Shown one piece after another: positions 1-64,000 of a DNA stretch of 64,000 bases. Under the pieces are notes generated by a model. It saw only the letters and a program-made list of their open reading frames with translations. It was not told the DNA's origin and did not search any database. The stretch comes from Acidovorax sp. 106. Its GTDB lineage: Bacteria; Pseudomonadota; Gammaproteobacteria; Burkholderiales; Burkholderiaceae_C. Position 1 is the stretch's first letter, and the number at the start of each line of letters is the position of its first letter. The position numbers and the translations under genes are program-made. The stretch is taken from positions 310,001-374,000 of the forward strand of contig NZ_RCCC01000001.1 in NCBI RefSeq assembly GCF_003663825.1, in the 5' to 3' direction.

Positions 1-1911
1 CACGCGGCCCACCTCCACGCTGATCTGTGTGGCGTGGCCTGCGGCCTCTAGCGCCGCGCGCAGGCGCTCGCGGGCGGTGGGCTGGTTGAGCGATTCGCGC
101 TCCACCCGCAGCAGCCAGTGGGCGCCATCGCGCGCCACCAGTTGGGATTGCAAGGCCAGCTCGCGCACCAGGGCGGTGATGGCCTCGGCCGCCACCAGCT
201 GCTGCACCGTGGCGTGCCACACGTCGCCCTCTTCGGTGGGCGTGTAACGGGTCGATACCGGTGTGGGGGCCGACAGGGGCAAGGGCTGCAAGCGTTCGCT
301 GGGCTCAGACGCCTCACGGACCGGGATTGCTACCAATTCAGGAGCTGCTTGCGCTTGATTGTTAAGCGCTGGAGGCAGATTTTGTTCTGAATTTCGAGCC
401 GCATGCGCTGGCGGAACGGCGGGGGCAGGTACCGATCCATCGTCCGCGTCAGGCCAGGGAGGGGGTTCGCTGCCAGCGTCATCCCACGGGGCAACGGCAT
501 TGGCTGGGACAGCCGCCGGGGCGGGCGCCGACACAGGGGGCTGAGCCGATGGCACGGCCCGGGGCGCAGGCTCTGGTGGCTGCGCAGCGGCAGGAGCCAT
601 TGGGATCGTTGGGATCGTTGTGGTCGTTGGAGCGGAGGGAGCCAACGCAGCGGGAGGCACCGGCTCGGCAGGGGCTATGGGCGGCAGTGGGGCAGCCTGC
701 GGAGCAACCGCTGCAGGCTGCACGGCAGGCGCCAAGGCGGGGGCAGGGGTCGATGGCAGTGCGGGCTCAGGCCGCGTCAGAGTTTTTTTTTCAGCCGGGT
801 CTGCAGGGGCTTTGAAGGCCAGCAGGCGCAGCAGCACCATGGTCAGCGCGGCGTATTCGTCGGGCGCCAGGCCCAGTTCGCCCCGGCCGTGCAGGCATAG
901 GCTGTAGAGCAACTGGGTTTCGTCTGCGGGCATTTCGCCCGCCAGGCGGGCGGTTTCCACGGCTTCGGGGTCGTTGGCGTCTACGGCCTGGGCCATTTGC
1001 GGCACGGCCTGGTACACGGCCATGCGTTGCAGCACGGCGCTCATTTCTTCCAGCGTCGATGCGGCCGACAGGCCGTTCATGCGCAGGGCATCGGCCGTTT
1101 CCACCACGGTTTTGCCATCGGCCTGGGCCAGCGCGTCGATGAGGCGAAAGACGTAGGAACGGTCGACCGCGCCCAGCATCTGGCGCACACCGGCTTCTTG
1201 CAACTGGCCGCTGCCGAAGGCGATGGCCTGGTCGGTGAGCGAGAGCGCATCGCGCATGGAGCCCCGCGCAGCGCGTGAGAGCAGGCGCAGCGCCTGGGGT
1301 TCGGCGGGCACGTTCTCTTGGGCCAGCACACGGGTGAGGTGGTCCAGCACCGTCTCGGGCGCCATGGGGCGCAGGTTGAACTGCAGACAGCGGCTGAGCA
1401 CCGTCACGGGCACCTTCTGCGGGTCGGTCGTGGCCAGCACGAACTTGAGGTACTCGGGCGGCTCTTCCAGCGTCTTGAGCATGGCGTTGAACGCCGTGTT
1501 CGTGAGCATGTGCACTTCGTCGATCATGAAGACCTTGAAGCGGCCCTGCACCGGCTTGTAGACGGCCTGCTCGAGCAGGCTCTGCACCTCGTCCACGCCC
1601 CGGTTGGACGCTGCGTCCAGCTCGGTGTAGTCCACAAAGCGGCCGCTGTCGATGTCGGTGCACGCTTGGCACACGCCGCAGGGCGTGGCGGTGATGCCGC
1701 CGTTGCCATCCGGCCCCTGACAGTTGAGCGACTTGGCCAGAATGCGCGACACCGTGGTCTTGCCCACGCCGCGCGTGCCGGTAAAAAGGTAAGCGTGGTG
1801 CAGGCGCTGCTGGGTCAGCGCGTTCGACAGGGCCTGGACCACATGCTCCTGCCCCACCATTTCGGTGAAATTGCGGGGGCGGTACTTGCGGGCGAGCACG
1901 AGATAGGACAT
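1..1911 (-). CDS. dnaX: DNA polymerase III subunit gamma/tau (partial, C-terminus beyond left edge)
   Basis: Clamp-loader ATPase of the replicase. Translation from ATG 1911 begins MSYLVLARKYRP and contains the Walker A segment GTRGVGKT, four cysteines of the zinc module (NCQG, PCGVCQAC), the DEVHM Walker B/DExx region and a sensor-1-like LATTDP, as in the family. After about residue 370 it becomes a long Pro/Ala-rich linker and then the start of tau domain V; the window ends before the stop. At codons 374-377 the coding strand has nine consecutive A (783-791) reading GAA AAA AAA ACT. Both alternative frames stop soon after (TGA at 777-779 and at 767-769), so a short gamma form of about 375-380 residues is expected. 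A degenerate copy of the dispersed AGCGCTT repeat lies in the linker. Divergent from the SRP RNA gene. Confidence 0.95.
   Translation of the reverse strand, partial: MSYLVLARKYRPRNFTEMVGQEHVVQALSNALTQQRLHHAYLFTGTRGVGKTTVSRILAKSLNCQGPDGNGGITATPCGVCQACTDIDSGRFVDYTELDAASNRGVDEVQSLLEQAVYKPVQGRFKVFMIDEVHMLTNTAFNAMLKTLEEPPEYLKFVLATTDPQKVPVTVLSRCLQFNLRPMAPETVLDHLTRVLAQENVPAEPQALRLLSRAARGSMRDALSLTDQAIAFGSGQLQEAGVRQMLGAVDRSYVFRLIDALAQADGKTVVETADALRMNGLSAASTLEEMSAVLQRMAVYQAVPQMAQAVDANDPEAVETARLAGEMPADETQLLYSLCLHGRGELGLAPDEYAALTMVLLRLLAFKAPADPAEKKTLTRPEPALPSTPAPALAPAVQPAAVAPQAAPLPPIAPAEPVPPAALAPSAPTTTTIPTIPMAPAAAQPPEPAPRAVPSAQPPVSAPAPAAVPANAVAPWDDAGSEPPPWPDADDGSVPAPAVPPAHAARNSEQNLPPALNNQAQAAPELVAIPVREASEPSERLQPLPLSAPTPVSTRYTPTEEGDVWHATVQQLVAAEAITALVRELALQSQLVARDGAHWLLRVERESLNQPTARERLRAALEAAGHATQISVEVGRV
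326..385 (+). repeat. Dispersed AGCGCTT palindromic repeat inside dnaX
   Basis: ATTGCTACCAATTCAGGAGC then TGCTTGCGCTT, spacer GATTGTT and AAGCGCTGGAGGC. Antisense to dnaX, which reads it as ALNNQAQAAPELVAI in the proline-rich linker. Confidence 0.75.
767..792 (-). promoter_or_regulatory. A9 slippery site of dnaX (programmed frameshift or transcriptional slippage)
   Basis: On the coding strand G-A9-CT occupies 792-781. In frame it reads Glu-Lys-Lys-Thr. A +1 shift meets TGA at 777-779 after one codon; a -1 shift meets TGA at 767-769 after five codons. Homopolymeric A slippage or A-AAA-AAR frameshifting producing gamma is established for dnaX of other bacteria, and the position here, at the end of domain III, is right. 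That it works here is inference. Confidence 0.6.
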
Positions 1912-1999
1912 GGGCGGGATTCTACGGGCTGGGCGGTGCCCGCTCTTTTTGCCGCACCCACAAATCCCCTGCACTCCGCAAAGTGCCCAGCATCCGAAG

Positions 2000-2005
2000 T
2001 ACAAT
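2000..2005 (+). promoter_or_regulatory. -10 element of the SRP RNA promoter
   Basis: TACAAT lies 6 bases before the predicted 5' end of the SRP RNA helix at about 2011-2012. I see no convincing -35 at the right distance. Confidence 0.45.
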
Positions 2006-2010
2006 CCGCG

Positions 2011-2109
2011 CTGACGGGCCTCCCCGCATGGCAAAGCAGCCAACCGGGTCAGGTGGGGAACCAAGCAGCCCTAACTGTAGAGTCAGTGCCGGGGGTAAGG
2101 CTCGTCAAC
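2011..2109 (+). ncRNA. ffs: Signal recognition particle RNA (4.5S RNA)
   Basis: Small bacterial SRP RNA, the scaffold bound by Ffh for co-translational membrane targeting. The conserved apical domain is visible as GGGTCAGG at 2047-2054 and CCAAGCAGCC at 2061-2070, matching the GGUCAGG...AAGCAGCC asymmetric and symmetric loops. The ends close a helix: TGACGGGCCT at 2012-2021 pairs with AGGCTCGTCA at 2099-2108 (one G-U), extended by CCCCG/CGGGG. A TACAAT -10 sits just upstream and a pyrimidine/T-rich stretch follows. The neighbourhood beside dnaX is usual in Burkholderiales. The exact 3' end is uncertain by a few bases. Confidence 0.92.
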
Positions 2110-2275
2110 TTCTTCTTTGAATGCCATGCACGCCATGTGCATCGCACCCCGCGCCAGCAGGCGCACCCCAGGTGCATCGTTCCCCCACAGTGATTGCAAG
2201 CATCGGCCAATGCCAATAACCCTTGGCCGCTGACGCTCGCCAGGCTGGCCTTGTGCCGATCTCTGAAGCAGGCGC

Positions 2276-2461
2276 TCAGCGCCCCACACCCGACTCGCGC
2301 ATGAATTTTTCCATCTCTTCCAGCGTGGAGACGATGGTTTTCAGCTCGGATTCCTTCTCGCGCAGTTCGGCAATGGCCGCCTCGTGGGAGCGAATCTGCT
2401 CCTGCAGCTCAGCGATCTGGGCTTTCATGCCGACGATGTGAGGGGCATTGGACTGGCTCAT
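2276..2461 (-). CDS. Small predicted coiled-coil protein, function unknown
   Basis: A 61-residue ORF beginning MSQSNAPHIVG and continuing as one charged helix with heptad-like spacing (MKAQIAELQEQIRS, then AIAELREKESELKTIVS), ending in MRESGVGR. An AAAGGGA ribosome-binding site lies about 7 bases before the ATG. There is no signal peptide, membrane segment or known motif. It is the last reading frame of the leftward addB-addA-flavoprotein run, 127 bases after the flavoprotein stop. I do not recognise a family; the coding call rests on the ribosome site, the amphipathic helix and the absence of any competing ORF. Confidence 0.55.
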   Translation of the reverse strand: MSQSNAPHIVGMKAQIAELQEQIRSHEAAIAELREKESELKTIVSTLEEMEKFMRESGVGR

Positions 2462-2555
2462 ACAAATTTCCCTTTCATTGACACGTTGCCAGTAGAGGAC
2501 GGGTGCATGGTATCCCCCAGAGGCTGTTTAGAGGGGACACAACCGCACACCCATC

Positions 2556-2602
2556 GCTATCAATCTGATAGCTACCAGCGCTTACCCATCAGGCGCTACG
2601 AC
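2556..2602 (+). repeat. Dispersed AGCGCTT palindromic repeat, copy at the flavoprotein 3' end
   Basis: GCTATCAATCTGATAGCTACCAGCGCTT (here split: GCTATCAATCTGATAGC then TACCAGCGCTT), followed by a short spacer and AGGCGCTACG. The repeat supplies the last codons and the TGA stop (2589-2591) of the flavoprotein gene. Confidence 0.7.
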
Positions 2603-4022
2603 CCAAAAAAGCCAAAACACCCTGCCCCGCCTGCACACCACTGGCCAAACAGGCGGTAAGCAAATAGCCCCCTGTGGGAGCCTCCCAGTCCAGCATTTCG
2701 CCTGCGCAAAAAACGCCCGGGGCGGCCTGGGCCATGAGGTGCGCGTCCAGCGCCTCAAACGTGACGCCGCCCGCTGTGCTGATGGCCTCGTCGATGGGCC
2801 GGGTGGCCACCACGGTAATGGGCAGCGCCTTGATGGCGTGGGCCAGGGCCACGGGGTTGTTCATGCCGTCTTTGCCCAGGTGCTCAAACAGCACCCCGGC
2901 CTTGATGCCGTCGAGCCCCAGGCGGCTTTTGAGGTGGCTGGACAGTGAGCGCGAGCCGCGCGGGTGGCGCACTTCCTGCAGCACACGCTCTGGGCTGTGG
3001 TCGGGCAGCAGGTCGAGATGGAAAGTGGCGTGGCCGTGGGCTTCGATCTCATCGCGCAAAAGGTGTGACACGGCGTACACCAGGCTGCCCTCCACGCCTG
3101 TGGCCGTAGCCACAAATTCACCCCGGCGCTGGAACTGCTGGCCGGTGCTGCTGGTAAAGCCCAGCGCCACGGACTTGAACGGCTGGCCTGCAAAGCGCTC
3201 CACAAAATGGGGTGTCCAGCCCACGGGCGCGGCGGGGGTGCGGCCCAGCAGCTCTTGCAAAAAGGCGCGGCGCGTTTCGCCTGCTGGGGCGTGCATGCCT
3301 GCCACGTCAAAGCCGCAGTTGGACGGGCGCAGGGGCGCCACGGCCACGCCGCGCTCGGCCAGCAGCGGCACCCAGGCACCGTCAGACCCCAGCCGCGCCC
3401 AGCTGCCGCCGCCCAGGGCCAGCACCACGGCGCGACAGGTCACGCGGCACTCGCCGGCAGGGGTGGCAAAGCGCAGGACATGCGCTGAGGAGGGTGTGAA
3501 ATCAAGCGCTTGCTGCGCAGGCTGAGCGGCTTGCGCAGCATCGTGGTCGTTGGCCCAACCCAGCCAGCGGTGGCGCATGTGCAGCTGCACGCCCTGCCCG
3601 CGCAAGCGGTGCAGCCAGGCGCGCAGCAAAGGGGCGGCTTTCATATCGGTGGGAAAGACCCGGCCCGAAGTGCCCACAAAGGTCTCCACCCCCAGGCCCT
3701 GCGCCCAGGCGCGCACCTCGGGGCCGCCAAAGGTGCGCAGCAGCGGCTCGACCTGCGACTGGCGCGCGGCATAGCGGCTGGCAAAGGGCTCGTGCGGCTC
3801 AGAGTGCGTGAGGTTGAGCCCGCCCTTGCCCGCCAGCAAAAACTTGCGGCCTACCGAGGGCATGGCGTCGAACAGGTGCACGGCCACCCCGGCCTGGGCC
3901 AGCACCTCGGCCGCCATCAGGCCCGCCGGGCCACCGCCGATGATGGCAACGTCACACGACAAGGCTCCCGCAGGCAGGGCTGGCGCAACGGGTGTGGGGG
4001 AAGAAGAGAGGGTGTGGGACAC
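2589..4022 (-). CDS. HI0933/BaiN-like FAD-dependent oxidoreductase (TIGR03862-type flavoprotein)
   Basis: Cytosolic flavoprotein of 477 residues, the usual length for this family; substrate unknown. A Rossmann FAD motif DVAIIGGGPAGLMAAEVL starts at about residue 24, followed by the family's GRKFLLAGKGGLNLTHSE block at about 64-81 and the SGRVFPTDMKAAPLL block. The C-terminal FAD contact reads GVFCAGEMLDWEAPTGGY. The start is GTG at 4022; no better ATG exists before the FAD motif. It lies 56 bases after addA in the same direction and may be co-transcribed, although no functional link is known. An insertion-like Gln/Ala-rich segment near residue 170 (3496-3540) resembles a degenerate dispersed repeat, and the C-terminus is encoded by another copy. 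Confidence 0.85.
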   Translation of the reverse strand: MSHTLSSSPTPVAPALPAGALSCDVAIIGGGPAGLMAAEVLAQAGVAVHLFDAMPSVGRKFLLAGKGGLNLTHSEPHEPFASRYAARQSQVEPLLRTFGGPEVRAWAQGLGVETFVGTSGRVFPTDMKAAPLLRAWLHRLRGQGVQLHMRHRWLGWANDHDAAQAAQPAQQALDFTPSSAHVLRFATPAGECRVTCRAVVLALGGGSWARLGSDGAWVPLLAERGVAVAPLRPSNCGFDVAGMHAPAGETRRAFLQELLGRTPAAPVGWTPHFVERFAGQPFKSVALGFTSSTGQQFQRRGEFVATATGVEGSLVYAVSHLLRDEIEAHGHATFHLDLLPDHSPERVLQEVRHPRGSRSLSSHLKSRLGLDGIKAGVLFEHLGKDGMNNPVALAHAIKALPITVVATRPIDEAISTAGGVTFEALDAHLMAQAAPGVFCAGEMLDWEAPTGGYLLTACLASGVQAGQGVLAFLGRSA

Positions 4023-4078
4023 GGGAGAACCTTGCTAAAAAGAGGGGCGTTGCGCGGGTTGAGGGCCCTGGATTTAGG

Positions 4079-7000
4079 TCAAAACAAGGAGCCTTGCGCA
4101 GAATCTGCAGGCCCCGGCGCGGCGCGCGGGCGTTCGGACTTCGGGGCCGCGGCCGAGGCAACGGGGGCGGAAGTATGCCCCACGCCAGAGGCCGGGGCGG
4201 CCGATGGGCCTGCCTTGCCTCCCTCGCTCCCCCCCCCACTCGCCCCTGTGCCACCCGCAGGCCCATCGCCCACCCGCACCATGCGCCCATCGCCCGTGAG
4301 GAAGGCCGCGTGCACCACCTCGCCCGGCATCAGGGCCTGCACAGCCTCGTGGTAGCGCTGCAGTTGCACCACCAGCGCCTGCTGGCGCTGGGGCTGGGCG
4401 GCGCTTTTGTAGTCCAGCACCCACCAGCCTGCCACGGCGTCATCTGCAGGAGACGCACGGCGCTGTACCAGCCGGTCGATGCGCAGGCTCTGGCCCTGGT
4501 AGTGCAGCGGGGCCTCGTTGATGGCTGTCTGCACCTGGGACGGGTCCCAGGCCCAGGCGCCCTCGCCCGCCAGAATGCCCTGTGCCATGCGGGCGGCCAG
4601 CTCGGCGGCAGCCGGGGCGATGTCGTGGTCGCTGGCCAGCCGGGCGATGCGCGCCGCAGGCCAGCCGTGGGCGCGCAAGTCGGCCAACGGGGCCCCGGCC
4701 ACACCGGCCTGCTCCAGCAGCTGGTGCATGGCGTCGCCCTGGCGCGACAGGGGGGTGGAGTCGCCATCGCCGGGCATGGCCACGGGCGTGGCGCCACTGG
4801 GGTCGGCGGCGGCCACTGCACCCGGTTTGGTGCGGGCACTTCGCAGGGCCTCGGGCAGGGGTTGCAGCGCGGCGATGGTGAAGGTGTCGGGGGTTGCCCC
4901 GGCCCCGGCGGCAGGTGCCGGGGCGATGCCTACGTCCACCTCGGTCACCAACTGAGCCAAGGGTGTCAGCCGGTTCCACCAGCTGCCCGGCGCCGAATTG
5001 CTGGGCTGCACGGACGACAGCGCCAGACAGTGCTTGGCGCGTGTCATGGCCACATAGAGCATGTTCAGCTCCTCGCGGCTGCGGGCCTGCTGCTCGGCGA
5101 CGAGTGCGTCCACCGCGCTGGGCGGCGGATTCGACTCACTGGCCAAAAAGACGAAGGCCGAGGGCACGGTCTGCTCACCAGGCCAGTCCACCAGCACGCC
5201 CATGGTCTCGGCTTTTTGCGGGCGGGTGTCGGTGTCCAGCAGCAGCACGCAGTCGGCCTCCAGCCCCTTGGCGCCGTGCACCGTCAGCAGGCGGATGGCC
5301 TGCGCGTCGGCACGGCCGGGGGCACGCACGCCGCCCTTCTTCATGGCCCGCACCAAGGCATAGGGCGTGAGGTAACGGCCCCCATCGTGCTGCAGCGCTG
5401 CGGCCAGCAGGGCGCGCAGGTTGGCCTGCACCGACAGGCGCTGGGTGGGGGGTGCGGCGGCGGCAAAACGGGCCAGCAAGTCGCCATGCTCGTAGATGGC
5501 ATGCAGCGCATCGTGCGGAGGCAGGCTGCCTACCCACGCCTGGTATTGAATCAAAACAGGCCCCAGCGCTTGCATATCAAGCGGTAGAAGCTCACTTTTT
5601 AATAGCAAATCAAACCAGCTACTGCCCGTATGTTCAGGCTGGCGGCGCAACACGGCCAGGGCCACCAAAGCGTCATCGCCCAGGCCAAACAACGGCGACT
5701 TGAGCGCGCGGGCCAAAGGCAGGTCGTGCGTGGGCGAGACCAGCACATCCAGCAATGCCACCATGTCCTGCACCTCGGGCGCGTCGAACAGGTCGGCCTT
5801 TTCGGGCTGCACACAGGGCAGGTGCAGGGCTCGCAGGGCGTCTTGCATACTGGCCAGGCGGTCGCGCTTGCGAGCCAGCACCAGCACCTCTTTGGGCGGG
5901 GTGCCGCTGGCGATTTGGGCGGCCACCCAGGCGGCGGCCTGGGTGCATTCGCGCATGCGCTGGGTTTCTTCAGCCTCGTGCCGAGGTTCGGTCAGGCTGT
6001 CGCGCCAGGCCAGGGCGTCGCGGGCTGCGCCTTGGTTGTCGTCGTCCGCATCGGTGATGGCGGGCAGGCGCAGCAACTGGCCGGGATGCTTGGATTCTGT
6101 GGTGTGGTCGCGAAAGCCGCTGGTCTCGTGCTGCGCCTGAGCCTCGCCCATCACGGCGTTGACGGCACCGATCACGCCCTGCGCGTTGCGGCGTGTGTGG
6201 TCGCAGCTCAGCAGGTCGCCGCCCAGCCCGTCGCGCACAAACGCCTGCGCGGCGATGAACACCTGCGGCTCGGCGCGGCGAAAGCGGTAGATGCTCTGCT
6301 TGGGGTCGCCCACAATGAACACACTGGGCGCGGCCGACCCACCACCCGAGCCAGCGTAGCCCGACAGCCACGCGTGCAGCGCCTGCCACTGCAGCGGGTT
6401 GGTGTCCTGAAACTCATCGACCAGCAGGTGGCGGATGCGCGCGTCCAGCCGCTCTTGCACCCAGCCAGAGAGGACCGGGTCGGCCAGCATGACCAGGGCC
6501 GTGCGCTCCACATCGTTCATGTCCACCCAGCCGTGCTGCTGCTTGACGGCAACAAACTGCGCAATCAGGCAGCGCGCCAGCCGGGCCATGCGCTGCTGGT
6601 GCTGCCAGGCCTCGTGCTGGCGGCGGGCGGTGAGCAGGCGCTGCAGCTCGGGCTCGGCCTCCTGCGCGGCGGGGAACTTCTCGAGGTTCTTGGACAGGCG
6701 GTCTTCCTTGGCCACGAACATCGCACGGCGCAATTGGTCCAGGCGCTGGTTCAGGTCGGTGCAGCCCAGCGCGTCGATGATGGCGTCGGCCGCCTTTTGC
6801 GGGGTCTTGTTGGACTCGGCGCCCAAAGCGCTGGCACGGCTGCGCCAGCGCTGCAGGGCGGCCTCGGTCTGCAGCGCTTCGGCGGGCTCTGCCAACGCGG
6901 CCAGGTCGGGGTAGGCCTGCTGGAACGGCGGCACCGATGCATCCACAACGCCTTCCGCGTCGGCCAGGTCAAACTCCACCCGCTTGGCCAGCGCCGCTGC

Positions 7001-7642
7001 CAGCGCCTTGTGGGTTTGTGATCGGCCATGGCGGGCCACCACGGCTTCGTAGTCGGCACGCAGGCTGGCGCTCTCCGCCACGGTCTGCAGAAACGGCGGC
7101 CACACCTCGCGCACGGCCTCGGCATCGTCTTCCAGCAGCTCAAAGTGCGCGGGCAGACCTTGCTGCTGCAGCAGCGCCAGCGGGGCCGTGCCCAGCAGCG
7201 CGGCAAACCAGCTGTGGAAGGTGCGGATCTGCACCGGGCGGCCAGCCCCCAGCAGCTGGCGGTATAAATTTTGTAGCGCCTCGCGCTTGTCCAGTGCGCC
7301 CTGGGGGCTGATTCCGCGTGCAACCAGCTCTGCCGGCAGCTCTTCCAGCGGCTTGTGGCTGAACTGCTCCAGCCATTCCTGCAGGCGCTGGCGCATCTCA
7401 CCCGCGGCCTTTTTGGTGAAAGTGATGGCCAGGATTTCGTGCGGCGCACAGCCGTCCAGCAGCGCCCGCAGCATGCGCGAGACCAGCATCCAGGTCTTGC
7501 CCGCACCGGCGCAGGCCTCCACCGCCACGCTGCGCGCGGGGTCGCAGGCGATGGCGTAGAAGGCCTCGCGCGAGACGGGACGGCCGTTGTGTTCGTAGGC
7601 GGCCTGGATGGGTGGGTTGGCCTGGGGAGTGCTGTCGGTCAT
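4079..7642 (-). CDS. addA: AddA-like UvrD-family helicase-nuclease (RecB-type)
   Basis: Motor and nuclease subunit of an AddAB-type complex that resects double-strand breaks for RecA loading. The 1187-residue product has Walker A ACAGAGKT at 43-50, a superfamily-1 DExx box LLVDEFQDTNPLQW, motif III GDPKQSIYRFRRAEP, motif V/VI LLTVHGAKGLEADCV and LYVAMTRAKHCL, and a C-terminal RecB-family nuclease core WVLDYKSA. The last roughly 55 residues are a Gly/Ala/Pro-rich tail. The start ATG overlaps the addB stop by 4 bases, indicating translational coupling. A dispersed-repeat copy lies in frame at 5565-5611. AddAB rather than RecBCD fits Burkholderiales. The gene symbol rests on pairing and domain order. 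Confidence 0.9.
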   Translation of the reverse strand: MTDSTPQANPPIQAAYEHNGRPVSREAFYAIACDPARSVAVEACAGAGKTWMLVSRMLRALLDGCAPHEILAITFTKKAAGEMRQRLQEWLEQFSHKPLEELPAELVARGISPQGALDKREALQNLYRQLLGAGRPVQIRTFHSWFAALLGTAPLALLQQQGLPAHFELLEDDAEAVREVWPPFLQTVAESASLRADYEAVVARHGRSQTHKALAAALAKRVEFDLADAEGVVDASVPPFQQAYPDLAALAEPAEALQTEAALQRWRSRASALGAESNKTPQKAADAIIDALGCTDLNQRLDQLRRAMFVAKEDRLSKNLEKFPAAQEAEPELQRLLTARRQHEAWQHQQRMARLARCLIAQFVAVKQQHGWVDMNDVERTALVMLADPVLSGWVQERLDARIRHLLVDEFQDTNPLQWQALHAWLSGYAGSGGGSAAPSVFIVGDPKQSIYRFRRAEPQVFIAAQAFVRDGLGGDLLSCDHTRRNAQGVIGAVNAVMGEAQAQHETSGFRDHTTESKHPGQLLRLPAITDADDDNQGAARDALAWRDSLTEPRHEAEETQRMRECTQAAAWVAAQIASGTPPKEVLVLARKRDRLASMQDALRALHLPCVQPEKADLFDAPEVQDMVALLDVLVSPTHDLPLARALKSPLFGLGDDALVALAVLRRQPEHTGSSWFDLLLKSELLPLDMQALGPVLIQYQAWVGSLPPHDALHAIYEHGDLLARFAAAAPPTQRLSVQANLRALLAAALQHDGGRYLTPYALVRAMKKGGVRAPGRADAQAIRLLTVHGAKGLEADCVLLLDTDTRPQKAETMGVLVDWPGEQTVPSAFVFLASESNPPPSAVDALVAEQQARSREELNMLYVAMTRAKHCLALSSVQPSNSAPGSWWNRLTPLAQLVTEVDVGIAPAPAAGAGATPDTFTIAALQPLPEALRSARTKPGAVAAADPSGATPVAMPGDGDSTPLSRQGDAMHQLLEQAGVAGAPLADLRAHGWPAARIARLASDHDIAPAAAELAARMAQGILAGEGAWAWDPSQVQTAINEAPLHYQGQSLRIDRLVQRRASPADDAVAGWWVLDYKSAAQPQRQQALVVQLQRYHEAVQALMPGEVVHAAFLTGDGRMVRVGDGPAGGTGASGGGSEGGKAGPSAAPASGVGHTSAPVASAAAPKSERPRAAPGPADSAQGSLF
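5565..5611 (-). repeat. Dispersed AGCGCTT palindromic repeat inside addA
   Basis: On the minus strand it reads TTGCTATTAAAAAGTGAGC, then a CTACCGCTTGATATGCAAGCGCT-type core. It is translated in sense as LLLKSELLPLDMQALG. This is the only in-gene copy read in the same direction as its host. Confidence 0.6.
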
Positions 7643-10296
7643 GGCGTTTGTTGCACGGGCGGCGCCTGCTTAGCGTCCGCCCAATAGTCTTTGCGGCACA
7701 GGCCGCGCACAGCACAGAACTCGCACACCGAGCCCTCGCCCAAAGCAGGCAGCGGCGCACCAGCGGCGATGCGGGCCATGTCGTGCTGGATGCCTTCGAT
7801 CAGCACATCGCGCAGGTGCACCACCTCGTCCTGTTCGTGCAGTTGTGTCTCACCGCGCTCGCCCACGTTAACGTAGGCGGCGCGCAGAGTGTCGTGGCTC
7901 AACAAGGCGGCGTAGAAGGCCAGTTGCGTGTCCTCGGCCCCGGCCTTGATGCGCTGGCGGGTGACGCTGTCGCTTTCGGTCTTGTAGTCAATCACCAGCG
8001 CCGTGGGCTCGCCAGTGGACGAGACGCCGTCGATGCGGTCGAGGGTTCCGATCAGCTCCAGGTCGCCCAGCGGCTGGCGGGCCTTGACCTCGGCCTGGCG
8101 GAAGCTGGCGCCCTGCTGTTCGTGCCCCGCCAGCCAGTGCAGGTAGCCATCGCGCAGTTGCGACCAACCTGCGGCAAAGGGCAGAAAGTCGCCGTCTTGC
8201 AGGCGCTGCTCGTGGGTGACGGCCTCGGCGGCGGCGTCCATTCGGGCGCGGCGCTCGTCCGCACCGTCGGCGGGCTCGGCCAGCAGGGCTTCATGAAAGC
8301 GCTGCAGCACGGCATGCAGCCAGTTACCAAAGTCCCGCTTGTCCACGGCAGCGTCCAGCTCGTCGGCCTCGCGCAGGCCCAGTTGGCGCTGGGCAAAGAA
8401 GCGGTAGGGGCAATGGCGCAGGTCGGAATACGCGGTGGACGAGAGCTGCACCACGGGCAAGGCCTGGCCCACGGGCTGCGGGCGCTGCGTGGGCGTGGCG
8501 AGCACTTCGCGTGCGGCGCGGTCGTCCGTGCCGGGCGTGGCAGTGCCCTCAAGTTGCAGGGCCAGCACCAAGGCGCTGGCCAGCAGCGGCTCGCCCCCCT
8601 CGTCCCCTGTGCGCCACAGCACATCCACCACCGGCGTGCGCAGGGCGTGCGCCCAGGCGGCCCGCTGGGCGGCTTCGAGCGACTGGCGTGTGGGCAAGCC
8701 CCAAGCCTCGCGCTGGGCTTGGGACCAGTCGCCAGCGGGCTCAGGCGCGGCTTGCAGGCGCTTTTCATCGCAGCCCGGCAGCACAGCGGCAGCAAACGGG
8801 CGGGCCAGCAGTTGCGGCAGGGGCACCACCACCACGGGCGCATCGGCGGCTTGCGCGGCCACGTAGCGCCCGGCTTCGAGCACGTCTTTGGCCCAGCGGG
8901 TGAATTCGGCCAGTGTCATGCGGCGGCCCGCGCCGCCATCCCCGGGGCCCCAGCCCTCCAGCTCGGCCTGCTGGCCGTCTTGCAGGCGCAGCGCCGCCAG
9001 CACGCGCATGCCCGCAGGGTCAGCCTGCAGGCCCTGCCACTGCCCCGCCTGCTCCAGCACCGCACGCAACGCGGGCAGCCACTGCGCCAGCGGGCGGGCG
9101 GTGCGCAGGGTGTCGCGCCAGGCCTCCACCGTGGCCACGGTGCGGGCCAGATGGGGCTGCGCGCTCAGGTCGCGGGCTGCGGCGGCGCTCCAGTGCTGCA
9201 CCACGCCCTTGCGCAGCCATTGCTCCAGGCGGTTGACCTCGCCCGACATCAGCGCGGGAGTGTGTTTGATCCAGTCCAGCACCGCGTTGGACGAGGCATT
9301 CCACGCCGCAGCCTGCAGCGCCGCCATGACCCGCGAAGCGGCGCGCGTGGTGGAAAGAATCCAACCGCTTTCATCGCGCACCAGCACCCCGCTGCTGTCC
9401 AGGTGGGCCAGCACACGGCGGATCAAGGCCCGGTCAGTCGCAGCCAGCGCCACGGGCACCCGGCCATCGCGGACATGGGCCAAAACGCAGGCGGCGGCGC
9501 GGTGGGCTTCGTCTTCGGCATCGGTGGCTGTGTGCAAAGCGAGTTGGGGCGGCGCAGGGACTGCATCGACCAATGCCGGCAACGCAACGCGCACGCCGCA
9601 CTCACCCCAATGGGCCATCAGGGCCGGGGTCAGTGCGTCGGACTGAAACCCTTCGAGCACCACCACGGCATCCACCGCCGCGCGCACGCCCGGCTCAAAC
9701 AGCACATCGGTGGCGTGGCGCGAAGCCAGCACCCATTCCAGCGCCAGGCGCGCCACCAAGGCCTCGTAGTGCAGGGAGCTGCCCTCGTCCGCGCTGGCTA
9801 GAAGTGTGCGGGCCCCATCGCCCCAAGCCACTCGCTGCGCGGGGGGCACGGCCGCCACGACAGGGGCCAGTTGGGCTGCGGCCTCTTGCAGCGGCGTGGC
9901 CAGCATCTCGCGCTGGGCGCCCTGGCCCACGCGGTCGAGCAAGGCACGGGCCGTGAGGGTGTCGCGCGCCACGTCGCCCGCAAAGTCATCGGCCGAAGGC
10001 TCAAACACCTGCAATTGGCGCGCCCAGTTGCGGCTGGTTTCAAAGCGCGGAGCAAAGCCTTGCGGAAACTGCAGCGCCCAGTGGCGCTGGGCCCAGGGCA
10101 TGAGCTGGGCGTAAGGCACCAGCACCACGGTGCGCGCCAAATGGGCACCGTGGGCCTGGGCATGCACGGCCACCTGGGCCAGCGCACGTTGCCACAGGGC
10201 CGCGCCCAGGCCCGTGCCATGATCGCTTTTCGCTATGACAGTCATAGCGTCACAAGCCCCGGCCATAACGGTGTACGTGGTATTGGTTTCTGTCAC
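7639..10296 (-). CDS. addB: AddB-like PD-(D/E)XK nuclease family protein
   Basis: Partner of AddA: an inactive-helicase-like scaffold carrying a second RecB-type nuclease and an iron-sulfur cluster. The 885-residue product has the nuclease core near its C-terminus (ELIGTLDRIDG followed by ALVIDYKTESDS). It also has the AddB cysteine pattern: one Cys in LRHCPYRFFAQRQLG and then C858-x2-C861-x5-C867 in CEFCAVRGLCR. Upstream of addA with a 4-base overlap. The longest frame starts at GTG 10296; ATG 10266 is an alternative and neither has a clear ribosome site. Divergent from trxA with only about 58 bases between starts, so the promoters must be shared or overlapping. Confidence 0.88.
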   Translation of the reverse strand: MTETNTTYTVMAGACDAMTVIAKSDHGTGLGAALWQRALAQVAVHAQAHGAHLARTVVLVPYAQLMPWAQRHWALQFPQGFAPRFETSRNWARQLQVFEPSADDFAGDVARDTLTARALLDRVGQGAQREMLATPLQEAAAQLAPVVAAVPPAQRVAWGDGARTLLASADEGSSLHYEALVARLALEWVLASRHATDVLFEPGVRAAVDAVVVLEGFQSDALTPALMAHWGECGVRVALPALVDAVPAPPQLALHTATDAEDEAHRAAACVLAHVRDGRVPVALAATDRALIRRVLAHLDSSGVLVRDESGWILSTTRAASRVMAALQAAAWNASSNAVLDWIKHTPALMSGEVNRLEQWLRKGVVQHWSAAAARDLSAQPHLARTVATVEAWRDTLRTARPLAQWLPALRAVLEQAGQWQGLQADPAGMRVLAALRLQDGQQAELEGWGPGDGGAGRRMTLAEFTRWAKDVLEAGRYVAAQAADAPVVVVPLPQLLARPFAAAVLPGCDEKRLQAAPEPAGDWSQAQREAWGLPTRQSLEAAQRAAWAHALRTPVVDVLWRTGDEGGEPLLASALVLALQLEGTATPGTDDRAAREVLATPTQRPQPVGQALPVVQLSSTAYSDLRHCPYRFFAQRQLGLREADELDAAVDKRDFGNWLHAVLQRFHEALLAEPADGADERRARMDAAAEAVTHEQRLQDGDFLPFAAGWSQLRDGYLHWLAGHEQQGASFRQAEVKARQPLGDLELIGTLDRIDGVSSTGEPTALVIDYKTESDSVTRQRIKAGAEDTQLAFYAALLSHDTLRAAYVNVGERGETQLHEQDEVVHLRDVLIEGIQHDMARIAAGAPLPALGEGSVCEFCAVRGLCRKDYWADAKQAPPVQQTP

Positions 10297-10354
10297 AATG
10301 CCCAGACTTTAAACGTACACCGGTCACAACCCGCTCAAAATCAAGGAATCCGCC

Positions 10355-10687
10355 ATGGCCAGCGAACTCATCAAACATGTCTCCGACGCCAGCTTTGAAG
10401 CCGACGTGCTGCAACCCGGCACCCCGGTGCTGGTGGATTACTGGGCCGAGTGGTGCGGCCCCTGCAAAATGATTGCCCCCATCCTGGACGAGGTCGCAGG
10501 CACCTACCAAGGCAAGCTGCAAATCGCCAAGATGAATGTGGACGAAAACCGTGAGATCCCCGCCAAGTTCGGCATCCGCGGCATCCCCACCTTGATGCTG
10601 TTCAAAGACGGCCAACTGGCCGCCACCAAAGTGGGCGCCATGAGCAAGGCGCAACTGACCGCCTTCATCGATCAGCAATTGGCCTGA
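10355..10687 (+). CDS. trxA: Thioredoxin 1
   Basis: Cytosolic dithiol-disulfide reductase, reduced by thioredoxin reductase. It has 110 residues with the active site WCGPC (W33-C37), the [12 protein letters not shown] cis-proline region and the usual length for TrxA. An AAGGAATCC stretch precedes the ATG. Followed by a terminator and then rho, the same trxA-rho order as in many proteobacteria. Confidence 0.97.
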
Positions 10688-10695
10688 TCCCCAAA

Positions 10696-10730
10696 GCCTC
10701 GCTGGTTTGCTGCCTGCGGGGCATTTTTTT
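10696..10730 (+). terminator. Rho-independent terminator after trxA
   Basis: GCCTCGC (10696-10702) pairs with GCGGGGC (10716-10722), with one T-G wobble, followed by A and seven T. It separates trxA from the rho leader. Confidence 0.8.
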
Positions 10731-10961
10731 AGGGTGCGTGCGGCACCCGATGGCACCAAAGCCTCGTTGCAGCACTAGCACCTATTGCGATCACGCAAAG
10801 CGGCTGCATTTTTTCCTGTCATAATTCCTTCAGATCACCGGCCTGCACGCACTGGCAGACGGACCAAGATCCCCGGCAAGTCGGACCTGCAAACAGCAGC
10901 CCATCTGGCACCAGCCCCCACTCCCCCAAGATTCTTACCAGCTCCGCCAAGGAGTCATTCC
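10731..10961 (+). promoter_or_regulatory. Leader and probable promoter region of rho
   Basis: About 230 bases without a gene between the trxA terminator and the rho start. A TCATAAT -10-like element occurs near 10819-10825 after a T-rich stretch; I cannot assign a -35. rho is commonly autoregulated by attenuation in a C-rich leader, and the last 90 bases here are rich in C and poor in G (CCAGCCCCCACTCCCCCAAG), the composition that Rho itself binds. That it acts so here is inference. Confidence 0.4.
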
Positions 10962-12224
10962 ATGCACTTAAACGAACTCAAGGCACTGCACGTGTCTGAA
11001 GTCCTGAAGCAGGCCGAAGAACTCGAAATCGAAAACACGGGCCGCATGCGCAAGCAGGAGCTGATGTTTGCCATCATCAAAAAGCGCGCCAAGGCGGGCG
11101 AGCAGGTGTTTGCAGACGGCGTGCTGGAAATCCTGCCCGATGGTTTCGGCTTTTTGCGCAGCCCTGATACCAGCTTCACGGCCAGCACCGACGATATCTA
11201 CATCAGCCCCAGCCAGGTGCGCCGCTTTAACCTGCACACGGGCGACATGATCGAAGGCGAAGTGCGCACCCCGAAGGACGGTGAGCGCTACTTTGCGCTG
11301 ACCAAGCTCGACAAGGTCAACGACGGCCCGCCAGAGCAGAACAAGCACAAGGTGATGTTTGAGAACCTGACGCCCCTGTTCCCCAAGGAGCAGATGCGCC
11401 TGGAGCGCGACGTCAAGAGCGAAGAGAACATCACCGGCCGCATCATCGACATCATCGCGCCCATCGGCCGTGGCCAGCGCGCACTTATTGTTGCCCCGCC
11501 CAAGAGCGGCAAGACGGTGATGATGCAGCACATCGCCCACGCCATCACGGCCAACAACCCCGACGTGCACCTCATGGTGCTGCTGGTGGACGAGCGCCCT
11601 GAAGAAGTGACCGAAATGCAGCGCACGGTCAAGGGCGAGATCATCGCCTCCACCTTCGACGAGCCCGCAGCGCGCCACGTGCACGTGGCCGAGATGGTGA
11701 TCGAGCGCGCCAAGCGCCTGGTCGAGCTCAAGAAGGACGTGGTCATTCTGCTCGACTCCATCACCCGCCTGGCCCGTGCCTACAACAACGTCGTGCCCTC
11801 CAGCGGCAAGGTGCTGTCGGGCGGTGTGGACGCCGCCGCGCTGCAGCGCCCCAAGCGCTTCTTCGGTGCCGCTCGCAAGGTCGAAGAAGGTGGCTCGCTG
11901 ACCATCATCGCCACCGCGCTGGTCGACACCGGCAGCCGCATGGACGAAGTGATCTTTGAAGAATTCAAGGGCACGGGCAACTGCGAAATCCACCTGAACC
12001 GCCGCCTGTACGAAAAGCGCGTGTTCCCCGCCATCGAGCTCAACAAGAGCGGCACCCGCCGCGAAGAGCTGCTGCTGGCGCCCGAGATCCTGCAAAAGAC
12101 CCGCATCCTGCGCCAGTTCATGTACAACATGGACGAGATCGAGTCCATGGAACTCATGATCAAGAACATGAAGGCCACAAAAACGAATGTGGACTTCTTC
12201 GACATGATGAGACGAGGGGGGTGA
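10962..12224 (+). CDS. rho: Transcription termination factor Rho
   Basis: Hexameric RNA-dependent ATPase that ends transcription. The 420-residue product starts [14 protein letters not shown], with an AAGGAG ribosome site 8 bases upstream; an in-frame N-terminal extension to 10785 exists but lacks Rho homology. The RNA-binding cold-shock-like domain contains DGFGFLRS (60-67), Walker A is VAPPKSGKT (177-185), and [13 protein letters not shown] and the Q/R-loop regions follow. The stop codon is embedded in a repeat-like hairpin segment. Confidence 0.98.
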
Positions 12225-12345
12225 CAACCCCCTGAGGCGCTGTCGCGCCTTCCCCCTTCTCTCGAATTGCTACGCAATTCGGGAAGGGGGACACCGCCAG
12301 CGCGGCGGGGCGGTCCTTGCGCGGCGGTTCTGGCCCAGGCCACGC
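12218..12345 (+). repeat. REP-like hairpin block at the rho 3' end
   Basis: A long stem-loop: CCCCCTTC pairs with GAAGGGGG around an inner perfect hairpin CGAATTGCTACGCAATTCG (about 12264-12282). CCCCCTGAGGCGC lies before it and GCCAGCGCGGCGGGGCGG after it. It begins inside the last codons of rho. There is no T-run, so it is not a simple intrinsic terminator; mRNA 3'-end stabilisation or a mobile REP-like origin is likelier. I recall similar blocks after genes in Acidovorax relatives, but no second copy is in this window. Confidence 0.55.
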
Positions 12346-12496
12346 CAGTTTCAGCGGTCACAGGCCATCGCAAAAATGCTGTCCGACCGCCTGTGCAATA
12401 ATAGAGGGCTTTTTCTGCGGAAAGTACGCTGGATGTTCCACGGTGCAAAGGTTGCCCCGGGTCCTGCACGGCTCCCGCACTTGACAAGGATTGATC

Positions 12497-12754
12497 ATGA
12501 AAGAAGGCATTCACCCCAATTACCGCGAAGTGTTGTTCGTTGACCTGTCCAACGGCTTCAAGTTCGTGACCCGTTCTTGCGTGAACACCAAGGAAACCGA
12601 AACCTTCGAAGGCAAGGACTATCCTCTGTTCAAGCTGGACACTTCCTCTGAATCGCACCCCTTCTACACTGGCACACAAAAGTCGGTGGACAACATGGGC
12701 GGCCGCGTGGAGAAGTTCCGCAACCGTTTCGGCAAGACCACCGCAGCGAAGTAA
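12497..12754 (+). CDS. rpmE2: Ribosomal protein L31 type B (zinc-free form)
   Basis: Large-subunit ribosomal protein of 85 residues beginning [21 protein letters not shown] 12497 is preferred over TTG 12491 because an AAGGA site lies at 12486-12490 and family members start here. It has only one cysteine (RSCVN), so the CxxC zinc ribbon of type A L31 is absent. A 5' region of about 90 bases carries a possible AATAAT -10 (12397-12402) and a GTGCA...TGCAC hairpin. A strong terminator follows. Confidence 0.95.
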
Positions 12755-12771
12755 TTCGCGGCCGTTTCGCC

Positions 12772-12807
12772 AAAAAGGCAGCCCGGGCAACCGTGCTGCC
12801 TTTTTTC
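12772..12807 (+). terminator. Rho-independent terminator after rpmE2
   Basis: AAAAAGGCAGC pairs with GCTGCCTTTTTT around CCGGGCAACCGT, ending in a T-run; the A-run on the other side could also serve the opposite strand. Confidence 0.88.
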
Positions 12808-12893
12808 TTTGGTTCTGGCTCTTTGGTTTTGCCTTTATCCTCGGCAACGCCTCTTTTGTTCGACCCCCTTCACCTTCCTGCCTGGCATCTCGC

Positions 12894-14600
12894 GTGACCC
12901 CCCCCACACCCGCCATCGTTAGCCAAAAAGCCGCCAAAGCACTGCCCCGCTGGGCCCTGCTGTTGCTGTGCATGGCGTATGTCATCCCGGGCTTTGTGGT
13001 GCGCGACCCTTGGAAGAGTTCTGATGTCAGCGCCTTTGGCTACATGCTGGAACTGGCGCGGGGCAAGACGTCCTGGTTGAACCCATTGCTGGGTGGGGTA
13101 GCCCCCGAGACAGATGGCCTGCTGCCCTACTGGCTGGGGGCCTTGGCCATCCAGTGGGCGCCCGCAGGCATATCGCCCGACATGGCTGCGCGCCTGCCTT
13201 TTGTGGGGCTGCTGGTGCTGACCCTGGTGGCCACCTGGTACGGCGTGTATTACCTGGCCCGCAGCCCTGCCGCCCAGCCGGTCGCGTTTGCGTTTGGTGG
13301 TGAGGCCCTTCCCACCGACTACGCCCGCGCCATGGCCGATGGCGGGCTGCTGGCCCTGCTGGCCTGCCTGGGGCTGGCGCAACTCTCGCACGAGGCCACC
13401 AGTTACCTGGTGCAGTTGTGCTGCACCGCCCTGGTGTTTTTTGGTTTCGCAGGCCTGGCGTTTCACCGCGTGGCACCTGCGCTGGCCCTGGTGGCCGGGC
13501 TGGCAGGCCTGGCGCTGGCAGGTGCGCCCACACTGGCCACCTTGCTGGGCCTGGGTGGGGCCTGGCTGCTATGGCATGCACCGGCCCAGGAAGTAGCGCA
13601 CCGCCGCACCTGGGCCTGTGCCACCGTGGCGCTGCTGGCAGCCATCGCCGGGATGACCTGGCTGCTGGACCTGTGGGGCTGGCGCATTGTCAGCATTGCG
13701 GCAGGCGGCAAGGAATGGCTGAGCCTGGCACGCCTGCTGCTGTGGTTTGGCTGGCCTGCCTGGCCTCTGGCTATCTGGACTTTGTGGCGTTGGCGCAAGC
13801 AGATTGCCAGTGCCCAATGGCACCGCCACCTGTGGCTACCGCTGTGGTTTTCGCTGGTGTCCATCGGGGCCACCATCACCACCAACCCGGCAGACCGAGC
13901 CCTGCTTCTGGGCCTGCCGGCCATGGCCACACTGGCGGCCTTTGCCCTGCCCACCCTCAGCCGCGCCGTGGCAGCGCTGATCGACTGGTTCACGTTGCTG
14001 TTCTTCAGCCTTTCAGCCCTGGCCATCTGGGTGATCTGGATTGCCATGCAAACCGGCGTACCCGCCAAACCCGCAGCCAACGTGGCCAAGCTGGCGCCTG
14101 AGTTTGCGCCCTCCTTTTCATGGATCGCTTTGCTGGTGGCGCTGGCCGCTTCGGTGGCTTGGTGCAGCCTTGTGTGGTGGCGTGCCTCACGCGACCGAGC
14201 CGCCATCTGGAAGAGCTTGGTGCTGCCCGCCAGCGGTGCCGCGCTGGGCTGGCTGCTGCTCATGACGCTATGGTTGCCTTTGCTCAATCACGCGCGCAGC
14301 TATGTGCCTCAGGTGCAAAACATGCTGCGGGTAATGCCAGATGCGCCGCAAAGCTGCGTGCAGACCTATGGGCTCAGCCGCGCGCAAACTGCGGCCTTTC
14401 AGTACCACGGCGGGCTCACCCTGCAGCCTGCCGACAGCAAGAATGACAACAAGGACTGCAACTGGTTGCTGGTGGATGCGAGCGCATGGCCTGCACCTCC
14501 GGGCGTTGTTCAGGCCGCTGAGTGGACGCCCGTCGCCAATGTGCCCCGACCCACCGACAAGAACGACCAGGTGCTGGTGTTCCAGCGCACCTCGCGGTAG
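12894..14600 (+). CDS. Multi-pass membrane protein, GT-C glycosyltransferase-like, function unknown
   Basis: A 568-residue hydrophobic protein with about ten predicted membrane segments starting at LPRWALLLLCMAYVIPGF. The first periplasmic loop reads VRDPWKSSDVSAFGYML; acidic residues at this place are typical of ArnT/PMT-type lipid-linked sugar transferases (GT-C fold). No aspartate-rich catalytic motif beyond this can be named. The soluble C-terminal part is rich in Pro/Gln and Trp. The start GTG 12894 is the first in frame. It is followed in the same direction by the MATE gene after about 157 bases. I recognise it only as a conserved Burkholderiales membrane protein; substrate and role are unknown. 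Confidence 0.6.
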   Translation: MTPPTPAIVSQKAAKALPRWALLLLCMAYVIPGFVVRDPWKSSDVSAFGYMLELARGKTSWLNPLLGGVAPETDGLLPYWLGALAIQWAPAGISPDMAARLPFVGLLVLTLVATWYGVYYLARSPAAQPVAFAFGGEALPTDYARAMADGGLLALLACLGLAQLSHEATSYLVQLCCTALVFFGFAGLAFHRVAPALALVAGLAGLALAGAPTLATLLGLGGAWLLWHAPAQEVAHRRTWACATVALLAAIAGMTWLLDLWGWRIVSIAAGGKEWLSLARLLLWFGWPAWPLAIWTLWRWRKQIASAQWHRHLWLPLWFSLVSIGATITTNPADRALLLGLPAMATLAAFALPTLSRAVAALIDWFTLLFFSLSALAIWVIWIAMQTGVPAKPAANVAKLAPEFAPSFSWIALLVALAASVAWCSLVWWRASRDRAAIWKSLVLPASGAALGWLLLMTLWLPLLNHARSYVPQVQNMLRVMPDAPQSCVQTYGLSRAQTAAFQYHGGLTLQPADSKNDNKDCNWLLVDASAWPAPPGVVQAAEWTPVANVPRPTDKNDQVLVFQRTSR

Positions 14601-14757
14601 CGGCCTTAGCGCCAAAGCCCATCCGCCTGTGCCGCCCGATCCAGGGCGACAGCGCGGTCTGCAATGATGCCAATGGATCGTGCAGCACGGCCGCACGCTC
14701 CGTCTGCCATCGAGCCTCGCTACACAAGTGTCAGCCACGTCCCCACCCCAGTCCCGC

Positions 14758-16149
14758 ATGACTAACGCCCTGCCCCGTATTCAAGACAAGCCCCCCGAAC
14801 TGCCCCAGATTACACGCCACGCGGCCACCGTGCTGGCAGGGCAGTTGGCGGTGATGGCGTTTGGCGTCACAGACACCTTGGTCGCAGGCCGGGATGGCGA
14901 AGCGTCATTGGCGGCACTGTCGGTGGGCTCGGCGATTTTCATCAGCATTTATGTGGGCCTGATGGGGGTGCTGCAGGCGCTGATGCCGGTGTGGGCGCAG
15001 CAACGTGGCGCAGGCGACCTGCCAGCAATAGGGCGGTCGGTGCGGCAGTCGCTGTACCTGTGCGCAGCAGCATCGGTGCTGGGCATGGGACTGCTGCTGT
15101 CACCCGCTCCCCTGCTGCGATGGACCGAAATCCCGCCCACGCTGCGCGCCGAGGTGGTGCAATACCTGGCGGTGCTGGCCTTCGCACTGCCTGCTGCGCT
15201 GCTGTTTCGCATCTACAGCACACTGAACCAGGCGATGGGCAGGCCGCAGTTGGTGACCTGGCTGCAGGTGGGCTCGCTTTTTATCAAAATCCCGCTGTCC
15301 ATCTGGTTCACGCTGGGCGGCGCGGGCTTGCCCGCCCAAGGGGTGGTGGGGTGCGCCTGGGCCACCCTGATCGTGAACTACACCATGCTGGGACTGGCGC
15401 TGTGGCTGTTGCGCACCCAAGGCATCTACGAGCCCCTGCAACTGTGGCGCCCGCTGGAGCGCCCCCATGGCCCCACACTGGGCAGTTTCTTGCAACTGGG
15501 CGTGCCTGCGGGCTTGGCCATCATGGTGGAGGTGACGTCATTCACTCTGATGGCGTTGTTCATAGCTCGCCAGGGCACGACGGCGGCGGCGGCGCACCAG
15601 ATCGCCTCGAACATGGGGGCGCTGCTATACATGGTGCCCCTGTCACTGGCGATTGCCACCAGCACCCGCGTGAGCTACTGGCTGGGCGCAGGCGATCCGC
15701 AGCACGCCCGCCGCATCGTTTATATGGGCTTTAGGGTTGCAGCGCTCACAGGTATTGCGCTAGCAGCTATGTTATTTATAGCAAACCATGCCATAGCCAG
15801 CCTGTACTCGGGCAGCCCTGCCGTGGTGGCGGTGGCGTCGGGCCTGCTGCTGTGGGTAGCGGCCTACCACTTGACCGATGCCTGCCAAACCTTTTGCGTC
15901 TTTGTGCTGCGCAGCTACCACATCACGGTGGCGCCACTGGTGGTGTATTGCCTGCTGCTGTGGGGCCTGGGGCTGGGGGGCGGCTACCTGCTGGCCTACG
16001 GCACGTGGAGCCCCTGGGCGCAGATGGCCCACTCACCCACCGCATTCTGGGCCTGCAGCGCCCTGGCCCTGGCCATCACCGCAGCCGCGTTTGGCGCGAT
16101 GCTGCTCAAAGCCGCCGCACGGACGGCGCAGCCCCCGCCATCAGCGTAG
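14758..16149 (+). CDS. MATE family efflux transporter (NorM-like)
   Basis: Inner-membrane Na+/H+-coupled multidrug antiporter of 463 residues with twelve hydrophobic segments. Start ATG 14758 (MTNALPRIQD) is favoured over an upstream ATG at 14680 because the extra 26 residues are polar and not family-like. Family landmarks include ITRHAATVLAGQLAVMAFGVTDTL, GVLQALMPVWAQQRGAGD and the repeat-half GVPAGLAIMVEVTSF. Codons 15741-15786 come from a dispersed repeat copy yet keep a hydrophobic helix (ALTGIALAAMLFIA). The last 9 bases overlap the 3' end of phoR on the other strand. Confidence 0.9.
   Translation: MTNALPRIQDKPPELPQITRHAATVLAGQLAVMAFGVTDTLVAGRDGEASLAALSVGSAIFISIYVGLMGVLQALMPVWAQQRGAGDLPAIGRSVRQSLYLCAAASVLGMGLLLSPAPLLRWTEIPPTLRAEVVQYLAVLAFALPAALLFRIYSTLNQAMGRPQLVTWLQVGSLFIKIPLSIWFTLGGAGLPAQGVVGCAWATLIVNYTMLGLALWLLRTQGIYEPLQLWRPLERPHGPTLGSFLQLGVPAGLAIMVEVTSFTLMALFIARQGTTAAAAHQIASNMGALLYMVPLSLAIATSTRVSYWLGAGDPQHARRIVYMGFRVAALTGIALAAMLFIANHAIASLYSGSPAVVAVASGLLLWVAAYHLTDACQTFCVFVLRSYHITVAPLVVYCLLLWGLGLGGGYLLAYGTWSPWAQMAHSPTAFWACSALALAITAAAFGAMLLKAAARTAQPPPSA
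15739..15788 (-). repeat. Dispersed AGCGCTT palindromic repeat inside the MATE gene
   Basis: On the minus strand it reads TTGCTATAAATAACATAGC followed by TGCTAGCGC, a spacer and GAGCGCT. It is antisense to the host gene, where it is translated as ALTGIALAAMLFIA. Confidence 0.7.
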
Positions 16150-17466
16150 GCGATTGGCCGGGAAGGAGACCGAGAACGTCGAGCCTTTTCCTACCTCACT
16201 GGCGATGTTGAGCGAAGCACCGTGGCGCTGCAACACATGCTTGACGATGGCCAGCCCCAGGCCAGTGCCTCCGGTTTCCCGCGAGCGGCTGCGGTCCACT
16301 CGGTAAAAGCGCTCCGTCAGCCGGGGGATGTGTTCGGCCGCAATGCCTGGCCCGGTGTCTCGCACGGAGAACAGGGCCGATCCATCGCTGCTGCGCTCCC
16401 AGGTCACCGTGATGCTGCCGCCGACCGGCGTGTAGCGGATGGCATTGTTGATGATGTTGGAGAGCGCGCTTTGCAACTCAGCAGGCACCCCGGCAATATC
16501 ACCCATGGCGCGCAACTGCTCGAGCGCAGGAAACCCCAGCACATGCGGGCGCGCCTGGTTCGGCGTAAGCAGTGAGGACAACGCCCGAGCTTCCTCTTCG
16601 CAGCGGTGGAGCAACGCCTGCACGGGCGTCCACTCCGAAATACCAGGCGGCGGACTGCCTTCCAGGCGCGAGAGCGTAAGCAAATCCTGCACTACGCTCT
16701 GCATGCGCGAAGCCTGCTGCGCCATCATGCCCAGGTAACGGTTGCGCTCCTGTGGCGAAAGCTGCAGGGTCTGCAAAGTCTCCACAAAGCCGATCAACAC
16801 CGTCAACGGCGTGCGAATCTCATGCGACACGTTGGCGACGAAATCGCGGCGCATGGCATCGGCCTGCTCCAAGGCCGTCACATCGCGCGACAGCAGCAGT
16901 TTGCGCCCGTCGCCATAGGGGTGCAGATGCACCGAGATGCGAACGGGGCGTGAGGGCTTGCTGTCGCGCCCCTGCAGCACCACGTCGTGCGAAAAATCAT
17001 GTGCGGCGTAGTAGGCACTGAAGTCCGGGTCGCGCACCAGGTTGCCGATGGACTGCATCACATCGCGTTGCGCATCGATGCCAAACTGGCTGGCAGCGAT
17101 CTGGTTGCACCACTCAATATGGCCTTCGCTGTCGAGCAGCACCACGCCATTGGGCGTGGCCTGCAGCGCGGCCAGAATCTCGTGGAGCCGGCTCAGACTG
17201 TCCTGTTCTCTGGCTTCACTTTGGCGCAGCAGTCGGCGAGCACGGTCAGCCGCTTCGCCCCACATGCCGCGCATATTCGGAGCCTTGGCCAGCTCACCCG
17301 TGCGCAACCACAGCAGCACGCGAGCCCCGCGCGATAAGTCCCAGACAAACCAAGCCCAGGCCGCCACCGCAGCCCCCGCTGCTGCGCCCCATGGGCCCGC
17401 CCGCCACCAACCCAGCCCGCCTCCGGCCAGTTGCCAGGTCAGGAAAAACACAAAACGCCAAAACAT
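16141..17466 (-). CDS. phoR: Phosphate regulon sensor histidine kinase PhoR
   Basis: Inner-membrane kinase of 441 residues that phosphorylates PhoB when phosphate is scarce. Two N-terminal hydrophobic helices (about 3-20 and 27-44) are followed by a linker, a PAS domain (LQATPNGVVLLDSEGHIEW) and the HisKA box FVANVSHEIRTPL with H215. The HATPase_c domain shows N box NIINNAIRYTP, G1 DTGPGI and G2 GTGLGLAI. It lies 98 bases after phoB and ends in a 9-base convergent overlap with the MATE gene. It completes the pstSCAB-phoU-phoB-phoR order. Confidence 0.95.
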   Translation of the reverse strand: MFWRFVFFLTWQLAGGGLGWWRAGPWGAAAGAAVAAWAWFVWDLSRGARVLLWLRTGELAKAPNMRGMWGEAADRARRLLRQSEAREQDSLSRLHEILAALQATPNGVVLLDSEGHIEWCNQIAASQFGIDAQRDVMQSIGNLVRDPDFSAYYAAHDFSHDVVLQGRDSKPSRPVRISVHLHPYGDGRKLLLSRDVTALEQADAMRRDFVANVSHEIRTPLTVLIGFVETLQTLQLSPQERNRYLGMMAQQASRMQSVVQDLLTLSRLEGSPPPGISEWTPVQALLHRCEEEARALSSLLTPNQARPHVLGFPALEQLRAMGDIAGVPAELQSALSNIINNAIRYTPVGGSITVTWERSSDGSALFSVRDTGPGIAAEHIPRLTERFYRVDRSRSRETGGTGLGLAIVKHVLQRHGASLNIASEVGKGSTFSVSFPANRLR

Positions 17467-17564
17467 GCGAGACGCACAGCTTTCTCAAAAATGCGGGCCA
17501 TTTCGATGGCAGGCCCGCCTGTGGCCCGTTCAGTGCAAACCCAGCAGCGGCTGGAAGCTGGCCC

Positions 17565-18272
17565 TCAGGCCTGCATCAGCGCCTGGGGTTGGGCCGTGAG
17601 GCGGTAACCTGCGCCGCGCACGGTCTCGACCATGGTGCCTGCCGTGCCCAAGGCCTCGCGCAGGCGCTTGACGTGGACATCCACCGTGCGCTCTTCAATG
17701 AACACATGGTCACCCCACACCTTGTCGAGCAACTGCGAGCGGCTGTGCACCCGCTCCGAGTGCTTCATGAGAAAGTGCAGCAGCTTGAACTCGGTAGGCC
17801 CCACCTTGAGGGGTTGCGCCTGGAAGGTGACGCGGTAGGTGGCTGCGTCCAGCACCAGATCGCCAATGGTCACGCTGTCGTTCACCTGTTCGGGCGCGCG
17901 GCGGCGCAGCACGGCACGGATGCGGGCCAGCAGCTCTTGCGTGGAAAACGGCTTGGTGATGTAGTCGTCCGCACCCGCATCCAGACCAGCCACCTTGTCA
18001 GGCTCGTCACCGCGCGCGGTGAGCATGAGGATCGGGATGGCCTTGATGCGGCTGTCGGCGCGCCACTTGCGGGCCAGCTGCAGCCCGCTTTGGCCAGGCA
18101 ACATCCAGTCCAGCAGGATCACGTCCGGCAGCACGGCATCCAGCTCGCGCTGGGCCGACTCGCCATCTTCAGACCAGATGGGCTGGAACCCGTTGTGCCG
18201 CAGGTTCACGGCAATCAGCTCGGCAATCGCGGGTTCATCCTCAACGATCAAGACCCGGGGCATTTTCTTCAT
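17565..18272 (-). CDS. phoB: Phosphate regulon response regulator PhoB
   Basis: OmpR/PhoB-type activator of 235 residues. The receiver domain has the acidic pair E11-D12, phosphoacceptor D55 (LLDWMLPG), the T in LMLTARG and K in TKPFS. The C-terminal winged helix includes VGPTEFKLLHFLM and the recognition region RTVDVHVKRLREAL. It is expected to bind the Pho boxes found upstream of pstS and ppk1. Sits 15 bases after phoU. Confidence 0.97.
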   Translation of the reverse strand: MKKMPRVLIVEDEPAIAELIAVNLRHNGFQPIWSEDGESAQRELDAVLPDVILLDWMLPGQSGLQLARKWRADSRIKAIPILMLTARGDEPDKVAGLDAGADDYITKPFSTQELLARIRAVLRRRAPEQVNDSVTIGDLVLDAATYRVTFQAQPLKVGPTEFKLLHFLMKHSERVHSRSQLLDKVWGDHVFIEERTVDVHVKRLREALGTAGTMVETVRGAGYRLTAQPQALMQA

Positions 18273-18287
18273 GGCGATGCCCTTCCC

Positions 18288-18992
18288 TTACTGCAACACG
18301 GTCGATTCAATATCGTCCATCGCGGTATGGCGCACGTCCTTGCCTTTGACCAGATAGATGATGAGTTCGGCCACATTCTTGGAGTGGTCGCCAATGCGCT
18401 CAATCGCCTTGGCCAAAAAGAGCAAGTCCAGGCTGGCAGAGATGGTGCGAGGGTCTTCCATCATGTAGGTGACCAGCTTGCGCACAAACCCGTCGAACTC
18501 CTTGTCGATCAGGTCGTCTTCTTTCAGGATGGCGAGCGCGGCTTTGGTGTCCAGGCGGGCAAAGGCATCCAGGGCCTTGCGCAGCAGGCCGGAGGCCAAA
18601 TCTGCCGCCATGCGCAAATCACTGGAGGGCAGTGAACGCGCGGCACCGCTTTCAATGATGGACTTGACCATCCGCGCCATCTTGTGCGCCTCGTCGCCCA
18701 TGCGCTCGAGGTTGGCGGTGGCCTTCGAGAAAGCGATCAGCAAGCGCAGGTCGCGCGCCGTGGGTTGACGGCGGGCAATGATGGACGAGAGTTCATGGTC
18801 AATCTCCACCTCCATGGCATTCACGCGCTGCTCCATGGCGACCACTTGCTCCACGGCGTCCATGCTGAACTGGGACAAGGCATAGATCGCCTGGCGGATT
18901 TGCGACTCCACCAAGCCGCCCAACTCCATCACGCGGGAAGAGACGTTATTGAGTTCGCTATCGAACTGGGTGGAGAGGTGTTTTTCGGGCAT
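18288..18992 (-). CDS. phoU: Phosphate signalling protein PhoU
   Basis: Cytosolic three-helix-bundle repeat protein of 234 residues that links PstB and PhoR and prevents uncontrolled Pi uptake. Both repeats carry the metal-binding E/DxxxD-type motifs (VEIDHELSSIIARRQP and the later RIGDHSKNVAELI). The length is normal. It is 9 bases after pstB. Confidence 0.96.
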   Translation of the reverse strand: MPEKHLSTQFDSELNNVSSRVMELGGLVESQIRQAIYALSQFSMDAVEQVVAMEQRVNAMEVEIDHELSSIIARRQPTARDLRLLIAFSKATANLERMGDEAHKMARMVKSIIESGAARSLPSSDLRMAADLASGLLRKALDAFARLDTKAALAILKEDDLIDKEFDGFVRKLVTYMMEDPRTISASLDLLFLAKAIERIGDHSKNVAELIIYLVKGKDVRHTAMDDIESTVLQ

Positions 18993-19001
18993 GGTGTCTC
19001 C

Positions 19002-19787
19002 TCAGCCGAAACGGCCGGTAATGTAGTCTTCGGTTTCTTTGCGCTGGGGCTTGAAGAACATCTGCTCTGTCTCGCCAAACTCCACCAGATCGCCCAGGTA
19101 CATGTAGGCCGTGTAGTCGCTGCAGCGCGCGGCCTGCTGCATGTTGTGGGTCACGATGACCACGGTGTAGTCGTTCTTCAGCTCGGCAATCAGTTCCTCA
19201 ACCTTGGCGGTAGAGATGGGGTCCAGCGCCGAGCAAGGCTCGTCCAGCAACAGCACTTCGGGCTTGATGGCAATGCCGCGTGCAATGCACAGGCGCTGCT
19301 GTTGGCCGCCCGAGAGGCTGGAGCCACTTTGATTGAGCTTGTCCTTGACTTCGTTCCACAGTGCCGCCTTGCGCAGCGCCCATTCCACACGGTCGTCCAT
19401 GTCAGTGGCGTTGAGGCTTTCAAACAGCTTCACACCAAACGCGATGTTGTCGTAGATGGACATCGGGAACGGCGTGGGCTTCTGGAACACCATGCCCACC
19501 TTGGCGCGCACCAGGGCCACGTCCTGCTTGCTGGTGAGCAGGTTCTCACCGTCCAGCACGATCTGGCCTTCAGCGCGCTGCTCGGGGTACAGCTCGAACA
19601 TGCGGTTGAAGGTGCGCAGCAGGGTGGACTTGCCACAGCCCGAAGGGCCGATGAAGGCCGTGACCTTGTTCTCGGGGATGTCCAGGTTGATGCCCTTGAG
19701 GGCGTGGAATTTGCCGTAGTAAAAGTTCAGATCGCGCACCGTGATCTTGGAGTTGGCGGATGCGGATGCTTGCAGGGTGGAGGGCAT
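19002..19787 (-). CDS. pstB: Phosphate ABC transporter ATP-binding protein PstB
   Basis: Nucleotide-binding subunit of the high-affinity phosphate importer, 261 residues. Walker A is GPSGCGKST, the signature motif [14 protein letters not shown], Walker [14 protein letters not shown] and the switch histidine is in [10 protein letters not shown]. The N-terminal 15 or so residues are Ser/Ala-rich and may not be conserved. Confidence 0.97.
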
Positions 19788-19802
19788 GAATGTCTTCCTT
19801 GT

Positions 19803-20684
19803 TTATTTCTGGCGTGTCAAAACACGCGCCAGGATGTTGAGACCGAGAACAGCTACCGTGATCAGGAACACGCCGGCCCACGCCAGCTCCTGCCAGTTCT
19901 CATAGGGGCTCATCGCAAATTTGAAAATCGTGACCGGCAAGCTGGCCATGGGTTTGGACAGATCGGCATTCCAGAATTGGTTGTTGAGCGCGGTAAACAG
20001 CAGAGGCGCTGTCTCACCCGCAATGCGCGCCACAGCCAGCAACACCCCAGTGATCACACCGGCACGGGCCGCACGCAAGGTAACCATGGTGATGACGCGC
20101 CACTTGGGCGTGCCCAGGGCATAAGCCGCCTCACGCAGGCTGGCAGGCACCAGCAGCAGCATGTTTTCGGTAGTGCGGATGACCACCGGAATCACGATCA
20201 GCGCCAGGGCCAGCACCCCGGCGTAGCCTGAGAAGCTCTTGAACCGGGCTACCACCACTGCGTACACAAACAGGCCAATCACGATGCTCGGGGCGGACAG
20301 CAAAATGTCGTTCACGAACCGGGTCGTGGCCGCCAGCCAGCTGCGCGACTCGTATTCGGCCAAGTAGATACCGGCCATGATGCCAATCGGCGTGCCCACA
20401 AACGTGGCCATCGTTACCATGACCAACGAACCAAAGATGGCGTTGGAAATACCGCCCACTTCGTTGGGTGGTGGGGTCATCTGCGTGAACAGCGCCACAC
20501 TCAGGCCACCCAGGCCCAGGCGGATGGTTTCCCACAGAATCCAGACCAGCCAGAACACACCGAACAGCATGGCCGCTAAAGACAGCGTGAGCGCAATCTG
20601 GTTGACGCGCTTGCGGCCGTTGTAGCGGGCTTGCCGCATTTGCGCCAAATCGGCGGCAGAAATCAGGCGTTGAGAGGTACTCAT
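19803..20684 (-). CDS. pstA: Phosphate ABC transporter permease PstA
   Basis: Membrane subunit of 293 residues with six hydrophobic segments and the binding-protein-dependent transport loop in [19 protein letters not shown]. The ATG overlaps the pstC stop by 4 bases. Confidence 0.96.
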
Positions 20685-21706
20685 GAACGCGCCCCTTCAC
20701 TCTTTTTAAGACGCGACAGCAACAGCTTGGACAAAGACAGCACCACGAAGGTGATGAAGAACAGAACCAAGCCCAGGTAAATGAGGGACGCCTGGTGCAA
20801 GCCCTCACCGGCTTCGGCGAACTCGTTGGCCAATGCAGAGGTGATGCTGTTGGCCGCCTCAAACACCGACAGGGAGTCGAGCTGGTTCATATTGCCGATG
20901 ACGAATGTCACGGCCATGGTTTCGCCCAACGCACGGCCCAGGCCCAGCATGACGCCGCCGAGCACACCGGTCTTGGTGAACGGCAGCACCACTTTGAAGA
21001 CAACCTCCCAAGTGGTCGCACCCAAGCCATAGGCAGACTCTTTGAGCAAGGCGGGGGTCACCTCAAACACATCACGCATCACCGACGCAATGAAGGGGAT
21101 GATCATGATGGCCAGGATGATGCCCGCCGACAAAATGCCGATGCCCACGGGAGGGCCCGACACAAAAGCGCCCAAGTAAGGCACTCCGCTGAACATCGCT
21201 TGCAAAGGCTGCTGCACAAAGCGCGCAAGAATGGGGCCAAACACCATCAGCCCCCACATGCCATACACAATGGACGGCACGGCCGCCAGCAGTTCGATCG
21301 CAGTCCCCAAAGGACGCTTGAGCCAGGCGGGAGAAAGTTCGGTCAAAAACAGCGCAATGCCAAAACTCACGGGCACGGCGATCAGCAAGGCGATGACCGA
21401 GGTGGCCAAGGTACCGTAAATCATGACCAAGCCACCGTACTCGTTCTGTACGGGGTCCCAGACGCTACGGGTCAGGAAACTGAGGCCATATTTCGCGATC
21501 GAAGGCCAGGCTCCGATCACCAAAGAAACAAGGATGCCCACCAGGAGCAGCAAGGTCAGCACGGCTGCGCTGCGAGCGAGCCAACCAAAAATGCGGTCAG
21601 CCAACATGCCAGAGATCAAGGGCTGCGGGCGAGGTGGCGTGGTCCGTTGAGCGCCACGCCCCGCCTTGGCAGACGGGGTTTGCGGGACCGGCAAGATAGT
21701 GGACAC
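20681..21706 (-). CDS. pstC: Phosphate ABC transporter permease PstC
   Basis: Membrane partner of PstA, 341 residues, with an N-terminal polar extension before the first membrane segment and the EAA-type loop [19 protein letters not shown]. Start GTG 21706. It is separated from pstS by 71 bases containing a stable hairpin. Confidence 0.95.
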
Positions 21707-21734
21707 GTTAAGAGCCTTCTATAAATGCAATCTG

Positions 21735-21767
21735 GGGACTGGCCAGGCCATCAAGCCAGCCAGTCCC
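21735..21767 (-). promoter_or_regulatory. Intercistronic hairpin between pstS and pstC
   Basis: GGGACTGGC (21735-21743) and GCCAGTCCC (21759-21767) form a perfect 9-bp stem with a 15-base loop. There is no T-run. Hairpins at this place usually protect the pstS message and lower downstream expression, giving excess binding protein; that role is inferred. Confidence 0.6.
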
Positions 21768-21777
21768 ACCAGACTAC

Positions 21778-22818
21778 TTACTTGTATGCAATCGCCTTAC
21801 CAGCCGCATCTTGGATACCAGCCCAAGACTTCAGAATGATGCCCTTCACAGCGTCAGGCATAGGCACATAGTCCAGGTCTTCAGCGGTTTTGTCCCCAGA
21901 CTTGTAAGCCCATTCAAAGAACTTCAGAGACGTAGCCGCCTGCACAGGCTTGTCTTGCGACTTCTGCATCAGGATGAAGGTGGCGCCAGTGATGGGCCAG
22001 GATTCCTTGCCAGGCTGATTGGTCAAGATTTGGTAGAAGCTCTTGGCCCAATCTGCACCTGCAGCAGCAGCCTTGAAGGCGGTGTCGTCAGGGGCGACAA
22101 ACTGACCATCGGCATTTTGCATCTGCACATAGGTCATCTTGTTTTGCTTGACGTAGGCGTACTCCACGTAACCGATGGAGTTGGGCAGACGACCCACAAA
22201 CGCAGCCACGCCTTCGTTGCCCTTGCCACCCGCACCCGTAGGCCAGTTCACTGCTGTGCCCTCACCAACCTTGCTCTTCCACTCAGCATTCACCTTGCTC
22301 AGGTAATTAGTAAAGATAAAGCTGGTGCCCGAACCGTCGGCACGGCGCACAGGGGCGATGGCGGCATCAGGCAGAGCCACACTGGGGTTGAGCGCCTTGA
22401 TGGCGGCATCGTTCCAGTTGGTGATTTTGCCCAGGTAAATGTCGCCCAACACTTGGCCGCTGAGCTTGATCTGACCGGCAGCAATGCCCTTGATATTGAC
22501 CACCGGCACCACGCCACCGATCACGGTAGGAAACTGAACCAAGCCCTTTTTGCTCAGTTCTTCATCCTTGAGCGGGGCATCAGAGGCACCAAAGTCCACT
22601 GTCTTGGCTTCGATCTGGCGCAGGCCAGCTCCGGAGCCAACGGATTGGTAGTTGATCTTCACACCAGTGGCCTTGTTGTAATCAGCAGCCCACTTGGAGT
22701 ACAGGGGTGCAGGGAAGCTGGCACCCGCGCCAGTTGCCTCTTGCTGCGCCATGGCGCTGGAAAAAGCACCCGCAGCAACCACACCGGCAACCAGAACTCG
22801 AATCGCAGACAGTTTCAT
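21778..22818 (-). CDS. pstS: Periplasmic phosphate-binding protein PstS
   Basis: High-affinity Pi receptor of the Pst importer, 346 residues. A Sec signal peptide ends at about AMA|QQ (residue 24). Ligand-binding segments are visible as GAGASFPAPLYSKW, VDFGASDAPL and RADGSGTSFIFTNYL. The first gene of the pst-pho operon, 52 bases downstream of a Pho box. Confidence 0.97.
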   Translation of the reverse strand: MKLSAIRVLVAGVVAAGAFSSAMAQQEATGAGASFPAPLYSKWAADYNKATGVKINYQSVGSGAGLRQIEAKTVDFGASDAPLKDEELSKKGLVQFPTVIGGVVPVVNIKGIAAGQIKLSGQVLGDIYLGKITNWNDAAIKALNPSVALPDAAIAPVRRADGSGTSFIFTNYLSKVNAEWKSKVGEGTAVNWPTGAGGKGNEGVAAFVGRLPNSIGYVEYAYVKQNKMTYVQMQNADGQFVAPDDTAFKAAAAGADWAKSFYQILTNQPGKESWPITGATFILMQKSQDKPVQAATSLKFFEWAYKSGDKTAEDLDYVPMPDAVKGIILKSWAGIQDAAGKAIAYK

Positions 22819-22855
22819 GGAAAGACCTCTAGGGTGAATAAGTTGGGATGTCGCT

Positions 22856-22889
22856 ACTCTAGGATCACTCTATGACAGTGTTGTGACAT
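22856..22889 (-). promoter_or_regulatory. Pho box and -10 of the pstS promoter
   Basis: On the minus strand ATGTCACAACACTGTCATA (22889-22871) has two TGTCA half-sites 11 bases apart, the PhoB spacing, in place of a -35. TAGAGT (22861-22856) lies about 10 bases further on as the -10. Confidence 0.85.
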
Positions 22890-23221
22890 AAAAAAATGGA
22901 TTGTCACAACAGCCGCAGGAGCGATTTTCAAGGAGTCGTGGGCGCACGAATACCTTACCGATCTGCATCCAAACTGCGCAGCCCCCCCAGGCGACAACAT
23001 CACGTGGACCGACTCGTGGAGTTCTTGCGGCTCACCGTCATAAGAATGACACAAAGCCCCCTTAGTCTCCCGCCACCGGCCTACGCGCTGCTACGACCTC
23101 ACAAGAGACATCGATGGCATGGACGCTGCCCCACTTTATGACCCACCGCAGGTCTGCCCGCCCGAGACAAGCCCCAACCATGACCGCACCAGAGCGCCGC
23201 CGACACCCCAAATCACACCCC
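22890..23221. other. Intergenic region between the pst operon and the binding-protein gene
   Basis: About 330 bases. Besides the Pho box at its left end it holds TTGTCACAAC at 22901-22910, a 10-bp perfect palindrome that does not have PhoB half-site spacing, and a C-rich stretch near 22983. No recognisable promoter or RNA was found for the rightward gene. Two in-frame ATGs (23114, 23180) would extend that gene into this region. Confidence 0.5.
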
Positions 23222-24394
23222 ATGCTCACCCACATCACGACCCACCCTGCCTCGCGCCCCCTGCGCAGGAGTAGTGGCGCCGTCGCGCTGGGGCGACGTG
23301 ATTGGCTGCGCTGGGCAACAGGCATGGGGGTATGGGTTACGGCCGGGCAGCCCACCTGGGCACAGGGGGACAGCTCGCGCACCGTTTCGATTGCACAAGT
23401 GGTGGACATGTCGCCCACCCAACAAGATGTGAGCCGAGATTTTCTGACCGGATCGCGCGCGGCGTGGCAAGACACGAATGCACGCGGTGGCATCCAGGGC
23501 AAACCGGTGCAGCACATGGTTCTGGAAACCGATGGCACCCCAGGGCAACTCCAGTCGGCCTGGCAAACCGCCCACCGTCAAAGCCAGTGCGCAGCGTTGG
23601 CGGGCTGCGTAGGGCACAACGCGGCCCAAGGGCTTGCCAAGCTGCAAACAGGTGCGGACACCAACAACCCGCTGCCTTTGGTGGCCCCATGGCTGCACCA
23701 CACTACAGCCCAAGGTGCATCCGATACCGTATTTGATGTCTTTGCCGACTTGCGCGCGCAAGTCACCCATGCATTGAAGTCCCTGGCATCCATGGGTGTC
23801 CCAGAACTGGCCGTCGCCTATGCGGCGGGCCATGACCCTGCTCTTTGGCAAGCCGCAGTGGCGCAAGCCGCACGCGAGCAGAACGTCAAGGTGCAAACCA
23901 TCGGCGCGGACGCGCAGTTGACGCAGCCCATCGTTCTTTTTGTGGGGGGCACCCCCGAACTGCACGCGTTTGTGGAAAAACTCAAACTGCCAGCGGGGCG
24001 CCAGTGCTACGTGATTGCATTGGCCGACGTGAATTTGCAGGTGCTGGCCCAAATGGGCAATCTGCCCAAGAAAGTGTCCATCGTCGCCACACAGACCGTT
24101 CCCCTGGTCACTGCGGGCCTGCCCATCGTCCGCGCATACCGAGAAGCCCTGGCACGTTTGTACGACGAGCCCCCCTCGCCCCAGGGGTTGGCCGGTTTTA
24201 TTGCCGCCAAGTACACCGCCGAGGTGTTGCAACAAATTAACGGCACCATCACCCGGGCCAATGCACTGGCGGCCTTCCAGCAACGCAAGCCCGTCACAGT
24301 GGGTGGCTGGGCTGTTTCCTATCAAGACAAGAAACGCTCCGCGCCCTTTGTGACCCAAAGCATGCTGTCATCCGACGGTCGCATTGTGGGCTAA
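23222..24394 (+). CDS. Periplasmic ABC-type (LivJ-like) substrate-binding protein, Tat signal
   Basis: A type-I periplasmic binding protein of the branched-chain amino-acid receptor class. The N-terminus holds a twin-arginine motif GRRDWLRWATG, a short hydrophobic stretch and a cleavage-like QPTWAQ, pointing to Tat export. The mature part begins VSIAQVVDMSPTQQDVSRDFLTG, typical for the class, with GGIQGKPVQHMVLETDG following. No permease or ATPase gene is nearby. It lies between divergent pstS and ppx, which suggests but does not prove a link to phosphate. ATG 23222 is chosen; 23114, with a better ribosome site, would give an unusually long pre-signal region. Ligand unknown. Confidence 0.75.
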   Translation: MLTHITTHPASRPLRRSSGAVALGRRDWLRWATGMGVWVTAGQPTWAQGDSSRTVSIAQVVDMSPTQQDVSRDFLTGSRAAWQDTNARGGIQGKPVQHMVLETDGTPGQLQSAWQTAHRQSQCAALAGCVGHNAAQGLAKLQTGADTNNPLPLVAPWLHHTTAQGASDTVFDVFADLRAQVTHALKSLASMGVPELAVAYAAGHDPALWQAAVAQAAREQNVKVQTIGADAQLTQPIVLFVGGTPELHAFVEKLKLPAGRQCYVIALADVNLQVLAQMGNLPKKVSIVATQTVPLVTAGLPIVRAYREALARLYDEPPSPQGLAGFIAAKYTAEVLQQINGTITRANALAAFQQRKPVTVGGWAVSYQDKKRSAPFVTQSMLSSDGRIVG

Positions 24395-24476
24395 GGCCCC
24401 AGCCGCCATTCGCGCAAGGCAGATGCTATGCTGCCCAAGATCAGAGCCAGAGAGACTGCGCACACTGCGCCACCCC

Positions 24477-25955
24477 ATGCAAAACGGAACATTGCTCGCA
24501 GCTGTGGATCTTGGATCCAACAGCTTTCGCCTTGAAATTGGCCGCTTCGAGCACGGCCACATCCACAAAGTCGAATACCTCAAGGAGACCGTGCGCCAAG
24601 GCAACGGGCTGGACGACAACCGCAACCTGACGCAAGACGCGCTGGAGCGCGGCTGGGCCTGCCTGGCACGATTTGGTGAACGACTGGCTGGATTTCCTCG
24701 CGAACATGTGCGAGCCGTCGCCACCCAAACTCTGCGCGAAGCCCGCAACCGGGACGATTTTCTAACCCGCGGCAGTGAGGTGCTGGGGTACCCGATTGAC
24801 GTAGTGTCTGGCATCGAAGAAGCCCGACTGATCTACCAAGGGGTGGCCCGATTGCTGCCGCAATCCGATGAACGCCGGCTGGTGGTGGACATTGGGGGGC
24901 GATCTACCGAACTGATTTTGGGCGAGCAGTTCTCCCCCAAGTCCGTGGCTTCGTTCAGGGTGGGCAGCGTGGCATGGTCGTCCCGCTATTTTGCGGATGG
25001 CGCCTTCACCCCCCAGGCCTTTCTGGCCGCAGAAATCGCCGCCAAAGCCGTGCTGGACGAGGCTCTGGCCGTTTTTCGCCGAGACGCGTGGGATGTGGCG
25101 TATGGATCATCAGGTACAGCCGGTGCCGTGGGCGATGTGCTAGCAGCCATGGGTGGTCCCAAGGGCATCATCACTCGCTCGGGCCTGGAGGCATTGCGCG
25201 ACAAACTGCTGCGCGCCCAAAGCGCAGACCGAGTTCGCATGGAAGGACTCAAGGAAGACCGGCGCGCCGTGATTGGCGGCGGGATCAGCATCCTGCGAGC
25301 GGTGTTCGATCTTCTGGATATTGACGAAATGCAGGTGGCGCAAGGGGCCTTGCGACAAGGCGCCCTCTACGACCTATTGGACCGCGAGCAGCCCGAGACC
25401 GACCTGCGCACCGACACCGTGAACGCCCTGATGCAGCGCTTTGCCGTGGATGTGCCCCACGCCGAACGCGTTGCCGAAACGGCCTGCAAGCTCTTCTTGC
25501 AAGCGGCGCAGCCCGACAGTGAGCGGGCCGCACGCAAACTGGAATGGGCTGCCAAGTTGCACGAGGTGGGATGCCGCATTTCGCACAGCGACTACCACCG
25601 GCACGGCGCCTACATCCTCGACAACACAGACGCGGCAGGCTTTGCGCTGCCCGAGTTGCATCGACTGAGTGTGCTCGTTTTGGGACAACGTGGAAAAGTG
25701 CGCAAGCTAGAGGCGGATTTATCCGACCCCATCTTTGCTCTGCAGTTGCTGTGCCTTCGATTGGCCGTAGCGCTGTGCCACGCACGGCGCGCCCCCGATA
25801 TCTCAGGCATACGGTTGCAGGCAGAGCCTGGCGTATTCACACTCTCAGCCCCACCGCCTTGGTCAAAAGCCTATCCCCAATCGGCCCACTTGCTGCAGGA
25901 AGAAGTCACCGCCTGGCAAAAAACGCCTTGGGATTTGCACATCGTGGGTGATTGA
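24477..25955 (+). CDS. ppx: Exopolyphosphatase (Ppx/GppA family)
   Basis: Hydrolyses terminal phosphates of polyphosphate (and may act on pppGpp). The 492-residue product has the ASKHA phosphate-binding loops AAVDLGSNSFRLEIG at about 7-21 and VVDIGGRSTELILG, an invariant Glu in SGIEEARLIYQG, and the YGSSGTAGAVGDV segment. A C-terminal HD-like domain includes AAKLHEVGCRISHSDYHRHGAYI. Start ATG 24477. It is followed after 50 bases by the RHH/KAP gene and is convergent with sixA-ppk1, so synthesis and breakdown of polyphosphate are encoded face to face. Confidence 0.95.
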   Translation: MQNGTLLAAVDLGSNSFRLEIGRFEHGHIHKVEYLKETVRQGNGLDDNRNLTQDALERGWACLARFGERLAGFPREHVRAVATQTLREARNRDDFLTRGSEVLGYPIDVVSGIEEARLIYQGVARLLPQSDERRLVVDIGGRSTELILGEQFSPKSVASFRVGSVAWSSRYFADGAFTPQAFLAAEIAAKAVLDEALAVFRRDAWDVAYGSSGTAGAVGDVLAAMGGPKGIITRSGLEALRDKLLRAQSADRVRMEGLKEDRRAVIGGGISILRAVFDLLDIDEMQVAQGALRQGALYDLLDREQPETDLRTDTVNALMQRFAVDVPHAERVAETACKLFLQAAQPDSERAARKLEWAAKLHEVGCRISHSDYHRHGAYILDNTDAAGFALPELHRLSVLVLGQRGKVRKLEADLSDPIFALQLLCLRLAVALCHARRAPDISGIRLQAEPGVFTLSAPPPWSKAYPQSAHLLQEEVTAWQKTPWDLHIVGD

Positions 25956-25997
25956 TACACACCCTTAAACGGTATAAACTGTTTATACCGTTTAAGG
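25952..25997 (+). promoter_or_regulatory. Near-perfect 35-bp palindromic operator candidate before the RHH/KAP gene
   Basis: Arms CCTTAAACGGTATAAAC (25963-25979) and GTTTATACCGTTTAAGG (25981-25997) are perfect reverse complements around one T. Each arm repeats TAAAC at a 9-base step, so four half-sites are arrayed symmetrically. A possible promoter is TTGATA (25952-25957) with TATAAA (25973-25978, 15-base spacer) inside the left arm, and the right arm ends in the AAGGAG ribosome site. Binding by a protein, or folding in RNA, could block expression. Confidence 0.7.
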
Positions 25998-26005
25998 AGA
26001 ACTAC

Positions 26006-26503
26006 ATGAACACCGCCCAAGAAACAACGCCCGTCGCTACCGCTGCAGAAAAAGAACCGGCAAAAGCCACCAAAGCAGTCGCCGCTCCCGCAAAAAAAGC
26101 ACCAGCATCGCCCACCAAGGCAAAAACCGAAAAAGCCAAGGTAGCGGCGGCCCCTAAAGCCAAAGCAGCCCCGAGCAAAGCGATCCCCATCAAGGAAGCC
26201 AAGACCAAAAAGCCCAAGTTGGTGCGCGACAGCTTCACCATCCCCAAGGACGAATACCTGGTGATTGAAAACCTGAAGCAGCGGGCACTGGGTCTCTCGC
26301 ACCCTGTCAAAAAGAGCGAGCTGCTGCGCGCTGGACTGAAGCTGCTCGCAGGCCTCTCTGATGCTGCGCTGCGCACCGCCTTACAGGCCGTGCCTTCCAT
26401 CAAAACCGGGCGCCCTACCAAAGAAGCGCAGGCACCACAACCCAAACCAGTGGCAGTGGCGGCCCCCAAGGCAAAGCCAGCCGCCAAGGCTCGCACCAAG
26501 TAA
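26006..26503 (+). CDS. Lysine/alanine-rich protein with a ribbon-helix-helix-like core (KAP/AlgP-like tails)
   Basis: A 165-residue basic protein. Residues 1-72 are a low-complexity Lys/Ala/Pro tail like histone H1 or AlgP. Residues 73-114 form a compact core: a strand VRDSFTIPKDEY, a helix IENLKQRALGL and a second helix KKSELLRAGLKLL, the order of a MetJ/Arc ribbon-helix-helix fold. Residues 115-135 continue with SDAALRTALQAVPSIKTGRP, and 136-165 are again Lys/Ala/Pro-rich. Start ATG 26006 follows AAGGAG. The core resembles a widespread unannotated Burkholderiales protein; fold and DNA binding are inferred. The position between ppx and sixA-ppk1 and the 35-bp palindrome suggest an autoregulated nucleoid or polyphosphate-associated protein. 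Confidence 0.75.
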   Translation: MNTAQETTPVATAAEKEPAKATKAVAAPAKKAPASPTKAKTEKAKVAAAPKAKAAPSKAIPIKEAKTKKPKLVRDSFTIPKDEYLVIENLKQRALGLSHPVKKSELLRAGLKLLAGLSDAALRTALQAVPSIKTGRPTKEAQAPQPKPVAVAAPKAKPAAKARTK

Positions 26504-26524
26504 GCCCACTGGCAAAGCAAAGCA

Positions 26525-26986
26525 TCACAGGTACTCGGGGGACTGAACGGTCATCAGGACCGTTTGGCTCTGCTCCAGGCGTTGCCGCTGGCGCAGCCAC
26601 CACACAGCCCCTTTGCGTACCGCACACTCAGGCGACTGCAGCCCGAGCAATTGGGCAATCACCTGCCCCAGTACGGGCTGGTGTCCCACAATCAAGATGG
26701 TGCCCCGGGCGTTGGGCCATTGCGCCAAGTCGAGCAAATCTTGCACTGTGCCGCCTGGTAACAGTTCAGCACGCATTTTGAATTTGCGGCCCAGCGCTGC
26801 TGCCGTCTGCTCTGTTCGGCGCGCCGGGCTGGCAATCACACGCAACCCCTCGGGCAATTGGCGGTCCAGCCAGGCGGCCATTCTGGCCGCCTGCTTCTCG
26901 CCGCGCGGCGTTAACGCGCGTGCCAAATCATCTACCCCCTCGGCAGCCTCTTCGGCCTCGGCATGTCGCCAGAGAATCAAATCCAT
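26525..26986 (-). CDS. sixA: Phosphohistidine phosphatase SixA
   Basis: Small histidine phosphatase of the phosphoglycerate-mutase superfamily, 153 residues, removing phosphate from phosphohistidine proteins. The catalytic RH motif is in LILWRHAEAEE (H8), and the second His is in ILIVGHQPVLGQ. Start ATG 26986 gives the family-like N-terminus MDLILWRHAE and lies 11 bases after the ppk1 stop, so co-transcription with ppk1 is likely. Confidence 0.9.
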   Translation of the reverse strand: MDLILWRHAEAEEAAEGVDDLARALTPRGEKQAARMAAWLDRQLPEGLRVIASPARRTEQTAAALGRKFKMRAELLPGGTVQDLLDLAQWPNARGTILIVGHQPVLGQVIAQLLGLQSPECAVRKGAVWWLRQRQRLEQSQTVLMTVQSPEYL

Positions 26987-26997
26987 TTCATCCCCCG

Positions 26998-29052
26998 TCA
27001 CGCAGACCGAAGCCCCGCCGCGCCATAGCGCACCATCAAGGCGTTCTGCGCGCCATGCCCTGTCGATGGGCGGCTTGCACGCTGGTACGCACCGTTGGCG
27101 TCCAAGGTCCACGCATCCCGGTCGTCATGCAAATAGGCCACCAAGCACTCATCCACAATTTGCTGGCGCAGTTTCGAGTCCGTCACCGGCCACGCCAACT
27201 CAATGCGCCGCATCATGTTGCGATTCATCCAATCGGCACTCGAAAGATACAAGTCTTCTTGGCCATTGCTGCGAAAGTAAAACACCCGCGTATGCTCCAA
27301 GAACCGGCCAATGACCGAGCGCACGCGGATGTTATCGGTGACGCCCGGTACCTGAGCGGCCAACATGCACGCTCCACGCACAATGAGATCAATGCGCGCA
27401 CCGCACTGCCCGGCCAGGATCAGCGCCCGAATCAAAGCCTCGTCGGTCAAGGCGTTCATCTTGAGCACGATGCGTGCATCTTCTCCTCGACTGGCCGCTT
27501 GCCCCACCTGCTCAATCTTTTCCTGCATGCGGCGCTGCAGATGAAATGGGGCCAAGATCAGTTGGCGCAGCTTAGGCGGGCGATTCTGGCTGGCAAGGTG
27601 GCTAAAAACGCCATCCATGTCAGCAGTGGTTTCCTCGTTCGCAGTCAGGTAACTGAGGTCTGTGTACAAGCGTGCTGTGCGCACGTTGTAGTTGCCCGTG
27701 GAGAGGTGCCCGTAGCGGCGCAAACGCCCACCTTCCCGGCGGGTCACCAACAGCATCTTTGCGTGGGTCTTGAGGCCCACCACCCCATAAACCACCTGCG
27801 CCCCCACAGACTCCAGAGCTTCTGCCCAGTTGATGTTGGCCTCTTCATCAAAGCGGGCTTTCAGCTCCACAACCGCCATGACCTCTTTGCCGCGGCGCAC
27901 CGCTTCCGTCAGCAACTCCATCAACTCTGAATCAGCCCCTGTGCGGTAGATCGTTTGCTTGATCACCAGCACTTGAGGGTCGTTGACGGCCTCGCGCAAA
28001 AATGCCAGCACGCCATCGAAACTCTCAAATGGCTGGTGGATCACCACGTCCCTCTGGCGCACCTGCTCCAAAATAGAGACTCCCTGCTGCAACTGCCGTG
28101 GCCAGGACGAGCGCCAGGGCGGAAACAACAAAGCGGGGTCATTGACGAGATCCACCAATTGCGTCAGCCGCACCAGATTGACAGGCCCTGGAACCCTGTA
28201 GACAGCCGCAGGCGGTAGCGCAAACTGCGCCCTCAAAAACTCAGACAAAAACGAAGAACAACCGGCAGATACCTCCAATCGAACCGCTTGGCCATAGTGA
28301 CGCTGCTGAAGCCCTTGGCGCAGAGCAGTGCGCAGGTTGCGCACATCCTCCTCGTCCAGCGCCATGTCCGAATGCCGGGTAACCCGGAACTGCGAGAATT
28401 CGGTGACTTCGCGCCCTGGAAACAGGTCGTGCAGATGGGAGCGGATGATGCTCGAAAGGCTCACAAACCAAGTGCCTTGCGGGGCCACCTTGCTGGGCAT
28501 GCGAACCAGGCGTGGCAAGGCCCGAGGCACTTTCACAATGGCGACTTCGTTCTCACGACCAAAGGCATCCGGTCCGCGCAGGCGCACAATGAAATTCAAG
28601 GATTTGTTGGCCACTTGCGGAAACGGATGGGCCGGATCCAGCCCCACCGGTATGAGCAAAGGCCGCACCTCTTTCACAAAGTAGTCTTGTACCCAGCGCC
28701 GCTGCGCGGCATTGCGTTCCCCGTGGGAGACGATGCGAATTCCATGCGACTCAAACGCGGGGACCAAGGACTCGTTGTACAACGCATACTGGCGCACCAC
28801 TAGGTTGTGGACGATTGCGGACAAGGACTCAAGCGACGCAGCACTGTAGAGGCCCTTGGCGTCCCCGTTCTTGGCGGCAGTGATGTGTGGCGCAGCCCGC
28901 ACCTCAAAAAACTCATCCAGATTGGACGACACGATGCACAGGTAACGCAGCCGCTCCAGCAACGGCACGTCCGTGCGTGCGGCCCAATCAAACACCCGCT
29001 CGTTGAATGCCAGGATGCTCTGATCACGGTCCAGCATCACAACAGGGGACAT
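26998..29052 (-). CDS. ppk1: Polyphosphate kinase 1
   Basis: Membrane-associated enzyme that polymerises ATP gamma-phosphate into polyphosphate. Phospholipase-D-like fold with the catalytic His in GLKTHAKMLLV and the second conserved segment HLSTGNYNVRTARLYTDLSY. The family N-terminus LDRDQSILAFNERVFDW is intact. From ATG 29052 it has 684 residues, close to the usual 690; an open frame continues to GTG 29178, but that start would leave almost no leader after the Pho-box promoter. A PhoB site lies at 29206-29224, inside the end of the upstream gene. Followed by sixA. Confidence 0.95.
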   Translation of the reverse strand: MSPVVMLDRDQSILAFNERVFDWAARTDVPLLERLRYLCIVSSNLDEFFEVRAAPHITAAKNGDAKGLYSAASLESLSAIVHNLVVRQYALYNESLVPAFESHGIRIVSHGERNAAQRRWVQDYFVKEVRPLLIPVGLDPAHPFPQVANKSLNFIVRLRGPDAFGRENEVAIVKVPRALPRLVRMPSKVAPQGTWFVSLSSIIRSHLHDLFPGREVTEFSQFRVTRHSDMALDEEDVRNLRTALRQGLQQRHYGQAVRLEVSAGCSSFLSEFLRAQFALPPAAVYRVPGPVNLVRLTQLVDLVNDPALLFPPWRSSWPRQLQQGVSILEQVRQRDVVIHQPFESFDGVLAFLREAVNDPQVLVIKQTIYRTGADSELMELLTEAVRRGKEVMAVVELKARFDEEANINWAEALESVGAQVVYGVVGLKTHAKMLLVTRREGGRLRRYGHLSTGNYNVRTARLYTDLSYLTANEETTADMDGVFSHLASQNRPPKLRQLILAPFHLQRRMQEKIEQVGQAASRGEDARIVLKMNALTDEALIRALILAGQCGARIDLIVRGACMLAAQVPGVTDNIRVRSVIGRFLEHTRVFYFRSNGQEDLYLSSADWMNRNMMRRIELAWPVTDSKLRQQIVDECLVAYLHDDRDAWTLDANGAYQRASRPSTGHGAQNALMVRYGAAGLRSA

Positions 29053-29184
29053 GGGGCTTTTGCACCGCAAAGCTCCAGAATCGTCAGGAGTACCAGACTC
29101 TCCAGCACCCTCAACAACAGCATCGGTCAGCGGTTTGTCCAAAGGCAAGGGCAGCATGAGAGGCGCAATCAAAGTCACAATCAG

Positions 29185-29224
29185 ACGCGCAGTATTTGCT
29201 ATTCAGATGACAGTGATGTGACAG
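29185..29224 (-). promoter_or_regulatory. Pho box upstream of ppk1, inside the glycosyltransferase 3' end
   Basis: On the minus strand CTGTCACATCACTGTCATC (29224-29206) shows two CTGTCA half-sites 11 bases apart, close to the PhoB consensus. An AT-richer stretch with TAGCAAATACT follows as the likely -10. It overlaps the coding end (VTSLSSE) and stop of the preceding gene. Confidence 0.85.
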
Positions 29225-30284
29225 TTTTTTGCACCACCTTATGCGGTGTCACAAAGCGATTGACCGGCACAAGATGGCCGAGAAACTGATCCGCAGCCGA
29301 ACCCCAGGTAAATGCCAGTGCACGCTGACGCGCCTCATGCCGAGGGATGCGCAAGGCTTGCTGACAAGCCGACAAAAGGTCTTCATCCAGCATACCACCC
29401 TGGGCTGCAGCACCGTCATGCGCACCCAGCACCTCCATAGGCCCCTCGACAGGAAACGCAGCAACCGGAGTGCCACAAGCCATGGCTTCCAGCATCACCA
29501 AGCCAAAAGTCTCAGAGCGGCTGGGAAAAACAAATACATCAGCCGCTGCATAGACCTGCGCCAGCGTGGGCCTGTCCAAAATTCCCAACCAGCGAACGTG
29601 GGGAAACCGCGCCTTCAGCCCTGCTTCCAGCGGCCCAACCCCGCAGACCACCTTGGTCCCAGGCATCTGCATTTGCAGGAAGGCCTCAATATTTTTCTCG
29701 TAGGAAACACGACCGACATACAGACTGACGGGATGCGCCAATGCCCCTGTCACATGACAAGGCTTTGTGACGGCTTCAAATTGAAATGCCTGAGTGTCCA
29801 CCCCATGGGTCCACCTGCGCAAGTTGCGAAAGCCACGTTGGGCCAGCATATTCATCACATCTCGCGTCGGCACCATCACCCCTGAAGACGGTCGGTGAAA
29901 ATGGCGAAAAAGGGCATACCCCCAAGCCAGCGGAATGCGCAGCGCCGCTTGCAGAATCTCTGGAAACCGTGTGTGAAAGGCGGTGGTGAACGCCAAGCGG
30001 TGCCGCAAACAATATTTGCGAGCAGCCCAGCCCAGAGGACCTTCCGTGGCCAGATGAATCGCATCGGGCTGGTAATCAGCCAACAAGCCTGTCAACATTT
30101 TGAATGGCCGTACCGCCAAATCAATGCCCGCATAGCCAGGACAGGGACGGGTGCGAAACAGCCCTGGATGTATGACCATCACCTGGTGTCCACGCGACTC
30201 CAGTTGCTGCACCAGTTCCACCAGCGTTGTCACAACGCCATTGACCTGGGGCTGCCATGCATCGGTGACGAGGGCAATTTTCAT
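29199..30284 (-). CDS. GT4-family glycosyltransferase, Agt/MgtA-like (glycolipid synthesis candidate)
   Basis: A 361-residue GT-B enzyme with the N-terminal MKIALVTDAWQPQVNGVVTTL and the C-terminal donor-site motif SRSETFGLVMLEAMACGTPV (E-x7-E). This subgroup includes lipid glycosyltransferases such as MgtA/SqdX and the Agt enzyme found beside plcP in phosphate-limited bacteria. Its ATG overlaps the stop of the PlcP-like gene by 4 bases and it follows olsB, so glucosylation of diacylglycerol is the best inference. Other acceptors, such as mannosylation of a glycan, cannot be excluded. The Pho box of ppk1 lies within its last codons. Confidence 0.75.
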   Translation of the reverse strand: MKIALVTDAWQPQVNGVVTTLVELVQQLESRGHQVMVIHPGLFRTRPCPGYAGIDLAVRPFKMLTGLLADYQPDAIHLATEGPLGWAARKYCLRHRLAFTTAFHTRFPEILQAALRIPLAWGYALFRHFHRPSSGVMVPTRDVMNMLAQRGFRNLRRWTHGVDTQAFQFEAVTKPCHVTGALAHPVSLYVGRVSYEKNIEAFLQMQMPGTKVVCGVGPLEAGLKARFPHVRWLGILDRPTLAQVYAAADVFVFPSRSETFGLVMLEAMACGTPVAAFPVEGPMEVLGAHDGAAAQGGMLDEDLLSACQQALRIPRHEARQRALAFTWGSAADQFLGHLVPVNRFVTPHKVVQKTVTSLSSE

Positions 30285-31165
30285 GCGGCCACCTGCTGCC
30301 CTAGGGGCTCCAACACGCGGGGCGACGCATTTCCATGCCAATGCACGATTTCCAAGCGCCCATCGCGGTGCTCAACCAAAGCCGTGCAACTCTCCACCCA
30401 ATCACCATCATTGCAATACAAAATACCGTCGATCTCGCGCATCTCTGCCCGGTGGATATGGCCACACACCACGCCCTGGTGCCCCCTGCGACGGGCTTCA
30501 GCCGCCACGGCGTTCTCAAAATCAGTCACGTAGTTCAATGCCTTTTTGACTTTGCCTTTGAGATAGGCAGAAAGCGACCAGTAGGGCAGCCCCATGCGCG
30601 CGCGCAAGCGATTGAGGTGCCGGTTGAGTTTGAGGGTCAATTCATACAGGTTGTCCCCCAGGTAGGCCAACCATTTGGCGCATTGGATGACGCCATCGAA
30701 GTAGTCCCCATGGACCACCCAAAGCCTTCGCCCATCGGCTGTGGTGTGTACTGCTTCGGTTTGCACGTGGATTCCCCCAAAGGAATGCCCTTCAAATGCT
30801 CTTGCAAACTCGTCGTGGTTACCCGGAACAAAGACGATGCGACAACCTTTGCGGGCACTTCTCAATAATTTCTGCACCACGTCGTTGTGCAACTGGGGCC
30901 AAAACCAGCGGCGGCGGAGTTGCCAACCATCCACAATGTCCCCCACCAAATACAGCGAGTCGCTGGAGTGGTGACGCAGAAAATCCAGCAGTGCAGCAGC
31001 CTGGAAGCCTGGAGTTCCCAAATGCAAATCCGAGATAAAAATGGCCCGGTACTTGGGATGAGACTCCGCCTCCGGGCTGTCTGTATCAACGGCTTGCGCT
31101 TCGGGTGGAAGAAAAGGCAGGTTCATACCACCCCACGCACCGGAAGCATCCAGCGCGGCCCGCAT
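30281..31165 (-). CDS. Calcineurin-like phosphoesterase, PlcP/LpxH-type (COG2908)
   Basis: A 294-residue metallophosphoesterase with every metal-ligand motif: ISDLHLG, VGDIVDGW, PGNHDEF, VHGDYFD and CGHIHRAE. The segments LRHHSSDSLYLVGDIVDGW, WPQLHNDVVQKLL and LPYWSLSAYLK are typical of the subgroup that includes the intracellular phospholipase C PlcP of rhizobia, usually annotated as UDP-2,3-diacylglucosamine hydrolase. ATG 31165 overlaps the olsB stop by one base (TGATG), and its own stop overlaps the next ATG. Between olsB and an Agt-like gene, release of diacylglycerol from phospholipids is more likely than lipid A synthesis. LpxH activity remains the alternative, since no other lpxH is in view. 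Confidence 0.75.
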   Translation of the reverse strand: MRAALDASGAWGGMNLPFLPPEAQAVDTDSPEAESHPKYRAIFISDLHLGTPGFQAAALLDFLRHHSSDSLYLVGDIVDGWQLRRRWFWPQLHNDVVQKLLRSARKGCRIVFVPGNHDEFARAFEGHSFGGIHVQTEAVHTTADGRRLWVVHGDYFDGVIQCAKWLAYLGDNLYELTLKLNRHLNRLRARMGLPYWSLSAYLKGKVKKALNYVTDFENAVAAEARRRGHQGVVCGHIHRAEMREIDGILYCNDGDWVESCTALVEHRDGRLEIVHWHGNASPRVLEPLGQQVAA

Positions 31166-32001
31166 CAAGCCCCCAGAAAGTGCTTGCGATAGCGGGGATG
31201 CAAATCTGCCAGACGCATCAACATGGGCAGATCTGCGGTGTTGAAATCGGGATCCCATGCGGGTGCGCCCAACACACGGGCACCCAGGCGCAAATAGCCT
31301 TTGATCAAGGCTGGTGGCTCGGCCAATACCGAATTGTCGAGCTGCTCCACAGGCAGAGGAAGGCGGGGACGTACGTGGTATTCAATGGGCGCAAGGTGGG
31401 TTTGGCGAAGCTGCTCCCAGATACTGGCAGCCACGTCGCCACTGACCACACCGTTGTGCAGCATGGGGATGCTGGCGCAACCGATCATGGTGTCGAGCTG
31501 ATTGCGAACCATGAAATCGGCCAACGCGCCCCACAAAGCCATGATCACACCGCCAGTGCGATGTGCCGGGTGCACGCAACTGCGCCCCAACTCCACCATC
31601 CTTGACCGTAGCCCACGCAAACGTGTGAGATCAAACTCCGTGTCGCTGTAAGTGCCCCCAACGCGCTGGGCCTGGGCGGGCGTCAGGACCCGGTAGGTTC
31701 CGATGACTGCCTGGCTCATCTCATCAAGCACCAAGAGATGCTCGCAATAGTCATCGAACAGATCAATGTCGTGACCCGGCACTGGAGTCGACAGACGTGC
31801 ACCCATTTCAAGGCCAAAGACCTCGAAACGCAGTCTTTGTGCCTGCCTGACTTCGTCCAGATGGCGAGCCCAGCGGACCTGAATGCCCGCCTGGACTGGC
31901 CTGCCAGCGCCCCAGACGCCCCCAGGCGCAGACGAGCGCTCGGTGGCGCCATGTACAGACTCTATAACGGGGGATAAACCGCCATGGGTGGGCTCTTGCA
32001 T
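31165..32001 (-). CDS. olsB: Ornithine lipid N-acyltransferase (OlsB, GNAT-like)
   Basis: A 278-residue acyltransferase of the OlsB/hemolysin-like GNAT class that attaches a 3-hydroxyacyl chain to ornithine, the first step to phosphorus-free ornithine lipids. Recognisable blocks are QAQRLRFEVFGLEMGA, DYCEHLLVLDE, VELGRSCVHPAHR and a C-terminal IKGYLRLGARVLGAPAWDPDFNTADLPML. Start ATG 32001 has AAGGAG at a spacing of 7-8. First gene of the tightly coupled olsB-plcP-agt set. The partner acyltransferase OlsA is not in this window. I could not find a good Pho box directly upstream. Confidence 0.85.
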   Translation of the reverse strand: MQEPTHGGLSPVIESVHGATERSSAPGGVWGAGRPVQAGIQVRWARHLDEVRQAQRLRFEVFGLEMGARLSTPVPGHDIDLFDDYCEHLLVLDEMSQAVIGTYRVLTPAQAQRVGGTYSDTEFDLTRLRGLRSRMVELGRSCVHPAHRTGGVIMALWGALADFMVRNQLDTMIGCASIPMLHNGVVSGDVAASIWEQLRQTHLAPIEYHVRPRLPLPVEQLDNSVLAEPPALIKGYLRLGARVLGAPAWDPDFNTADLPMLMRLADLHPRYRKHFLGA

Positions 32002-32191
32002 GAATAGGCTCCTTCGTTCAACCCAAGAATCTGGAGCCAGGCAAACACCTCAACCTGGTCCATTTTCTGGAAGTTTGAAAGAACCCAATGACACTGGCGT
32101 TGCAATGCCAAGGCGAATTCATGACACACGGCCATCAGGCCATGACCCATTGACATCTGAGTCAAAGGTGGATGGCCGCAGGAGCCACCAG

Positions 32192-33526
32192 TCAACCGGC
32201 CCGCGCCGCGTCAACCAATTTTTGAGCGCAGCGATTGGCCTGGTCCTCGTCTCGCGCCTCCACCATCACACGCAGCAGAGGCTCGGTCCCGCTGGCGCGG
32301 ATCAGTACCCGGCCTGTCTCGCCCAGCTCGGCCTCCACTTGCCCAATCGCTTCGGACAACAGGGCATTGCCCTTCCAGTCTTGCCCAGGTGTGAGGCGCA
32401 CGTTCAGCAACACCTGCGGAAACAACACCAGGTCCTTGAGCAAATGCGGCAAGCTGGAGCCGCTGCGCACACAGGCTTGAAGCACTTGCAGGGCGCTCAC
32501 TAGGCCGTCCCCCGTAGTGTGCTTGTCCAGTGCCAGCAAATGGCCAGAGCCTTCGCCACCCAATGTCCAGCGGTGCTTGGCCAGTTCTTCCAGTACATAG
32601 CGGTCGCCCACTTTGGCACGCTCCAGGCGAACGCCGCGCTGTTTGAGCGCCACCTCCACCGCCATGTTGGTCATCAATGTACCCACAACACCCGGCACAT
32701 GTTCATCACGCCCCATGCGGTCGGCAGCCATCAGATACAGCAACTCATCGCCGTTATAGAGGCGCCCTGCCGCATCCACCATTTGCAAGCGATCCGCATC
32801 GCCGTCCAGCGCTACACCATAGTCAGCGCGGTTGGCACGCACAGAGCGCACCAGAGCTTCGGGGTGTGTGGCGCCCACCTCATGGTTGATGTTCAGGCCA
32901 TCCGGTGCGCAGCCAATGGACAGCACTTCTGCGCCCAGCTCATGGAATACCTTGGGAGCCACTTGGTAGGCCGCGCCGTGCGCCGCATCCACCACGATCT
33001 TGAGCCCACGCAAGGTCAGGTCTTGAGGGAAAGTGCTTTTACAGAACTCAATGTAGCGCCCTGCCGCATCATCCAACCGACGTGCTTTACCCAAGCTGGA
33101 AGAATCGGCCCAGACCGGTGTCTCGTCCAACGCGGCCTCAACCGCCTGCTCCCAAGCATCTGGCAATTTCGTTCCTTGGGCACTGAAAAACTTGATGCCA
33201 TTGTCTGGATAGGCGTTGTGGCTTGCACTGATCACCACACCCAAGCTGGCTCGCTGAGCCCGGGTCAGGTACGCCACCCCAGGCGTGGGCAGCGGCCCGA
33301 GCAGCACCACATCGACCCCAGCGGAGTTGAACCCTGACTCCAAGGCACTCTCCAGCATGTATCCAGAAATACGCGTGTCTTTACCAATCAACACGGTGGG
33401 GCGGTCTTCTGTGCGACGCAAGACGCGTCCCACGGCATGGGCCAAGCGCAACACAAAATCTGGAGTGATGGGGTACTGCCCCACCGTGCCTCGAATGCCA
33501 TCTGTGCCGAAATACTTGCGGGTCAT
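32192..33526 (-). CDS. glmM: Phosphoglucosamine mutase
   Basis: Converts glucosamine-6-P to glucosamine-1-P for UDP-GlcNAc and peptidoglycan. The 444-residue product starts [13 protein letters not shown], with the phosphoserine loop [16 protein letters not shown] (active Ser in SASHN), the metal loop DGDADRL and the phosphate-binding [14 protein letters not shown] 33526 is preceded by GGAG. Order folP-glmM downstream of ftsH is classical. Confidence 0.97.
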
Positions 33527-33568
33527 GTCTCTCAATCTCCAATCGTTAACGAAGACGTATCCAACGCC

Positions 33569-34432
33569 TCATGGTGTTGCCAGCCCATCGCGCAGATCGG
33601 GCTGCAGACCTTGGCTCGCAGCCCGCCACACTGCCAAGGCCGCCACCGTCTCTCGCACGTCGTGTACGCGAACGATGCGAGCCCCCCGCTCTACCCCCAG
33701 CAAGGCAGCAGCCACGCTGGGGACCATGCGGGCATCCACATCCAAACCTGTCACAGCCCCCAGCGACGATTTGCGAGACCACCCCACCAGCAATGGGTAG
33801 CCATCGGCCAGCAGCTCAGACTGGTGGGACAACAAGGCAAAATTCTGCTCTACCGTTTTGCCAAAACCCACGCCCGGGTCCAGCACAATGCGCTCGCGCT
33901 GCACTCCGGACGCTCGCAAACTGGCGGCCGATTCTTGCAAGAATTTTCTCACTTGCGGCACGATCTCTCCTGACATGGGAGACACCTGCATGGTTTGCGG
34001 ATCACGGTGCATGTGCATGAGGCATACACCGCAAGAGGGGTGGGTGGCCACCACGGCCAGCGCCCCCGGCTGCCGTAGCGCCCAGATGTCGTTGATGACG
34101 TCTGCGCCCAAGTCAAGAACGGCCCGCATGACTTGGGGCTTGTAGGTATCCACAGAAACAGGAACGCCCAAAGACACCGCCTCTCGAACCACGGGAAGTA
34201 CACGGGCCAACTCCTCCTCAAGCCCGACAGCGGGGCTGCCTGGACGGGTAGATTCGCCCCCAATGTCCAGGATATCCGCCCCCTCGCGAATCAAGCGCTC
34301 GCAATGGCGCAAAGCACTGGACGTATCAAGGTGTTGACCACCGTCTGAGAAGGAGTCAGGCGTGGCATTGACGATGCCCATGACAAGGGGCTTGTCCAGA
34401 GCAAGAGAGAACCTTGAAGTTTGCCAATCCAT
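33569..34432 (-). CDS. folP: Dihydropteroate synthase
   Basis: Folate pathway enzyme joining p-aminobenzoate to dihydropterin pyrophosphate, 287 residues. Signatures MGIVNATPDSFSDGG and DILDIGGESTRPG are intact, as are the pterin-site D in VNDIW and the C-terminal RVHDV. Lies between ftsH and glmM. Confidence 0.96.
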   Translation of the reverse strand: MDWQTSRFSLALDKPLVMGIVNATPDSFSDGGQHLDTSSALRHCERLIREGADILDIGGESTRPGSPAVGLEEELARVLPVVREAVSLGVPVSVDTYKPQVMRAVLDLGADVINDIWALRQPGALAVVATHPSCGVCLMHMHRDPQTMQVSPMSGEIVPQVRKFLQESAASLRASGVQRERIVLDPGVGFGKTVEQNFALLSHQSELLADGYPLLVGWSRKSSLGAVTGLDVDARMVPSVAAALLGVERGARIVRVHDVRETVAALAVWRAASQGLQPDLRDGLATP

Positions 34433-34479
34433 GTGATCCGGGGTGCTTGTGGTTTTCCTGCGAAAAACGCGAGGAATGC

Positions 34480-34512
34480 AAAAAAGAAACGGGGCATGCG
34501 CCCCGTTCTTTC
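34480..34512 (-). terminator. Rho-independent terminator after ftsH
   Basis: On the minus strand GAACGGGGC pairs with GCCCCGTTTC around GCAT, followed by a T-rich tail (34480-34485). It separates ftsH from folP. Confidence 0.8.
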
Positions 34513-34529
34513 ATTCAAAAGCCTGCAGG

Positions 34530-36449
34530 TCAGGCCGCTGTGGGTGCAGTATCTGCCGCCACAGCGGGTGTACCACCGCTGGAGCCATCGCCACCGGAGG
34601 ACGGGGTGCGGGGAGTCCAGTCCTTCGGAGGGCGGGGCTCCTTGCCTGCCATGATGTCGTCCAATTGCTCACTGTCGATGGTTTCCCAATCCAGCAAAGC
34701 CTTCGCCATGGCATGCATTTTTTCGCTGTGCTCTTCGATCAAGCGGCGGGCCAGGTTGTATTGCTCATCGATGATACGGCGGACCTCACCGTCCACCTTT
34801 TCCATCGTTTGCTCGCTCATGCTGGTCGTCTTGGTCACGGAACGACCCAAGAAGACTTCACCTTCATTTTCGGCATACACCATGGGGCCCAGAGCCTCCG
34901 TCATGCCATAACGGGTCACCATGTCACGTGCAATGTGTGTGGCTCGCTCAAAGTCGTTGCTGGCACCCGTGGTCATCTGGTTCATGAACACCTCTTCCGC
35001 AATACGGCCACCAAACAGCATGCTGATCTGGTTGAGCATGTACTCGCGGTCGTAGCTATAGCGGTCTTGCGCAGGAAGGCTCATGGTCACACCCAGGGCG
35101 CGGCCACGGGGAATGATGGTGACCTTGTGCACAGGGTCGCATTTAGGCAGCAGCTTACCAATCAGTGCATGGCCAGACTCGTGATAAGCCGTATTGCGGC
35201 GTTCTTCCTCAGGCATGACCATGCTCTTACGCTCTGGGCCCATCAAGATTTTGTCCTTGGCCTTCTCGAAGTCCTGCATCTCCACCGTGCGTGCATTGCG
35301 TCGGGCGGCCATCAAGGCGGCTTCGTTGCACAGGTTGGCCAGGTCAGCGCCGCTCATGCCAGGCGTGCCGCGGGCGATGATGCCAGGCGCCACATCTTGC
35401 CCCACCGGAATTTTGCGCATGTGCACATTGAGGATCTGCTCACGGCCCCGGATATCGGGCAACGTCACATACACCTGACGGTCAAAGCGACCGGGGCGCA
35501 GCAAGGCGGCATCCAGAATGTCTGGGCGGTTGGTGGCAGCCACCACGATCACACCAAGGTTGGTTTCAAAACCATCCATCTCCACCAGCATCTGGTTGAG
35601 GGTCTGTTCACGCTCGTCGTTACCACCGCCCAGGCCCGCACCGCGCTGGCGGCCCACCGCGTCAATTTCGTCAATGAAGATGATGCAAGGCGCATTTTTC
35701 TTCGCGTTCTCAAACATGTCGCGCACGCGGGCAGCACCCACGCCCACAAACATTTCCACGAAATCAGAACCAGAGATACTGAAAAACGGTACCTTGGCCT
35801 CGCCAGCAATGGACTTGGCCAACAATGTCTTGCCAGTACCTGGAGGGCCTACCAGCAGCAGACCACGGGGAATGCGCCCACCCAGCTTCTGGAACTTTTG
35901 CGGGTCTTTGAGGAAGTCCACCACTTCCTTGACTTCTTCCTTGGCTTCATCGCAGCCCGCTACATCGGCAAAAGTCACCTGATTGGTGTTTTCGTCCAGC
36001 ATTCGGGCTTTGCTCTTGCCAAAGCTGAAGGCACCGCCCTTGCCACCACCTTGCATCTGGCGCATGAAATAAATCCACACACCAATGAGCAGCAGCATGG
36101 GGCCCCAGCTGACCAGCAAGGTCATGAGCAAGGAGCCTTCTTCACGCGGCTTCACGTCAAACTTGACCTTGTGCTCGATCAGGTCGCCCACCAAGCCACG
36201 GTCCAGCACCGATGCGTTCGTACGGATCTTCCGATCATCGTTGGTGGTGGCGATGATTTCACCGCCACTCAACCCTTCAGGAATCACGGCGCTCTTGATG
36301 CGGTTATTGCGAACCTCATCTAGGAACTCGGAGTACCCGACGGTCGTAGCGCCACCGCTGCCGCGGGTGTCAAACTGTTTGAACACCGTGAACAACACCA
36401 TGGCAATGACCAGCCACACGGCAAATTTCGAAAACCACTGATTGTTCAA
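34530..36449 (-). CDS. ftsH: ATP-dependent zinc metalloprotease FtsH
   Basis: Membrane-anchored AAA+ protease of 639 residues that degrades sigma-32, LpxC and misfolded membrane proteins. Two membrane segments (about 6-24 and 106-127) flank the periplasmic domain; Walker A is VGPPGTGKT, Walker [10 protein letters not shown], the pore motif FVEMFVG and the zinc site HESGH. The C-terminus is a Gly/Ser/Pro/Ala-rich tail. The start is TTG 36449 (MNNQWFSK in the family) with TGGAG upstream. Its substrate LpxC links it to the lpx genes further along. Confidence 0.97.
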
Positions 36450-36503
36450 GCGGAACTCCAGTTACAAGGGAGAAAAATGGCTACATGCCCATTGAGGCTA
36501 TAG

Positions 36504-36529
36504 CTTTGGGTGATTTTAGGTCTTTCAAG
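36504..36529 (-). promoter_or_regulatory. Possible sigma-32 (heat-shock) promoter of ftsH
   Basis: On the minus strand CTTGAAA is followed 12 bases later by CCCAAAG, near the CTTGAAA / CCCCATnT consensus, about 55-80 bases before the ftsH start. Heat-shock control of ftsH is known elsewhere; the -10 match here is only partial. Confidence 0.4.
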
Positions 36530-36688
36530 CCACAGAGCCAGCCTTATTCCCCCTAGTGCCCATGGACTCCACGGGGGATGGAGGGGTTGTCACAGACCAA
36601 AATTGACTCGCATCAAGAAATTTCACCTCCGAGAGCAGTGCGGGAGCCCCGCAGACTTTAAGCGAACGCCTACGGAACCGCCATCCGA

Positions 36689-37351
36689 TTACGGCTTGGC
36701 CTTCAGCCCCATGCCAACCAGAAAAGTCTCCGACGACTTGTCGCGCGAGGCTTTGGGCTTGAGGGGCTTGACGACTTTGAAGGTCTGTTTGAACAAATTC
36801 ACCAAGTCGCTGTAGCCACTGCCGTGAAACAGCTTGACCACCAAAGCGCCATCAGGCTTCAAATGGGCACAGGCGAACTCCACCGCCAGCTCCACCAAGT
36901 GCGCAATACGGGCAGTGTCGGCAGATTCGATGCCAGAGAGGTTGGGCGCCATGTCTGACACCACGACATCCACCACCCGACCGTCCAGTGCCTGTTCCAG
37001 TTGCGCCAAGACCTCAGGCTCGCGAAAATCGCCGTTCAAGAAGGTCACGCCCTCAATAGGCTCCATGGGCAAGATGTCCAGCGAGATGATGCTGCCATTG
37101 AGCTGCCCTGCAGCCGCCCCCGACGGAGACAGACGACGGCGCACATACTGGCTCCAGGCTCCGGGGGTGGAGCCCAAATCGACCACCGTGTAGCCTGGCT
37201 TGATCAACCCCAGCTGCTCATCAATTTCCTTGAGCTTGTAGGCGGCGCGGGCGCGGTAACCCTCTTTGTGGGCCAACTTGACGTAGGTGTCGTTGACATG
37301 GTCGTTGAGCCATGCCTTGTTGACCTTCTTGCTTTGGGTTTTTACTTTCAT
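36689..37351 (-). CDS. rlmE: 23S rRNA (uridine2552-2'-O)-methyltransferase RlmE
   Basis: Heat-shock-associated FtsJ/RlmE methyltransferase, 220 residues, acting on the 50S A-loop. The SAM site reads [15 protein letters not shown], with the K-D-K-E tetrad represented by K in [17 protein letters not shown] (D) and LVVKLFHG (K). Divergent from yhbY with 32 bases between starts. Confidence 0.96.
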
Positions 37352-37384
37352 TGTGTTTTTCTTCCTGCCTCGATAATACGGCCA
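37349..37384 (+). promoter_or_regulatory. Promoter of yhbY, predicted leaderless
   Basis: GATAAT (37372-37377) matches TATAAT in five of six bases and ends six bases before the ATG at 37384. A start 7 bases beyond the -10 would fall on the ATG itself. TTGTGT (37351-37356, 15-base spacer) or CATTGT (17-base spacer) could be the -35. No Shine-Dalgarno precedes the ATG. Confidence 0.5.
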
Positions 37385-37857
37385 TGCCCCAAATTCAATT
37401 GACTCCCGCAGAGCGCCGGGAACACCGCGCCAATGCCCACCATCTGGACCCTGTGGTCCTCGTCGGTGGAGACGGCATGACCCCTGCGGTCAAAAAAGAA
37501 ATCGACGCGGCGCTCAACGCCCACGGACTGATCAAGGTCCGCGTGTTCGGTGATGACCGGGTCGCTCGCGAACTCATTTACCAAGAAGTGGCGGCAGAAC
37601 TCAATGCCGCCCCGATCCAGCACATCGGCAAACTGCTGGTGCTGTGGCGCCCGATGCCTGCCAAAGAGCGTGCGATCGACGAGGACCGCATGCCAGGCCC
37701 TCGCGATGTGAAGGTGCTCAAGTTCAGCAAACGCGGCGGCCAACGCCCTGAAATCAAGCAGTTGCGCGTTTTAGGCAACCAGCGCTTGACGTCCGGCGGC
37801 CAGATCAAGCGTGCCAAGCCCAAGCAAAAGTCCATCAAAAAGCGCCAGGCTGACTGA
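37384..37857 (+). CDS. yhbY: YhbY-like RNA-binding protein (CRS1/YhbY domain)
   Basis: Ribosome-assembly RNA-binding protein of 157 residues. The CRM domain covers about 1-95, with [23 protein letters not shown] and the [18 protein letters not shown] block; the family's GxxG loop is replaced by DD in this copy (FGDDR), which is common. A basic tail of about 60 residues ([18 protein letters not shown] at the end) extends beyond the usual E. coli-type length. Start ATG 37384. Divergent from rlmE as in other proteobacteria. Confidence 0.9.
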
Positions 37858-37862
37858 TCCCG

Positions 37863-38612
37863 ATGCCAGGACACGGAGACACCGGGCGCGAACGCCACAT
37901 CATCTGCATGAAATGGGGCAAGAAATACGGCCCCGAGTACGTCAACCGCCTCTACGCCATGGTGCGGCGCCACCTCACTGGCGACTTCCGGTTTGTCTGC
38001 TTGACCGACGATAACACCGGTATCCGAAACGAGGTGCAGTGCCTGCCGATTCCCCCTCTGGATTTGCCGCCCGGCATCCCCGAGCGGGGCTGGACCAAGC
38101 TGGTGACGTTCAGCGCGGACCTGCACGGACTCAAAGGCACGGCGCTGTTCCTGGACGTGGACGTGGTGGTGACCGGCAGCCTGGATGACTTCTTCACCCA
38201 GCCAGGCGAATTTTTGATCATTCACGATTACAAGCGGCCTTGGCGCGTCACGGGCAACTCGTCGGTATACCGCTTTGAACTGGGTGCCCACCCCGACGTA
38301 CTGGAGTACTTTCGCGGTCACTTTGCCGAGATTCGGCAACAGTTTCGCAATGAGCAGGCTTATCTGTCGGATTTTCTGCACAAGCAAGGCAAGTTGCAAT
38401 ACTGGCCTGCCAGCTGGTGCCCCAGCTTTAAATACCACGGCATTCCAGCCTGGCCTACCAACTACTGGAAAGCCCCATTTGTGCCGGCCGATGCACGTGT
38501 GGTGATTTTTCACGGCGAGTGCAACCCACCCGATGCCCTGGCGGGCCGACGCAATCGGCGCTTTCGCTACATACGCCCCGCCACGTGGGTGGCAGAGCAC
38601 TGGAAAGAATAA
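37863..38612 (+). CDS. Predicted glycosyltransferase (GT-A, DxD), function unknown
   Basis: A 249-residue soluble protein. ALFLDVDVVVTGSLDDFF is a nucleotide-sugar DxD motif as in GT8-type enzymes, and the N-terminal IICMKWGKKYGPEYVNRLYAMV plus FRFVCLTDD fit the same fold. VIFHGECNPPDAL near the C-terminus supplies a late His often used as a metal ligand. The start is only 5 bases after yhbY, so it is very likely co-transcribed with it. The acceptor cannot be told from sequence. Confidence 0.7.
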   Translation: MPGHGDTGRERHIICMKWGKKYGPEYVNRLYAMVRRHLTGDFRFVCLTDDNTGIRNEVQCLPIPPLDLPPGIPERGWTKLVTFSADLHGLKGTALFLDVDVVVTGSLDDFFTQPGEFLIIHDYKRPWRVTGNSSVYRFELGAHPDVLEYFRGHFAEIRQQFRNEQAYLSDFLHKQGKLQYWPASWCPSFKYHGIPAWPTNYWKAPFVPADARVVIFHGECNPPDALAGRRNRRFRYIRPATWVAEHWKE

Positions 38613-38620
38613 TCCAGTAC

Positions 38621-38670
38621 CCCACAGCCATAAAAAACCCGCATCCAGCGGGTTTTTTTATGGCTGTGGG
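38621..38670. terminator. Bidirectional terminator, long palindrome
   Basis: CCCACAGCCATAAAAAACCCGC and its reverse complement form a near-perfect stem around ATCCA (written here split: CCCACAGCCAT, AAAAAACCCGC). T-runs occur on both strands, serving the rightward glycosyltransferase gene and the leftward DUF4149 gene. Confidence 0.9.
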
Positions 38671-38720
38671 CTGCGCAATGCCACTGCAAACTGGCCCAGC
38701 AAAAACAGCGCAAACGGTAC

Positions 38721-39185
38721 TCAAGCGCCCTGCGCAGGTCCATCCACGCCATCGACTTCTGACGGCACCAAGGCCTGAGACTTCGGCAGCATGTGCAGCA
38801 AAACCACCAAGGCACACACCCACTGAAGCGCAAACATCACCGACCCCACGCTGTGCCACAGGCGCAAGTCCTGCCGCGCCACAATGCGTGGCGCCACACC
38901 GTACTGGGACAGCAGCGCCAGCAACATGCCACCCACTATAAAAATCATAGCTGCTTGCGCCCATTGGTATTGCGCTACAGACCCCTTTGGCCTAGACACC
39001 AAAAGCAACAGCAAGGTACAGCCGACAGACACCCAGGTCTGTGCGGCAAACAGCTGGGCAGCCATGCCCCCTGCCATGGCAGGCGATGGAAGGTGGGCGA
39101 ACAGCAAAGGCACCACCAACAAGCCAACGGTGGACAGGCTGCCCCACCACAAGGCAGCAGCCAGCAGGGGAATACACCCAGGCAT
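38721..39185 (-). CDS. DUF4149 domain membrane protein
   Basis: A 154-residue integral membrane protein with four hydrophobic segments, starting MPGCIPLLAAALWWGSLSTVGLLVVPLLF. The WWGSL...VVPLLF opening is typical of DUF4149 proteins. It lies 16 bases after greA, as is common in Burkholderiales. A dispersed-repeat copy is read through at 38937-38980 as VAQYQWAQAAMIFIV within the third hydrophobic segment. No function is known. Confidence 0.75.
   Translation of the reverse strand: MPGCIPLLAAALWWGSLSTVGLLVVPLLFAHLPSPAMAGGMAAQLFAAQTWVSVGCTLLLLLVSRPKGSVAQYQWAQAAMIFIVGGMLLALLSQYGVAPRIVARQDLRLWHSVGSVMFALQWVCALVVLLHMLPKSQALVPSEVDGVDGPAQGA
38937..38980 (+). repeat. Dispersed AGCGCTT palindromic repeat inside the DUF4149 gene
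   Basis: TATAAAAATCATAGCTGC then TTGCGC, a spacer and TTGCGCTA. It is antisense to the host gene and translated as AQYQWAQAAMIFIV. Confidence 0.65.
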
Positions 39186-39201
39186 GGTGGTCAATCCCTG
39201 A

Positions 39202-39678
39202 TCACAGGTAGCTGACAGCCACCACCTCATAGCGGCGGATACCGCCAGGGGCTTGCACTTCAGCGGTGTCGCCCTCTTCCTTGCCAATCAATGCACGAGC
39301 AATAGGGCTGGAGATGTTGATCAGCCCCTTCTTCAGATCGGCCTCATCTTCACCCACGATCTGGTACTTCACCAAATCGCCAGACTCTTCGTCTTCCAAT
39401 TCCACCGTAGCGCCAAACACCACTTTGCCGCCGCCATCGACGGCGCTAGGGTCAATCACCTGGGCCACAGAGAGCTTGCCTTCAATCTCCTGAATGCGTC
39501 CTTCTATAAAACCCTGGCGGTCTTTCGCTGCGTCGTAGTCTGCGTTTTCACTCAGGTCGCCCTGGGCACGGGCTTCTGCAATCGCAGTGATCACCGAGGG
39601 GCGCTCCACGGTCTTGAGTCGATGCAGCTCTTCCTTGAGTATTTCAGCGCCGCGCTTGGTAATTGGAATGGTGGCCAT
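39202..39678 (-). CDS. greA: Transcription elongation factor GreA
   Basis: Rescues backtracked RNA polymerase by stimulating transcript cleavage. The 158-residue product starts [18 protein letters not shown]; the coiled coil carries the acidic tip [13 protein letters not shown], and the C-terminal domain ends [18 protein letters not shown]...[11 protein letters not shown]. Followed by the DUF4149 gene; carB lies about 220 bases upstream in the same direction. Confidence 0.97.
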
Positions 39679-39800
39679 TCGTGTCACTCTCCATAAATCA
39701 GGACAACTGCAGCGCCACAGGGCTGCAGCCATTGGGTCGATGTGAGGTCGGTCGGTGCTGCTTCGCAGACACACCGCATTCACGACCCTACAAAAGGAAA

Positions 39801-39824
39801 CCGCCGCACGTTGCCGCGCGGCGG
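39801..39824 (-). terminator. Hairpin between carB and greA
   Basis: CCGCCGC and GCGGCGG form a 7-bp GC stem with a 10-base loop in the 219-base carB-greA gap. No T-run follows, so it may be a weak or Rho-assisted terminator. The rest of the gap shows nothing recognisable. Confidence 0.35.
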
Positions 39825-39897
39825 TGTCTGGTCAGAGGCCGATTATGCCGCTTTTGCGATGGCTCGGGCCACCCTCAAACAAAGCGATCGGGGAGCC

Positions 39898-42800
39898 TCA
39901 AGCCGCCAATTGGGCGTGAAGTTCCTGCACCGAATACACATCGAGCTTGTCGAGGTATTTCATACCCTCCACAGCCGCCTCGGCACCAAAGATGGTGGTG
40001 AAGGTGGTCACGCGGGCCAGCAGTGAGCTGGTGCGGATCGCACGCGAATCGGCGATCGCATTGCGGCGCTCTTCCACCGTGTTGATGACCATGACAATCT
40101 CGTTGTTCTTGATCGCATCCACAATGTGCGGGCGACCTTCGGTCACCTTGTTCACCACGCCCACAGGCACGCCAGCTTCGGCAATCGCAGCGGCAGTGCC
40201 CTTGGTTGCCACCAACTCAAAGCCCAGCGCCACCAGTTGGCGGGCGATGTCGACCGCACGCGGCTTGTCAGCGTTCTTCACCGTGAGGAATACCTTGCCC
40301 GACGTGGGCAGCTTGGTACCCGCGCCGAGCTGGCTCTTCACGAAGGCTTCGCCGAAGGTCTTGCCCACGCCCATGACTTCGCCGGTGGACTTCATCTCGG
40401 GGCCAAGAATCGTGTCCACGCCGGGGAACTTCACGAAGGGGAACACGGCCTCCTTCACGCTGAAGTACGGCGGGGTCACTTCCTTGGTGATGCCCTGCGA
40501 GGCCAGCGTCTGGCCAGCCATGCAGCGTGCAGCAACCTTGGCCAACTGGATACCCGTAGCCTTGCTCACGAAGGGCACCGTGCGCGAGGCGCGCGGGTTC
40601 ACTTCAAGCACGTAGATCACGTCCTTGCCATCAACTTCCTGGATGGCGAACTGCACGTTCATCAGGCCCACCACGCTCAGGCCTTCGGCCATGGCGGCGG
40701 TCTGGCGCTTGATCTCGTCGATGGTCGGCTGCGACAGGTAGTACGGAGGCAGCGAGCAGGCGGAGTCGCCGCTGTGCACGCCAGCCTGCTCAATGTGCTC
40801 CATCACACCGCCAATGAAGGTGACGCCTGCAGAGTCGCGCACGCAGTCCACATCGCACTCGATGGCGTTGGAGAGGAAGCGGTCGAGCAGCACGGGCGAG
40901 TCGTTGCTCACCTTGACGGCCTCGCGCATGTAGCGCTCCAGGTCGCGTTGCTCATGCACGATTTCCATCGCACGGCCACCGAGCACATAGCTGGGGCGCA
41001 CCACCAGGGGGTAGCCCAGGGCGGCGGCTTTTTCCAGGGCCTCGGGCTCGGTACGGGCCGTGGCGTTCGGCGGCTGGCGCAGTCCCAGGTCACCCAGCAG
41101 CTTTTGGAAACGCTCGCGGTCTTCGGCCGCATCGATCATGTCGGGCGTGGTGCCGATGATCGGCACGCCTTCGGCTTCGAGGCCCAGGGCGAGCTTCAAA
41201 GGCGTCTGACCGCCGTACTGCACGATCACGCCGACCGGCTTTTCCTTGTCCACGATCTCCAGCACGTCTTCGAGCGTCACGGGCTCGAAGTACAGGCGGT
41301 CGGAGGTGTCGTAGTCGGTCGAGACGGTCTCAGGGTTGCAGTTGACCATGATCGTTTCATAGCCGTCCTCGCGCATGGCGAGCGCGGCATGCACGCAGCA
41401 GTAGTCAAACTCGATGCCTTGGCCGATGCGGTTAGGACCGCCACCGAGCACCATGATCTTCTTGTTGTTCGTAGGCTCCGACTCACACTCGGCAACACCA
41501 CCATGGGTGGCCACTTCGTAGGTGGAGTACAGGTACGCGGTGTTCGTGGCGAACTCGGCCGCGCAGGTATCCACACGCTTGTACACGGGGCGCACTTTCA
41601 ACGCACGGCGGGCTTCGCGCACGGCCTTCTCCGTGGTCTTGAGCAGCTTGGCCAAGCGACGGTCAGAAAAACCTTTTTGCTTGAGCGTGAGCAGCGTTCC
41701 AGCATCCAGTGCCGCCAGAGCACCATCACCCTTTTCGGCGACCAGCTTGTCGATGTCCAGCTCGATCTTCACGATCTGCTCGATCTGTACCAGGAACCAA
41801 CGGTCGATCTTGGTCAGCTCGAACACTTCGTCCACCGACAAGCCCATGGCGAAGGCATCACCTACATACCAGATGCGCTCAGGGCCAGGCTCTCCCAGTT
41901 CCTTTTCGAGCACTTCGCGGTCCTGGGTCTTTTCGTTCATGCCGTCCACGCCAACTTCCAGGCCGCGCAGGGCTTTTTGGAAGGATTCCTGGAAGGTGCG
42001 ACCCATGGCCATGACTTCACCCACAGACTTCATCTGAGTGGTCAGGCGGCTGTCGGCCGTGGGGAATTTTTCGAACGCGAAACGCGGGATCTTGGTGACC
42101 ACATAGTCGATCGAGGGCTCGAACGACGCGGGCGTGGCGCCGCCCGTGATTTCATTCTTGAGCTCATCGAGCGTGTAGCCCACAGCCAGCTTGGCCGCCA
42201 CCTTGGCGATGGGGAAACCTGTGGCCTTGGAGGCCAGTGCCGACGAACGCGACACACGCGGGTTCATCTCGATCACGACCATGCGGCCGTCCTTAGGGTT
42301 GATCGAGAACTGCACGTTGGAGCCGCCCGTGTCCACGCCGATTTCGCGCAGCACAGCCAGGGACGCATTGCGAAGGACTTGATATTCCTTGTCCGTCAGC
42401 GTCTGGGCAGGGGCCACGGTGATCGAGTCACCCGTGTGCACACCCATAGGGTCCAAGTTTTCAATCGAGCAGATGATGATGCAGTTGTCCGCCTTGTCGC
42501 GCACCACTTCCATCTCGTACTCTTTCCAGCCGAGCAGCGACTCTTCGATCAGCAGCTCGTTGGTGGGCGAAGCTTCCAGGCCGCGCTTGCAGATAGTCTC
42601 GAACTCTTCAGGGTTGTAGGCAATACCACCGCCCGTGCCACCCAGTGTGAAGCTGGGGCGAATCACGGTGGGGAAGCCCACGCTCTTTTGCACGGCCCAG
42701 GCTTCGTCCATGCTGTGGGCAATGCCGGAGCGCGCGGAGCCCAGACCGATCTTGGTCATGGCGTCCTTGAACTTCAGGCGGTCTTCGGCCTTGTCGATGG

Positions 42801-43164
42801 CCTCGGGAGTGGCACCGATGAGCTCGACCTTGTACTTGTCGAGCACGCCGTTGTGCCACAGGTCCAGTGCGCAGTTGAGCGCGGTCTGGCCGCCCATGGT
42901 GGGCAAGATGGCGTCGGGGCGCTCCTTGGCGATGATCTTCTCGACCGTCTGCCATGTGATGGGCTCGATGTAGGTCACGTCGGCCGTGGCCGGGTCGGTC
43001 ATGATCGTCGCGGGGTTGCTGTTGATCAGGATGACCTTGTAGCCCTCTTCGCGCAGGGCCTTGCAGGCCTGTACGCCGGAGTAGTCGAATTCACAGGCCT
43101 GGCCGATGATGATCGGGCCGGCGCCAATGATGAGGATGCTTTTTATGTCGGTACGTTTTGGCAT
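39898..43164 (-). CDS. carB: Carbamoyl-phosphate synthase large subunit
   Basis: Ammonia-handling subunit making carbamoyl phosphate for arginine and pyrimidines, 1088 residues. It starts [26 protein letters not shown]; the two homologous halves each have an ATP-grasp domain, the second starting at [21 protein letters not shown], followed by a C-terminal MGS-like allosteric domain. An in-frame extension upstream lacks homology. Separated from carA by a small unknown gene. Confidence 0.98.
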
Positions 43165-43174
43165 AGTGCGTCGA

Positions 43175-43588
43175 TCAGTCGATCGTAGGTTCGGCTGCCT
43201 GGGGGCTGGAGGATGGGGCGGCGGCAATCGCGTCGCGCCGCAGGGTCAGCTTGTCGAGAAGGGCCTGCACACGCTCTGGGGGCAGGTTCTTTTGCATCAG
43301 CTGCAACAGACCATCGCCTTGAATCAGCGGGCGCAGCACTTCGGCTTCGGCCTCATAAAACGTCACATCCCAGTCCTGCATTGCCTCGGCAAACGTGGCG
43401 TCATCCCAGGTTTTGCCCTTGGCCACGAGGGTCACCAACGGCATGGCCTTGTTTTCAATGAACGCCTTTTTGTAGGGCTTTTGCTGCCAACGCTCGGTAA
43501 ACCACTCTTTGTGGGGCGAAGGCAAGGTGAGCACACGCTTGTGGATCGCTTTTTCCAGCGAGGCTGCGGGGAAACTGAACAATTTCAT
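43175..43588 (-). CDS. Conserved protein of unknown function between carA and carB
   Basis: A 137-residue soluble protein starting [30 protein letters not shown]. It contains several Trp/Lys clusters ([15 protein letters not shown]) and a helical C-terminal half ([24 protein letters not shown]) ending in a Ser/Pro tail. No signal peptide, membrane segment or catalytic motif was recognised. It lies 28 bases after carA and 10 bases before carB on the same strand, so it must be co-translated with both carbamoyl-phosphate synthase subunits. Codon use looks like its neighbours. Confidence 0.8.
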
Positions 43589-43616
43589 GGGGCAGGACCT
43601 TCTCGAAACGAGCTTC

Positions 43617-44789
<1,173 letters not shown>

Positions 44790-44999
44790 TGGGTTCTCCG
44801 GATGGTTACGGTCGCCCGGCGCCTGCAGGCCACTCGCAAGGCGAGTGCCAGTGGCTGCTCTCAGATGGGTTATTGCTTTGGGTGCGGTCGGGCGACGCTG
44901 TTGCGAGAAAAGCCCCCGATTATACCCGCATCGTGTGAAAACCACGATGCAAAATGATGCACCGCAACATGGTTGGCAGACACAGGGCTAAGCGCTCGC
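44790..44999 (-). promoter_or_regulatory. Leader and promoter of the carA operon
   Basis: On the minus strand a perfect TATAAT (44924-44919) preceded by CGGG gives a start near 44912 and a leader of about 120 bases. A hairpin CACTCG-CAAGG-CGAGTG (about 44830-44846) lies in the leader. No -35 of good quality is seen 16-18 bases upstream. Pyrimidine or arginine control is plausible but no operator is recognised. Confidence 0.5.
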
Positions 45000-45779
45000 T
45001 TACGCGGAGCGCATGGCACCGCTGGCATGCAGGCAAATGGCTGCGGCAGCACCCACGTTCAAAGACTCCTCGCCCCCCGGTTGGGCAATGCGGATGCGCA
45101 AGGCGGCCCGGGATTCCAGCGACGCAGCAACGCCCTGCCCTTCGTGCCCCATGACCCAGGCACAAGGCCAGGGCAAGGCCGCTTGGTGCAGATAGCTGCC
45201 GCCATGGGAGCTGGTCACCACCAGCGGCACCTGCAAGGCGTCCAGATCCTGCTCACTCACACCTTCGACCAAACTGAGCGCGAAATGGGCGCCCATGCCC
45301 GCACGCAGCACCTTGGGCGACCACAGGGCCGCGCTGCCCTTGATGGCCAGCACTTGGCGAAAGCCAAAGGCCGAAGCGCTGCGCAAGATGGAGCCCACAT
45401 TGCCCGCGTCCTGCACCCGGTCCAGAACCACCGTGGCAGCGGCAGGGTCCAAGGGCTGTGCCGCTGGCATGTCCCACAAGAACCCCATGCCGGCCGGAGA
45501 CTCCAGCCCGCTGATGTCTTTGAACAAGGCATCGGGAATCACTATTATTTTGATAGCTGCCAGCGCTTTATCGTATTGCCATTGGGGCCAAAAAGACTCT
45601 GAAAATACCGCCATGGAGGGGCGAATGGAGCGGTCCAGCGCCGCGCGGCACAGGTGGTCGCCCTCCAGCCACACGCGGCCTTGTTTGCGGTAGGCCGTGG
45701 TGTCTTGCGCCAGGCGGCGCAAGTCCTTGATCAGGGCGTTGTCACGGGACTGGATGAGGGTGACAGCAGCAGAGGTCAT
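45000..45779 (-). CDS. TrmH/SpoU-family RNA 2'-O-methyltransferase
   Basis: SPOUT-class methyltransferase of 259 residues, probably on rRNA (RlmB- or RsmE-unrelated, TrmH-like). Motif 1 is [13 protein letters not shown], motif 2 GHEGQGVAA, and motif 3, forming the knotted SAM site, [13 protein letters not shown]. An N-terminal substrate-binding domain is present. A dispersed-repeat copy is read through at 45541-45572 (ALAAIKIIV). It overlaps rnhB by 4 bases. The exact target nucleotide cannot be told. Confidence 0.88.
45541..45580 (+). repeat. Dispersed AGCGCTT palindromic repeat inside the methyltransferase gene
   Basis: ACTATTATTTTGATAGCTGC followed by CAGCGCTTTA; the second palindromic half is lost. 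It is antisense to the host, which reads it as ALAAIKIIV. Confidence 0.65.
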
Positions 45780-46429
45780 GCGATGGTTTTTTCAGGGAGG
45801 CCCGCCAGCACCTGGGCTACGGGCGCAAACGAGCGGCGGTGGTGGACACAGGCCCCGTGCTCTTTCAAGGCGGCCATGTGCACGGCCGTGCCGTAGCCCT
45901 TGTGCCCTGCAAACCCGTACTCGGGAAATTGCCCATGCACCTCGGCGCACCAGCGGTCACGGTGCACCTTGGCCAAAATGGACGCCGCGGAAATGGATTG
46001 CACCAGCGCATCGCCTTTGACGATGGCCTCCGCCGGGATATCGAGCTGCGGGATGCGGTTGCCGTCCACCAGCACCATCACCGGCTTGAGCCGCAAGCCC
46101 ATGACGGCACGGCGCATGGCCAGCATCGTGGCCTGCAGGATGTTGAGCTGGTCGATCTCTTCCACACTGGCCTGCGCAATGCTGCAGCACAAGGCTTTGG
46201 CACGGATTTCATCGAACAGTTTTTCGCGCCGGGCGGCAGTGAGCTTTTTCGAGTCGGCCAAGCCCGCAATCGGGCGCAGGTCGTCCAGGATGACGGCCGC
46301 CGCCACCACAGGCCCGGCCAACGGGCCGCGCCCAGCCTCATCCACCCCCGCCACCAGCCCGGGCGGGTGCCACGGCAGGCTGGCTTGCTCAGGAAAGGCG
46401 TCAGGATGCGAGGACTTTTTGGATCGCAT
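45776..46429 (-). CDS. rnhB: Ribonuclease HII
   Basis: Removes ribonucleotides from RNA-DNA hybrids. The 217-residue product has the [14 protein letters not shown] active-site loop (D, E), ADSKKLT and [23 protein letters not shown] 46429 overlaps the lpxB end by 29 bases; the lpxB-rnhB order is typical of proteobacteria. Confidence 0.95.
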
Positions 46430-47558
46430 CGGCGGCCAGTTCAGAGGTGTTGCGCTGCAGGCTTTCATGCAGGGCATCAAAGCGTTGCTCCAGCGCGTGG
46501 ATCTTTTCAGGTTGCTGCTCTTTGGCCTGCAGCCATTGCAGTGTGGCCGCGCACAACGCTTGGGGGGTGGCGGCATCCTGGATCAGCTCCGGCACCACAA
46601 ACTCGCCGCACAAAATATTGGGCAAACCCACCCAGGGCTGCAATTGCTTGCGGCGCATCAGCCACCAGCTCAGCGGGTGCATGTGGTAGCCAATGACCAT
46701 GGGGCGCTTGAACAAAGCAGCCTCCAGCGTAGCGGTACCGCTGGCGATCAAGGTGGCATCGCAGGCGGCCAACACGGTGTGCGATTGGCCCGTGACAACA
46801 CGCACCACCCCTTCGAGCCCGGCAGCACGCACCAGTTGCTCAATGCGCCCTTGCAGCAGCGGCACCGCTGGCACTATGAATTTAGTAGCTGGTCGCGCTT
46901 GATGGATAAGCGCTGCAGCCGAAAAGAAGGGCGGCGCAATGTACTGCACCTCGGACGAACGGCTGCCAGGCAGGATCGCCAGGATCTCGTCATGATCCGC
47001 AAACCCCAGCGCAGCGCGTGCCGCGGCCCGGTCAGGCACCCGAGGGATGACGCTGGCCAGGGGATGGCCCACATAGGTGGCCGCAATGCCGTGCTTTGCC
47101 AGCAGCGCCGGCTCAAACGGAAAAATGCACAGCACATGGTCGGCACTGCGGCGGATTTTCTCGACCCGGTTGGCACGCCAGGCCCAAATGGAGGGGCAGA
47201 CAAAATGCACGGTCTTGATGCCCGCCGCCCGCAAGTCAGCCTCCAGCCCCAGATTGAAATCAGGAGCATCCACGCCGATGAAGACGCCAGGGCGCTCGCG
47301 CAGGAGCCTCTCACGCAGTTGCTTGCGGATGCCCAGCAACTCACGCAGCCGGCGCAGCACCTCCATGCTGTAGCCATGCACGGCCAGCTTTTCACTGGGC
47401 CACAAGCATTCAAAACCCCGGCGCGCCATGTGCGGGCCGCCGATGCCCTTGGATTGGAGGTCGGGCCACTGGGCCTGCAAGCCATCCAACAGCAGGCCTG
47501 CAAGCAAGTCGCCAGAGGCCTCGCCCGCCACCATTGCGATGCGAGGAGAAGATTGCAT
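46401..47558 (-). CDS. lpxB: Lipid-A-disaccharide synthase
   Basis: GT19 enzyme joining lipid X and UDP-2,3-diacyl-GlcN. The 385-residue product starts [21 protein letters not shown], with IGIGGP-like [26 protein letters not shown]-like [12 protein letters not shown], and the LPGSRSSEV and [19 protein letters not shown] donor-site blocks. A repeat copy at 46873-46920 is translated as [15 protein letters not shown]. Start ATG 47558 lies 10 bases after lpxA. Confidence 0.96.
46873..46920 (+). repeat. Dispersed AGCGCTT palindromic repeat inside lpxB
   Basis: CTATGAATTTAGTAGCTGG then TCGCGCTT, spacer GATGGAT and AAGCGCTGCAGCC; both palindromic halves are present. It is antisense to lpxB, where it is read as [14 protein letters not shown]. 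Confidence 0.75.
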
Positions 47559-47568
47559 CAGCACGCGC

Positions 47569-48357
47569 TCAACGGGCAATGCCAGCTGCAGAGCTGGCGA
47601 TGAAGGCGTCCATCAACGCCACATCGTCCCGCGCCTGCGGCATCTGCAAGGGCAGCGCCAAGATCGCTTCACGTGCCTGCTCCAGCGTCAGCCCCTGCCG
47701 GTACAGCAGCTTGTGCATTTCACGGATGGCCGCAATGCGCTCATCGGAAAAGCTGCGGCGGCGCAAACCTACCAGGTTCACACCGCGCACGGCCAGTGGG
47801 TTGCCATCGACCACCATGAACGGAGGCACATCCTTGCCGATATGGCTGGCAAAGCCCACCATGGTGTGCGCACCGATGCGCATGCGCTGCAGCACCCCGG
47901 TCAAGCCGCCCACCGTGGCCCAGTCACCCACATCCACATGGCCCGCCAAGGTGGTGTTGTTGGCCAGCGTGGTCTGGTTGCCCACCTGGCAATCGTGCGC
48001 AATGTGCACGTAGGCCATGATCCAGTTGTCATCTCCCACACGGGTCACGGCACGGTCTTGCACGGTGCCGGTGTTGAAGGTGCAGAACTCGCGGATGGTG
48101 TTGCGGTGGCCAATGAGCAGTTCAGTGGGCTCGCCCGCGTACTTCTTGTCCTGGGGTTGCGCCCCGAGCGAGGCAAACTGGAAAATCCGGTTGTCCTCGC
48201 CAATCGTGGTGTGCCCCTCGATCACGCAATGGGCACCCACCACCGTGCGCGCACCAATCGAGACCTGCGGGCCAATGACCGCATAAGGCCCAATGGTCGC
48301 CGTCGGGTCAATACAGGCGGCTGGATCGACGACCGCAGTTGCGTGGATATTGCTCAC
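47569..48357 (-). CDS. lpxA: UDP-N-acetylglucosamine acyltransferase
   Basis: First lipid A enzyme, 262 residues. An N-terminal left-handed beta-helix of hexapeptide repeats ([20 protein letters not shown]...) is followed by an alpha-helical C-terminus. The catalytic His lies in IAHDCQVGN. Start GTG 48357. Between fabZ and lpxB. Confidence 0.96.
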
Positions 48358-48368
48358 GATCGGTCACA

Positions 48369-48806
48369 TCAGCCCACGGCACGCATGGTGCACATCAACT
48401 CAGCCTCGCAGGCCACTTCTTCGCCCACGCGGGCCACGCCCTTGAACTTCCAGATGCCACCGCGCACGCGATCGATCTTGATCTCCAGGTGCAGTTGGTC
48501 ACCAGGCTCCACCGGGCGCTTGAAGCGGGCGCCATCAATGCCAACAAAGTAGTAGATGTTGTTTTCGTCAGGCACCTGGCCCATGGCATCAAAAGCAAGC
48601 AGGCCCGCGGCCTGTGCCAGCGCTTCCAGAATCAGCACTCCGGGCATGACAGGGCGGCCTGGGAAATGCCCCATGAAATAAGGCTCGTTGAAAGTCACAT
48701 TCTTGATGGCCAGAATGCGCTCATTGCGCTCGAGCTCGAGCACGCGGTCCACCAGTAGAAACGGGTAACGGTGGGGCAGTTGCTTGAGAATTGCGTGGAT
48801 ATCCAT
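48369..48806 (-). CDS. fabZ: (3R)-hydroxyacyl-ACP dehydratase FabZ
   Basis: Type II fatty-acid dehydratase, 145 residues. HotDog fold with the central motif [19 protein letters not shown] holding the catalytic His and Glu. Two adjacent ATGs (48809, 48806) are possible starts. Placement between lpxD and lpxA balances hydroxyacyl-ACP use between fatty acid and lipid A synthesis. Confidence 0.96.
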
Positions 48807-48825
48807 CATCGAATTGTTCTTCCGT

Positions 48826-49806
48826 TCATGCTGCTTTGAGAGCTTGCTCCAGCGCCTTGACGCGCTCACGCAAGCTGTGCAGTTGTTTGAGTGTTGCAGC
48901 GTTCTTTTCCCACTTCGCATTGTCGTCTATGGGAAACATGCCAGTGTATTGACCAGGGCGCGACAGCGAGCGCGTGACCACCGTGGCTGCAGAGACGTGC
49001 ACATTGTCTGCCAGTTCCAAGTGGCCCAGCACAATGGCACCGCCGCCCACGGTGCAGTGGGCGCCAATGGTGGCGCTGCCGGCCACCCCTACGCACCCGG
49101 CCATGGCCGCGTGGCGACCAATGCGCACGTTGTGCCCAATCTGGATCAGGTTGTCGAGCTTCACGCCGTCCTCGATCACGGTGTCTTGCAGTGCGCCACG
49201 GTCAATGCAGGTGTTGGCACCAATCTCCACGTCGTCCCCGATCTGCACTGCACCCAGTTGCTCAATCTTGACCCAGGTGCCTTGAGAAGGCGCAAATCCA
49301 AAGCCATCGGCTCCAATGACCACACCGGGGTGCAGCAGACAACGCGCACCCACACGGCAGTTCTCGCCCAGCGTGATCCGAGAGGTAAGCACCGTGCCCG
49401 CCCCCACCACAGCACCACGCTCAACCACACACAGCGGACCGATGGTGGCGGTGGGGTGAATTTGAGCCGTGGGATCCACCACCGCGCTGGGGTGAATACC
49501 CGCCGGACGCGCTGGCGCGTGCTGCTGCTTCCACAGCTGGGTGGCCCTGGCAAAGTAGACATAGGGGTTGTCCACCACGATGCAGGCGCCGCGCGCCAAG
49601 GCGGCCTCGCGCATGGCTGGCGCCACAATGACACAGGCCGCCTGAGAGGCGGCCAGTTGTTGTTGGTAGCGCGGGTGACTCAGAAAACTGATGTCACCCG
49701 GGCCGGCAACCTCCAGCGGCGCGATCCGGTGGATGGCGGTGTCCCGCCCCCCACCTTCGAGCGAGCCGCCCAGTGCATCCACCATCTGCCCAAGAAGCAA
49801 GCTCAC
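48826..49806 (-). CDS. lpxD: UDP-3-O-acylglucosamine N-acyltransferase
   Basis: Third lipid A step, 326 residues. Hexapeptide beta-helix ([20 protein letters not shown]) with the catalytic His in [10 protein letters not shown] and a C-terminal helix [21 protein letters not shown]. The start is GTG 49806 (family N-terminus SLLLGQMVD) with GGGTGG upstream; an in-frame TTG at 49830 directly after skp is less likely. Confidence 0.94.
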
Positions 49807-49830
49807 GCGCCGACCACCCGTTGCATCCAA

Positions 49831-50343
49831 TTACTTGGCAGCATTCAAAGCCTTGATCACCTTGTCGGTGATGTCGTGCTTGGGGTTGATGTACACGGCT
49901 TCTTGCAGAATCACGTCATACTTTTCGGCCTCAGCCACTTGCTTGACGACCTTGTTGGCACGTTCCAGAACCTGGGCCAACTCTTCGTTCTTGCGGGCGC
50001 TCAGGTCTTCCTGAAACTCGCGGCGTTTGCGCTGAAAGTCTCGGTCTTGATCGACCAACTGGCGCTGGCGGGTTGTGCGCTGGCTCTCCGCCATGGTGGG
50101 GGCCTCGCGCTCGAATTTGTCAGTGGCGGTCTTGAGCGAACTGCCGATGTCGACCAGCTCCTTCTCACGACGGGCAAATTCCTGCTCCAGCTTGGCCTGC
50201 GCCGTTTTGGCGGTGTTGGCTTCACGGAAGATGCGATCCGTGTTGACGAAACCTGCCTTGAACTCTTGCGCCTGTGCCGAGACGGCAAAGACGGTTGCGC
50301 CCATCAACAGGGCCAAAGATGTCTGACGGAAAAGGGATTTCAT
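49831..50343 (-). CDS. skp: Periplasmic chaperone Skp/OmpH
   Basis: Carries unfolded outer-membrane proteins to BamA. The 170-residue precursor has a signal peptide ending AQA|QEFKAG and then long coiled-coil tentacles (QAKLEQEFARREKELVDIGSSL). Its ATG overlaps the bamA stop by one base. Confidence 0.95.
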   Translation of the reverse strand: MKSLFRQTSLALLMGATVFAVSAQAQEFKAGFVNTDRIFREANTAKTAQAKLEQEFARREKELVDIGSSLKTATDKFEREAPTMAESQRTTRQRQLVDQDRDFQRKRREFQEDLSARKNEELAQVLERANKVVKQVAEAEKYDVILQEAVYINPKHDITDKVIKALNAAK

Positions 50344-52640
50344 TAGAAAGACGTTCCAATCTGGAATTGCAGTTTCTGGATTTTATCGCCAGCGAACTTA
50401 CGCACTGGCTGCGCAAAGGCTAGGCGCAATGGACCCAAGGGGGAAATCCAGCTCAAACCGACGCCTGCCGAAGCCCGCATGTCGCTGAATGTCACCTTCT
50501 GGTCTTCGCCGTACACGTTACCCACGTCCACAAAAGTGAAGACGCGCAAGGTGCGGTCATTGCCAGCGCCCGGGAATGGTGCCACCAACTCGGCATTGAG
50601 CGTGACCTTCTTCGGGCCACCCAAGGAGGCGCCAGTCACGTCACGTGGACCCAACGTGCCTTGATCGAAACCACGCACAGAGCCTAGACCACCCGAGTAA
50701 AAGTTCTTGAACACAGGGAATGGACGGCCATTGAGCCCCTTGCCATACCCGAACTCACCATTGAAGGCGACCGTGAAGCGCTTGTTCAGAGGGATGTATT
50801 GCTGGTACTGGTAGTTGCCTCGCACATAGCGAGCATCGCCAGCCACCGACCACTCGGAATTGAGGCGCTGGTAGCGGCCCGAGTTAGGGGCCAAGGCGCT
50901 GTCACGGTCATCGCGCGACCAACCGATGGTCAAAGGAATCGAGTTGCTGGTGGCGCCATAGGTGTTGGCGTAGGCCAGGTACGTGGCGGGGATGTTGGTC
51001 CCGGCCTTGATCTGGGTCTGCTCCAGCCCGCCACCGAAGAACACAGTGTCGATCTCACTGAATGGCACACCAAAGCGCATGGAAGCACCCGTGGTGACCA
51101 ATTCGTAGTTGCCGCCCTGGTCCTCGTAAGGCTTGTCGGTGCGGTAGTACACGTCCACGGTGCGGGAGATGCCGTCTTGCGTGAAATAGGGGTTGGTGGT
51201 GCTAAACACCAGCGTACGACGGTACTTGCTGGTGTTGACGTCAATGCCCAGGTAGTTGCCCGAGCCAAAGAAGTTCTCTTGCTTGATACCGAACGACAAC
51301 GCCACTTTTTCAGCGCTGGAGAAGCCAGCGCCCAGTTGCAGCGACCCTGTGGGCTTCTCAGCCACGTTCACCACCAGGTCCACCTGGTCAGGAGAGCCGG
51401 GCACATCTTGCGTCTCCACGTTCACTTCGGTGAAGAAGCCCAAGCGGTCCACGCGGTCGCGTGACAGGCGAATGCGCTCGCCGTCGTACCAAGCGGCCTC
51501 GTACTGGCGGAACTCGCGGCGAATCACTTCGTCGCGGGTGCGGTTGTTGCCGCTCACATTGATCTTGCGCACGTAGGCGCGGCGCGATGGCTCAGCCTGC
51601 AACACCAGCGTGACGCGGTTGTTTTCGCGGTCGATTTCAGGCACCGCCTCAACGCGCGAGAAAGCAAAACCAAAACGGCCAAAGTATTCAGAGAACGCTT
51701 TGGTGGTTTCCGTCACTTGGTCTGCGTTGTAGGGCTCACCCGCACGGATGCTCACCAGCGATTTGAACTCGTCTTCACGGTCCAGGTAGTTGCCTTCCAG
51801 CTTCACACCCGCCACCACAAAGCGCTCGCCCTCAGTCACATTCACGGTAATGGTGATGTCCTGCTTGTCTGGCGAAATCGCCACCTGGGTGGAGTCCACC
51901 CGAAACTCAAGGTAACCGCGCTGCAAATAGTAAGAGCGCAGGGTTTCCAGGTCGGCATTGAGCTTGGTACGCGAATAGCGATCGGATTTGGTGTACCAGC
52001 TCAGCCAACCGCCAGTGTCCTGATCAAACAAGCCTTTCAGCGTGGACTCACTGAATGCCTTGCTGCCATTGATGCGCACTTCCTTGATGCGGGCGGGCTC
52101 GCCCTCGACCACGGTGAACGTCACGTTCACGCGGTTGCGCTCAATGGGGGTCACAGTGGTCACCACCTCGGCGCCATACAGGCTGCGGTTGATGTACTGG
52201 CGCTTGAGTTCCTGCTCCGCACGGTCTGCCAGCGCCTTGTCAAACGGCCGCCCTTCCGTCAGGCCCACGTCGCGCATGGCTTTCTTGAGAACCTCTTTGT
52301 CAAATTCGCGCGTCCCCGCAAAGTCGACATCGGCAATCGTGGGGCGCTCTTCCACCACGACCACCAGCACATTGCCATTGGCTTCCAGACGCACATCCTT
52401 GAACAAACCCAAGGCGAACAGCGCACGAATGGCGGCCGCCCCCTTGTCGTCGTTGTAATCGTCGCCCACGCGCAGCGGCATGGAGGCAAAGATCGTCCCA
52501 GGCTCCACGCGCTGCAGACCTTCCACACGGATATCCTGGACCTTGAAAGGCTCCAGGGCCCACGCCGCGTTGGCGACGAATACCATGGCAGCAACGGCAG
52601 ATGCAGTACGCACGCCAAGGCGAGTAATGTGTTTTTTCAT
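50343..52640 (-). CDS. bamA: Outer membrane protein assembly factor BamA
   Basis: Essential Omp85 insertase of 765 residues. A signal peptide ending AWA|LEPFKVQDI is followed by five POTRA domains (IRVEGLQRVEPGTI begins the first) and a 16-strand barrel including the family VRGF motif (GLGSVRGFDQGTLGPRD). It ends in a C-terminal aromatic IGTSF. In order with rseP upstream and skp-lpxD downstream. Confidence 0.97.
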   Translation of the reverse strand: MKKHITRLGVRTASAVAAMVFVANAAWALEPFKVQDIRVEGLQRVEPGTIFASMPLRVGDDYNDDKGAAAIRALFALGLFKDVRLEANGNVLVVVVEERPTIADVDFAGTREFDKEVLKKAMRDVGLTEGRPFDKALADRAEQELKRQYINRSLYGAEVVTTVTPIERNRVNVTFTVVEGEPARIKEVRINGSKAFSESTLKGLFDQDTGGWLSWYTKSDRYSRTKLNADLETLRSYYLQRGYLEFRVDSTQVAISPDKQDITITVNVTEGERFVVAGVKLEGNYLDREDEFKSLVSIRAGEPYNADQVTETTKAFSEYFGRFGFAFSRVEAVPEIDRENNRVTLVLQAEPSRRAYVRKINVSGNNRTRDEVIRREFRQYEAAWYDGERIRLSRDRVDRLGFFTEVNVETQDVPGSPDQVDLVVNVAEKPTGSLQLGAGFSSAEKVALSFGIKQENFFGSGNYLGIDVNTSKYRRTLVFSTTNPYFTQDGISRTVDVYYRTDKPYEDQGGNYELVTTGASMRFGVPFSEIDTVFFGGGLEQTQIKAGTNIPATYLAYANTYGATSNSIPLTIGWSRDDRDSALAPNSGRYQRLNSEWSVAGDARYVRGNYQYQQYIPLNKRFTVAFNGEFGYGKGLNGRPFPVFKNFYSGGLGSVRGFDQGTLGPRDVTGASLGGPKKVTLNAELVAPFPGAGNDRTLRVFTFVDVGNVYGEDQKVTFSDMRASAGVGLSWISPLGPLRLAFAQPVRKFAGDKIQKLQFQIGTSF

Positions 52641-52663
52641 GAATGAAACTGAAGCCGATATGG

Positions 52664-54046
52664 CTAGGCAAATACGGCCAGAAGTTTGGCGAGGTATCGG
52701 GAGATATCGTTAAAGAGAGCGATAGACATCATCACGGCAAGGACTGCAACGCCGCCACGCTGAAGGTATTCCGTCCAGGTGTCGGAGACACTTTTGCCTG
52801 TGACTCCCTCCCAAAGATAATACATCAGGTGCCCGCCATCGAGCACTGGCAGAGGTAACAGGTTCAACACCCCCAGGCTCACACTGATGAGAGCCAGGTA
52901 GGCCAAGTACTGCATCAACCCCATTTCAGCCGAGCGGCCCGCGTAGTCAGCAATCGTCAATGGGCCGCTCAGGTTCTTGAGCGATGCCTCTCCCACCAGC
53001 ATGCGCCCCATCATGCGCAAAGTCAGGGCAGACACCTCCCAGGTGCGGTCAGCGCCTTTGAGCAAGCCTTCCAGGGGCCCGTACTGCACCTCCACCATTT
53101 CAGGGTTGCCACCAACGTAGGCATTGATGCGCCCCACCGCCCCCGTGGGCTCCTGGACCACATCAGGCATCACCTCCAGCGCCACCAATTGCCCACCGCG
53201 CTCAACCTGCCACGACTGCATGACATCCTGATCGCCTAGCACCGACGTGCGAATCAATTCACGCAACTGCATGCCATCCACCACTGCAGTTTGCCCAATC
53301 TTGCGCACCAGATCCCCCTGGCGAAGACCTGCACGCTCGGCAGCACCACCAGCCATCACCTCGCCAATGGCCGGGCGCGTCCAGGGTGCAAACACGCCAA
53401 TCTTCCGAAACAGTTGGGCATCGGCATCGCGCACGTTCAGGGTGGACAAGTCCAAAGTCACCTCGCGCAGTGATGCACCGGGTGCAGGCTCCAACTCCAG
53501 GCGCACACGCTGGCCATCCAAGGCACCCTGGGTCAAAACCCAGCGCAGCTCTTCAAAAGAACGCATGGGGGCCAGCTCTTCATCGCCCGCAGCAGCGCGG
53601 CGCACCAACTCGCCGCCCGCCAAGCCTGCACTCTGCGCGATAGAGCCCGCGACGGGGCTGGACAAAACGGCCTTGGGCTCTTGTACGCCCCCCCAATTGA
53701 CCAACGAATACAGCAAGACCGCCAACAACAAATTGGCCAAAGGACCTGCCGCCACAATTGCGGCACGCGACCGCAAGGGCTGGGTATTGAAAGCCAGGTG
53801 GCGCTCATGGGGCTCTACCGGGGCTTCGCGCTCGTCCAGCATGCGAACGTAGCCTCCCAGAGGAAACAGACCCAAAACAAACTCAGTACCTGAGCCTTTG
53901 GCACGCCAGATCAGCAGAGGTTTGCCAAAACCCACGGAGAACCGCAGCACTTTGACTCCGCAAGCCACGGCGACACGGTAATGCCCGTATTCATGCACAG
54001 CAATGAGCAGACCCAGCGCGACGAAAAAAGCAACCACGGTCAGCAT
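52664..54046 (-). CDS. rseP: Site-2 intramembrane protease RseP
   Basis: Cleaves the anti-sigma factor RseA and signal peptides, 460 residues. The zinc motif HEYGH (H18, H22) is in the first membrane helix; two PDZ domains follow, and LDGGHLMYY supplies the third ligand. ATG 54046 (MLTVVAFFVALGL) is the family-like start. Confidence 0.95.
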   Translation of the reverse strand: MLTVVAFFVALGLLIAVHEYGHYRVAVACGVKVLRFSVGFGKPLLIWRAKGSGTEFVLGLFPLGGYVRMLDEREAPVEPHERHLAFNTQPLRSRAAIVAAGPLANLLLAVLLYSLVNWGGVQEPKAVLSSPVAGSIAQSAGLAGGELVRRAAAGDEELAPMRSFEELRWVLTQGALDGQRVRLELEPAPGASLREVTLDLSTLNVRDADAQLFRKIGVFAPWTRPAIGEVMAGGAAERAGLRQGDLVRKIGQTAVVDGMQLRELIRTSVLGDQDVMQSWQVERGGQLVALEVMPDVVQEPTGAVGRINAYVGGNPEMVEVQYGPLEGLLKGADRTWEVSALTLRMMGRMLVGEASLKNLSGPLTIADYAGRSAEMGLMQYLAYLALISVSLGVLNLLPLPVLDGGHLMYYLWEGVTGKSVSDTWTEYLQRGGVAVLAVMMSIALFNDISRYLAKLLAVFA

Positions 54047-54071
54047 ACGAAGCTCCAGAAGAAACGGCCGA

Positions 54072-55250
54072 TCAAAGCGCCATGGAGGCGGCAATGCGCC
54101 GGGCTACGTCGCGGGCCTGTGCATCCAGCCCCAGCAGCGACTCCAGCGAATCCGGCTTGGAGGACGGCACGGCCTCTAAAGTTGCAAGGTTGACCGCGTG
54201 AATATGGTCAAAACGCAAACGTTCAGCCAAAAAGGCCTCCACCGCCACTTCATTGGCGGCATTGAGCACCGCCGTGGTGCCCTCTGGCGCATTCAATGCT
54301 TGCCAGGACAGATGCAGGCCCGGAAACCGATGGGCATCGGCTTGCTCGAAGGTCAACGCCGTCAGCGCAGCAAAATCCAATCGGCCGGCCCCGCTCTCAA
54401 TGCGCTCAGGCCAGGCCAGGCCGCAGGCAATCGGCACACGCATGTCCGGCGTACCCAGTTGGGCAAGGATGGAAGCGTCGTTGAACTGCACCATCGAGTG
54501 GATGATTTGCTGGGGATGGATCACCACCTTGATCTGCTCGGGTGCCAGACCAAACAGCCAACGGGCTTCGATGACCTCCAGCGCCTTGTTCATCATCGTG
54601 GCGGAGTCCACAGAAATTTTGCGCCCCATGGAGAAGTTGGGGTGCGCACAGGCTTGCTGCGGTGTGATCTGCGCCAGCGTGTCAGGCGCACGCGTGCGAA
54701 ACGGGCCACCCGAAGCCGTCAACAAAATATGGTCAACACGCTCGGCCCAGCAGGCCGGGTCTTCTGGCAGGCACTGAAAAATGGCGGAGTGCTCACTATC
54801 GATAGGCAGCAGCGTCGCGCCCCCATCGCACACCGCCTGCATAAACAAGCCGCCGCCCACCACCAGGGCCTCTTTATTGGCCAGCAGCAATCGCTTGCCT
54901 GCACGGGCGGCAGCCAGGCAGGGCGCCAGCCCAGCCGCCCCCACGATGGCCGCCATCACAGCATCCACCGACTCATGCGACGCTATGATTTCAAGAGCAT
55001 CTTGCGCTTGTAGCACGGACGTTGGAAGCCCATTTTGTTTGAGTTTTTCTGACAACAACTGGGCATGCGGCCCACTGGCCATCACCGCAAACTGGGGGCG
55101 AAAGCGGGCGCATTGCTCCAGCATCAGATCGACCTGGGTCGCCGCACTCAGCGCAAACACTTCATACCGCTCAGGGTGGCGAGACACCACGTCCAGCGTG
55201 CTTTTGCCAATGGAGCCCGTGGAGCCCAATACCGTGATTCTTTGCTTCAT
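54072..55250 (-). CDS. dxr: 1-deoxy-D-xylulose 5-phosphate reductoisomerase
   Basis: MEP isoprenoid pathway, 392 residues. NADPH loop ITVLGSTGSIGKSTLDV, metal/substrate block IDSEHSAIFQCL, LTASGGPFR and SMGRKISVDSATMMNK are present. A partial dispersed repeat lies near 54981-55017 (VLQAQDALEIIAS). The ATG overlaps the cdsA stop by 4 bases. Confidence 0.96.
   Translation of the reverse strand: MKQRITVLGSTGSIGKSTLDVVSRHPERYEVFALSAATQVDLMLEQCARFRPQFAVMASGPHAQLLSEKLKQNGLPTSVLQAQDALEIIASHESVDAVMAAIVGAAGLAPCLAAARAGKRLLLANKEALVVGGGLFMQAVCDGGATLLPIDSEHSAIFQCLPEDPACWAERVDHILLTASGGPFRTRAPDTLAQITPQQACAHPNFSMGRKISVDSATMMNKALEVIEARWLFGLAPEQIKVVIHPQQIIHSMVQFNDASILAQLGTPDMRVPIACGLAWPERIESGAGRLDFAALTALTFEQADAHRFPGLHLSWQALNAPEGTTAVLNAANEVAVEAFLAERLRFDHIHAVNLATLEAVPSSKPDSLESLLGLDAQARDVARRIAASMAL
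54981..55017 (+). repeat. Degenerate dispersed AGCGCTT repeat inside dxr
   Basis: CGCTATGATTTCAAGAGC then ATCTTGCGCTTGTAGC; only one palindromic half is clear. Antisense to dxr, read as LQAQDALEIIAS. Confidence 0.45.
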
Positions 55251-56101
55251 ACAGAAATAAGTCGGGTGAGCATCAATGCCAGCGGCAAGGTAGGAAGCAG
55301 GGCATCCACCCGGTCCAGCACCCCACCGTGGCCTGGCAGCAGGCCACTGCTGTCTTTCACACCAGCGCTGCGCTTGATCAGCGATTCCACCAAGTCACCC
55401 GCCACGCTCATGGCCACCATGAACACCACAGCAATCGCTAGAAACCACCACCCTGCGCCATAAAGCCGCGTGTAGAAGCTGGCAACATCCGCTTGCCAAT
55501 AGCGATCCGCGGCGACCCAGACGATGGCCAGACCCAAAACACCTGCCAGTCCACCCCAGACCCCCTCCCAGCTTTTGCCTGGGCTGATGGAGGGAGCAAG
55601 CTTGCCCCGGGTAAAACGCAGGCCAAATGCCCGCCCCGCAAAGTAGGCAAAAATATCGGCCGCCCACACCAACGTGAGCACGGACAAAAGAAAATTGATA
55701 CCCAAACTACGCGCCTGCACCACAGCCAGCCACGCCAGCCACAGCGCCAATACACCCAATACAACGCGCAAAGGCGCAGGCACCTGAGGCCAGCCCGGCA
55801 CCCCGGCGCGCAACAGCCACGCGGAGCAGACCACCCACAGCCCACCGCCCACCATCCAAAGCGTGGACAAGGACTGCACCACCCAACCTGCCCACCATGC
55901 GGCCGCACACAAAGCGGAGCACACCACCGCAAGGCCGATGGACACAGCATGGCTGCACCCATTCAAACGACCCCACTCCCACGCAGCGGCGGCCATGAAC
56001 ACCAGCACCACCAAGGCGAAGGGCGTGATGGAGGGGTAAAACAGGGCTGGCAGCAAAATGGCCAGCAAGACCAGGGCAGTGATGACGCGCTGTAGAAGCA
56101 T
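55247..56101 (-). CDS. cdsA: Phosphatidate cytidylyltransferase
   Basis: Inner-membrane enzyme making CDP-diacylglycerol for all phospholipids, 284 residues, about eight hydrophobic segments. The C-terminal signature SLIKRSAGVKDSSGLLPGHGG and DRVDALLPTLP is intact, with SPGKSWEGVWGG before it. Confidence 0.95.
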   Translation of the reverse strand: MLLQRVITALVLLAILLPALFYPSITPFALVVLVFMAAAAWEWGRLNGCSHAVSIGLAVVCSALCAAAWWAGWVVQSLSTLWMVGGGLWVVCSAWLLRAGVPGWPQVPAPLRVVLGVLALWLAWLAVVQARSLGINFLLSVLTLVWAADIFAYFAGRAFGLRFTRGKLAPSISPGKSWEGVWGGLAGVLGLAIVWVAADRYWQADVASFYTRLYGAGWWFLAIAVVFMVAMSVAGDLVESLIKRSAGVKDSSGLLPGHGGVLDRVDALLPTLPLALMLTRLISV

Positions 56102-56110
56102 GGTGCCTTT

Positions 56111-56842
56111 TCAGCCCGGCATCGGATCAGGATGCACGGACACTATTTGTTCAGACGTTTTGCCAAAGCGGCGTTCACGCGCATGGAAGGCGTTCAATGC
56201 CTCGTCCAAGGCCGATTCATCAAAGTCAGGCCAAAAGCGATCACTGAAGTACAACTCGGAATAGGCCGCCTGCCACAAAAGGAAGTTGCTGATGCGCATC
56301 TCCCCTCCGGTGCGAATGATCAAGTCTGGATCTGGCACATGGGACATTCCCATGGCAGCGTGCAAACTCGCTTCGGTGATGGCCTCGCCACGGGCTGCCA
56401 GTGAGGCCGCCGCCTGTGCGATGTCCCAACGGCCGCCATAGTTGAAGCACACATTGAGGATCAGGCGCGTGTTGTCGGCCGTGGCTGCTTCGGCTTGGGC
56501 TAGGCCGTCGCGCACCCTGGGTGACAGGCCTTCACGGCTGCCTACAAAATATAGCCGGACCCCATCTTTTTTGAGCTGCGGTACCTCGCGCCCCAGAGCC
56601 ATGGCCAGCAACTCCATGAGGCCAGAGACCTCATCCGCAGGGCGATTCCAATTTTCGGATGAAAAGGCGAAGACGGTGAGCACCGCAACGCCCCGCTGCA
56701 CACAGGCTTGCACACAGCGGCGCAGCGAATCAACACCCTGCTTATGCCCGGCCAAACGCGGCATGAAGCGGCGCTTGGCCCAACGGCCGTTGCCATCCAT
56801 CACGATGGCGATGTGGTGGGGCACCACCGGCGAATCAGACAT
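56111..56842 (-). CDS. uppS: Undecaprenyl diphosphate synthase
   Basis: Cis-prenyltransferase for the C55 carrier, 243 residues. Catalytic Asp in IVMDGNGRWAKRR, conserved FAFSSENWNRP, and RTGGEMRISNFLLWQAAYSELYF near the C-terminus. Nine bases before cdsA. Confidence 0.96.
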   Translation of the reverse strand: MSDSPVVPHHIAIVMDGNGRWAKRRFMPRLAGHKQGVDSLRRCVQACVQRGVAVLTVFAFSSENWNRPADEVSGLMELLAMALGREVPQLKKDGVRLYFVGSREGLSPRVRDGLAQAEAATADNTRLILNVCFNYGGRWDIAQAAASLAARGEAITEASLHAAMGMSHVPDPDLIIRTGGEMRISNFLLWQAAYSELYFSDRFWPDFDESALDEALNAFHARERRFGKTSEQIVSVHPDPMPG

Positions 56843-56874
56843 GCAAACGATCAGTCAGCTCCATTGAGGGGAGC

Positions 56875-57435
56875 TTAGACCGCCATGATTTCTTGTTCTT
56901 TGGCAGAGACCAGCGCATCGATCTCAGCGATGTGCTTGTCGGTGAATTTCTGCACGTCGGTTTCTGCGCGCTTTTGGTCGTCTTCCGAAGCGAGCTTGTC
57001 CTTGACCAGTTTCTTCACGGACTCATTGGCATCGCGACGCAGGTTGCGCACGGCGATTTTGGCGCTCTCGCCCTCATTGCGGGCCAGCTTGGTCATTTCC
57101 TTGCGGCGCTCTTCGCTCATGGGCGGCATCGGCACGCGAATCAGATCCCCCATCGACGCTGGATTCAGGCCCAAATCGCTCTCACGGATGGCTTTTTCGA
57201 TTTTGGCGCCCATGCCCTTTTCCCAGGGTTGCACGCTGATGGTGCGCGAATCCAGCAGGGTCACGTTGGCCACCTGGCTCAGGGGCACCATGGAGCCGTA
57301 GTACTCCACCTGGATGCTATCGAGCAACGCAGGATTGGCACGGCCCGTGCGGATCTTCTGGAGGTTGTTCTTGAACGCTGCGATGGACTGGTCCATCTTG
57401 GTTTCAGCGGTTTTTTTGATATCGGCAATCGTCAT
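56875..57435 (-). CDS. frr: Ribosome recycling factor
   Basis: Splits post-termination ribosomes with EF-G, 186 residues. Typical blocks [27 protein letters not shown] and [16 protein letters not shown]. pyrH-frr order is classical. Confidence 0.97.
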
Positions 57436-57477
57436 GTTGTTTCCTCAGGGCGAAGCTGCTGCGGGGCACTCGGATGG

Positions 57478-58200
57478 TCAGGCGTAGACCAAGGTACCTT
57501 CGTCTTCACCCATCACCACGCGCTTGAGAGCGCCATGCTTGATGATGGAGAACACGCGCACTGGCAGCTTTTGATCACGGCACAAGGCAAACGCCGTGGC
57601 ATCCATGATGCCCAGATTGCGGGACATAGCCTCGTCAAAACTGAGCTTCGTGTAGCGTGTTGCGGTGGGGTCCTTGTGAGGGTCGGCAGTATATACGCCG
57701 TCCACCTTGGTGGCCTTCAACACCACCTCAGCACCGATCTCGGCGCCGCGCAGGGCAGCGGCGGTGTCTGTCGTGAAAAACGGGTTGCCCGTGCCTGCAG
57801 CAAACACCACGACCTTACCCTCTTCAAGGTACTGAAGTGCCTTGGGGCGCACATAGGGCTCAACCACCTGCTCAATGGCAATGGCCGACATCACCCGCGC
57901 CGTCAGGCCTTGCTTATCCATGGCATCTGCCAAGGCCAGGGCATTCATGACCGTGGCAAGCATGCCCATGTAGTCGGCAGTGGCCCGGTCCATACCGACC
58001 GAGCCGCCCGCCACACCACGGAAAATATTCCCACCCCCAATCACCACCGCGACCTGGACACCCAGGCGGGTCACCTCTGCAATTTCCTCCACCATCCGGA
58101 CAATGGTGGCGCGGTTGATGCCAAAGGAGTCATCGCCCATCAGCGCCTCACCGGACAGCTTGAGCAAAATACGCTTGTGGGCTGGCGCGGCGGTGGTCAT
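57478..58200 (-). CDS. pyrH: UMP kinase
   Basis: Hexameric amino-acid-kinase-fold UMP kinase, 240 residues. [42 protein letters not shown] are intact. ATG 58200 has GGAG 9 bases upstream; an in-frame TTG 15 bases earlier overlaps that site. Confidence 0.96.
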
Positions 58201-58254
58201 GGGCAATTTCTCCAATGGATGATGGTGTTTGAGGGTTAAGCGGGAGTCAGAAGA

Positions 58255-59181
58255 TCAGGCAGCAGCCTTGGCAGCAGCCACTTGGGCAGCCACTTCAGCA
58301 GCAAAGTCGTCCACCTTCTTCTCAATGCCTTCGCCCACCACGTACAGGGTGAAACCCTTCACGGTGGTGTTGTTGGCCTTGAGCATTTGCTCAACGGTTT
58401 GCTTGCCATCCGCTGCCTTCACGAAGACCTGGTTGAACAGCGAGACTTCCTTGAGGAACTTCTGCACGCCGCCTTCGATGCGCTTGGACACGATTTCGTC
58501 GGACTGCACTGGCTTGCCTTCAGCTTCGGCCTTGGCCTTGTCTTCGGCAGCCTTGGCTGCGGCCACCGAGCGCTCTTTTTCGATCAGTTCGGCAGGCACA
58601 TCAGCGCTGGTCAGCGCCACGGGCTTCATCGCAGCAACGTGCATTGCCACATCCTTGGCAGCAGCAGCATCACCGTCAAATTCGATGACCACGCCAATGC
58701 GCGTGCCGTGCAGGTAGGAAGCCAGGTTGCCACCCGAGAAACGCTTGAAGCGGCGGAACGACATGTTCTCGCCGATCTTGCCGATCAGCCCCTTGCGCAC
58801 GTCTTCCAGTGTGGGACCAAAGGTCTCTTGCTCGTAGGCCAGAGCACTCAGTGCAGCGACATCAGCAGGGTTGTGGTCAGCCACCAGCTTGGCAGCAGCG
58901 TTGGCCAGGGCGATGAAGCTGTCGTTCTTGGAAACGAAGTCGGTTTCGCTGTTCACTTCGATCAGGGCACCCACATCGCCGTTGATGTAGCTGGCCACGA
59001 CGCCTTCAGCCGTCACGCGGGCAGCAGCCTTGCCAGCCTTGGTGCCCAGCTTGACGCGCAGCAGCTCTTCTGCTTTGGCCATATCGCCATCGGCTTCTGT
59101 CAGCGCCTTCTTGCATTCCATCATGGGAGCGTCGGTCTTGCCGCGCAGTTCAGCAACCATGCTTGCGGTAATTGCAGCCAT
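58255..59181 (-). CDS. tsf: Translation elongation factor Ts
   Basis: Nucleotide exchange factor for EF-Tu, 308 residues. [27 protein letters not shown] and the TDFVSKN motif are present. Separated from rpsB by a terminator-like hairpin. Confidence 0.97.
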
Positions 59182-59226
59182 CTGTGTTCCTTCAGTATTC
59201 AGTTCAAACGATTCAAAACTCGGGCT

Positions 59227-59255
59227 AAAAAAAAGGGGGCTAACTAGGAGCCCCG
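59227..59255 (-). terminator. Terminator-like hairpin between rpsB and tsf
   Basis: On the minus strand GGGGCT pairs with AGCCCC around CCTAGTT, followed by eight T (59234-59227). A partial terminator here would set the rpsB to tsf ratio. Confidence 0.75.
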
Positions 59256-59290
59256 CTTTCATTCGCGACCACGGTCGCGCAGCCGGGCGC

Positions 59291-60043
59291 TCAGGCAGCC
59301 GACTCTTGCACTTCCACGAATTCGTCAGTGCTTTCCGAAGCCACAGCCTTCACGACTTCGTTCACGGCGTTGGCACGGCCTTCGATGATCGCGTCAGCGA
59401 TGCCACGGGCGTACAGCGTCACAGCCTTGGCCGAGTCGTCGTTACCAGGGATCACGTAGTCGATGCCTTCGGGCGAGTGGTTGGTGTCAACCACACCGAT
59501 CAGTGGGATGCCCAGCTTCTTGGCTTCAGCCACGGCGATCTTGTGGAAGCCCACGTCGATGATGAAGATGGCATCAGGCAGGGCAGCCATGTCCTGGATG
59601 CCGCCGATGTCTTTTTCCAGCTTGGCGATTTCGCGGCTGAAAGTCAGTTGTTCTTTCTTGCTCAGGCTGTCCAGACCGGTTTCCATCTGGGCCTTCATGT
59701 CCTTCAGACGCTTAATGGAAGTCTTCACGGTCTTGAAGTTCGTCAGCATGCCGCCCAACCAGCGCTGGTCCACGAATGGCACGCCAGCGCGTTGCGCTTC
59801 AGTGGACAGAATTTCGCGAGCTTGGCGCTTGGTACCCACCATCAGGATGGTGCCGCGGTTCGCAGCCAGTTGCTTGGCGAACTTTTGGGCTTCCTGGAAC
59901 AGTGGCAGCGACTTTTCCAGGTTGATGATGTGGATCTTGTTGCGATGACCGAAGATGTACGGGGCCATCTTGGGGTTCCAGAAGCGGGTTTGGTGACCAA
60001 AGTGGACACCGGCTTCCAGCATCTCGCGCATAGTAACGGACAT
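59291..60043 (-). CDS. rpsB: 30S ribosomal protein S2
   Basis: 250 residues, starting [22 protein letters not shown] with the S2 signatures and [27 protein letters not shown] 60043 has GGAG upstream. Preceded by a structured leader. Confidence 0.97.
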
Positions 60044-60072
60044 AAAAATACTCCAAAGGTTGGGTCTAAAAT

Positions 60073-60127
60073 CCAGCCCCATAACTTGCGACTTCTGATT
60101 GAAGCCGCAACACCTTGACGGGGCTGG
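60073..60127 (-). promoter_or_regulatory. Structured leader hairpin upstream of rpsB
   Basis: Outer stem CCAGCCCC (60073-60080) with GGGGCTGG (60120-60127). Inner stem TTGCG (60086-60090) with CGCAA (60106-60110), one mismatch, then CTTC (60092-60095) with GAAG (60101-60104) and a 5-base loop. It lies 29 bases before the rpsB ATG and resembles an S2-autoregulation element in position; I cannot locate the promoter with certainty. Confidence 0.55.
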
Positions 60128-60216
60128 TTTGCGATTGGTTTTGCCTCAACTGCGGGCTCGGGCCAAAAGACCACGCGCCACTGCCTACAGCAAAACCCAA
60201 AGATTCTAGCACACCC

Positions 60217-61560
60217 ATGCAAGCCGACCTGATCGCGACCCGCGCCCTGATACAAGAGGGTGCCCTGACCGCAGCCCAGGCCATGGAGGCATCGGAGCAC
60301 TTGGCGCAAGCCCCTGCCGCAGCCCACTGCTTTCTTTCATTGTCTTTCGAGCAAGAGCGCGATCGCTTGCAGCACACCGAAACAGCGCACCAGCCCCTTG
60401 CGGGCTTGGCCATCTCCGTCAAAGACCTTTTTGACGTGGCAGGACAAGTCACCACAGCAGGCTCGCTGGCTTTGCGAGATGCTCCAACAGCCGCTTGCGA
60501 TGCACCCGCCGTAGCCCGACTGCGTGCCGCAGGCGGCAGCATTGTGGGCCGCACCCACATGGTGGAATTCGCTTTTTCCGGAGTGGGCACCAACCCTCAC
60601 TTCACCACACCAGCCGCCTTCGACGGCCGCTTTGGCGCTATCCCCGGTGGTGCGCGCGTGCCGGGCGGCTCATCCTCGGGTGCCGCTGTATCGGTGGCCA
60701 GTGGCGCCTGCTTTGCCGCGCTGGGCTCAGACACGGGTGGCTCCATCCGCATCCCTGCGGCCTTCAATGGACTGGTCGGCTTCAAAAGCACCGCAAGGCT
60801 GGTGCCCACAGGGGGCACCATTCCCCTGTCGACCTCCCTCGACACCGCCTGCGCCATAACGCGCAGCATGCGCGATGCCATCCTGGTCCACGAAATACTG
60901 GCCGCACGGCGCGTGGTGCGTAGCGCTGCCCCCATCTCGCAGTGGCGCCTTGCGGTGCCTGCCACGACCTTTTTGGAAGACCTCGCCCCAGAGGTTCGCA
61001 CCGCTTTCCAGCGCTCCCTGGACGTACTACAGCAAGCGGGTGCACACATCGAAACCATCGATCTGCGCGAGACAGCAGAACTGGGGCCCATGCAGGCCAA
61101 AGGCAGCCTTGCCGCCGCCGAGAGCTACGCATGGCACCGCCCCCTGCTGGCCCAGTCAGCCCATCGGTACGACCCCCGTGTCCGCAGCCGCATCGAGCGA
61201 GGCGGCACCATGGGCGCCGCCGATTACATCGATCTGCAGCACGCCAGACACGACTGGATCACCCGCATGCAAGCCCGCATGGCCTCTTTTGACGCCCTGC
61301 TCTCCCCTTGCACACCCATCCCAGCCCCGCTTATGGCCGATGTAGCACCGGGCGAAACGCGTGACGAGGCCTTCTTCAAGGCCAACGCCTTGGTGCTGCG
61401 CAACACCAGCGTGGTCAATATGCTGGACGGCTGCGCACTCTCGTTGCCCTGCCATGTGCGCGGCGAATTGCCCACCGGGTTGATGGTCTGGCACGCTGGT
61501 GGGCGCGATGACGCCGTGCTCAACATTGGCTTACGCATCGAAGAATTGCTACAAAAATAA
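60217..61560 (+). CDS. Amidase signature family amidohydrolase
   Basis: A 447-residue Ser-Ser-Lys amidase of unknown substrate. The catalytic Lys is K69 (ISVKDLFDVAG), the cis-Ser lies in GGSSSGAAVSV (152-154) and the nucleophile is S176 in DTGGSIRIPAAFNG. It is not GatA: no gatB/gatC is nearby and the length is short. ATG 60217 gives the family N-terminus. Its last codons (EELLQK) and stop lie in a dispersed repeat. It is followed by a DadA-like gene in the same direction. Confidence 0.88.
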   Translation: MQADLIATRALIQEGALTAAQAMEASEHLAQAPAAAHCFLSLSFEQERDRLQHTETAHQPLAGLAISVKDLFDVAGQVTTAGSLALRDAPTAACDAPAVARLRAAGGSIVGRTHMVEFAFSGVGTNPHFTTPAAFDGRFGAIPGGARVPGGSSSGAAVSVASGACFAALGSDTGGSIRIPAAFNGLVGFKSTARLVPTGGTIPLSTSLDTACAITRSMRDAILVHEILAARRVVRSAAPISQWRLAVPATTFLEDLAPEVRTAFQRSLDVLQQAGAHIETIDLRETAELGPMQAKGSLAAAESYAWHRPLLAQSAHRYDPRVRSRIERGGTMGAADYIDLQHARHDWITRMQARMASFDALLSPCTPIPAPLMADVAPGETRDEAFFKANALVLRNTSVVNMLDGCALSLPCHVRGELPTGLMVWHAGGRDDAVLNIGLRIEELLQK

Positions 61561-61598
61561 TAGCTACTAGCGCTTATAGAAAAAGCGCTAGAGCACCA
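61545..61598 (+). repeat. Dispersed AGCGCTT palindromic repeat, intact intergenic copy
   Basis: ATTGCTACAAAAATAATAGC then TACTAGCGCTT, spacer ATAGAA and AAAGCGCTAGAGCACC. It is the most complete copy, carrying both palindromic halves and the amidase stop (61558-61560). Confidence 0.8.
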
Positions 61599-61612
61599 TT
61601 TCATTCAAAACC

Positions 61613-62827
61613 ATGAAGATCGCCATTGTGGGCGCCGGGATCATCGGCGTGACCACCGCATACGAATTGGCCCATGACGGCCATGAAGTAACCGTGCTGG
61701 AACAGCGCAGCGCCGCCGCCGAGGAAGCCAGCTTTGCCAACGCCGGGCTGCTTGCCCCCTACCTGACCACTCCCTGCGCACTGGCTGGCAAAGCCGGGCT
61801 GCTGGGCGGCACATCAGCGGGCATCCGCATGGCGCAAGGCGCCGGACTGAATGAGCTGGCCTGGCTGTGGCGCTGGCGGCGCAGCCAAACACCACTGGCA
61901 GCACTAGAGGGCCTGGCCCGCTACAGCCGCCAACGCACCCTGGACCTTGCCGCACGCCACGAACTGGATTTTGAAAGCAATACTGCCCGCTTGGTTCTTT
62001 TCCGGTCCGCCAAAGACCGCGCGCAGCTCCAGCCACTGCTGGATTGGCTGCGCGAATCCGGCACCCCGGTCCAAGACATCAGCCCAGACAATGCGCGCCA
62101 ACTGGAGCCCGGCCTGTCGCCCGAAGCACCACTGGACAGCGTGGCGCTGCTGCCCTCCGCCGCGTCCGGCAACTGCCGACTGTTTGCCCAAATGCTGCGC
62201 CAGGGCATGCAAAGTGCCGGAGTGCAATTTGCGTTCAACACCCCAGTGACCTCGCTGTCCAGCGAGCCCACCGGCCTGTGGCTGCAGGGCGAGCCCGACA
62301 TGCGCCGGTTTGACGCCGTGGTGCTGTGCGCGGGCGCCGCCTCCCCCGCCCTGCTGCGCCCGCGCGGGCTGAAGCTGCCCATGGCCTCGGTGTTTGGCTA
62401 CTCCGTCAGCGCCCCCCTGCGCGAGGCCACCCATGCGCCGCTGACCAGCGCCATCGACGCGCAACAGCAAATCACCATCACACGGCAGGGCCAGCGCATC
62501 CGCATTGCTGGCGGCGCCGAAGTCGGATCGCCGCAGGCGCCGCACCACCACGCCACTCTGCAAAAGCTGTACCGAGCCGTCAACGACTGGTTTCCCGGCG
62601 GCGCGCAATTGTCTGGCAGCCTGCAAATCTGGAGGGGCGCACGCCCCACCCTGCCCGACGGAGCGCCCGCCCTTGGCAACAGCGGTTTGCCCGGCATCTG
62701 GCTCAACACCGGGCACGGCGCCGGTGGCTGGGCCCTGGCCTGCGGCAGCGCCCGAGTGTTGGCCGATCTGATCGGCCAACGCACCCCGGAAGTCAACCTG
62801 CAGGGGCTGGAAGCGCAGCGCTTTTAA
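61613..62827 (+). CDS. DadA-like FAD-dependent D-amino acid dehydrogenase
   Basis: A DAO-superfamily flavoenzyme of 404 residues. The FAD motif IVGAGIIGVTTAYELAHDGHEVTVLEQ starts at residue 4, followed by ASFANAGLLAPY, as in D-amino acid dehydrogenase small subunits. C-terminal LNTGHGAGGWALACGSARVLADL completes the FAD site. Located after the amidase; a shared role in amino-acid amide or D-amino acid use is possible but unproven. Confidence 0.85.
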   Translation: MKIAIVGAGIIGVTTAYELAHDGHEVTVLEQRSAAAEEASFANAGLLAPYLTTPCALAGKAGLLGGTSAGIRMAQGAGLNELAWLWRWRRSQTPLAALEGLARYSRQRTLDLAARHELDFESNTARLVLFRSAKDRAQLQPLLDWLRESGTPVQDISPDNARQLEPGLSPEAPLDSVALLPSAASGNCRLFAQMLRQGMQSAGVQFAFNTPVTSLSSEPTGLWLQGEPDMRRFDAVVLCAGAASPALLRPRGLKLPMASVFGYSVSAPLREATHAPLTSAIDAQQQITITRQGQRIRIAGGAEVGSPQAPHHHATLQKLYRAVNDWFPGGAQLSGSLQIWRGARPTLPDGAPALGNSGLPGIWLNTGHGAGGWALACGSARVLADLIGQRTPEVNLQGLEAQRF

Positions 62828-62934
62828 GCTGACTCAAGGCTTGGGGGCCTCGGCTACCCTCACGAGATCGTCAACAGGCCCCCAGCAGCGCAAAATCAAG
62901 GGATAAGCAGCCCTTTGCGCTGCGGGACCCTGCC

Positions 62935-64000
62935 ATGCAACGCATCACGCCCGACCAAGCCCACCCGTTATTCGACACCGCAGCCACGCGCCGACAAGAA
63001 CAGGCCATGGCGGCCGCCCTCCCCCCCCACACCCTGATGCAACGCGCCGGAAGGGCCGTGGCCCAGCTGGCACAGGCGATTGCCCCGCACGCACGCACCG
63101 TGTGGATTGCCTGCGGCCCGGGCAACAATGGCGGCGATGGACTGGAGGCCGCCACCCATCTGGCACGCAACGACCGCCAGATCATCATCACCTGGCTGGG
63201 CTCGCCCGAGGCACTGCCGGACGACGCACGGAAGTCCTGGGAGAAAGCCCGAAACACCGCCCACATCACCTGGAGCGACACCCCACCCGAGCACCTGACG
63301 GCAAAAGACCTGTGCATCGATGCCCTGCTGGGCATTGGCGTGCGCGCCTCCACCCCGCCCGCACCAGCCCCCAACACCGCAGGCAGCGTGCTCGCCCAAT
63401 GGCTGGCACAGCTGCACACCTGCAGGGCCCCAATGCTGGCAATCGACGTGCCATCGGGGCTGGATGCCGACACCGGGCAATATGCCCGCGGGCTGGAAGC
63501 CGCCGCCAGCGCAGGCCTCAAGGGTGGCGCAGGGGCGCGCTACACCCTCAGTCTGCTGACCCTGAAGCCGGGGCTGTTCACCGCCCATGGGCGAGATGCG
63601 GCAGGACAGGTGTGGCTGGCCGACTTGAGCGCACCATCCGATCCACACACACCGCACAGCCGCGCACAAGAAAACCGGGAGCCCCCCACCGCCTGGCTGG
63701 CAGGCCCACCCGCCAGGGCGCAGCGCCACCATGCCAGCCACAAAGGCAGCTATGGCGATGTCGCCATCGTGGGCGGTGAAGGACTGTCCCAGCGTGGCAT
63801 GGGCATGACAGGCGCCGCGCTGCTCGCCGCATCAGCGGCATTGCATGCGGGTGCTGGCAGGGTGCTGGTCAGCCTGCTGGACCCTGCGGAGACCGCCGAG
63901 ATCAGCACACAGCCTGAGCTGATGCTGCGCCGCTTTGAAGTCTTGGAGCTGGAGGCCCTCACCGTGGTGTGCGGCTGTGGTGGCGGGCAAGCGGTGCGCA
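62935..64000 (+). CDS. nnr: Bifunctional NAD(P)H-hydrate repair enzyme (partial, right edge)
   Basis: Epimerase plus ADP-dependent dehydratase that repairs damaged NAD(P)HX. The N-terminal YjeF_N domain shows CGPGNNGGDGLEAATHL and DALLGIGV...AIDVPSGLDADTG; the C-terminal carbohydrate-kinase-like domain starts near KGSYGDVAIVGGEGLSQRGM and continues through AALHAGAGRVLV to the window edge. ATG 62935 is the first family-like start. At least 355 codons are visible. Confidence 0.92.
   Translation, partial: MQRITPDQAHPLFDTAATRRQEQAMAAALPPHTLMQRAGRAVAQLAQAIAPHARTVWIACGPGNNGGDGLEAATHLARNDRQIIITWLGSPEALPDDARKSWEKARNTAHITWSDTPPEHLTAKDLCIDALLGIGVRASTPPAPAPNTAGSVLAQWLAQLHTCRAPMLAIDVPSGLDADTGQYARGLEAAASAGLKGGAGARYTLSLLTLKPGLFTAHGRDAAGQVWLADLSAPSDPHTPHSRAQENREPPTAWLAGPPARAQRHHASHKGSYGDVAIVGGEGLSQRGMGMTGAALLAASAALHAGAGRVLVSLLDPAETAEISTQPELMLRRFEVLELEALTVVCGCGGGQAVR

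Follow-up and report, generated by a model that had tools for sequence, protein, structure and literature searches.

A Lys/Ala/Pro-tailed, ribbon-helix-helix-like protein with a predicted three-box autoregulatory operator beside the polyphosphate genes of Acidovorax

The window analyzed here, a stretch of 64,000 nucleotides from Acidovorax sp. 106, carries a gene for a 165-amino-acid protein (P0001; positions 26006 to 26503, forward strand) flanked by genes for a ppx/gppA-type phosphatase, SixA and polyphosphate kinase. All three neighbors passed their Pfam cutoffs, which bore out the placement between ppx and sixA-ppk1 described in an earlier note made from the sequence alone. The upstream neighbor (24477 to 25955, forward strand) encodes a phosphatase of the Ppx/GppA family, and downstream lie sixA, for a phosphohistidine phosphatase (26525 to 26986, reverse strand, convergent with the 165-amino-acid gene), and ppk1 (26998 to 29178, reverse strand). 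Of these three, only ppk1 also passed an NCBIfam cutoff, SixA scoring 74.1 bits against a required 74.5. Since the product of the upstream neighbor passed none of the NCBIfam models for Ppx or GppA, its designation as ppx, rather than gppA, is likely but not certain. Further upstream, phoR, phoB, phoU, pstB, pstA, pstC and pstS (16141 to 22818, reverse strand) were named from their translations, and the whole stretch therefore forms a phosphate and polyphosphate (polyP) district. Between pstS and ppx lies a gene (23114 to 24394, forward strand) whose translation reads as an ABC-type substrate-binding protein, hits to which recur upstream of ppx at two other loci (L118 and L121). Pho-box-like sequences were also found, namely, CTGTCACATCACTGTCAT at 29207 to 29224 (reverse strand, one mismatch), 28 bp upstream of the start of the ppk1 reading frame, a site upstream of pstS at 22872 to 22889 (reverse strand, two mismatches), and a site upstream of ppx at 24365 to 24382 (forward strand, three mismatches). 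Matches with up to three mismatches numbered eight against a shuffle mean of four, and because 11 of 100 shuffles reached that total, only the best match is notable.

P0001 consists of a Lys/Ala/Pro-rich tail, a ribbon-helix-helix (RHH)-like core, a KxGRP motif, and a short Lys-rich C-terminal tail, with a pI of 10.4 and a net charge of +23, and it matched no Pfam family above cutoff and no NCBIfam family. The earlier note had started the gene at 25952, a mechanical TTG start that we rejected because translation from there would cross the predicted operator described below; the real start is ATG 26006, and the resulting 165 residues agree with the closest homologues among the matches listed, which mostly have 163 to 166. 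The family occurs once in the genome of the window; it was found in 45 of 47 genus genomes and in 105 of the 200 genomes sampled from the taxonomic family. Same-family matches amounted to 151 (45 from the genus search and 109 from the family search, with three shared), of which 119 were fetched and analyzed; manual selection excluded the other 32, of which many, though not all, lay near contig ends. An order-wide search with the whole protein (33 of 150 genomes) was set aside, as many of its matches crossed stop codons in the manner of low-complexity tails, and was replaced by core-only and profile searches. Matches in 59 genomes outside the family yielded 40 fetched loci (here called distant loci), and for one Gallionella-like family (f24) four of seven loci were fetched. 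One genome (G325) was observed to hold two copies of the family (L146 and L147) with no ppx, sixA or ppk1 hit within about 4 kb; a ppk2-like hit lies 1.5 kb from L146.

The 50-nucleotide gap between ppx and the gene contains a 35-bp perfect palindrome (25963 to 25997). Its 17-nucleotide arms (25963 to 25979 and 25981 to 25997) are 100% complementary around a single central nucleotide, just as the earlier note had it, and the sequence, at up to three mismatches, occurs once in the window and was absent from all 100 dinucleotide shuffles. The overlap with expression signals was likewise confirmed, with TATAAA (25973 to 25978) lying inside the palindrome and AAGGAG (25994 to 25999) extending over its right end. 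A candidate sigma-70 promoter, TTGATA-17-TAAACT (25952 to 25980, forward strand), was recognized by pattern match only (9 of 12 matches, against a mean of 0.1 per shuffle); it is the only sigma-70-like match found, and its second hexamer (25975 to 25980) falls within the predicted operator. Four half-sites had also been described and are indeed present (TAAAC at 25966 and 25975, GTTTA at 25981 and 25990), but comparison of loci indicated that the unit is better read as three tandem 9-bp boxes of the form WWACNGTWW, which together make up a conserved, predicted operator of 27 bp (25967 to 25993). The box centers in the window are ACGGT (25969 to 25973), ACTGT (25978 to 25982) and ACCGT (25987 to 25991), separated by TATA and TTAT, so that three ACNGT centers recur at a 9-bp period with only A/T between them.

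Conservation across loci supported this reading. The element spans 27 rather than 35 bp, since the outer CCTT/AAGG of the palindrome is not conserved: information content was 0.57 to 2.00 bits in columns -2 to 25, compared with 0.02 to 0.42 bit outside, as computed on the 101 of 119 loci preselected for matching 10 or more of the 12 box letters, a selection that biases the box letters upward and leaves the other columns unaffected. Upstream of the gene in the 119 same-family loci, two ACNGT motifs were spaced by 9 bp 104 times and by 18 bp 37 times, against five times or fewer for any other spacing up to 40 bp, and 9 bp also led in the 40 distant loci (nine times versus at most three for any other spacing). 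Ten or more of the 12 box letters were found in 101 of 119 loci (in two of which, L074 and L121, the best stretch falls in the coding part), compared with 18 of 1,807 control segments of equal length and about 23 of 2,380 shuffled regions; for at least 11 letters, the corresponding values were 80 of 119, 0 of 1,807, and about 3 of 2,380. Position was constrained as well. After removal of three loci that lack an in-frame ATG, an array of at least 10 letters ended within the 45 nucleotides before such an ATG in 98 of 116 same-family loci (77 with at least 11 letters) and in none of 1,160 control sets, for which other ATGs of these loci were used. Because the arrays of some members do not form a single palindrome, such as the three direct boxes of L113, the box array and not the palindrome is the conserved feature. 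Adjoining tandem boxes of this sort, with peaks at 9 and 18 bp and a position before the start codon, recall the met-boxes of MetJ, an RHH protein that binds adjoining 8-bp tandem boxes with one dimer per box. The likeness lies in the fold class and the adjoining boxes, whereas the boxes of P0001 measure 9 bp with ACNGT centers and the protein carries a long basic tail.

The distribution of the array pointed to one site per gene. In the 4.88-Mb genome of the window, the three-box pattern with up to three mismatches was found in one place, the operator itself with zero mismatches, as against one place as well for a backward control pattern at the same laxity. Among the 45 genus genomes with the gene, all have the array, 44 of them exactly one and the other an additional site with three mismatches, and neither of the two genomes without the gene has it; adjacency was seen in 44 of the 45, as gene and site lie on different contigs in the remaining one (G158). 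Of the 200 family genomes, an array with at most one mismatch was present in 47 of the 105 with the gene and in none of the 95 without (Fisher P = 1.4e-16, uncorrected for kinship). The 53 sites in these genomes, four of which are second registers, represent 49 distinct arrays, and 43 of them lie within 1 kb of the gene. The array also persisted at loci lacking an adjacent ppx, sixA or ppk1 hit, 18 of 29 of which retained 10 or more letters (17 of 28 by a stricter count on ATG position), so that it fits a dedicated autoregulatory operator rather than a multigene regulon. Autorepression of the 165-amino-acid gene through the three-box site, the simple model of the earlier note, is thus well supported by comparative sequence evidence.

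An ordinary RHH regulator acting on polyP genes in addition to its own gene would also suit an RHH-like core encoded in a polyP neighborhood, but we consider it unlikely, as the sites that such a factor would need were scarce. Halves of the operator comprising two boxes matched without mismatch only within the operator, and nowhere else in the genome of the window with fewer than two; at up to two mismatches, they occurred in 12 places, fewer than the 70 of the backward control. Only 6 of the 49 arrays in the family lie away from the gene, below the 11 backward-control matches (in 10 of 200 genomes), and inspection of these six together with the additional genus site (L346 to L352) revealed no common downstream gene; a multigene regulon was rejected on these grounds. 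Two of the inspected arrays (L350 and L351) consist of AATTAC-type sequence and appear unrelated. At another (L346, position 3001, genome G359), the array lies just beyond ppx, and the gene is found 9.4 kb away, adjoining sixA/ppk1, with only a degraded array in its own upstream region, a layout that fits an insertion between operator and gene.

The assignment of the core (residues 68 to 127; 26207 to 26386) to the RHH class rests on several weak but consistent scores. An AlphaFold2 (AF2) model of the core monomer placed helices at 14 to 29 and 36 to 48 after an extended segment, and a third helix was predicted at residues 119 to 127 of the protein; no strand was modeled, which is consistent with a ribbon that arises only upon dimerization. 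The order strand, helix A, helix B, with helix B near an S-E-x-x-R, can be traced with caution, the scores being low. An in-register alignment of the core with RHH_1 sequences scored clearly higher than a reversed control (18 of 23 RHH_1 loci used, with two too short and three not entered), and antitoxin and plasmid regulators stood on top of a weak fold list (VIA), a list in which the absence of other folds excludes nothing. Foldseek returned 13 matches, none below an E value of 5, with ParD1 first and several unrelated folds among them, and a search of PDB sequences with the core profile was dominated by designed armadillo repeats; no single stretch passed on its own, and ParD appeared at an E value of 1.1. 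For 60 cores, Pfam gave 16 families at E values up to 1 but no consistent one, the best being 0.0019 (HNH_repeat, two cores), with Gp-FAR-1 in six and ParD_antitoxin in one (E value of 0.067). Because no Pfam RHH profile passed its cutoff for P0001, we term the core RHH-like, and the earlier suggestion of such a fold was upheld, if weakly, by the two predicted helices, the fold list and the register alignment. The presence of ParD1, Rv0298 and Rv0300 among the nearest folds could also suggest an orphan antitoxin-like protein left over from a toxin-antitoxin pair. This origin is very improbable, since the window holds no toxin-like neighbor where a type II antitoxin has an adjacent cognate toxin gene (ppx lies upstream and the convergent sixA downstream), and ppx, sixA and ppk1 recur, whole or in part, in 90 of the 119 same-family loci.

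Outside the core, the KTGRP motif (residues 133 to 137; 26402 to 26416) is AT-hook-like, and the K, G, R and P of KxGRP were invariant in all 60 aligned cores, the motif being present in 113 of 116 proteins of the same family and in 31 of 39 distant ones. It differs from the R-G-R-P core of the AT-hook, which K or R residues flank, in that T, P or A replaces the first Arg in the rows seen, and the AT-hook profile PF02178 was hit in 2 of 60 cores (best E value of 0.012). Tails of Lys, Ala and Pro on both sides of the core had been noted earlier, and they are realized as a long N-terminal tail (residues 1 to 67; 26006 to 26206), assumed from its composition to be disordered, and the short Lys-rich C-terminal one. 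Across 112 tails, the mean composition was 18% Lys, 30% Ala and 16% Pro, and KPAA occurred 128 times in 149 tails against 30.8 in shuffled sequence, with two or more copies in 31 of the 149. Such a KPAA-rich Lys/Ala/Pro tail is characteristic of AlgP, a DNA-binding protein of Pseudomonas aeruginosa that has been linked to polyP granules and whose Lys/Pro/Ala domain is required for the spacing of these granules (PMC9239181). In AlgP, however, the repeats form a 154-residue C-terminal domain with a net charge of +55 (PMC9239181), whereas the long tail of P0001 is N terminal and the net charge is +23, and P0001 has an RHH-like core with a predicted operator of its own. The AlgP-type link proposed in the earlier note therefore stands for the composition of the tail and for the logic.

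The genomic neighborhood connects the family to polyP. In the genus, ppx, sixA and ppk1 all surround the gene in the 42 fetched loci (of 45), and at least one of them was found in the fetched flank of 90 of 119 same-family loci, for 59 of which that flank covered only about 1.5 kb a side; the suggestion to look in orthologues for both the palindrome and a ppx/ppk neighborhood thus found the operator kept and the neighborhood common. Among the distant loci, ppx, sixA, ppk1 or ppk2 lay within about 6 kb in 14 of 40, or in 18 of 40 when pst/pho genes were added, although two of these four additional loci are phoB-like hits at 35% identity that may be other response regulators. Within 1.5 kb, a polyP gene was present at 8 of 40 distant loci, compared with none of 23 RHH_1 loci (flanks up to 1.5 kb), which showed one weak pstB hit and no ppx, sixA or ppk hit and which constitute the sole, empirical control for this comparison. 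The order ppk2-sixA-gene-ppk1 was found in all four fetched loci of the Gallionella-like family (whose named near homologues are Gallionella), and other distant orders were gene-phoU-ppx, gene-sixA-ppx-ppk1, and pst operon-gene-ppk1. The linkage is strong but not obligatory, because no ppx, sixA or ppk gene was seen in the fetched flanks of 29 of the 119 same-family loci or of 26 of the 40 distant ones. Those same loci could be explained by an autoregulated, histone H1-like nucleoid protein with no particular role in polyP, for which the tail would be a generic polycation and the place by ppx/ppk an inherited gene order; the lack of any Pho-box-like site with up to three mismatches between ppx and the gene agrees with it. 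We consider this possibility less likely, because other families show the gene linked to polyP genes in varied combinations and orientations, and inheritance of one order would not give such diversity, though an old cluster that was later shuffled could.

Taken with the neighborhood, the operator and the tail suggest that P0001 is probably an autorepressing RHH-type protein that acts as an AlgP/PhaF-like tether or organizer of polyP. The evidence is good for autoregulation and fair for a role in polyP, and the role at granules is a proposal. In the proposed mechanism, RHH dimers would fill the three adjacent 9-bp boxes, which overlie the -10 region and the 5' end of the mRNA, and would thereby repress no gene but their own. 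ACNGT would be read by R74, S76 and T78 in the ribbon, and the KxGRP toward the C terminus may occupy the AT-rich minor groove between the boxes. The long Lys/Ala/Pro tail would bind polyanions independently of sequence, including nucleoid DNA and polyP, and the physiological partners are most likely polyP and the nucleoid because of the gene neighborhood. The protein would thus tether or organize polyP in an amount set by autorepression. Lysine-rich regions of two Escherichia coli proteins can bind polyP, but charge alone does not explain such binding, acidic residues having mattered in YihI, so that the tail of P0001 may or may not qualify (PMC12345225).

A further step, suggested by analogy and held only tentatively, is that the protein gauges polyP, the polymer drawing the repressor off its operator so that the supply of coat protein follows the amount of polymer. 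With polyP scarce, the protein would sit on its single three-box operator and keep its own gene shut; growing chains or granules would capture the Lys/Ala/Pro tail by their negative charge, the protein would leave the operator, and the gene would stay on until the granule surface was covered and tied to the nucleoid. The model is PhaR of Ralstonia eutropha, an autoregulator for which derepression upon binding of the storage polymer PHB has been proposed (PMC3570403). PhaR shares with P0001 the autoregulation, which is predicted in the latter, but it binds PHB and also represses phaP, whereas one operator was seen for P0001, and the likeness concerns regulatory logic. PhaF and PhaM tie the PHA/PHB storage granule to the nucleoid through a histone-like DNA-binding part, and the sections consulted of the review describing them mention no autoregulatory operator for either (PMC13052382). 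If the gauge were real, a single chain would unite, for polyP, repression as exercised by PhaR with tethering of the PhaF/AlgP kind.

P0001 is accordingly not filed as an AlgP, a Pfam RHH member or a type II antitoxin, though it resembles AlgP and PhaF in its tail, and no published description of the family was found in the titles and abstracts covered by a partial literature search. What appears new is the combination of predicted autoregulation, an RHH-like core and an AlgP/PhaF-type tail, these kinds being known already. How bacteria determine how many polyP granules form, how large they grow and where they lie is largely an open question, and the consulted part of the same review names AlgP alone as positioning them (PMC13052382). 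The present family occurs in 45 of 47 genus and 105 of 200 family genomes, bears no Pfam or NCBIfam name above cutoff, and has one defined predicted operator; with one gene, one site and one polymer, a clean genetic test is therefore possible. In the two genus genomes without the gene (L317 and L318), ppx and sixA are neighbors less than 80 bp apart and the array is absent, so gene and operator are missing together, and these natural losses are potential comparison strains.
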